DNA of 27,314 bases from a virus. The notes beneath the pieces were generated by a model. That model was not told the origin of the DNA. It ran no database searches and saw only the letters and a program-made list of their open reading frames with translations. The position numbers and the translations under genes are program-made. This document shows positions 1 to 27,314 of the stretch, piece by piece; within the stretch, counting starts at the first letter, position 1, and every line of letters starts with the position of its first letter. The DNA lies in the IMG/VR virus record IMGVR_UViG_3300037468_000141, positions 1-27,314 of that record. One strand, 5' to 3'.

Positions 1-206
1 CGAAGATTCTTCCTGAGCGCTCGGAGTTTTCCCTAAGCCTTGACCAACTCCCCGGCCGAAGCCGCTGATCCGGCAGGGGTTGGCGCCGGGTCCGCCGGCG
101 ATGGCTTGACCGCCGCCGGTGATCGTGGGCCATGCGCCGGCCATCCAGCCGCAGAAACAGGGGACTTAGGCGGCCCCGCCTGCGTCCCGTAGGTCCCAGG
201 ATGCCT
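1..206 (-). other. Left edge, possible 5' fragment of a Gly-rich ORF
   Basis: Downstream of the metallohydrolase a minus-strand frame opens at ATG 142-144 and stays open to the window edge (48 codons: MAGAWPTITGGGQAIAGGPG and on). It is rich in Gly and Ala, has no clear ribosome site, and could be chance in such GC-rich DNA. No terminator or RNA gene is visible. I list it as a weak possibility only. Confidence 0.2.
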
Positions 207-743
207 TCAGTGCGCGCCATCAGTCCGGGCCGGGCGCCGGGCCGCGGCCAGCCGCTCGACAGCCTGGGAGCGTTGCTCGGGGGTCATAGGGCGGCCCTTG
301 CGCGGCGCGGCATATCGGACCCGGTTCTCGCGGAATGCCAGCCGGAGCTGCTCGCCGACCTCGGCGCCCATGAAGTGCCTGACCAGATCCAGGAACACGG
401 CCGCGAACTGCCAACCATGCGCCGCGCACTCGAACCCGTGCAGCTTCCTGGTGATCGCGTGCGCCAGCTCATGGAGCAAGATCCGCTCGCAGCGCGACCA
501 TGTGGGAAACGTCATCCTGGCCGTCGATCGCCACGCCAGCCCGCCAGCGGCCGAAGATCGCCCGCGGCCATCCTGCAGCTCGTACCGGTCGATGGCGCCG
601 TAGTGCCGCCGGTACCACTGATGCGCCATCACCCGTTCGAGGTAGCCGATGATGGCGTCCATTTCCCGCAGCTCCAGACCGCGCGGAATCGTGTGCTCCG
701 CCGTGTAGAGTTTCGATCGCTGGCTATCGCGCTCCCGGGTCAT
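207..743 (-). CDS. SprT-like zinc metallohydrolase (TIGR04338-like)
   Basis: This 178-residue protein starts at ATG (741-743) with GGAGG six bases upstream; a GTG one codon earlier is possible. The opening RERDSQRSKLYTAE and the zinc site HELAHAIT (His91, Glu92, His95) followed by AAHGWQFAAVFLDLV (third ligand His109) match a small metallohydrolase family I know as TIGR04338, reported from actinobacteria and their phages. The site is of the SprT/gluzincin type. The C-terminus (GRPMTPEQRSQAVERLAAAR) is a basic helix. Substrate unknown. It ends the second transcription unit seen here. Confidence 0.8.
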   Translation of the reverse strand: MTRERDSQRSKLYTAEHTIPRGLELREMDAIIGYLERVMAHQWYRRHYGAIDRYELQDGRGRSSAAGGLAWRSTARMTFPTWSRCERILLHELAHAITRKLHGFECAAHGWQFAAVFLDLVRHFMGAEVGEQLRLAFRENRVRYAAPRKGRPMTPEQRSQAVERLAAARRPARTDGAH

Positions 744-949
744 CACTCACCTCCCTCGGGGTCGGCTGGCGGCGCTGGCATATTGCCCACCATCCAGACA
801 ATCTCGGCCAGCTCGTTGCACGCCTTCGCGAGTCGCCGGCGCGCTGTCCATTGCCCCTCCGACATCTTGGAGACGTCGCCTTGCGTCGCGCGCCATCGCC
901 GGCGCAGCTCCCGCCGCAGATCGTCTAGCGTGGCTTCGGTCAATTCCAT
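743..949 (-). CDS. 68-residue helical protein, unknown
   Basis: The gene starts at ATG (947-949) after GAGGAAGGCGG. The protein is a short helical bundle type: ELTEATLDDLRRELRRRWRA, then QWTARRRLAKACNELAEIVW, ending PAPPADPEGGE. It is basic in the first half. The end of the gene supplies GGAGGTGA as the ribosome site for the metallohydrolase, whose start it overlaps. No family recognised. Confidence 0.6.
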   Translation of the reverse strand: MELTEATLDDLRRELRRRWRATQGDVSKMSEGQWTARRRLAKACNELAEIVWMVGNMPAPPADPEGGE

Positions 950-963
950 GGCATCCGCCTTCC

Positions 964-1602
964 TCACGCCGGCTGACCGACCGCCCGGACCGCCGCGTCC
1001 TGCGCGGTGACCAGGGCCATCAGGACCGTGTCGTTGAGCTTCCGCGGCGTCAACAGCTCGCGGTTGATCTCGACCAGTTGCCCGCCGCAACACGGGCACT
1101 CGCGCAGTTCCAGGTCTTCCGGCTCCCAGTCCGGCCGCGCCATCATCGCCGCGTGGGCGGCGTCGTTCACCCGCTCCAGCCGGGGGTCGAAGAGTGACGC
1201 GCCAGCCTTGCAGAGTGCCAGTTCCATCTTGCGCAGCTTGTCTTCCAACCGGCCGATGGCGGCCAGGGCCTCGACCAGATGGTCGGCGTTGAATTCGTCG
1301 CCATCGGCGCGCAGGTCCGACTCCGAGTCGGCCGCGTTGGCGATTGCCGCCCGGACCGCCGTGTCCGGCGGCACTTCCTCCGGCATCGGGTTGGCTGCCA
1401 TCCAGGCTCGCCACCCGCGGTGGTCGGAGACATCCAGCCGGCCCGAGTTCCGCAGGTTGATCTCGACGCTGGCGGCGATGTCGGGCTGCGTCTCGTGCAG
1501 CGCGTCCATCGCGGCCACCCGCTTCGCGTGATCGGCCATCGCTCCCACGCGCGCGGTTTCGGAGCGCTCCCGACGCTCCCGGTCAGTCATCGTTGCGCTC
1601 AT
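964..1602 (-). CDS. 212-aa helical protein with CPCC motif
   Basis: The start ATG at 1600-1602 has a good ribosome site (AAAGGGGAG) and lies about 55 bases downstream of the promoter. The frame extends upstream to 1782, but that part overlaps the promoter and is unlikely to be translated from it. The protein is helical and charged (MTDRERRERSETARVGAMA; ALAAIGRLEDKLRKMELALC), with a CPCCGGQL segment near residue 176, half of a zinc ribbon. No family recognised. It ends 14 bases before the next ATG, so the two probably share a transcript. Confidence 0.65.
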   Translation of the reverse strand: MSATMTDRERRERSETARVGAMADHAKRVAAMDALHETQPDIAASVEINLRNSGRLDVSDHRGWRAWMAANPMPEEVPPDTAVRAAIANAADSESDLRADGDEFNADHLVEALAAIGRLEDKLRKMELALCKAGASLFDPRLERVNDAAHAAMMARPDWEPEDLELRECPCCGGQLVEINRELLTPRKLNDTVLMALVTAQDAAVRAVGQPA

Positions 1603-1619
1603 GTCCTGTCTCCCCTTTC

Positions 1620-1664
1620 TTGTTGGCGGACGTTGGTGATGTGTCATTCCGTCCATGCCAACAA
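1620..1664. repeat. 8-base perfect inverted repeat overlapping the -10 box
   Basis: TTGTTGGC at 1620-1627 and GCCAACAA at 1657-1664 are exact inverted copies spaced by 29 bases. The right arm overlaps two bases of the -10 box and the likely start point; the left arm lies next to the ribosome site. Half-copies of the motif (GTTGG) occur in between. This geometry suits a repressor operator. Confidence 0.5.
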
Positions 1665-1691
1665 TATAGGCCCTGGCACTGCCCTTGTCAA
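1663..1691 (-). promoter_or_regulatory. Consensus sigma70-type promoter
   Basis: On the minus strand TTGACA (1686-1691) is followed, after exactly 17 bases, by TATATT (1663-1668). Transcription should begin near 1655-1657 and reach the 212-aa gene, whose ATG is at 1600-1602, with AAAGGGGAG before it. The match is near-perfect for a housekeeping sigma factor. It starts a new unit for the three genes to the left. Confidence 0.75.
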
Positions 1692-1712
1692 CCCATTCCG
1701 GGCAACCCAATG

Positions 1713-1781
1713 TGGCACAGACTATGCAAGGGAAACCATGCCCACAATCTGGACAGACGCGGCCTTGCAAAGCCTGTGCCA
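1713..1781. repeat. 19-base imperfect inverted repeat
   Basis: TGGCACAGACTATGCAAGG at 1713-1731 faces CCTTGCAAAGCCTGTGCCA at 1763-1781. Seventeen of nineteen positions match, with a 31-base spacer. The pair lies just upstream of the promoter's -35 box. No T-run follows on either strand, so it is not a simple terminator. A protein-binding site or a structured transcript end are the main options. Confidence 0.7.
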
Positions 1782-2015
1782 TGCCGATTCTGTAAATCCT
1801 TGCAGTGTAAAGACATTGCTCCAGATCAATCTAAAGAATCTGTCCATATGGAGACTCGCGGGACAGACTGGGCCGCCTACAAGGCATCCTGGCGCGGATG
1901 TGGCCCATTTTGTCTTGGCATAGGAAGTGCATGGGCGGAAGATTCTTGCGGGACGACTTGGCACACGCTTTGGTGCGGTGCCGTCGCAAGACTTCCAGCA
2001 GCCAGCAGCGGGAGT

Positions 2016-2273
2016 TCAGCGGCGCCGCGACGCGACGTGCACATGGAACATCGCGCGGCGCCGAAGCTCAACCCGCGCCAGAGCCAGCCGATGCTCGGCG
2101 GACCGCCGGCGCGGGCACATCTCCGGACACGGGTCCTGGCACGCGCGGCACACCATCTGCTCGAACTGCCACTCGACCACCCCGCGCAGCTCGCGGTTGG
2201 TCAGCGCCGACAAGAATTCCTTGAACAGCCAGTCAGCCCCGGCGGGCTTCCGGTCAAGGTACTGGTTCCCCAC
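2016..2273 (-). CDS. Small Cys-cluster protein after the spanins
   Basis: This 85-residue protein starts at a GTG inside the end of the o-spanin gene (20-base overlap), with only a weak ribosome site, so coupling is likely. The N-terminus is helical (ADWLFKEFLSALTNRELRGV). A Cys cluster follows, CRACQDPCPEMC (residues 42-53), a possible zinc knuckle. The C-terminal third is very basic (RRRSAEHRLALARVELRRR). No family recognised. It is the last gene before the regulatory gap. Confidence 0.55.
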   Translation of the reverse strand: MGNQYLDRKPAGADWLFKEFLSALTNRELRGVVEWQFEQMVCRACQDPCPEMCPRRRSAEHRLALARVELRRRAMFHVHVASRRR

Positions 2274-2607
2274 ATGCCGGCACCAGCGCGTTGTGCGCCG
2301 TCACCTTCTCTAGCCATGCCGCATCGCGCTTGCGGAGCACCGCCTCGACCTGTTCGAGCGCTTCGCCGAGCGAGAGCGCCCAGGCCTTCAGTTCCTCCTC
2401 GTCGGCGTCGTGCGGGTACTGCGGCTTCGCCGGCAGCACCGGGGCCGGCAACGGCTCGATGGCGACGATGCACGGCGCTGGCACCTTCACCGGCGGCGGC
2501 TGCTGGGTCGATGCGCAACCGGATGCGCACAACGCCAGCCCGAAGATCAAGATGACGAGCGCCAACAGCGCTAGCACCTGAAGCAGATTCTTGAACCGCT
2601 CCTTCAT
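2254..2607 (-). CDS. o-spanin (Rz1-like) outer-membrane lipoprotein
   Basis: This 117-residue protein has a lipoprotein signal: basic start (MKERFKN), hydrophobic core (LLQVLALLALVILIFGLAL), lipobox ASGC with lipidated Cys31. The mature part starts proline-rich (QQPPPVKVPAP ... LPAPVLPAKPQYP), as o-spanins do, followed by a charged helix (DEEELKAWALSLGEALEQVE). It is longer than lambda Rz1. It overlaps the i-spanin stop as ATGA, giving the adjacent-gene arrangement seen in many phages. Together they imply a host with an outer membrane. Confidence 0.78.
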   Translation of the reverse strand: MKERFKNLLQVLALLALVILIFGLALCASGCASTQQPPPVKVPAPCIVAIEPLPAPVLPAKPQYPHDADEEELKAWALSLGEALEQVEAVLRKRDAAWLEKVTAHNALVPACGEPVP

Positions 2608-3059
2608 GGCGCACCCCCGGCCATCGACCGCAGGACCAGTTCGTAGGTCTGGCAGATGTCCAACCCGACCGCCTGCTCGCTCATGGCGTTGTACTTGTCG
2701 GAGATTAACCGCAGGTCCGACTCGGCCAACGCCAGCTTCGCCATCAAGGAGTCAATCGTCCGCTGTTGTCGTTGCGCCAGCTCCCCGAGAGTCGCCGCCT
2801 CCTCGACGAGACGGTTCTGTTCCCTGATCGCCGTCTCCTTGACCGCGATGGTCGCGTCGCGTTCAGCGATGGTAGCGTCCTTCCCCGCGAGTTCCTCGGC
2901 GTGGGCCTGCTTCAGTTCGGCGACCTCCTTCGCGTTCCTGATGTCGGCGTTGGACCTCCCGGAGCCGACCCCGCAGCGGTACAACCCAACGAGGAGACCG
3001 AGCACGATGATGTATGGGAGTGCCTTCTTGCCGAGCTTCAATGCGAGCATCCAGGTCAT
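2604..3059 (-). CDS. i-spanin (Rz-like) inner-membrane coiled-coil protein
   Basis: This 151-residue protein starts at an ATG (3057-3059) overlapping the preceding stop; a longer upstream frame has no ribosome site. Residues 14-28 are one transmembrane helix (LPYIIVLGLLVGLYR). Residues 45-125 are a long coiled coil with short repeats (KDATIAERDATIAVKETAIR). This N-in, periplasmic coiled-coil layout is that of the i-spanin (Rz), which links the inner membrane to an outer-membrane lipoprotein and fuses the membranes at the end of lysis. The lipoprotein gene follows directly in an ATGA overlap. Function inferred from architecture and gene order. Confidence 0.8.
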   Translation of the reverse strand: MTWMLALKLGKKALPYIIVLGLLVGLYRCGVGSGRSNADIRNAKEVAELKQAHAEELAGKDATIAERDATIAVKETAIREQNRLVEEAATLGELAQRQQRTIDSLMAKLALAESDLRLISDKYNAMSEQAVGLDICQTYELVLRSMAGGAP

Positions 3060-3274
3060 CCTGAACCCCCGTTCCCTTTCTTCCCGGCGATGGCATCGGC
3101 GGCTCCTTCGACTGCCTTGCTCCCGAGGAACGCCAGCCCGATCGCCGTGTTGTAGCTGATCCACTGCGCCCAGGTCATATCGTCGAAGATGACGTAGGCC
3201 GCGGTGAACAGCGCAGCGAGCAATGCGAACACGAACCCACGACCACCCGCCGAGTTAATGAGGTTCCCAATCAT
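3056..3274 (-). CDS. Holin-like small membrane protein
   Basis: This 72-residue protein starts at ATG behind a perfect AGGAGG. Residues 13-31 form a transmembrane helix (GFVFALLAALFTAAYVIF), and 36-55 a weaker second one (WAQWISYNTAIGLAFLGSKA). The C-terminus is small and basic (AGKKGNGGSG). Size, topology and position, between the endolysin block and the spanin pair, fit a holin that opens the inner membrane at lysis. No family match is claimed. The stop overlaps the i-spanin start as ATGA. Confidence 0.6.
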   Translation of the reverse strand: MIGNLINSAGGRGFVFALLAALFTAAYVIFDDMTWAQWISYNTAIGLAFLGSKAVEGAADAIAGKKGNGGSG

Positions 3275-3283
3275 GCGCGCCTC

Positions 3284-3721
3284 CTAGTGTTCGGTCCTTG
3301 TCCATGCTGACGTGTCGCCACTCTCGAAGCCATCAGCGAAGATGTTGGCGAAAGTCCAATCGCACTCACTCGGATGACCCTCGGCGCGGATTACGGCTTG
3401 GCCGTCATCATCGAAGTGGATTGGCCCGAGCTTCACCTCGTATGGAACGCCTGGCGTGGCCTGGTGCGCGTAGTGAACGTGGGCCGAGATCAGGTCGCTG
3501 CCCTTGAATACGGGCGTCTCGCAGACCACCGGCCAGGTCGGGGTCGGGGTTGTCGTCGGAGGCCTGGTCGGAGTGCGCGTCACGGTGGAGAATGGGGTTC
3601 TCGTCGCGGTGCGGGTTCTCGTCGGCGTGCGGGTGGGTGTCCTGGTTGGGGTAGGTGTAGCAGCATCGATCGCCCCGCAGAGGCAAATCACCATCGCGGC
3701 AGTCAACGATCTCAGTACCAT
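3284..3721 (-). CDS. Secreted Thr/Pro/Arg-repeat protein with DGFESGDTSAW motif
   Basis: This 145-residue protein has an N-terminal signal peptide (MVLRSLTAAMVICLCGAIDA, cleavage likely before ATPTP). Residues 21-62 are low-complexity TPTR repeats, a flexible linker. A folded part follows from 64 on (VVCETPVFKGSDLISAHVHY ... VPYEVKLGPIHFDDDGQAVI), and it ends NIFADGFESGDTSAWTRTEH. The final motif and TPTR linkers are familiar to me from secreted proteins of GC-rich Gram-negative bacteria, not from phages. It overlaps the amidase stop by ten bases and precedes the holin-like gene. It may have been acquired from the host; an envelope role is inferred. Confidence 0.65.
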   Translation of the reverse strand: MVLRSLTAAMVICLCGAIDAATPTPTRTPTRTPTRTRTATRTPFSTVTRTPTRPPTTTPTPTWPVVCETPVFKGSDLISAHVHYAHQATPGVPYEVKLGPIHFDDDGQAVIRAEGHPSECDWTFANIFADGFESGDTSAWTRTEH

Positions 3722-4263
3722 TCCTCAATCGCTTTGGTAAGCGCCTCCACGGCCGTGTTGCGCCAGGCCGCCGATGCCAACCGCGCAGCGTCCTCCCGGC
3801 TGGAGATGAACGCGAACTCGATCAGCACTGCGGGACAGTGGGTGTGGACCAGGACCCAGAACTTGCTCTCTTTGTCGGGGTCGCCGTCTGAGAAGTCCGC
3901 TCGTCCCTTCATGTCGGGGAACGCCGACCGCAGGCTGTACCAGATGCGGCCGGCCAGCTCGTCAGCCTCGTCCGGCTCCGGGTTGGTCCAGACCTCGAAA
4001 CCGTTCGCTTGCGGATTGTCCACCGCGTTACAGTGAAGGCTCAGGAACACGCCGGAATTGAAGTCGCGGGCGATGTCGCATCGCTGCTGAAGTTCGCGGA
4101 AGGTGTTGTCCCACCGGGTTAGCTGCACTTCGTGGCCAGCGAACGTCAAGAGAGCGGCGAGTTGCTGCGCGATGCCGAGCACCACGTCACATTCCCTCGC
4201 CCCGCCGATCCCGACTGCGCCGCTATCGTGGCCGCCGTGGCCCGGGTCAATCATCACTCGCAT
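3712..4263 (-). CDS. N-acetylmuramoyl-L-alanine amidase (endolysin)
   Basis: This 183-residue protein is a single Amidase_3 domain that cuts the bond between muramic acid and the L-alanine of peptidoglycan stem peptides. Zinc ligands are His9 in MIDPGHGGHDSGA, Glu24 in GARECDVVL and His77 in LSLHCNA. The catalytic Glu149 lies in VLIEFAFISS. There is no signal peptide and no cell-wall-binding domain, as is common for endolysins of phages with Gram-negative hosts, so a holin is needed for export. The start follows GGAGCGTC. It is followed by the repeat protein, a holin-like protein and the spanins, which together form the lysis cassette. Confidence 0.93.
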   Translation of the reverse strand: MRVMIDPGHGGHDSGAVGIGGARECDVVLGIAQQLAALLTFAGHEVQLTRWDNTFRELQQRCDIARDFNSGVFLSLHCNAVDNPQANGFEVWTNPEPDEADELAGRIWYSLRSAFPDMKGRADFSDGDPDKESKFWVLVHTHCPAVLIEFAFISSREDAARLASAAWRNTAVEALTKAIEEWY

Positions 4264-4450
4264 GACGCTCCTCCAGTTCCATTAGCCGTCGTTCCGCGAG
4301 TTGCCGGTAGATCACTTCCACTTGGAGCCAGTCCGCGTATCGCTCGATGGTTGCCAGCAATACCTCGAATCTCCAGTGGTCCAGCACCACGGACTCGCCG
4401 TTGGGGTCGTCGTAGATGCGGTTGCCGTGCAGATGGACACGCCTGGTCAC
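4247..4450 (-). CDS. 67-residue protein, unknown
   Basis: A short protein with two parts: residues 1-25 are strand-like (RRVHLHGNRIYDDPNGESVV) and residues 26-62 are a charged helix (LDHWRFEVLLATIERYADWL ... RRLMELEERH). It starts at GTG right after the preceding stop and overlaps the amidase start by 17 bases, so it is probably coupled to it. No membrane segment. Not recognised; it may be a lysis accessory. Confidence 0.5.
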   Translation of the reverse strand: MTRRVHLHGNRIYDDPNGESVVLDHWRFEVLLATIERYADWLQVEVIYRQLAERRLMELEERHASDD

Positions 4451-4451
4451 C

Positions 4452-4886
4452 TCACCTCACCCTTCGCAGAAGCTCCTTGATGTCGGACCTCATCTCGACC
4501 AGATCAATCCGCAGTCCATCGATCTGCTCCTGCCGCTGAGCCTGCCCGATCTTCAACGCGGTGATCTCCTGTATCTGCGTCGCGTGCATCGGAGCCTCTG
4601 AGATGTCTCGCAGGTCGGCAGCGTGGTCGACCATGACCCCGATGTGCATGTTGAGCGGAGACAGCGGTTCCCTGATCTGGTTCGTGATCTCGCGCTGGAC
4701 CTGTATCTCCACCCCGGCTTGGACGGCACCGAACACCGTCAGGCCGATGGTCACCAGTGCGCTGATGAAGGCCGCCCACGTCTTCCACCGCGCGATCGAG
4801 AAGGTGTAGACCGTCACCGTCTTCCCGTTCCCGTCCTCGAATTCCGTCATCCCCGTCCCGCCCCTTCTGTCGTGTGGTGTGGTCAT
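4452..4886 (-). CDS. Membrane protein with coiled-coil tail, lysis-associated
   Basis: This 144-residue protein starts at ATG behind GAGAGGGGAC, overlapping the previous stop. Residues 1-33 are hydrophilic, 36-58 form one transmembrane segment (WAAFISALVTIGLTVFGAVQ), and 62-144 are a charged helix with a coiled-coil pattern (QRQEQIDGLRIDLVEMRSDI). The layout recalls small one-pass phage membrane proteins found beside endolysins, some acting as holins or antiholins. It lies two genes before the amidase. A second ATG at codon 13 also has a G-rich leader. Confidence 0.55.
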   Translation of the reverse strand: MTTPHDRRGGTGMTEFEDGNGKTVTVYTFSIARWKTWAAFISALVTIGLTVFGAVQAGVEIQVQREITNQIREPLSPLNMHIGVMVDHAADLRDISEAPMHATQIQEITALKIGQAQRQEQIDGLRIDLVEMRSDIKELLRRVR

Positions 4887-5218
4887 GTCCCCTCTCCGAT
4901 CTCAAGTTCCCATCTCGCCTCCCGGATCGTCGTGCCGCCGGGGACGACCACCTTCAGGACGTAGTCCTTCCGCTGCCCGGCCGAGAACGCTCCGAGTGGA
5001 TACCCGGCCGTGACGTCCGTCCCGAGCGGGGTGTACGACGCGCCGCCGTCCGCGCTGATGGAGAGCCGGTTCGCCTCGGTCGTGGCGAGCAACGCGGTCG
5101 GGTGGGCCTTGGTGGCGACGACCGCGACAGGCACCAGCTTCGTGCAACCAATGAGGTACCAGTCCACGCCGATGTAGCGCCACTCCAGCGCCCCGTTAGG
5201 GTGCATCACCTTCAGCAT
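4883..5218 (-). CDS. Small beta-rich protein, unknown
   Basis: This 111-residue protein begins LKVMHPNGALEWRYIGVDWY and continues with alternating strands (LVPVAVVATKAHPTALLATT; DYVLKVVVPGGTTIREARWE). The fold looks like a single beta sandwich, as in small domains of tail or fibre proteins. The start lies behind GGGAGG inside the preceding gene, and the stop overlaps the next ATG as ATGA. No family recognised. It may be the last virion gene before the lysis genes. Confidence 0.55.
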   Translation of the reverse strand: MLKVMHPNGALEWRYIGVDWYLIGCTKLVPVAVVATKAHPTALLATTEANRLSISADGGASYTPLGTDVTAGYPLGAFSAGQRKDYVLKVVVPGGTTIREARWELEIGEGT

Positions 5219-5522
5219 CGGCCCTCCCTAGTAGCGGCGGCACCTCCATGATGCGCCCGTCCGACAGCTTGATCTTCGTCCCCGGCGGCGGCATCTCGCC
5301 CCGCATGGAGCGCAGTTCCGCCAACGTCCGGTCGCTGCGCTTCAACTGCGCTGCGATCATCTTCGCCGCCTCAGCTTGGGTGCGCTCGATCAGCGACATC
5401 AGGTTCAGCGCCGACTCGGCGATGCTCGCCGCCGCCTTCTCGCAGCGCAGCGAAGCCTCGACCATCGCTTCCACCTGCTCGCCAGTCAACGCGCTTGGCA
5501 TCGTGAACGGTTCGCCTGTCAT
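5196..5522 (-). CDS. Helical phage protein, unknown
   Basis: This 108-residue protein starts at ATG behind GAGGTGACTG. Residues 10-70 are a long amphipathic helix region (EQVEAMVEASLRCEKAAASI ... LIERTQAEAAKMIAAQLKRS) likely to form a coiled coil. The C-terminus has a short strand pair (TKIKLSDGRIMEVPPLLG). It overlaps the next gene by 23 bases. No signal peptide or membrane segment. An oligomeric tail accessory or chaperone is possible, with no family recognised. Confidence 0.55.
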   Translation of the reverse strand: MTGEPFTMPSALTGEQVEAMVEASLRCEKAAASIAESALNLMSLIERTQAEAAKMIAAQLKRSDRTLAELRSMRGEMPPPGTKIKLSDGRIMEVPPLLGRADAEGDAP

Positions 5523-5530
5523 CAGTCACC

Positions 5531-6790
5531 TCACGGCCTTCTCCATGGCCCTGGCTCCGGCACAACCTGCCAGTTCGCCAGGAACGCTCCCCAGTTGTAA
5601 TGCGGGTATTCGTGGTTGAGGTTCACGTGCTGCCGCACGATCACGGGCTGCGTCTTGCCGGTGATCTTGTCGACGTGCTCGATCACGCAGACGATCTCCT
5701 CGCGGCGCGGCGGGTACGCCTCGAAGAACAGGTCCGGGTTCTCGTTGGAGAGGAACATGTAGACCACGCAGTACCAGCTGTACTGCTGGTCGAGGATCTC
5801 GCGGGCGAGGTTTCCGGCCGCCGTCGTCTGCTCCCACCAGTAGTCGATCCCGATGTCGTAGGACCGCATGTCACCGTTCCAGTTCTGCGATCCCTGCTCC
5901 TGCTTCGAGTGGATGACGTCGTGGCGGTATGGGTAGACGGGTGGTCGGTCGAAGAAGACGTGGATGAAGTTCTCGTCGTTGAGTTGCATCCCCCACAGGC
6001 TGATGTAGGCGTAATGCGCCAGGACGAACACGCTGACTCGCCACCAGCGCGGCCGCAGATGGATGACGTAGTCCATGTCCGGTCGCAGCTCAAGCCACTG
6101 CGCGGTGTTGAGCAACTCGGTTCCGTCCTCCGCGAAGCACCGATACCACTCCGGGTGACGGAAGTCGAAGGGTGCGAACAGCAGACAGTCGTTCTCGATC
6201 GACAGGACGACGCTCGACCCGTCGTGCCCGACAATGTCCGCGAGGATCGGTTCCTTCAGGTGGCAGTAGGCGCGGAAGCGGTCGCCGACCTGTGCCTCGT
6301 CCTCGTTCTTGAAGGGCAACCTGGTCAGCGTCGCCGGATTCAACCCCATCGGGTTCTCCAGCGCAGCCTCGGTCGGCGTGTGATGCTTCAGCGGCTTCGT
6401 CACGCACTCCTGAGGGTCAGACTCGGGCGTCTCATAGCTAGGGTCCAGCCACAGGTGCGGGCAGCGCGGCATCTCGTAGTAGTCGTCGCACTCCTGGTCG
6501 TGTGCCCAGACGTTCACGAACCAGCCCTCGATCGTCTCGTAGCGTTCCGTCCGGTCGATCCACATATGCCCGCTGAACGGCACCGGCCAGGGAGCGATCT
6601 CGTAGCCTTCTACCGTGCTCGCGCCGAGATCGTTGAGCAGCGGCATAGTCCGGTTGTGCTCGTAGAAGTAGTGCTCGTACTCCCGGATCTGCGACCACCA
6701 CCCAAGGTCCATGAACTTGTGCGGTGGGTTCCGGCTCGGCCGCTCGCGGTGCGGGCGCGTCCCGATGTCAGCCCACTGCAGCCGGATCAT
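5531..6790 (-). CDS. Large aromatic-rich protein, probably tail tip
   Basis: From the ATG at 6788-6790 (behind GGAG, seven-base gap) this gives 419 residues. A GTG at 6925 in the same frame would add 45 residues with no good ribosome site. The protein is unusually rich in Trp, Tyr, His and Asp: MDLGWWSQIREYEHYFYEHN at the start, then YETIEGWFVNVWAHDQECDD, HLRPRWWRVSVFVLAHYAYI and SQNWNGDMRSYDIGIDYWW. The C-terminus contains a REEIVCVIEHVDKI strand. Two Cys-containing segments (QECDDYYEMPRC) may bind metal. I do not recognise a family. Its position between the tip proteins and the lysis genes suggests a virion role. Confidence 0.6.
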   Translation of the reverse strand: MIRLQWADIGTRPHRERPSRNPPHKFMDLGWWSQIREYEHYFYEHNRTMPLLNDLGASTVEGYEIAPWPVPFSGHMWIDRTERYETIEGWFVNVWAHDQECDDYYEMPRCPHLWLDPSYETPESDPQECVTKPLKHHTPTEAALENPMGLNPATLTRLPFKNEDEAQVGDRFRAYCHLKEPILADIVGHDGSSVVLSIENDCLLFAPFDFRHPEWYRCFAEDGTELLNTAQWLELRPDMDYVIHLRPRWWRVSVFVLAHYAYISLWGMQLNDENFIHVFFDRPPVYPYRHDVIHSKQEQGSQNWNGDMRSYDIGIDYWWEQTTAAGNLAREILDQQYSWYCVVYMFLSNENPDLFFEAYPPRREEIVCVIEHVDKITGKTQPVIVRQHVNLNHEYPHYNWGAFLANWQVVPEPGPWRRP

Positions 6791-6934
6791 GGCGAGACTC
6801 CGTTGCAACGAGGTGGCAGAAGGCTCCAGGACCGTCCACAGGCTCCAGCCAGAGGATCGGATTGCCAGGTTCCCAGGAGCGATCCTGGACGATCCTGGTG
6901 AGGCGAGCGGCCAGCCGCGCTCCACTTCATTGGG
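6787..6934 (-). other. Ambiguous 148-base gap, all three minus frames partly open
   Basis: Three readings compete between the 686-aa and 419-aa genes. First, the GTG at 6925 extends the 419-aa protein and is in the same frame as the upstream gene, separated only by its TAG. Second, an ATG at 6928-6930, with AGAGG upstream, encodes 47 residues ending in an ATGA overlap with the 419-aa start. Third, the remaining frame reads like ordinary protein (RIVQDRSWEPGNPILWLEPV) but has no usual start codon. I cannot decide, and a small indel is possible. Confidence 0.4.
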
Positions 6935-8995
6935 CTACCTCTGCTCCAGGACGAGGTCCGTCCCGGAGCACGCGAACTCGCCGCTCTCGCTGCGGGACAC
7001 CTCGATGGCCCAGCCGCGCAGCACCCACGGGACCTCCTCCACCATGGACTGCATCCAGAGGTCGTTCCCCCAGGCGTCCCAGGCGATGTCGGTCAGGATC
7101 ACCTCGGCTCCAGCCTGTAGCCCGAGCAGCGGCTGGTTGACCGTCACGCCGATCGAGAACGACTCGTCCTTGGAGCGCAGCCCCTGGCGCGTCCCGACCG
7201 CCAGTACCAGCGCCTCGATGGTTGGCTCCTCGGAGTCACCCATCTCGGAGACGATCCGCTGGTCGTCCTCGGTGCCGTCTGCCTGAGGCTCGACCAGCGC
7301 CCCGATCGGATACATGTGCTTGTCGGCGTTCAAGCCCGTCACGACGACGCTGGTCTCGGTGGCCGAGACGATGGTCCCTCGCACCGCGAACCTTCGAAGC
7401 TGGCCGGTGGAGTCCGGCCTGCCAGGATCGACGATGTCGGTCACCTGGACTATGCGCCCGGCTGTCCATACCTCCGGCACATTGTGCGGCGTCGTGTAGA
7501 ACGTCTCCTCCTCAACGTCAACCTGCTCTGCCACGGTCAGCGTCACCGTGTCGAGCGGAAACGAGATCATCCCCAGGTCTTCGACGTACGCTGGCACGTC
7601 GAAGTCGAACACGGCCCCAACGTCCGGGTCGAGTGCGATGGCCGGGTCGTTGGGCATCACCAGGTCACCCTCGATGGACCCGTCCGGTCTGGTGCGGACA
7701 ACGATCCTCGGACCGCGCTTGTCGCTCCCTGAGAAGGTGACCTCATCCTGGTTCGACATCGCCGACTCGGTTTCCTGTACCACGGCGATCGCGGCGTAGA
7801 GGTAGGTCGCGTCCGTCGTGACGTCGGCGTCGTACAGCGTCGCGTACCCCGTCTCCCTGTCCTTGTCCTCCGCTTCGTTCGGGGCGGTACCGACCATCGT
7901 CCAGTCGTCGTCGAGAAGTGGGGACGGGTCGTGCGGCTCCGTGTAGCTGGTCTGCGTCGGCAGCCCGTTCTCGGGGTCCGGCGTGCCGTCATAGCCGCCG
8001 ACGAACACGTTGACGATCACGCTGCGGCGCGCATCGTCCGGAGGGTCTTCCTCCCAGATTCCAAAGGGATCTTCCCCCGGCTCGCGCTCGGCCTCCTCGA
8101 TCACCCTGCGGAAGATCCTGTACTCGTCCGGTCCGCGGTCGTACTTCCTCGCGCCCGTCGTGAGCGGGATCGAAATGACAGCGCCACCGCCGCGCACCCG
8201 AAGCCTTACGCCGTCCTCTCCGGCGTCACGCGCCTCGATCGTCGGCGGGTCAACCGGCACGTCGAGCGCGTAGTTCCACGACTCCTTCTGGAAGTAGGTC
8301 GGCCCGATGTACTCGATGTCGTCTGGACGGAGCGTGTGCTTGCGCCATCCCCACTGCGTGTAGCGGTCCGGCTCCTCGGCGACGGAGACCTCCTCGACGA
8401 TGACGCCCTTCACCCACTTCCCGCGCTGGTTGGCGTCAACCTTCTCGACGGTGGTGCCCTGCTTTACCGCCTCGTTCCACATCTTGGCTGACGCGATGTG
8501 CAGCCTCTTGTCCTCCTCCGTAGCGCCGCTCGCCTCCAACCCGCGCAGCACAACGTTCGCCTGATCGTCGAACTCAAAATACGGCAGGGGCTTCAGGTTG
8601 TAGATCACCATCGCGTCCACCTGCCGCCTGTAGGCGAGAGCGTCCGGGCAGTAGGGCACCTGACACCAGAAGACGGTGGTCTCCTCCTCCATCTTGCTAA
8701 GGGCGCGTCCGGGGTTCACCCGCGGGATATACGCCTTGCTCCAGATTTCCTTGTGGTACTGCTTGGGCGGTCCCTTCGGGCGCTCGATGTCCCAGGACTC
8801 GATCACCTTGTGCATCTCGGACCCGTGCTGGTTGATCGTCACGGTAGTCCGTTCGAGCAGCCTGTCCTCCTCCAGCGACGGATGCCGGTACCAGCCTTCG
8901 CTGATGACCGTCCGCATGTTGCCCTCGGTGAACAGGGACTGCGACTCGTAGCCCTCCAGCGTGTGCGTGGCGTAGCGGTTCGGGATCAGGGCCAT
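6935..8995 (-). CDS. 686-aa virion protein, tail tip
   Basis: This acidic 686-residue protein starts at an ATG behind GAGGGTG. The first 240 residues contain many aromatic and charged residues (WYRHPSLEEDRLLER; WCQVPYCPDALAYRRQVDAM). A middle part around 245-430 has a fibronectin-III-like pattern (PPTIEARDAGEDGVRLRVRG ... YATLYDADVTTDATYLYAAI). Residues 540-570 hold the beta module shared with the 606-aa protein (GTIVSATETSVVVTGL then ADKHMYPIGALV). It ends in TAG, followed in the same frame by the next long open frame. Function unknown; a large tail-tip or appendage protein is inferred from position. Confidence 0.65.
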   Translation of the reverse strand: MALIPNRYATHTLEGYESQSLFTEGNMRTVISEGWYRHPSLEEDRLLERTTVTINQHGSEMHKVIESWDIERPKGPPKQYHKEIWSKAYIPRVNPGRALSKMEEETTVFWCQVPYCPDALAYRRQVDAMVIYNLKPLPYFEFDDQANVVLRGLEASGATEEDKRLHIASAKMWNEAVKQGTTVEKVDANQRGKWVKGVIVEEVSVAEEPDRYTQWGWRKHTLRPDDIEYIGPTYFQKESWNYALDVPVDPPTIEARDAGEDGVRLRVRGGGAVISIPLTTGARKYDRGPDEYRIFRRVIEEAEREPGEDPFGIWEEDPPDDARRSVIVNVFVGGYDGTPDPENGLPTQTSYTEPHDPSPLLDDDWTMVGTAPNEAEDKDRETGYATLYDADVTTDATYLYAAIAVVQETESAMSNQDEVTFSGSDKRGPRIVVRTRPDGSIEGDLVMPNDPAIALDPDVGAVFDFDVPAYVEDLGMISFPLDTVTLTVAEQVDVEEETFYTTPHNVPEVWTAGRIVQVTDIVDPGRPDSTGQLRRFAVRGTIVSATETSVVVTGLNADKHMYPIGALVEPQADGTEDDQRIVSEMGDSEEPTIEALVLAVGTRQGLRSKDESFSIGVTVNQPLLGLQAGAEVILTDIAWDAWGNDLWMQSMVEEVPWVLRGWAIEVSRSESGEFACSGTDLVLEQR

Positions 8996-9759
8996 GGTGG
9001 CACCCTCACGATGACGCGGCGCGGATGCGCCCTGAACTTGGGCGCTGCCGTGAGCGACGTGAGCAACGAGCCGGGGATCGAGATGCGGTCACGACCGTAC
9101 GGTCTGGAGACCGGGTCGATGAAATACAACGTGTTGAACCACTCCGAATACGACACCTCCAGCGCGTACGGCTCGATCAGTTGCAGGATCGCCTGCCAGT
9201 AGGTCAACTGCGCGGGCACGATCACCGGCTGCATCGGGATATTCGGCCCGTGGAAGATGACGCTGAAGCAGGCGCGATGGCCGAGCATGATCACGTCCCG
9301 CCTCAGGTCCCACGCGTTGGACAGCACCCGGACGCGGCCGATCGGGCCGTCGTACTTCGCCAGCACGCGTTCGGCCATCGCCATCCCGCTCGTTCCGGCT
9401 GGGGCTGGCACGAGCACCAGCGTCTCCCGTGGCGTCACGCGGAAGGAGTGGCTGGAGTATGACTTCCCCTCGATGGTGATGAGCGGCTGGTCGCGGCGAG
9501 AGATGTTCACGCGCAGGCGCTGATCCGGGAGGATGTACCCCTGCCGGATGACGCACGTGTCGCGAGGGTCAGCCGGGTCGTAGCTGGCATAGATGTCGTA
9601 GCGAGCATTCACGTCGAACAGATGCCATGCGTGGGTCGTCACGCTCCAGTTCTGCTCCAGGAACCCGGTCGGCTGCGCCCACTTCACCGAGCGGCACCAA
9701 GGGGTGATGTCCCGCTGGTCCATGTAGACCGTCACGCGGAGGTCTGTGAACGAACTCAC
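8986..9759 (-). CDS. Probable tail hub / baseplate protein
   Basis: This 257-residue protein opens with RVTVYMDQRDITPWCRSVKW, a start common to phage hub and 'late control D'-like proteins that define a local frame. The middle has IEGKSYSSHSFRVTPRETLV, and YWQAILQLIEPYALEVSYSE resembles the hub core where a helix packs against strands. It starts at GTG in a GTGA overlap, and its stop overlaps the next gene by ten bases. No lysozyme or peptidase domain is present. The match is at the level of pattern, so the call is tentative. Confidence 0.5.
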   Translation of the reverse strand: MSSFTDLRVTVYMDQRDITPWCRSVKWAQPTGFLEQNWSVTTHAWHLFDVNARYDIYASYDPADPRDTCVIRQGYILPDQRLRVNISRRDQPLITIEGKSYSSHSFRVTPRETLVLVPAPAGTSGMAMAERVLAKYDGPIGRVRVLSNAWDLRRDVIMLGHRACFSVIFHGPNIPMQPVIVPAQLTYWQAILQLIEPYALEVSYSEWFNTLYFIDPVSRPYGRDRISIPGSLLTSLTAAPKFRAHPRRVIVRVPPWP

Positions 9760-12566
9760 GGCTTCGACTCCGGTGTGCCGACGGAGTAGAACGTGGCCGG
9801 GTCGCTCTCATTCGCGTAGCGCGTCTGCACCTCGGTGGCCGGGAAGCCGACGGCCGACCCGGTGCCCCAGTAGTACCACCGTACCTCGTCGATCTGTCCC
9901 TTGAAGAAGTCGGTCAACGTGAGCGTCGGCGTCCGTCTCGCCCCGACCAGCCCGCGCAGCCTGGTCGGCGTGTTCCTGATCGACGTGCCGTAGTTGTAGT
10001 TCGCTTGGACACCGTTGACCCACAACTCGACGTCGCCATCGGCCGAGCAGAACCAGCCTGCGATGTGCACCCACCCGCTCATGGCGGCAGATGCCTTCAG
10101 CACCGTGAATACATTGCTCGATGTGTACCACCACGCCTGCGGCTTCTTGTCGGCTGCAACACCGATCCCGAACTGATGGTAGTAGCCGGACTGGTAGGTC
10201 ATCACCTCAGCGACGCACCCCATAACAGTCAGAGCGTCGGCCTTCACCCATGCGGACCACCACGAGTTCCAGTACATGACACCGTCAAGGGCAGAGTCTG
10301 CCGTCTCGGCCTTCTCATCCGACCCGTCGAAGTCCCAGGCGTAGCCAATGTCGCCGTAGCTCGCCAGCTTGTCGCCGCTCTCCATGTTGGCGGTGGTCGC
10401 GTGCGCTCCCCGCCCGCTGCGATCGGTCAGCTGCGGAGCGCCGCCAGCCGGGTTCTGCTCCATCGTCCAGTAGCACCGGATCCGCTGGTTCGAGTCGTTC
10501 GCCAGCTTCCCGTAGGTCGCGGTGTCGTCCGTTTCCGCTCCGCTCGGATTGCCGTAGTACACGTAGAAGTCGGTGTCGGTGTCGCCGTCCACGTCTCCTC
10601 GGAACCGCAGCTGCATGGTTTGACCGCTGTAGTCGAACGCGATCAGGTCGCGGTACCGCTTGCCAGCCACCTTCCCGGTCGCGTCGGTCACGACGATGTC
10701 CGCGCCGGTGCTCATCACGTTTGACCAGAAGTGCGCCGGGAAGTTTGTCTCAGTGAGCAGCACGTCGAGATCAGCGAAGTCGGCGTAGACCTTCGACGCG
10801 GCGACCGTCACCTTCACCCGGTACGCCCAGTCGTCTCCGTACCACGGCTGGTTGACTGCGATGTGATGCTCCTCCCACTCCCACTCGTCGGTCACGGCGT
10901 CGACCGGAGTGGTCCACTTGACCCCCATCGCGAGCAGCCTGTCGTGCGTCGTCCGCGACATCACCCGGAGGTGGACGAGGGTCCCGGCACGTCGCATGAA
11001 CACCAGCGTCGAGGAGTCGAACTCCTGGATGACCTCCTGGCCGACCACCGCCGACGCCGCGCCTTCCCACCAGAGCTGGTAACTCGGGATCACCGACGCC
11101 GGGAGGTCGGTGCGCCTGTACCCCTGCACCACGATGTCGGCCGGGAACAGCGCGTCCTTCGAGCCGCGCACCACCGTGTCGGACGGGAAGTCCCCGATCA
11201 CCGGGACGGCCGCCACCAGGGCCACCGGGATGTCCAGCCAGACCGAGTGCCCGATGTAGTAGCGCCCGTCGACCGGGGTGTAGTAGGCAGTGTAAAGCAA
11301 CCAGACGAAGTCCTCGAAGCATGAGGTCGGCCACACGAGTAGCGCCACCGCGTAGCGCCCGTCCTGATACCCCCAGGACAGCGGGAAGATCGTGCGGAAG
11401 AAGCAGAACGACCCTAGCGGTTCGACCAGCAGCGCGCTTTCCAACTCGAACCACGACATCCGGTCCGGGTCGCCGCTCGGGCTGTCGGTCGCCGGGTCGT
11501 ACGCCGGCCACGCGCCAGGGATGCGCGTCACGTCGAAGTCGGTGCTCGACAGTTCCAGCCCGTCGTACGTGACGACGACGGTGATGGGTTCGGTGGTTGA
11601 TCGCGACACCCTCGACCAGTCCACCTCAACGTGCCAGTCGTTGACCTTCGGGACCATCGCCGCGTAGGTATCCCATGTCTCCGCGTAGACGGCCGGACGT
11701 ACCGCGATCGCCCCGTTCTCGACGGTGCACTCCACGCCGCCCACATCGACCACGAGCTTCGCCAGCGCTGCCGGATCGGGCGCCAGGAAGCACTCGAAGT
11801 CGTCGAAGTAGGCGGTGCCGGCATGGCAGCGAACCCCGTAGCCGCAGTACCACCGCCCTCCTTCGTTGTGGTACATCGCGCTCGCCGTGGCCCAGGCCAA
11901 GTCCCATGCGGCCGGCTCGTCGAGCCGAGCGCCGGTCCAATACTTCGCCCGCACCCGCGCCGCGTCACCATTTACGTGTTGGAGCCGAAGCCAATACCAC
12001 GTCCCATCGACCGGGGTGAACGACGAAGTTGAGATCACCGTCCTGGTGCCGTAGTTGTTGTACTTGACGAGACGCAACCCGCCGCTGTCGATCTCCGCTC
12101 CGAGCCCGTAGATGCCGTAGGTCACCTTGTGGAACGCGCCCGCCCAGTTCATGTGCCCGCAGACCCCGGCCGTCGCTCCGGTGAACCACTTCACCCGCGC
12201 GACGGTGTCGGACAGCCCCTCACCGTAGACGAGCGCGATGTCAGCGAGCAGGCTAGTCGCTTGGTTCTGTGCCCGATAGACGTAGTTCCCGTCGTCGTCG
12301 TAGACGTCCCATTCGTCCCCGGTGCCGTTGTTCCAGCTCGCGTGCGTCCAGCCGTCGTCGTACAGAAGGCGCGTCCAGCCGGTGTCCGTTCCGTCGGCGA
12401 AGTCGTAGACCCTCGGGCGTGCGCTGTTGAGCAAGTCGAAGCTGATCGGGGCGCCGGGTGGGAGGTTGCCGTCACCGTCTGCCGGGTCCAGCCCGGTTAG
12501 TTGCAGCACGTCGATCCGCTGCGGGTCGAACTCCCACTCCTCGATGACGGCGTCAACGGTCGGCAC
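9756..12566 (-). CDS. 936-aa tail protein with DUF2341 and LamG-like domains
   Basis: This is the largest gene of the window. Residues 55-265 look like a concanavalin-type jelly roll (WYWLRLQHVNGDAARVRAKYW; YGVRCHAGTAYFDDFEC). Residues 575-692 match DUF2341: WAYRVKVTV, FWSNV...GADIVVTD, and the YVYYGNPSG end motif. Residues 693-936 match a Laminin_G_3 domain: DRSGRGAHATT, WDFDGSDEK, WSAWVKADAL, ELWVNGV, FFKGQIDEVRWY. DUF2341 followed by LamG is a known pairing in bacterial surface proteins that bind glycans. It starts at GTG after GGGGGCC. A glycan-binding role in host attachment is inferred. Confidence 0.85.
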   Translation of the reverse strand: MPTVDAVIEEWEFDPQRIDVLQLTGLDPADGDGNLPPGAPISFDLLNSARPRVYDFADGTDTGWTRLLYDDGWTHASWNNGTGDEWDVYDDDGNYVYRAQNQATSLLADIALVYGEGLSDTVARVKWFTGATAGVCGHMNWAGAFHKVTYGIYGLGAEIDSGGLRLVKYNNYGTRTVISTSSFTPVDGTWYWLRLQHVNGDAARVRAKYWTGARLDEPAAWDLAWATASAMYHNEGGRWYCGYGVRCHAGTAYFDDFECFLAPDPAALAKLVVDVGGVECTVENGAIAVRPAVYAETWDTYAAMVPKVNDWHVEVDWSRVSRSTTEPITVVVTYDGLELSSTDFDVTRIPGAWPAYDPATDSPSGDPDRMSWFELESALLVEPLGSFCFFRTIFPLSWGYQDGRYAVALLVWPTSCFEDFVWLLYTAYYTPVDGRYYIGHSVWLDIPVALVAAVPVIGDFPSDTVVRGSKDALFPADIVVQGYRRTDLPASVIPSYQLWWEGAASAVVGQEVIQEFDSSTLVFMRRAGTLVHLRVMSRTTHDRLLAMGVKWTTPVDAVTDEWEWEEHHIAVNQPWYGDDWAYRVKVTVAASKVYADFADLDVLLTETNFPAHFWSNVMSTGADIVVTDATGKVAGKRYRDLIAFDYSGQTMQLRFRGDVDGDTDTDFYVYYGNPSGAETDDTATYGKLANDSNQRIRCYWTMEQNPAGGAPQLTDRSGRGAHATTANMESGDKLASYGDIGYAWDFDGSDEKAETADSALDGVMYWNSWWSAWVKADALTVMGCVAEVMTYQSGYYHQFGIGVAADKKPQAWWYTSSNVFTVLKASAAMSGWVHIAGWFCSADGDVELWVNGVQANYNYGTSIRNTPTRLRGLVGARRTPTLTLTDFFKGQIDEVRWYYWGTGSAVGFPATEVQTRYANESDPATFYSVGTPESKP

Positions 12567-12574
12567 ACGGCCCC

Positions 12575-14395
12575 CTACGCGATCACGTTCAGCCGAAACT
12601 CTTTCAGCTCCTCATCGGTCGAACCGCTCGCCACCACGCGCAGCCAGAACGCGGCTTCACCTTGCCCTGTCCGAGCCACCATGTCGCCGGCCTCGTAGTT
12701 GTTGGTCAGATCGCCGGTGAGCTGGATGTAGGTGCCAGTAACCGCGAGGATCATGGCCGCCTCGCTCGTGTCCGGATCCATCACCGACTGCACAAAGACG
12801 GGCACCCCGGTCGCGGTGAAGATCTGGTCCGCGTTGGCGACGTAGACGCGGTCCTTGTAGGTTTGCCCCGGGCCGCTGTCCGCGCTGAGTTGCCCCCACT
12901 GGGAAGCGGCGATGTCACGGAGCGGGAGCGTGGTCGCCACGATGGCACCGGCCGCATAGACGTTGCTGTCGGCGGTCAGATTCTCGATCTCGACCGTGGT
13001 CGCGGTGACGCTCTTGATCGTGCCGGGGTTGATGGTGTCCTGGTTCGCGACGAACACCTCGCCGCCAATAGGCCAGTCGGCGGTCACGATCCGCTGCACG
13101 TTCACTGTCTTGGTCGTCGCGTCGATGGTCACGCTCGACGTGCTCTCGGTTCTCCTGCCGTTGACGGGCCGCCAATCAGCGAGCGGGGCGCCGCCGTTGT
13201 CGGAACAGATCTCGACCTGATCGTTGCTGTCCTCCGGCCATGCCGCGTCTGTCGTCTGGCCCCTGGTGTAGAACACGAACAGGTCGTTCGTCGCCGGAGT
13301 GCCCGACCACGCCGCGCTCGGAATGGTCACGTTACCGCTCGGATCGGACCAGTCCCCCCCGGTTGTCCCCTGCCATGCAGGAGTCGCGTCGTAGGCCGGG
13401 TGCAGGCTGGTCACGTTGTCGAGGTACGCCGTCGCCTTCACCTCGAACGCCGACGCCGAGGAGAACTTCACCTCCCACCGCTGCGAGCAGCACGCCTCGT
13501 AGACGCTCGCGTAGGCCAGATCGCCGCTGCCGGTGTTGGCCGCGTCAGGCTGCGGGTCGCTCCACTGGGGGTGGTCGTCCCACACTTCGACGTGAGCGAT
13601 GGTCGCGCTGCTGAAGTTCTTCAGCATGAACTTGACGGCCGCGCCGGTTTGCAGGCGCTGGTACGCGCCGAGGTCGAGCGGCTCGTTGTCGACGTTCAGC
13701 AGCCGGGTCAAGTCGATGGTGCCATCGCCGAGCGCCGGGAACATCTCGATCGGGAACAGGTAGTAGATGTCGAGGTCCCACGGGTAGCTCGCGTGGTTCG
13801 GCCCGCTGACGAAGAAGAACGTCGCGGTGTCCTGCTGCCAGATCGAGAGCCAGAGATCATCGTTCCGCAGCAGTTGCTCCTGCAGGTAGGTCTTGATGTC
13901 GATCGGCGGGTAGTAAGTGTACTGCGCGATGGATTTGTCATACAGCGCCGTGGCGATGGGGGTCGAGCTGATGTCGTGGCCGAACTGCGCGGCATAGCCA
14001 GAGTTGAACCACGGAGTCACACTGCCGACGTCCTTGTAGAGATAGCTGATCTGATTGATGTCCGGGTAGGGCTTCAGGAACTTCGCCACTCGCATCGTGC
14101 AGGTCGATGACCCCGACGCACCAACCTGCACCATCCGGAACGGGGCGGTCAAGATGATGGCGCGGTATCCGAGCACGGCGCGGACCTTCGCCATCAGGAA
14201 CTTGCACGCCATCTCGTCGACTTCCCCGGCGCTCGGCGAGTAACCGAGCCGGTTGTCGGAGCTGTTGTAGACGGTCGTGCCGTTCATGTTCGTCGCGCTG
14301 CCCCACTTGGTAGTCGAGCGCCCGCTGATCTTCGCCCAGTCCCACTGGCTGTTCCAGACGGAGTACTTGCAGTCGCAGTCAAGGTGTCGTGCCAT
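12575..14395 (-). CDS. Large tail protein with repeated beta modules
   Basis: This 606-residue protein starts at ATG behind GGAGGAGACG. The N-terminal third has the look of a beta jelly-roll with a DNRLGYSPSAGEVDEM segment and WYF-rich strands (AQYTYYPPIDIKTYL; WLSIWQQDTATFFF; LDIYYLFPIEMF). The centre is rich in Asp, Ser and Thr. Near the C-terminus two related modules occur, at about residues 458-488 (GTIKSVTATTVEIENL then ADSNVYAAGAIV) and 547-573 (AVTGTYIQLTGDLTNNYEAG). The same module appears in the 686-residue protein at 6935-8995. No catalytic motif is seen. Receptor binding or tail tip structure is inferred. Confidence 0.7.
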   Translation of the reverse strand: MARHLDCDCKYSVWNSQWDWAKISGRSTTKWGSATNMNGTTVYNSSDNRLGYSPSAGEVDEMACKFLMAKVRAVLGYRAIILTAPFRMVQVGASGSSTCTMRVAKFLKPYPDINQISYLYKDVGSVTPWFNSGYAAQFGHDISSTPIATALYDKSIAQYTYYPPIDIKTYLQEQLLRNDDLWLSIWQQDTATFFFVSGPNHASYPWDLDIYYLFPIEMFPALGDGTIDLTRLLNVDNEPLDLGAYQRLQTGAAVKFMLKNFSSATIAHVEVWDDHPQWSDPQPDAANTGSGDLAYASVYEACCSQRWEVKFSSASAFEVKATAYLDNVTSLHPAYDATPAWQGTTGGDWSDPSGNVTIPSAAWSGTPATNDLFVFYTRGQTTDAAWPEDSNDQVEICSDNGGAPLADWRPVNGRRTESTSSVTIDATTKTVNVQRIVTADWPIGGEVFVANQDTINPGTIKSVTATTVEIENLTADSNVYAAGAIVATTLPLRDIAASQWGQLSADSGPGQTYKDRVYVANADQIFTATGVPVFVQSVMDPDTSEAAMILAVTGTYIQLTGDLTNNYEAGDMVARTGQGEAAFWLRVVASGSTDEELKEFRLNVIA

Positions 14396-14405
14396 CGTCT
14401 CCTCC

Positions 14406-15431
14406 TCAGATGCTCAGGCCACGGGCTCGAACCGTCATCATGCGGCACGGGTTCTCAGGCTGTGCCGCCGACGGCACCTCGCAGCGGATCCAGAACAGCA
14501 CGTAGGCTGCGGCGTTGATGTTCCCCAGTGACAGATCGGCGCCGGCGGCCTGCCACGTCCCCGGCGACCCGGCAACGTCCGGCGCGAACGCGACCCAGGT
14601 GTAGCCATCGCGCACGTTGACCGTGATGCTCGACCCGGTCGGGTCGGCAGTCGTGTCCGGCAGGATGATCCCCATCCCTTCGAGGTAGTCGTTGGCGTCA
14701 TCGTACCCGGCGACGCCGAACTCGTACTGCGTCACGCCATCGAACTCCGCATCCTCGACCGCCTTGTTCCCGTTGACCAGCACGTCGGCCGTCTTCTTCC
14801 CACTGCCGCCAGTCTTCCAGTCGGCGAAGGTGATCGTGAACGTGCGCTTGGTCGCGGTCTTGTGGTAGGTCGGGTTGGAGTGCGGCACCAGCTTCTGGAT
14901 GAACGTCTCCGCGCCCGTGCCATCGAAGTACCAGCCCGGCAGCGCGTAGATGGATGTGCTCGCGCTCGTCTCCGTCCCGACGTTCCGGCACGCGACTTGG
15001 CGGTTGCTGCTGTCGGAGTTGGCGGTGACGATCTCGAACTCCAGCACCTCGGTCGCGACCGCTCCAGTCGTCAGGTAGTTCCCGATGGTGAACTTCGCTG
15101 CCCACCCGGTGTCGGTGCTCGCGCTGACCACGATCCCGAGTCCGGGGATGATGTCGTAGTTCGGCGTCGAGCCATCGGCGACCACGGACAGCCCGCTCCG
15201 GTTGCCCCACGGGTTGCGGCTCGTCGCGCCGTCTCCCTGTGCGACGACGGTGCAGGACACGGTGCCCGACTTCGTGAACGTCACAACGTAGGTCCCGGCG
15301 ACCGCTTGCCCGTTGCCGCGCCACGTGACGGAGGTGATCGGCGTGTTGGTGGTGTTCTCGTAGCGCACGTCGAGGTCGGCCTCATCCGTGGTCGGTGCGC
15401 CACCGTAGCGGAGCATCAGTTCAGCGCTCAT
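14406..15431 (-). CDS. Beta-rich tail surface protein, paralog B
   Basis: This 341-residue protein starts at the ATG at 15429-15431 behind AGAGGGGG; the frame is open further upstream but has no better start. Composition and landmarks match paralog A (15622-16656), with clear sequence similarity over about 270 residues, especially NPWGNRSGLSVVADGST with PGLGIVVS, and ITFADW. A notable segment is DVRYENTTNTPITSVTWRGN at the N-terminus, which resembles the matching RFYNVSGTPIASI region of A. It is likely to sit on the tail or its tip. Its C-terminus (FWIRCEVPSAAQPENPCRMM) carries two Cys absent from A. Confidence 0.7.
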   Translation of the reverse strand: MSAELMLRYGGAPTTDEADLDVRYENTTNTPITSVTWRGNGQAVAGTYVVTFTKSGTVSCTVVAQGDGATSRNPWGNRSGLSVVADGSTPNYDIIPGLGIVVSASTDTGWAAKFTIGNYLTTGAVATEVLEFEIVTANSDSSNRQVACRNVGTETSASTSIYALPGWYFDGTGAETFIQKLVPHSNPTYHKTATKRTFTITFADWKTGGSGKKTADVLVNGNKAVEDAEFDGVTQYEFGVAGYDDANDYLEGMGIILPDTTADPTGSSITVNVRDGYTWVAFAPDVAGSPGTWQAAGADLSLGNINAAAYVLFWIRCEVPSAAQPENPCRMMTVRARGLSI

Positions 15432-15604
15432 CAGTACCCCCTCTTGGTGGCTCGCCACTCCCCGCCGTGCAGGTGCTCCCATGCACCGGAATTACATCGC
15501 CAACGAGATCCCGGGTCGGTCGACCCCGTCAAGATCGCCTGATCGCGCGGGCGCGTCCAGACGTCGAGCGTCATGCCGCACTCGCATCGCCAGCGTTCCA
15601 GCAC
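15431..15604 (-). CDS. 57-residue Cys/Trp protein between the paralogs
   Basis: A short gene starts at GTG (15602-15604) behind GGCGGGA with a seven-base gap and ends in a TGATG overlap with the next gene. The protein has two similar segments, RWRCECG near residues 4-10 and RWRCNSG near 34-40, suggesting an internal duplication. The first has CxC, so metal binding is possible, though only three Cys are present. Further His (HLHGGEW) could add ligands. An in-frame ATG ten codons later would lose the first motif. No family is recognised; its place between two paralogous virion genes suggests a structural accessory. Confidence 0.55.
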   Translation of the reverse strand: MLERWRCECGMTLDVWTRPRDQAILTGSTDPGSRWRCNSGAWEHLHGGEWRATKRGY

Positions 15605-15621
15605 GGGAAGATCCCGCCTGC

Positions 15622-16656
15622 TCAGATCTCGGTGAACCTGAACCGTGGTGTCCACAGTCGGATCGCTCCTCTCGCCAGTCCCTCGGGCAGCGTCATCGCC
15701 ACCCATCCGTACTTGGTCCCTCCGGACGCGATGTCCCCGAGCGTGAGCGGCCCGGCCGTATAGGCCACGGCAGCGCCGCTCTGGTCCGATGCCGTCGTGA
15801 CGTACGCCCAGCCTGCGGCAGAAACGAACGTGATCGTGTTGCCGACCGGGCTGGTGCTCGTCTTGGCGAACACGATCTGCCAGCCCTTGAGGAGGTCGCT
15901 TGCGTCGACGTAGCCGTTGCCGCTCCCCCACTCGTAGATCGTCTCGCCGTCGAACTTCGCGGTGGCGATGCACAGCTGCCCGCCCACGTACACGTCGGCG
16001 GTGTAGTAGCTGCCAGCGCTCTGCCAGTTCGCGAAGGTGATGCCGTAGGAGGTGACGACAGCCAGCTTCGCTCTGGTGTCCGACGAGTGCGGCCCGATGC
16101 GGCAGACGGTCGTCGCCGCGTTCGTCCCGCTGTAGTACCCGGCCGGCAGCGCGCTCAGCTGGACGGTCCCGGCCGTGTCGCTCCCGGTGTTGACCACGGC
16201 GAACCGCAGCGTGTGTGCCTGACCGTCGTTCTTCGTGACCCCGAAGTTGAGTGCGTTCGTATCAACCCCACCGGCCGAGAGGTAGGCCCCGACGGTAATG
16301 ACGGCCTGGTTCCCGTTCGCGGTGCCGGACGAGAACACGATGCCGAGACCGGGCACGACGTTGTAGTGGACGGTCGATCCGTTCGCGACGATGCTCACCG
16401 GGGTCAGGTTGTGCCACGGATTCTTCGAGCCGAGGTCGGCCGTCACCGCCACCTGCGGTCCGGTGGTGAAGTTCAGCGTGTAGACGTCGGCCACGAGCTG
16501 CCCGTTGTACGCTCCCAGCTCGTAGCTTCCTTCTCCGAGATCGCGACGAGCGATGGACGCGATGGGAGTGCCGCTCACGTTGTAGAACCGAGGGCCGAGC
16601 GAGCCGACTGCGCTGCCAGCCTGTGCCGCCCATCTGATGTCGAGCGTCGCTGCCAT
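15622..16656 (-). CDS. Beta-rich tail surface protein, paralog A
   Basis: This 344-residue protein is rich in Gly, Ser, Thr, Ala and Val with few charged residues, the composition of a beta-sandwich virion protein. It aligns along most of its length with the protein encoded at 14406-15431. Shared landmarks in the same order are NPW-x-N, SIVANGST-x-x-Y, PGLGIV, the GAYL / GNYL turn, ALPAGYY / ALPGWYF, ITFANW / ITFADW, and a DA-x-D-x-L-x-G segment. It lacks any enzyme motif I know. The start follows GGAG with a six-base gap. A tail tip, fibre or appendage role is inferred from position after the tape measure. Confidence 0.7.
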   Translation of the reverse strand: MAATLDIRWAAQAGSAVGSLGPRFYNVSGTPIASIARRDLGEGSYELGAYNGQLVADVYTLNFTTGPQVAVTADLGSKNPWHNLTPVSIVANGSTVHYNVVPGLGIVFSSGTANGNQAVITVGAYLSAGGVDTNALNFGVTKNDGQAHTLRFAVVNTGSDTAGTVQLSALPAGYYSGTNAATTVCRIGPHSSDTRAKLAVVTSYGITFANWQSAGSYYTADVYVGGQLCIATAKFDGETIYEWGSGNGYVDASDLLKGWQIVFAKTSTSPVGNTITFVSAAGWAYVTTASDQSGAAVAYTAGPLTLGDIASGGTKYGWVAMTLPEGLARGAIRLWTPRFRFTEI

Positions 16657-16659
16657 GCC

Positions 16660-17097
16660 TCACTCCATCCTGACGAGGACGATGTGCGCCTCGTACACCT
16701 TGAGCAGCGCCGGGATGTCCGTCCCGGTTGCCGTCTTCTCCGGGTGATCGGCGACCATCGGTTCCCACTCCTGATCTTCGTCCGGGGCGAACGCGCAAAG
16801 AATCGTGGTGCTCGTGCCAGGTGTGATCTTCGCGTACATCAAACCGCCGGCGTCGCGCAGCTGCGTCAGCGTAGTCATATCGGCCGCCGTCAGCGTTCGC
16901 ACCAGCAGCTTGAGAAACTTCCTCGTCTGCGCGCCCTGATACTGCACGAGACAAGCCGTGTTCGGGATGGACCATGCGACCACCGTGGCGACGGACGACT
17001 CAGCGAACCGCTCCTCGACGATCGGCGGGTGTGGGAACAGCAGCTGAGCGGTACCCGCATAGTTCTCGATCCCGGTCTGCGTGCTCGTGAAGCTCAT
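16660..17097 (-). CDS. Tail protein after the tape measure
   Basis: This 145-residue protein overlaps the tape measure stop as ATGA. In siphophages this slot holds a distal tail or baseplate protein. The sequence mixes strands and helices (RKFLKLLVRTLTAADMTTLTQL; GGLMYAKITPGTSTTILCAF; LLKVYEAHIVLVRM) and ends in a strand. I do not recognise a family. Being shorter than usual distal tail proteins, it may be only their N-terminal ring domain or an unrelated adaptor. Confidence 0.6.
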   Translation of the reverse strand: MSFTSTQTGIENYAGTAQLLFPHPPIVEERFAESSVATVVAWSIPNTACLVQYQGAQTRKFLKLLVRTLTAADMTTLTQLRDAGGLMYAKITPGTSTTILCAFAPDEDQEWEPMVADHPEKTATGTDIPALLKVYEAHIVLVRME

Positions 17098-19430
17098 GGG
17101 ACCGCGCCTCCACCCTGGGGCACCAGACCGGCCATGTAGTCGTCGAACAGCTTCTGGAAGTTCGGCCAGGAGACCACGACCTCGGCGGGTACCTTGACCG
17201 GGTTCTCCTTCAACTCCTGCCGCAGCTCAACCAGCTTTCCGCGACCGGCGTCGATGCCTTCGCTGAAGCCTTTGGTGAAGCCTCCCTTGAGCGAGTCACC
17301 GATCGTGTACGCGACTCCGGTGTTCGGGTCGTTGAACTGGAACTTGATCTCCGATGCCAGGAACTCGTACTGCGGCCCGATCGCGCCGACCATGTCCACC
17401 TGCTTCTGCAGCTCCGGCGACACCAGTGCCAGCGCGCTCAGCATCTTCCGCGTCTCCTCAGGGATCTCCGTCCACCCCACCTTGTACTCGCCAAGCAGCG
17501 CTATCTCGTCGGTGAGAAGCGGCACCATGGAGTCCTGGATCTGCTTGCCGGATACCTGCATGGCGACCATGTCGCGGTAGTGCTGAGTGCGCGCTGCCAG
17601 CTTCGACAGAATGTCTTCCCTGGTGAGGATGCCGTACTCCTCGTGCAGCTTCGCGACGTAGTCGGCAGTCAACTTCGCCTTCTCGGTCGCGGCCGCGATC
17701 TTGCCCGCCGAGTCCGTTTCTTCTGCCGCGTTCCGCTCCCGCAGCGCCTGAGCCTCCTGGTTGTGCAAGGAAACCTGGCGAGCCAGCGTCGGATACATGG
17801 CCGCCATCTGCGCGGCGCTCTCCTTCGTGCGCTCCTTCGAGATGTAGTATTCGTCTCCGACAGCGCCCAGCTTCTCCCGCATCTTCTCGTAGCTGTTCCA
17901 GGTCGTCTCCCACAATTCCGAGTCGCCTCGCAGCTGCTTGGCGTACTCGCTCTCCTGGTTGGCGATCTGGCCGGTCAGCTTCAGCCATGTCTCCTGCTTC
18001 ATCAGCCACTCGTTGATCTTGCCGCCAGTCAGCCAGCCGATGTATCCGGCCATGACGACGAGAGCACTGCTCACCAGCCCGATCGCGGCCGCCATGCCTC
18101 CGACCGCACCTGTGCCACCCAGCATGATCCCGCCCAACCCAGTGAGCGGCGTGCGGACCAGGGTGAGCATCGTGGACAGGCCGCTGATCGCCAATGCCCC
18201 CGACGCGACCGACCTGTAGAACATCCCCGTCAGCTTCAGGCCCGGCCCTAGGGCGATGAGGAACAGCCCGACGTTGACGGTTGCTTCCTTCACGGCGGGG
18301 TCCCAGCCGTTGAACGCATTCGCCGCACCCGTAGCCGCTCCAGCCACGCTGTTCAGCTGCTGGATGAACACGGGCAGCGTCTCTTCACCCAGCTTGACCA
18401 TCGACCCGTGCAGGTCGGCGAGCGCCACCTTGTAGGCGTGCCCGGCCCCGGCAGCCTTAATGGCCATCGCGTCCGTGAGGTCCTTCCCGGTCGCGTTCGC
18501 GAGGCTGCGGGTGATCTCGGCGGTGGCCCCGATGTTCTTGCCCGCCATATTGAGCACGCCGGTTAGGGCGCGGATGTTGGGGAACATCGTGGACATCGCC
18601 TCTTCGTTCCCGGCGAAGGCGTCCTTTAGGGTAATGAGGACAGAGAGCAGCCCCTTCTCCCGGATCTGCGCCCGCAGCCCGCTCGCACTCAAACCAACAG
18701 ATTCCAGCAGGTCGTCGGCCTGGGACGTTGGGTCGATCAGGGTCGCCATGACCTGCCGCAGCGCCGTGACCGCCATGTGCGCGTCCGCGCCGAGACGCGT
18801 CATGGATGCGATGGAAGCGCCGACTTGATCCAGCCCGACGCCCATCTCGGACGCGATCGGCATTACTGCGCCGAGCGTGTCGGCGAGCGTCGACGTCTCC
18901 ATGTTGCCCTGGCGCACGGTCCACATCAGCTGCGCCACCACCTTGTCGGCCTGATCGGCAGCGAGACCGTAGGCATTCATCGCGGAGACAGTGGCGAATG
19001 CTACCGTCGCGGTCTCACCCATCCCTAGCGCGGCACCCATCGCGGACGCCTTGAGAGCCGCCAGCGCCCTCTCTCCGGTGAGTCCACCGGACGTGATGCG
19101 GAACATCGCATTCGCCAACTCGGTGGAGTTGATTCCGGTTTCGTGCGCCATCTGCTCGAAGTCTTCGCGCCAGGCGTTCACCTGCTCCTGAGATTGGTTG
19201 GCGAGGGTGACCATCTTGGTCATGCTGCTGTTAAACTCCATCGCCATCTTGGCCGACGCAAGTCCAATACCCAGCAGCGGTAGGGAGACGTAGGTGGATA
19301 GTCCAGAGCCCACCTTCTCCATGTCTCGGCCGGTCTGCTTCATCCGGCCCGCGACGCCTTCCATCGTGGTATTGAAGCTTCTGGCGTCGGCCGAGATCTG
19401 AACCAGGATGTCAGCTATCTTCAGTGCCAT
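17094..19430 (-). CDS. Tail tape measure protein
   Basis: This is the longest gene of the tail shaft block, 778 residues, matching the TP901-type tape measure family (PhageMin_Tail). The conserved core spans about residues 70-270: FEQMAHETGINSTELANAMF, then SAMGAALGMGETATVAFATV, GNMETSTLADTLGAVMPIAS, then VGASIASMTRLGADAHMAVT. A glycine-rich hydrophobic stretch near 420-465 (ending SSALVVMAGYIGWL) could enter the host membrane, as in other tape measures. Long helical segments follow. The start lies behind GGAGCGGGCG and overlaps the chaperone gene. At about 1.5 angstrom per residue the tail would be near 115 nm, an estimate from the general rule. Confidence 0.92.
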   Translation of the reverse strand: MALKIADILVQISADARSFNTTMEGVAGRMKQTGRDMEKVGSGLSTYVSLPLLGIGLASAKMAMEFNSSMTKMVTLANQSQEQVNAWREDFEQMAHETGINSTELANAMFRITSGGLTGERALAALKASAMGAALGMGETATVAFATVSAMNAYGLAADQADKVVAQLMWTVRQGNMETSTLADTLGAVMPIASEMGVGLDQVGASIASMTRLGADAHMAVTALRQVMATLIDPTSQADDLLESVGLSASGLRAQIREKGLLSVLITLKDAFAGNEEAMSTMFPNIRALTGVLNMAGKNIGATAEITRSLANATGKDLTDAMAIKAAGAGHAYKVALADLHGSMVKLGEETLPVFIQQLNSVAGAATGAANAFNGWDPAVKEATVNVGLFLIALGPGLKLTGMFYRSVASGALAISGLSTMLTLVRTPLTGLGGIMLGGTGAVGGMAAAIGLVSSALVVMAGYIGWLTGGKINEWLMKQETWLKLTGQIANQESEYAKQLRGDSELWETTWNSYEKMREKLGAVGDEYYISKERTKESAAQMAAMYPTLARQVSLHNQEAQALRERNAAEETDSAGKIAAATEKAKLTADYVAKLHEEYGILTREDILSKLAARTQHYRDMVAMQVSGKQIQDSMVPLLTDEIALLGEYKVGWTEIPEETRKMLSALALVSPELQKQVDMVGAIGPQYEFLASEIKFQFNDPNTGVAYTIGDSLKGGFTKGFSEGIDAGRGKLVELRQELKENPVKVPAEVVVSWPNFQKLFDDYMAGLVPQGGGAVP

Positions 19431-19728
19431 CGCCCGCTCCGATCCTCGCGTGCATCGCCTTCACGAGTTCCAGTTGGTCCTGCCACTTCTGCTTCCTGGT
19501 TGGCTTCGTTCCTCCCATCGATGGCATGAACTCCCACGGCGTCCGCTTCACGCCAGCCAATGCGGCAAGACCCACACACACCAGGGCTGGCCCGAACTCC
19601 TGCCGCAGATCCTGCTGGTGCCGGATGCGGCCGAGCAGAACGAACTGACGCGGTGTCATGCCCCAGAACTCCTCGGAGGAGATCCCGAGATACATCCTGG
19701 CAGTAGCCCACAGCCCCTCCCACGTCAA
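19411..19728 (-). CDS. Tail assembly chaperone (second), TTG start
   Basis: This 105-residue protein shares the sense and pattern of short chaperones of the Phage_TAC/TIGR02216 kind: W-x-x-L...LG-IS-x-EEFW-x-MTPRQF. The domain begins exactly at the TTG at 19726-19728, which overlaps the preceding stop as TTGA, so I chose this start even though the frame is open further upstream. The C-terminus is basic (KPTRKQKWQDQLELVKAMHARI). It ends 20 bases inside the tape measure start. Many phages join the two chaperones by -1 frameshift. No canonical slippery heptamer is visible here, so restart at TTG seems more likely. Confidence 0.65.
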   Translation of the reverse strand: MTWEGLWATARMYLGISSEEFWGMTPRQFVLLGRIRHQQDLRQEFGPALVCVGLAALAGVKRTPWEFMPSMGGTKPTRKQKWQDQLELVKAMHARIGAGDGTEDS

Positions 19729-20060
19729 CCGAGGGCTGCTTCCGGGTGAGGGTCCTCGGCTGTGTCGAGATCCTCCTTCTTCGGGTAGGAACCAGCCATC
19801 GCCTCCGTCACGGCGACGAGGACGGCTGGTAAGTATTGCCCGACGATGATGCCGGTTTCCTCCAGCGTCAGCTTCGGGTCGGTGCGCTTCCACGAGAGCC
19901 AGCAGAGCGCCCTCATCCCCTGCATCGACATGGCCTGCTGCGGGTCGATGAGGAGGTTCAGGCCGGTCACCTTCTCCACATCGCACAGAACGTTGAAGTC
20001 GATGCGCAGCTCACGCAGGCGGTCCGCTGGTACGACGACCGAGAAGAACCCCGAGTCCAC
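19725..20060 (-). CDS. Tail assembly chaperone (first)
   Basis: This 111-residue protein lies between the tail tube and the tape measure, where tail assembly chaperones (lambda G-like) are encoded. It starts at a GTG behind TAGGAG. It is helical and acidic: LRELRIDFNVLCDVEKVTGLNLL resembles the N-terminal part of chaperones that begin with a 'lRyd.nalc.lE..tG' segment, and MSMQGMRALCWLSWKR follows it. The stop TGA overlaps the TTG of the second chaperone frame, which is shifted -1. The two may be translated by coupling or by frameshifting. Confidence 0.75.
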   Translation of the reverse strand: MDSGFFSVVVPADRLRELRIDFNVLCDVEKVTGLNLLIDPQQAMSMQGMRALCWLSWKRTDPKLTLEETGIIVGQYLPAVLVAVTEAMAGSYPKKEDLDTAEDPHPEAALG

Positions 20061-20069
20061 GGGGTACTC

Positions 20070-20501
20070 CTATACGCCGAAGGACGGCGCGGGATCGCCA
20101 GTCGGCAGCAGCTCCACGTCAGCGGTCAGCACCCCGTCCACCGGAGCCTTCGGAGCGACGTTCACGACGTACGCCGCAAACTGATAGGTTGTGGTCCCGG
20201 GGTCCGGGAAGATGATGCGGAAGTTCCGCTTCGTCCCGTCGTTGACGTCCTTGATGAGTCCGGTCAGGTGATCGTGCGTTGCGTCGGACGGGTCGAAGTT
20301 GATCGAGAACTTCACGTTCTCCATCCCCTTCAGGCCGGGGATGCTCACTTTCCAGTCGCTCGTCTGGACGCTCGCGTCGTGCGTCTCGCGCATGACGGTG
20401 AGCCCCTCGATGTCCCCGAGCTCGCCGACGGTGGCGAAGACCTCGGTAGGAGCGCCATTGCCGATCTGGATTAGGGTGCCATGAGATCCGAGTGTGGTCA
20501 T
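20070..20501 (-). CDS. Major tail tube protein
   Basis: This 143-residue protein has the pattern of siphophage tail tube proteins. It has an N-terminal arm, then TVGELGDIEGLTVMRETHDA (the first strand-loop), a central segment SINFDPSDATHDHLTGLIKDVNDG (the helix common to tube proteins), NFRIIFPDPGTTTYQFAAYVVNV, and a final TADVELLPTGDPAP typical of the last strand. It starts at ATG behind AGGAGGTGACGC, a very strong site that suits an abundant protein. It is followed by the chaperones and tape measure in standard order. Confidence 0.85.
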   Translation of the reverse strand: MTTLGSHGTLIQIGNGAPTEVFATVGELGDIEGLTVMRETHDASVQTSDWKVSIPGLKGMENVKFSINFDPSDATHDHLTGLIKDVNDGTKRNFRIIFPDPGTTTYQFAAYVVNVAPKAPVDGVLTADVELLPTGDPAPSFGV

Positions 20502-20512
20502 GCGTCACCTCC

Positions 20513-20872
20513 TCACTTGCCGGTCCACGAGTCGGGGAGGCGCAGCACGCAGAGCATCACGTCGGCCGCGGCGCAGTCGATCAGCAACTGCCCGCCGCTA
20601 TCCCATCCCTGGCGCGTGAACGGTCCGAAGATCCGCTTGTTCGCTGCCGGGATCGAGAACGACATGTCCTTGGTGCGCCCGTACGGGTCAGCTACGCTGG
20701 TGAACGTGACCGTCTGCGCCCCGACGTTGGTGTTGTCGACCAGTACGATCTCTCGCCCGGTCAAGGTCACCTGGTTCTTCAGCGCGGCGTCCGCTGCGGT
20801 CCACGTCAGCGCCACGCCGTCGTAGTCCCACGGGCCACCGCAGACGATTGCTGTCAATGCAGTTCTTGCCAT
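20513..20872 (-). CDS. Small conserved virion-type protein
   Basis: This 119-residue beta-rich protein starts at ATG after GAGGAG. The sequence pattern (ALTWTAADAALKNQVTLTG, then REIVLVDNTNVGAQTVTFTS, GRTKDMSFSIPA, and an aromatic KRIFGPF) resembles a group of short phage structural proteins, seen near capsid or tail genes, that fold as a small beta sandwich. It sits between the zinc-finger gene and the tail tube gene. A decoration or tail-surface role is possible but not shown. Confidence 0.55.
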   Translation of the reverse strand: MARTALTAIVCGGPWDYDGVALTWTAADAALKNQVTLTGREIVLVDNTNVGAQTVTFTSVADPYGRTKDMSFSIPAANKRIFGPFTRQGWDSGGQLLIDCAAADVMLCVLRLPDSWTGK

Positions 20873-20873
20873 C

Positions 20874-21146
20874 TCACTCCTCCTTCGGTTCGATCAGTTT
20901 GCCGTCCGGTCCTACCAGCCCAGACGGAGTTGGTCGTGGCGGCTGGTGCCGCATCGCCCAGTGTTCCCAGAACGTCCTCTCGCTCAGCGAGTTGAATCGA
21001 CAGCGGCTGCACTGGAACAGCTCCTTGCCTTTCCAATCCCCGAGCTCGTACACTGCCTCCCTGCGTACCTTCTCGATCGGAGCCTCCACGATCGGCTTGA
21101 CCACAGGAGCGCGCATCGCCTTCGCCTTGGACCTTATCTCGCTCAT
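20874..21146 (-). CDS. C2H2 zinc-finger protein in the neck/tail block
   Basis: This 90-residue basic protein starts at an ATG behind GGAGGTGTC; a longer upstream frame lacks a ribosome site. Residues 1-40 are rich in Lys/Arg/Pro. Residues 46-67 form a C2H2-type zinc finger: CSRC at 46-49, then twelve residues, then His62 and His67 (HWAMRH), with hydrophobic residues between. The C-terminus (PSGLVGPDGKLIEPKEE) looks disordered. The start overlaps the tail-terminator stop as ATGA. It could be a minor structural protein using zinc for folding, or a DNA- or protein-binding factor. The motif is clear, the role is not. Confidence 0.65.
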   Translation of the reverse strand: MSEIRSKAKAMRAPVVKPIVEAPIEKVRREAVYELGDWKGKELFQCSRCRFNSLSERTFWEHWAMRHQPPRPTPSGLVGPDGKLIEPKEE

Positions 21147-21535
21147 GACACCTCCTTCCATACCTCGAAGTTCGCCCCTGCGACCCATCGGTTGTTCTCG
21201 TCCCGCTCGATGACGAACGGCGTCTGCATTGGATTCACTGCGAGGTAGGTCACACCGCCGACCGCAGCGTTGCGGATGACGGATAGCGTCTTCCATGCGG
21301 CCCATGCCGCCGCCATTGCTTCGTCGACCAGGGGCGCCCTAGACGACAGTTGGAACCGTGGCCGCTCGAAGGCCGGCATCGCGCCCCCGTGCGTGTACTC
21401 TGGCGCAGCGCCCTCATATCCGCGAAGTGCGATGCAGACGTCCGGCTCGTCGGGCAGCTGATAGAGGAACAGCGTCGAGCCGAGCGTCCCATGTCCCGCC
21501 CCCTGCAGCAGCAGTCCCAATTCCTCCAGTACCAT
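21143..21535 (-). CDS. Probable tail terminator / minor capsid protein
   Basis: This is a 130-residue alpha/beta protein in the slot where siphophages encode the tail terminator that caps the tail tube. The pattern of an N-terminal helix (MVLEELGLLLQG), a strand carrying LFLYQLPDEPDVCIALRGY, PRFQLSSRAPLVDEAMAAAWAAWKTL and PFVIERDENNRWVAGANFEVW resembles the family described as 'minor capsid protein from bacteriophage'. I chose the ATG at 21533-21535 because GAGGTGA precedes it. An in-frame GTG two codons upstream, overlapping the previous stop, is also possible. The final strand with an aromatic VW near the end is typical. Confidence 0.7.
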   Translation of the reverse strand: MVLEELGLLLQGAGHGTLGSTLFLYQLPDEPDVCIALRGYEGAAPEYTHGGAMPAFERPRFQLSSRAPLVDEAMAAAWAAWKTLSVIRNAAVGGVTYLAVNPMQTPFVIERDENNRWVAGANFEVWKEVS

Positions 21536-21537
21536 CT

Positions 21538-21945
21538 TCACCTCTTGGCGTACCGACGAAAGGCGGTCGAGATCTCACCAGCCACGGCAGCCCCGATGTC
21601 CTTACTACGCTTGATGGCCGGACTCTCCAGGTACTTCGCCTGCCGTCCTGGCTTGTGGTGGAAGCTAAGGTTCTCGTGCTGCACCACCGCGTAGGGAGCC
21701 GCAGGACCACCGTAGCCCAGGTTGACCGTAACCCTCGATCCGGTGATGACCGGATGCGCGACGTAGCCCGTGGAAGCCAACACGCCGTGCAGGATCGGCA
21801 CGATGCGCTTCGAGTCGGTCATGATCTGATTCGCCACCTTGTACAATCCTCGCGCCGCAGCCTTCGGACCCTCCGAGCGTAGCTTCTTGAACTGCAGCGC
21901 CGTCCGCTCGACGTTTTTGACCTGAACGACGACACGGACGCTCAC
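21538..21945 (-). CDS. HK97 gp10-like neck protein
   Basis: This 135-residue protein matches the HK97-gp10_like family. Features are an N-terminal strand with a Lys/Arg helix (KNVERTALQFKKLRSEGPKA), then a helix ending in SKRIVPILHGVLASTG, then VTVNLGYGGPAAPYAVVQHE followed by HHKPGRQAKYLESP, the conserved core. It starts at GTG in a GTGA overlap, behind GGAG eight bases upstream. It is needed for joining head and tail, and its place between head closure and tail terminator is standard. Confidence 0.85.
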   Translation of the reverse strand: MSVRVVVQVKNVERTALQFKKLRSEGPKAAARGLYKVANQIMTDSKRIVPILHGVLASTGYVAHPVITGSRVTVNLGYGGPAAPYAVVQHENLSFHHKPGRQAKYLESPAIKRSKDIGAAVAGEISTAFRRYAKR

Positions 21946-22259
21946 AGCATGATCTCCTGATGGTGGGTGCCATACTCGTCCGGGAACGTGCGGGTCGCCA
22001 GGATCGGCGGCCGAGTCCCATCCGGCAGCGTGATCCGATCCACGCTCCTGATGTTGTTGTCGCCGAGCACGTAGATGGTCGTGGTCGAGACGACCTCCTG
22101 CCCGCCGGCGCCTCGGGTGAACCGCTCCTGCCCGACGACCCGTGCCGATAAGCTCGTCGGCAGCGCGAATGACGCGGCGCCGTACTCATCGGTCCCGGTC
22201 CGCCGCTCCAGATGGATCGTGTGCACCATGAGATCGGCGAACGGGCTGACCGGGCTCAT
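21942..22259 (-). CDS. Head-closure (head-tail joining) protein
   Basis: This 105-residue beta-rich protein has the size and pattern of head-closure adaptors (Phage_H_T_join; HK97 gp7 / SPP1 gp16 type). It opens with MVHTIHLERRTGTDEYGAAS, the usual 'vtv.r.t..D.yG' opening of the family, and ends in strands carrying the RPPILATRTFPDEYG segment. ATGA overlap with the connector gene and GTGA overlap with the gp10-like gene mark tight coupling of the neck proteins. Likely job: plug the connector ring and receive the tail. Confidence 0.75.
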   Translation of the reverse strand: MSPVSPFADLMVHTIHLERRTGTDEYGAASFALPTSLSARVVGQERFTRGAGGQEVVSTTTIYVLGDNNIRSVDRITLPDGTRPPILATRTFPDEYGTHHQEIML

Positions 22260-22918
22260 ATCATCCTCACCGAAAGCAACGCCCGCGCGGCCGACGGAAG
22301 CGCCTCGATCCGGACACCGGCCTGAGTCGATGCCCGGTCCGCGTTCTCCTGGTACTCGATGACGAGATCCCCGACCTTCTTCGACTTGATGTCGCCGCCG
22401 CCGCGGGTCGACTTCATCAGAAAGTCGCTCGCGGTGATGATCGCCGCCTGCTCAATCGACGCCGGGAGCGTCGCCCCGGACTCGCCGGGCAGCAGGAACC
22501 CGGCCGTGTACTCGACCGTGTAGAGCACCGTCTCGGTGCCGTGGATGGTCGCCGGCTCGACATCCCAGCCGATCCACGCGCTCCGGTACCAACCGACCTC
22601 GCGGTACAGCGTCCCGACATCGGGATCCTCCACGACGTAGTCGGTTATGGGTTCGCCGTCACATAGCACTGACGCCACGGAGATGATCGGAGTCTGCGAT
22701 AGCAACAGGGCTGGATGATCGGCCCCGCGGACAGTCTCCGTGTAGGTCTGCCGCGCGTAGATCCTGTTTGAGTACCGCTCGATGGCGTCGCTGACGGCAT
22801 GAATGAGCTTCTCCAGAAACGGGTCCAACGAGTCATCCGTCACTCCCAGAGCCTCACGCACAGCCGACACCGTGGTCAGATCCCGTTCGGCCGCCGGAGT
22901 TTTGATTGTCAGCGCCAT
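22256..22918 (-). CDS. Head-tail connector, gp6-like
   Basis: This 220-residue protein resembles the HK97 gp6 / SPP1 gp15 connector family (Phage_connect_1), which forms a ring under the portal. The N-terminus is helical (LTTVSAVREALGVTDDSLDPFLEKLIHAVSDAIE), followed by RYSNRIYARQTYTETVRG, a hallmark of these proteins. A beta region comes next (LYTVEYTAGFLLP), then a C-terminal helix. The start follows GGAGGCCGGCG. The stop overlaps the next start as ATGA. Family call rests on motif pattern, length and gene order. Confidence 0.85.
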   Translation of the reverse strand: MALTIKTPAAERDLTTVSAVREALGVTDDSLDPFLEKLIHAVSDAIERYSNRIYARQTYTETVRGADHPALLLSQTPIISVASVLCDGEPITDYVVEDPDVGTLYREVGWYRSAWIGWDVEPATIHGTETVLYTVEYTAGFLLPGESGATLPASIEQAAIITASDFLMKSTRGGGDIKSKKVGDLVIEYQENADRASTQAGVRIEALPSAARALLSVRMI

Positions 22919-22930
22919 CGCCGGCCTCCA

Positions 22931-22957
22931 AGAAAGGGGCGGAGACGGCTCCGCCCC
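22931..22957 (-). terminator. Intrinsic terminator after the head gene block
   Basis: On the minus strand a perfect nine-base-pair stem, GGGGCGGAG / CTCCGCCCC, with a four-base loop (CCGT) is followed by TTTCT. It lies between the head-fibre-like gene and the connector gene. The U-tract is short, so termination may be partial, lowering neck and tail transcripts relative to capsid. The connector's ribosome site (GGAGG) follows immediately. Confidence 0.75.
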
Positions 22958-22968
22958 GGTGGTTGATG

Positions 22969-23409
22969 TTAGGTCGCCAGGAGACCCAGAGTGCGCAGCG
23001 CTTCCTGGATCTCGTTCAGCCGGGTTGCAAGCTCCCGGATCGACGCGGTGGATGCAGCCGCCACAGCGTTCGTCCTGGCCGCCACCTCACGGACAGCCTC
23101 GCAGGCGAGCGCCGCCGTCGGGGTGGTCAGATTAGGCAGGTTGCCGTCATTCGTGCCACCGATCGCGCCGCCGTTCTCGGTCAATGCCGCGATGGTCAGC
23201 GACGGCAAGTCGCCGTCGCTGGTCCCGCCGATGGCGCCGGCGTTCTCCGTCAGGTCCGCGATCGGATCCACCGGCGCCGTCTCGGTCAGGTAGGTCGAGA
23301 AGGCCTGGCCTGTCTCGACGTTGACGAACGACAGTACGCTCGGCGTCTGCAGGATGACGTTGACAGCCTGTTTCCCGCCAACGTTTCGCAGCTCGAAGGT
23401 CTCAGGCAC
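22969..23409 (-). CDS. Head-fibre-like protein with GAIGGT repeats
   Basis: This 146-residue protein starts at a GTG behind GGGAGG (five-base gap). It has three parts: an N-terminal domain (1-45), two near-identical repeats of the form TENxGAIGGTxDGxLPxLT at about residues 54-72 and 78-95, and an Ala-rich C-terminal helix ending RLNEIQEALRTLGLLAT. From memory, these GAIGGTxDG repeats followed by a helix occur in head-fibre or capsid-surface proteins of several siphophages. A trimeric fibre or decoration on the head is therefore likely. It is the last gene before a strong terminator, so it closes the head operon segment. Confidence 0.65.
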   Translation of the reverse strand: MPETFELRNVGGKQAVNVILQTPSVLSFVNVETGQAFSTYLTETAPVDPIADLTENAGAIGGTSDGDLPSLTIAALTENGGAIGGTNDGNLPNLTTPTAALACEAVREVAARTNAVAAASTASIRELATRLNEIQEALRTLGLLAT

Positions 23410-23629
23410 CGTAGCCTCCCTTCTTGGCCGCTACGCCCCTGCCCGCCCGGCTGGCTTTCGCCAGCGCCGGCCCATCCTCGACCGCGTCCGGAACGGCCGC
23501 CGACTGCGTCGGTACCGCCGACTTCGCGTGAAACAGAACCTTCGCCTGCGCCGCCGGGAAAGTCGCAACCTCGCCGGCGTTGTACGGGCCGTGCTGCTTC
23601 ACGAACGTTACGGAGATCAGATCAGGCAC
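23402..23629 (-). CDS. Small head-region protein
   Basis: This 75-residue protein starts at a GTG behind AGGGGGTGA. Residues 1-40 (VTFVKQHGPYNAGEVATFPA) resemble short phage proteins found next to capsid genes that carry a 'YNxGEVAxFP' segment. The tail is Ala/Gly/Lys-rich and probably disordered (GRGVAAKKGGYGA). Its stop overlaps the next gene by eight bases, so the two are likely translationally coupled. Function is unknown; a minor virion component is inferred from context. Confidence 0.6.
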   Translation of the reverse strand: MPDLISVTFVKQHGPYNAGEVATFPAAQAKVLFHAKSAVPTQSAAVPDAVEDGPALAKASRAGRGVAAKKGGYGA

Positions 23630-23639
23630 TGGTCACCCC

Positions 23640-24116
23640 CTATTCGGTCTGCTCCACGATCCCAGCCGGAGCGAACACGACCACTGCCATGAGCTGGTTC
23701 GTGTCAGCGCTGGTGTGGCTCAGGTCCTGGTAGACGCAGAACCTGAAGAAGCGCTTGATGCCGCTCAGGTCCACCGCCCGGGTGTAAACCCCCTTGATGG
23801 TCCCGGCCCCGGTTGCGACCACCTCGCCGGTCGACTCCGCGCCGTCGTAGGTGTAGACGGTCGCCGTGCCCATGCCGATGACGTCGTCGTGCTCCACCTT
23901 CGACTTGATGGTGAGCGTCTTGTCGGCGGTCAGCACCGCCTCGAACGGCGCAACGAGCAGCGCGCTCACTGGCCGGCCGGGCAGCGTTCTCAGGTCGATG
24001 ACGTCGCCGACGATGTAGGCGGCATCGCCGCTGCCAGCCGCCACCGCAGCGGTGTGCTCGCAGGCGATCCTCGCCGAAAGGTAGGCGCCGATGTTGAAGT
24101 CGTTCAGGGTCACCAT
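23640..24116 (-). CDS. Probable head-associated structural protein
   Basis: This 158-residue protein is encoded just after the capsid gene, behind a strong AAAGGAG eight bases from the ATG. It looks beta-rich with no signal peptide or membrane segment. Its alternation of short hydrophobic strands (SALLVAPFEAVLTADKTLTIKSK; TATVYTYDG; KRFFRFCVYQDL) suits a small virion protein. Position suggests a capsid decoration or stabilising protein, but I do not recognise a named family. Confidence 0.6.
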   Translation of the reverse strand: MVTLNDFNIGAYLSARIACEHTAAVAAGSGDAAYIVGDVIDLRTLPGRPVSALLVAPFEAVLTADKTLTIKSKVEHDDVIGMGTATVYTYDGAESTGEVVATGAGTIKGVYTRAVDLSGIKRFFRFCVYQDLSHTSADTNQLMAVVVFAPAGIVEQTE

Positions 24117-24144
24117 GTCAGTAGCTCCTTTCTTCCCGTGTCAG

Positions 24145-25320
24145 TTACGGTGCCCAGGTCACGGCCTCGATCACGCACAGCGACCCCTCGTGCCGGACGT
24201 TCAGGTCGTGGTGAGCGATCAGCCGCATCACGGTCTGGTCGAGCGAGAAGGCCGCCTGCACGGCCGAGCCGTCGTAGTAGGCGGCGGTGTCGGACGCCGA
24301 CACCATGATCGTGTTCGCTTCGCCGAGGACCACGTCGGCGAAGTCGGCCAGATAGACCTCGGAGTTGGTGCCGCTCAGGTTGATGGGCACCTCATTGGTC
24401 GACGCGTACGGGAAGCCCCACAGGTTGCCGCGGAGCATCTCGTCGCGGAATGCGAAGTTGCCGTTGGTGTCCCTGACCGACATCAGGTACAGCTCGGAGC
24501 GCGGCGCCATGATCCAGCCGGGGCGCAGGAAGCGGCAGTTGCTCTGGCGCAGCCGCAGGATCGCGTCGGCCAGATCGTGGGTCACGTTGGCGAGGTTGAC
24601 GGTGACGTTCGCGTTGAACTTGTTGCTGGACGGCGTGTGGTAGAGCAGGCCCTTCGGCGCGAACGCGGAACCGTCCGACCGCAGGAAGGCCTGATCCTCG
24701 CGGATCGCCATGGCCGCGATCGCGTCGTCTCGGACGACACCATCGGCCGCGACGGCGGCGAACCGGAGCAGGTCATTGGAGATCGGGATCAGGCAGGCGA
24801 GCTTCTTCCAGGTCAGGTTGATCTGGCCGAAGGTCTGCCCGGTCACCGGCAGGTTGTACGACTCGCCGACGTAGCCGGCCGTCGCTCCCCCGGTGAGCTT
24901 CGGGAACTGGAGCGAGCCGCCCGGCATCGGGATTACGGTCGGGCGCATCCGGCGCACGACCGCCCGCTCGCGGAGCAGCTCAATCAGGTCGGACGACCAG
25001 CCTGGCGGGACGAGCACACCACCAGCCGCCGCGTCGCTCGCCTCCAGCGCCTTCGCGACGTCGCCGTCGCCCCAGGTCAACTTGGCGAACTTCGCCGCCC
25101 GCTCTGGATCGCCCTTGCCAGCGCAGACCGCCCGCATGAACCGCCCGGCCTTCAGCCCACGCTCCTCCTTCTCCGGATCGGCCGTCCGCTGGTGGGTGAG
25201 CGCCTCCACCAGCTTGTCGAATTTGCCGCCGAGCGCCGACTCGGAGTCGCGCTCCTTGCGATCGGCGAGGATGTCCCCCACCGCTTCCTTCACGATCGCC
25301 GCGATGTCTTCCTTCTTCAT
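24145..25320 (-). CDS. Major capsid protein, HK97 fold
   Basis: This 391-residue protein matches the HK97-family capsid (Phage_capsid). Residues 1-60 are charged and helical and resemble the delta (scaffold) domain that the upstream protease would remove. A candidate start of the mature shell is the GGVLVPPGW region near residue 100, where many family members begin their ordered core. Typical features follow: a GYVGESYNLP segment (E-loop region), KKLACLIPISNDLL (spine helix start), and late motifs around GFPYASTNEVP, VYLADFADVVLGE and HHDLNVRHEGSL. Translation starts at an ATG after AAAGGAAACGGAG. Neighbours (protease upstream, accessory head proteins downstream) agree. The exact cleavage site is not determined. 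Confidence 0.93.
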   Translation of the reverse strand: MKKEDIAAIVKEAVGDILADRKERDSESALGGKFDKLVEALTHQRTADPEKEERGLKAGRFMRAVCAGKGDPERAAKFAKLTWGDGDVAKALEASDAAAGGVLVPPGWSSDLIELLRERAVVRRMRPTVIPMPGGSLQFPKLTGGATAGYVGESYNLPVTGQTFGQINLTWKKLACLIPISNDLLRFAAVAADGVVRDDAIAAMAIREDQAFLRSDGSAFAPKGLLYHTPSSNKFNANVTVNLANVTHDLADAILRLRQSNCRFLRPGWIMAPRSELYLMSVRDTNGNFAFRDEMLRGNLWGFPYASTNEVPINLSGTNSEVYLADFADVVLGEANTIMVSASDTAAYYDGSAVQAAFSLDQTVMRLIAHHDLNVRHEGSLCVIEAVTWAP

Positions 25321-25338
25321 CTCCGTTTCCTTTCTCGT

Positions 25339-25361
25339 GCCGGGACCACCAGCGGCCCGGC
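25339..25361 (-). other. Hairpin between protease and capsid genes
   Basis: A GCCGGG / CCCGGC inverted repeat (six pairs, with two further C-G pairs possible around a bulge) fills most of the 46-base gap before the major capsid gene. No T-run follows, so it is unlikely to be a terminator. An mRNA stability or processing stem upstream of a highly expressed capsid gene is a plausible role. Confidence 0.35.
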
Positions 25362-25366
25362 GTGCG

Positions 25367-25573
25367 TTAGGCGGGCAGCCTGCCCGTGGTTGCGGTCAGC
25401 ACCTCGCCGACGATGTCCCGCACGACAGAGCGCAGCTCATCGGCGGACAGCTCGTCGTCGTCCGGTGGCGCGTCGTCGGCGGGAGCCTTCGTCTGGACGA
25501 GATCTGCCAGTTTCGCGACATCGTCCCGGGCCGCCTTGACTTCGGCCAGGACCTCCTTCAGCAGCTCCTCCAT
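25367..25573 (-). CDS. Possible internally initiated scaffold protein, in frame within the protease gene
   Basis: Inside the protease gene an in-frame ATG (codon 316, at 25571-25573) is preceded by AAAGGAG with a six-base gap, one of the best Shine-Dalgarno sequences in the window. Translation from here would give a 68-residue, acidic, helical protein identical to the protease C-terminus (MEELLKEVLAEVKAARDDV onward). Known parallel: lambda makes its scaffold Nu3 from an internal start in the protease gene C. Here the capsid protein also seems to have its own delta domain, so a separate scaffold may be an extra or a relic. Expression is inferred only from the ribosome site. Confidence 0.4.
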   Translation of the reverse strand: MEELLKEVLAEVKAARDDVAKLADLVQTKAPADDAPPDDDELSADELRSVVRDIVGEVLTATTGRLPA

Positions 25574-26518
25574 CTCGTGCTCCTTTCGCTTCTGTTCGTC
25601 GTCGAACTTCTTCGGCCAATCTCCCAGGAACCGCACCTCGTAGGTCGGATCCCAGGTCGTAGTGTCCCACGTCTTCACGGACGTACCATCTGACGTGGTG
25701 AACTCCACGCAGTCCACGCCGGCGCCGGCCGCGTCACCGATGCGATAGAAGTACCCCGAGGTGATGGGCGCGCTCGGCGCCGCACCGACGCTCGACAGGT
25801 TCTTCCACGTCGCTTCGGCCACGCTGCGCGGCACGAGTGCGTACTTCTCGACCGACTGGTCGTGGTCGAGGAATCGAGCGACCCACTCACGCATGGGCCG
25901 CAAGTCGATACCGGCAGCGCTCGCCATGACGAGCGCCTCCGGGTTCGCAGGCACAGGGACAACCGAATGTTCCAGCAGCTCGCTTCGCAGGAAGTCGTAG
26001 CCTCGGTGGTCCTCGTTGTAGGTCCACTCGATCGGCTTGAACCCGACCGATGTCGCCTTAAGGTACCCGCCCTTCACCATCCGGTAGATCATCGCACCGA
26101 ATGGGTTGATGTCCTCCGGCGTGAAGCGATCGGTCGCGACCAGCACCCCGTCCTTCACCGACACATCGAGTGCCTTGCCGATGGGCGGAGTGTGGTAGTC
26201 ATGCGCCCAGAGCACGACCGGGTTCTCCTTGTAGCGATCCAACTCCCAGCCGCCCACCGCAATGACATCACCCTCGCGGTCGACGCTTGCGGTCGAGATC
26301 ACGAACCCGATGTCGTGCATCCCCGTTTCCGAGTTAAGGTCCTTGATCTGGACCTCCGTCCGGACGATCTTCCGCAGCGGGACATGGATACCGGAATCCG
26401 AGCAGGCGAGATCGGCCCACCGCGCGCGACTGACGAACGATCCTTCTTGCATTGAATCCTCCTTCGCGTCGATGGCTTCGAGCAGCGTCCCGGCTGCCGC
26501 GAGGTTGATCGTCGCCAT
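25367..26518 (-). CDS. HK97-type prohead protease with C-terminal scaffold-like extension
   Basis: This is a serine protease of the Peptidase_S78/U35 (HK97 gp4-like) family, which trims capsid delta domains during head maturation. The protease domain covers about residues 50-210. Visible motifs are VVLWAHDYHTPPIGKA (candidate catalytic His106), LKATSVGFKP (candidate Ser157) and ELLEHSVVPVPANPEAL (about 180-196). At 383 residues it is much longer than a bare protease. Residues 250-305 form a Trp/Tyr-rich linker, and 306-380 are highly charged and predicted helical, like a scaffold. The start follows GAGGTGAGCG. It lies 8 bases after the MuF stop and 46 bases before the capsid gene. An internal start that may release the extension alone is listed separately. 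Residue roles are inferred from family motifs. Confidence 0.9.
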   Translation of the reverse strand: MATINLAAAGTLLEAIDAKEDSMQEGSFVSRARWADLACSDSGIHVPLRKIVRTEVQIKDLNSETGMHDIGFVISTASVDREGDVIAVGGWELDRYKENPVVLWAHDYHTPPIGKALDVSVKDGVLVATDRFTPEDINPFGAMIYRMVKGGYLKATSVGFKPIEWTYNEDHRGYDFLRSELLEHSVVPVPANPEALVMASAAGIDLRPMREWVARFLDHDQSVEKYALVPRSVAEATWKNLSSVGAAPSAPITSGYFYRIGDAAGAGVDCVEFTTSDGTSVKTWDTTTWDPTYEVRFLGDWPKKFDDEQKRKEHEMEELLKEVLAEVKAARDDVAKLADLVQTKAPADDAPPDDDELSADELRSVVRDIVGEVLTATTGRLPA

Positions 26519-26526
26519 CGCTCACC

Positions 26527-27314
26527 TCACTTCAAGAACACCAGTCCCTCGGTGCAGCGGCACCTGATGTGCGAGTCGTTGGGACGGTCGAACCCGTTCG
26601 GGAAGGGCTCATTCAGTGGGGCTCTCATGCCGTCTCCCTGCTCACAGATCTCGCACATGCGCTCGTCTCCAGCCGCGATCCACTCGCGCTCCACGTTGTT
26701 CGGATCGAGGAACCCGGCCCTGACAGCAGCGTTCCAAGCCATCTCCTGTCCTCGATTCGCGGCATAGACCAACTCGTTGAGCGCGATGGTCTCGGCGCGT
26801 TCCGCGATTTTCTTCTCAACCCATTTCTCAATCATGTCCTCAATTTTGGCCTCGGAGTAACCCAGCTCACGCCACCTCGCGACTCGCTTCTCGGCCAGCT
26901 TCCAGTCGCGCTCCGTCAGCCCGATCCAATTGCGGATCTTCCGAGCCACCTCCTGCGCCGTCTCGCCCTCGGCGTAGGCGTCGACTAGCGCCTGCCGGAT
27001 CGCCGCCTTCGTAGCCTCGCTGACATCCTTCACCATCGCCGCGCCGAACTTCCGCAGCTCCTCCAATGCCTCGGGCGAGATCATCTCGAAGGTAAAGTCC
27101 ACGCCGAACGCCTCCGCGATCTCCCTCGCCGCCTCCGAGCCGACCATCCAAAGGGCTTCGCGGAGCGTCTGGCGGGCAGGTTCCAGCGCCTCGGCCACGT
27201 CGGTCCCCTCCACGATGGCGACCGCCGCGTCGATGTCTCCGACGCTGAGCGCCCCGATGAGCGCGTCGACGTCGATAAATCCGCGCATCTCCCTCCACGC
27301 CGCGAAGAGATCGT
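26527..27314 (-). CDS. MuF-like minor head (head morphogenesis) protein, 5' partial
   Basis: This is probably the minor head protein of the SPP1 gp7 / Mu gpF family (Phage_Mu_F), which sits with the portal inside the procapsid. The family signature is at the C-terminus: a CEIC pair after ERM, then NDSHIRCRC, the Cys/His cluster that ends this domain. The middle is charged and helical. An ATG at 27286-27288 gives 253 residues, but the reading frame stays open to the window edge (DLFAAWRE precedes that ATG), and the GGAGGGAG before the ATG sits too close to be a good ribosome site. The protein therefore more likely starts outside the window. It lies directly upstream of the prohead protease, the standard order portal - MuF - protease - capsid. 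Family call is firm; the start is not. Confidence 0.85.
   Translation of the reverse strand, partial: DLFAAWREMRGFIDVDALIGALSVGDIDAAVAIVEGTDVAEALEPARQTLREALWMVGSEAAREIAEAFGVDFTFEMISPEALEELRKFGAAMVKDVSEATKAAIRQALVDAYAEGETAQEVARKIRNWIGLTERDWKLAEKRVARWRELGYSEAKIEDMIEKWVEKKIAERAETIALNELVYAANRGQEMAWNAAVRAGFLDPNNVEREWIAAGDERMCEICEQGDGMRAPLNEPFPNGFDRPNDSHIRCRCTEGLVFLK

Follow-up and report, generated by a model that had tools for sequence, protein, structure and literature searches.

The locus described here raises the question of why a phage lysis cassette should contain a gene for an exported-type protein with a threonine-proline linker and a short, distinctive C-terminal ending. The stretch of DNA that was analysed (the ‘window’) is 27,314 nucleotides long and comprises positions 1 to 27,314 of the IMG/VR record IMGVR_UViG_3300037468_000141. 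The original prediction for this gene, made from the letters of the DNA, had proposed a link to lysis, a resemblance to bacterial envelope proteins and, as one possibility, the capture of a host gene; these proposals fared differently.

The tagged gene and the lysis cassette around it

The gene (3284..3721, on the minus strand, as is every feature of the window given below) encodes a protein of 145 amino acids, and all three predicted features were confirmed: the N-terminus is hydrophobic, TPTR repeats are present and the ending contains DGFESGDTSAW. A signal-peptide-like hydrophobic start (residues 1-21, 3659..3721, assigned from hydropathy alone) is followed by a Thr-Pro-Arg repeat linker (residues 22-62, 3536..3658; Thr-Pro linkers are also found in the phage loci L002, L190 and L213), by a small domain with two cysteines, HYAH and GHP motifs and five predicted strands (residues 63-126, 3344..3535), and by the C-terminal tag IFADGFESGDTSAWTRTEH (residues 127-145, 3287..3343), which is 16 residues long when counted from the D of DGFE. 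A lipobox is absent from the first 60 residues.

That this is a real gene follows from the presence of a 70% identical protein, in the same position and with the same overlap with its neighbor, in a second phage contig (IMGVR_UViG_3300027871_000005, loci L002/L005/L007), where the amidase ahead of it is 83% identical to that of the window. In this single pair of contigs, the window protein has a dN/dS of 0.175/1.25 over its last 81 residues and the amidase one of 0.146/0.99, so that both genes look to be under purifying selection. Neither phage records nor PDB sequences nor Pfam gave a match to the complete window protein, and a search of NCBIfam returned a chance-level match alone (E 0.62); a match to PHROG 15511 (E 2.6e-7) was discounted, as it spans residues 20-80 and thus mostly the repeat linker.

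The gene had been placed between an amidase and a holin-like gene, and so it is. Upstream lies an endolysin, an N-acetylmuramoyl-L-alanine amidase of the Amidase_3 family (3712..4263, E 1e-41), within whose 3' end the ATG of the tagged gene is found, giving an overlap of 10 bases. Downstream, in order, come a holin-like protein of 72 amino acids with one hydrophobic segment (3056..3274; hydropathy, and PHROG holin/anti-holin at E 0.06), an Rz-like inner spanin (2604..3059; PHROG Rz-like at E 0.0036, with a transmembrane segment at residues 13-32) and an Rz1-like outer spanin with a lipobox-like ASGC (2254..2607; PHROG Rz-like at E 0.0019), these three names resting on weak profile support together with position and hydropathy. 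Ahead of the endolysin, with one small gene between, is a further protein with one transmembrane segment (4452..4886; PHROG holin at E 0.007); such a gene also precedes the endolysin in the phage loci L155, L142, L160, L193, L211 and L218, sometimes again with a small gene between.

The same downstream order recurs in other phages with tagged genes: the holin-, Rz- and Rz1-like positions are filled in L155, L017, L142 and L160 as in the window, and Rz- and Rz1-like genes follow the tagged gene in L211. Against PHROGs, none of five holin- and spanin-position proteins from L142 and L160 was matched at E <= 0.01, and L155 likewise had no match at E <= 0.1 for its proteins in the holin and Rz1 positions; because none of those tested was matched, the holin and spanin names used outside the window stand for position, hydropathy and reading by eye. 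Beyond the lysis cassette, the window encodes an SprT-like protein (207-746, E 1.6e-5, just under the Pfam cut-off), and a short ORF resembling it follows the spanin-like genes of another locus (L226, 4874-5158).

The C-terminal tag in bacterial genomes

A scan of one genome per species with a DNA pattern for the tag (DGFE followed by an S/T-like residue and GD, with a W four residues further along and no C-terminal place required) gave at least 106 loci. Among the matches listed, 59 of 80 loci bear Acidobacteriota names, Thermoanaerobaculia being the commonest, and 83 of 111 ORFs with the motif have it within 30 residues of the C-terminal end (one of the 83 being the phage-like contig L017); in 48 of these motif ORFs the distance from D to the end is exactly 16 residues, as in the window protein and its relative. 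Within the 80 listed loci, the motif lies this near to the C-terminus in 58 of 66 ORFs labelled Acidobacteriota, in all nine from unnamed bacteria and in three of 15 from named other phyla, L017 being one of the three. The tail composition, again among the matches listed, is polar (DGFESGD..AWS...P), usually with five residues or fewer after the W; the window tag ends in TRTEH where host tags often have S...P, and the ending of the L002 relative is the better fit.

The carriers of the tag are diverse. Compared by BLAST ahead of the tag (E <= 1e-3), the 52 complete carriers among the matches listed, L017 included, fall into 33 clusters. A crude hydropathy rule assigns a signal-like start to 36 of the 52, compared with 154 of 916 background ORFs, a set that includes false genes. 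When 30 carriers were compared with NCBIfam (at E <= 0.001 rather than at curated cut-offs), four matched choice-of-anchor Q and four matched CSLREA, and single matches were to proteases and surface-protein families, including rhombosortase- and myxosortase-dependent M36 peptidases. The predicted ‘features of bacterial envelope proteins’ thus find support in a C-terminal tag that is common to many exported-looking Acidobacteriota proteins.

The distribution between genomes is uneven. In a sample of the phylum, nine of 297 genomes contain the motif, with 130, 80, 64 and 31 sites in four of them and a single site in each of the other five (at least one of these being a chance match with a stop codon), and the reversed pattern has no site in the sample. 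Eight genomes chosen for having the tag contain 14 to 130 sites each and none of the reversed pattern, a contrast that argues against a chance ending; one further genome has five sites under a looser pattern. Listed by genome, G001-G008, G037 and G061 hold 14 to 130 copies of the tag, and most others of the 297-genome sample hold none. In those genomes the tag may itself be regarded as a candidate sorting signal. Four tails that were scanned matched no model in Pfam or NCBIfam, and a search of the literature on pieces of the motif gave nothing relevant by title.

In architecture, the type IX (Por) C-terminal signal departs from LPXTG and PEP-CTERM (PMC3237569), as does the tag. The Por signal is a larger domain. 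Among the features by which GlyGly-CTERM and PEP-CTERM were recognised are their C-terminal place, their unrelated carriers and a near all-or-nothing pattern between genomes (PMC3237569). The tag is like these two, and like LPXTG and MYXO-CTERM, in being a short C-terminal homology region on otherwise unrelated proteins, most of them exported-looking, and it shares with sortase-type signals the occurrence of many copies per genome and of presence or absence by genome (PMC3237569 and PMC11980579). Its carriers, moreover, match families that bear such tails elsewhere. Unlike PEP-CTERM and GlyGly-CTERM, which consist of a motif, a transmembrane helix and a basic cluster, the tag has neither a hydrophobic helix nor a basic end.

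We know of no machine that reads this tag. Exosortase (PF09721) was found in all eight of a set of tag-rich genomes, once in each, and in two of eight tag-less ones, in a comparison of hand-picked genomes that was not corrected for kinship and that left out the tag-bearing G003 and G005 (35 and 14 sites); exosortase as the possible reader is a lead only. SprA_N, of the type IX translocon protein SprA, was found in none of 16 genomes, but equally in none of 14 control genomes, so that its absence does not count against type IX secretion.

The presence of such a tag on a phage protein invites comparison with the host’s own genes. A profile of the 85 C-terminal residues was searched against 147 genomes of the tag-bearing class, one of which matched at E <= 1e-6, at the tag end. 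Below that level, most of what eight tag-bearing genomes matched was the tag only, although some matches extend beyond it into the domain, the longest beginning at profile position 15. Capture of a whole host gene, as had been suggested, was rejected on this result.

The major capsid protein of the window matches three of 148 genomes of the class (at 48%, 34% and 26%), two of the three being tag-rich; the genome with the 48% match has five motif sites. A 24-kb contig of that same genome also encodes a second protein of the window’s structural region (32%) and, weakly, the tape measure; no lysis-gene match was found on it, from an ORF set that lacked the capsid gene and therefore shows little. 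The probable host is a tag-using bacterium of the Thermoanaerobaculia kind.

Tagged phage genes, endolysins and the domains ahead of the tag

The set of phage genes was drawn from motif scans of IMG/VR viral contigs, in which the motif lies at the C-terminal end in 12 records besides the window (IMGVR 3300027871_000005, loci L002/L007, and L133, L142, L147, L155, L160, L190, L193, L194, L211, L213 and L218) and away from it in 49 other phage ORFs. The fourteenth tagged gene is that of L017 (QNFP01000205). This contig is phage-like but was assigned to a gammaproteobacterial MAG, possibly in error, because that MAG has no other tag site; L017 and the window were added to the set of 14 by hand, and three rows regarded as noise (L182, L183 and L210) were dropped before the count.

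The tagged gene follows a peptidoglycan hydrolase in nine of the 14, compared with none of 45 genes that have the motif elsewhere (Fisher 1.6e-7), these controls being the 45 of the 49 with a complete upstream ORF, taken as the longest ORF and possibly including some false genes. The hydrolases are of three kinds: Amidase_3 in the window, L007 and L218, Amidase_2 in L142, and M23 in five (L155, L017, L160, L193 and L211), the totals per family being those of the scan and their allocation to individual members being made from the sequences, partly by eye, except in the window, L155 and L017. The upstream genes of L160, L193 and L211 were picked by eye from larger stretches, the script having found none; the hydrolase of L160 lies about 385 bases off, beyond the 250-base rule applied to the controls, and without it as a match (8 of 14) the Fisher value is 1.4e-6. 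L160 and L211 are related, yet were counted separately; merging two related pairs gives 3e-6, and counting in the three noise rows (9 of 17) gives 1.2e-6. In six of the nine genes that follow a hydrolase, the start overlaps the stop of the gene ahead, and the gap is 2 bases in L211 and 18 in L193. A hydrophobic 9-mer (mean Kyte-Doolittle >= 2.5) is present in the N-termini of all 14 proteins.

The remaining five tagged genes lie away from an endolysin: by eye, those of L133 and L190 adjoin a zinc-finger-like gene, those of L194 and L213 are near terminase-like genes, and that of L147 comes after lipoprotein-like and lipase-like genes. The predicted link to lysis is nevertheless supported by the nine of 14 against none of 45, and homologues of the gene are not confined to unrelated positions as mere cargo, though these five are not beside an endolysin. 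Among other loci, a phage contig (L221:714-4167) has lipase-like, lipoprotein-like and tagged-protein genes in a row with overlapping ends, as read by eye. The DGFESGD...W motif also stands at the start or in the middle of many other phage proteins (L006, L131, L138 and others), so that a strand of domains like these may be the origin of the C-terminal tag or what it mimics. Another phage ORF (L128:1960-2280) has a signal-like start, immediately followed by VFRDGFESGDDRYW and then by a cysteine-rich stretch, which puts the motif at the would-be mature N-terminus.

With the tag removed, the proteins of the set are linked in part. E-values from phmmer, which apply to the set of 14 proteins only, were 1.5e-5 for the window and L133, 3.7e-9 for L133 and L218, 5.6e-6 for L133 and L190, 4.2e-15 for L218 and L155, and 1.2e-17 for L190 and L213; in the same set, direct links of the window to L155 and to L218 were not significant, and L142, L194 and L147 were not significantly like other tagged proteins. 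Profile comparison gave a probability of 68% for the window and L133 and of only 2% for the window against L155, L017 and L218; a link between the window and L213 may come from their Thr-Pro linkers. An alignment of eight sequences contains, as its only invariant residues ahead of the IF.DGFE region, one cysteine, one histidine and one proline, with GHP in six of the eight. L160, L211 and L193 have a long stretch in common that differs from the window domain.

The smallest members (L155, L017, L218 and L133) are of 100-107 amino acids, and four others reach 405 to 459 residues. The long proteins found no informative match in NCBIfam or PHROGs; read by eye, they resemble beta-propellers and, in L142, a PKD domain. 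An AlphaFold model of the small domain, built from the eight sequences, has a mean pLDDT of 68 (blocks of 68-80 over residues 64-123) and displays five strands and a poorly defined tag; the domain is probably beta-rich. Modelling of the whole protein reached a pLDDT of 54, too low for use. When the domain model, with its pLDDT of 68, was compared with PDB and BFVD, no fold matched at E <= 0.001. Because the domains ahead of the tag are dissimilar between phage groups, they do not point to one biochemical activity.

A proposed role in the outer envelope

The sequence itself displays a gene that overlaps that of the endolysin, and a product that begins like an exported protein and has a Thr-Pro linker, a small domain and a tag in register with those of bacteria. 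The reading that we favor, at a level of confidence barely above even, is that the window encodes a lysis-operon protein which carries the tag of its probable host and is exported and placed, via a host route, in the outer envelope. Synthesis would then occur late, alongside the endolysin, by translational coupling; the product would be exported by Sec, independently of the holin and before the holin opens; the host’s own sorting or anchoring route would recognise the tag; and, by the time the cell nears bursting, the protein would have reached the surface or the outer envelope, there to serve the release stage. The likeliest effect would be on the outer layer of a diderm cell, with surface material covered or displaced so that the layer gives way, or so that progeny are kept from adhering to debris; the Llp lipoprotein of phage T5 is a precedent for the second of these. 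That the protein ends in a tag of this kind suggests that the virus draws on its host’s sorting of proteins when the cell is about to burst.

Delivery appears to be the function that the tagged proteins share, since the tag stays the same while the domain ahead of it is exchanged. A wider reading, offered tentatively and with rather less than even confidence, is that bacteria of the Thermoanaerobaculia kind use a sorting tag that is undescribed and helix-less, and that their phages keep a slot after the endolysin for a tag-guided, lysis-stage factor. On the same reading, this slot would take whatever domain a phage may have, and the host’s own sorting machine would deliver the tagged factor to the outer surface.

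Two known kinds of phage protein offer partial parallels. Like the spanins Rz and Rz1, the tagged protein is an exported-type product of the same operon; unlike Rz1, it has no lipobox, and separate Rz- and Rz1-like genes are present. The Llp protein of phage T5 is a lipoprotein believed to shield progeny from the receptors that debris carries, and is not known to be encoded in a lysis cassette. The window protein would be like it in being a small exported phage protein that acts at the outer envelope, and is unlike it in having no lipobox in its first 60 residues and in its place among the lysis genes; the parallel is one of size, export and site of action.

Among other explanations, it is possible, but unlikely, that the product is a surface protein that blocks other phages, through superinfection exclusion or receptor masking, and is in the lysis operon only for the sake of late expression. 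The tag suggests placement at the surface, and the domains ahead of it vary between phages as expected of binders in an arms race; exclusion proteins, however, are usually made early or by prophages, whereas this gene overlaps that of the endolysin and nine of the 14 follow one. The sequence would be compatible alike with a weakened outer layer, with progeny kept off debris and with the exclusion of phages.

We regard as improbable the suggestion of an accessory gene (a ‘moron’) put together from host parts, which would be of use to the host cell or have no part in lysis. A gene of that sort would hardly be expected in the same place after three kinds of endolysin, with starts and stops overlapping in six of nine cases and a dN/dS like that of the endolysin, or with no full-length relative in the 147 class genomes at E <= 1e-6, even if its tag is cellular in style and five of the 14 tagged phage genes do lie away from an endolysin.

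It would be more surprising still if the ending were no sorting tag but simply a strand of the fold, like the one with which jelly-roll-like domains begin. The 49 other phage ORFs with the motif away from the C-terminus, like 12 of the 15 motif ORFs of named other phyla among the matches listed, are what such a strand would predict; the position within 30 residues of the end in 58 of 66 Acidobacteriota-labelled ORFs (among the same matches), the many clusters of carriers and the nearly all-or-nothing distribution between genomes are not. Least probable of all is a decoy substrate, with small tagged proteins made in a burst that would overload the reader of the tag, leave the outer layer unmaintained and ease lysis, for although the smallest members (100-107 amino acids) have scarcely anything besides a hydrophobic start, a small domain and a tag, the four of 405 to 459 residues have a length that a mere decoy would not need.

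We return to the preferred reading, of a tagged protein delivered to the outer envelope by a host route. No description of such a member of a lysis cassette was found in the open-licence literature, judged by title, and searches on surface proteins of Thermoanaerobaculia, on C-terminal sorting in Acidobacteria and on superinfection exclusion gave nothing on point by title. If the reading is correct, phages exploit a surface-sorting route of their hosts as part of lysis. The tag itself is a pointer to a system of protein sorting in Acidobacteriota for which the scans of Pfam and NCBIfam gave no model, and it provides a handle on that system, since its reader may be found by comparing genomes with the tag and genomes without it. 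In addition, the tag could be used to propose hosts for uncultured phages.
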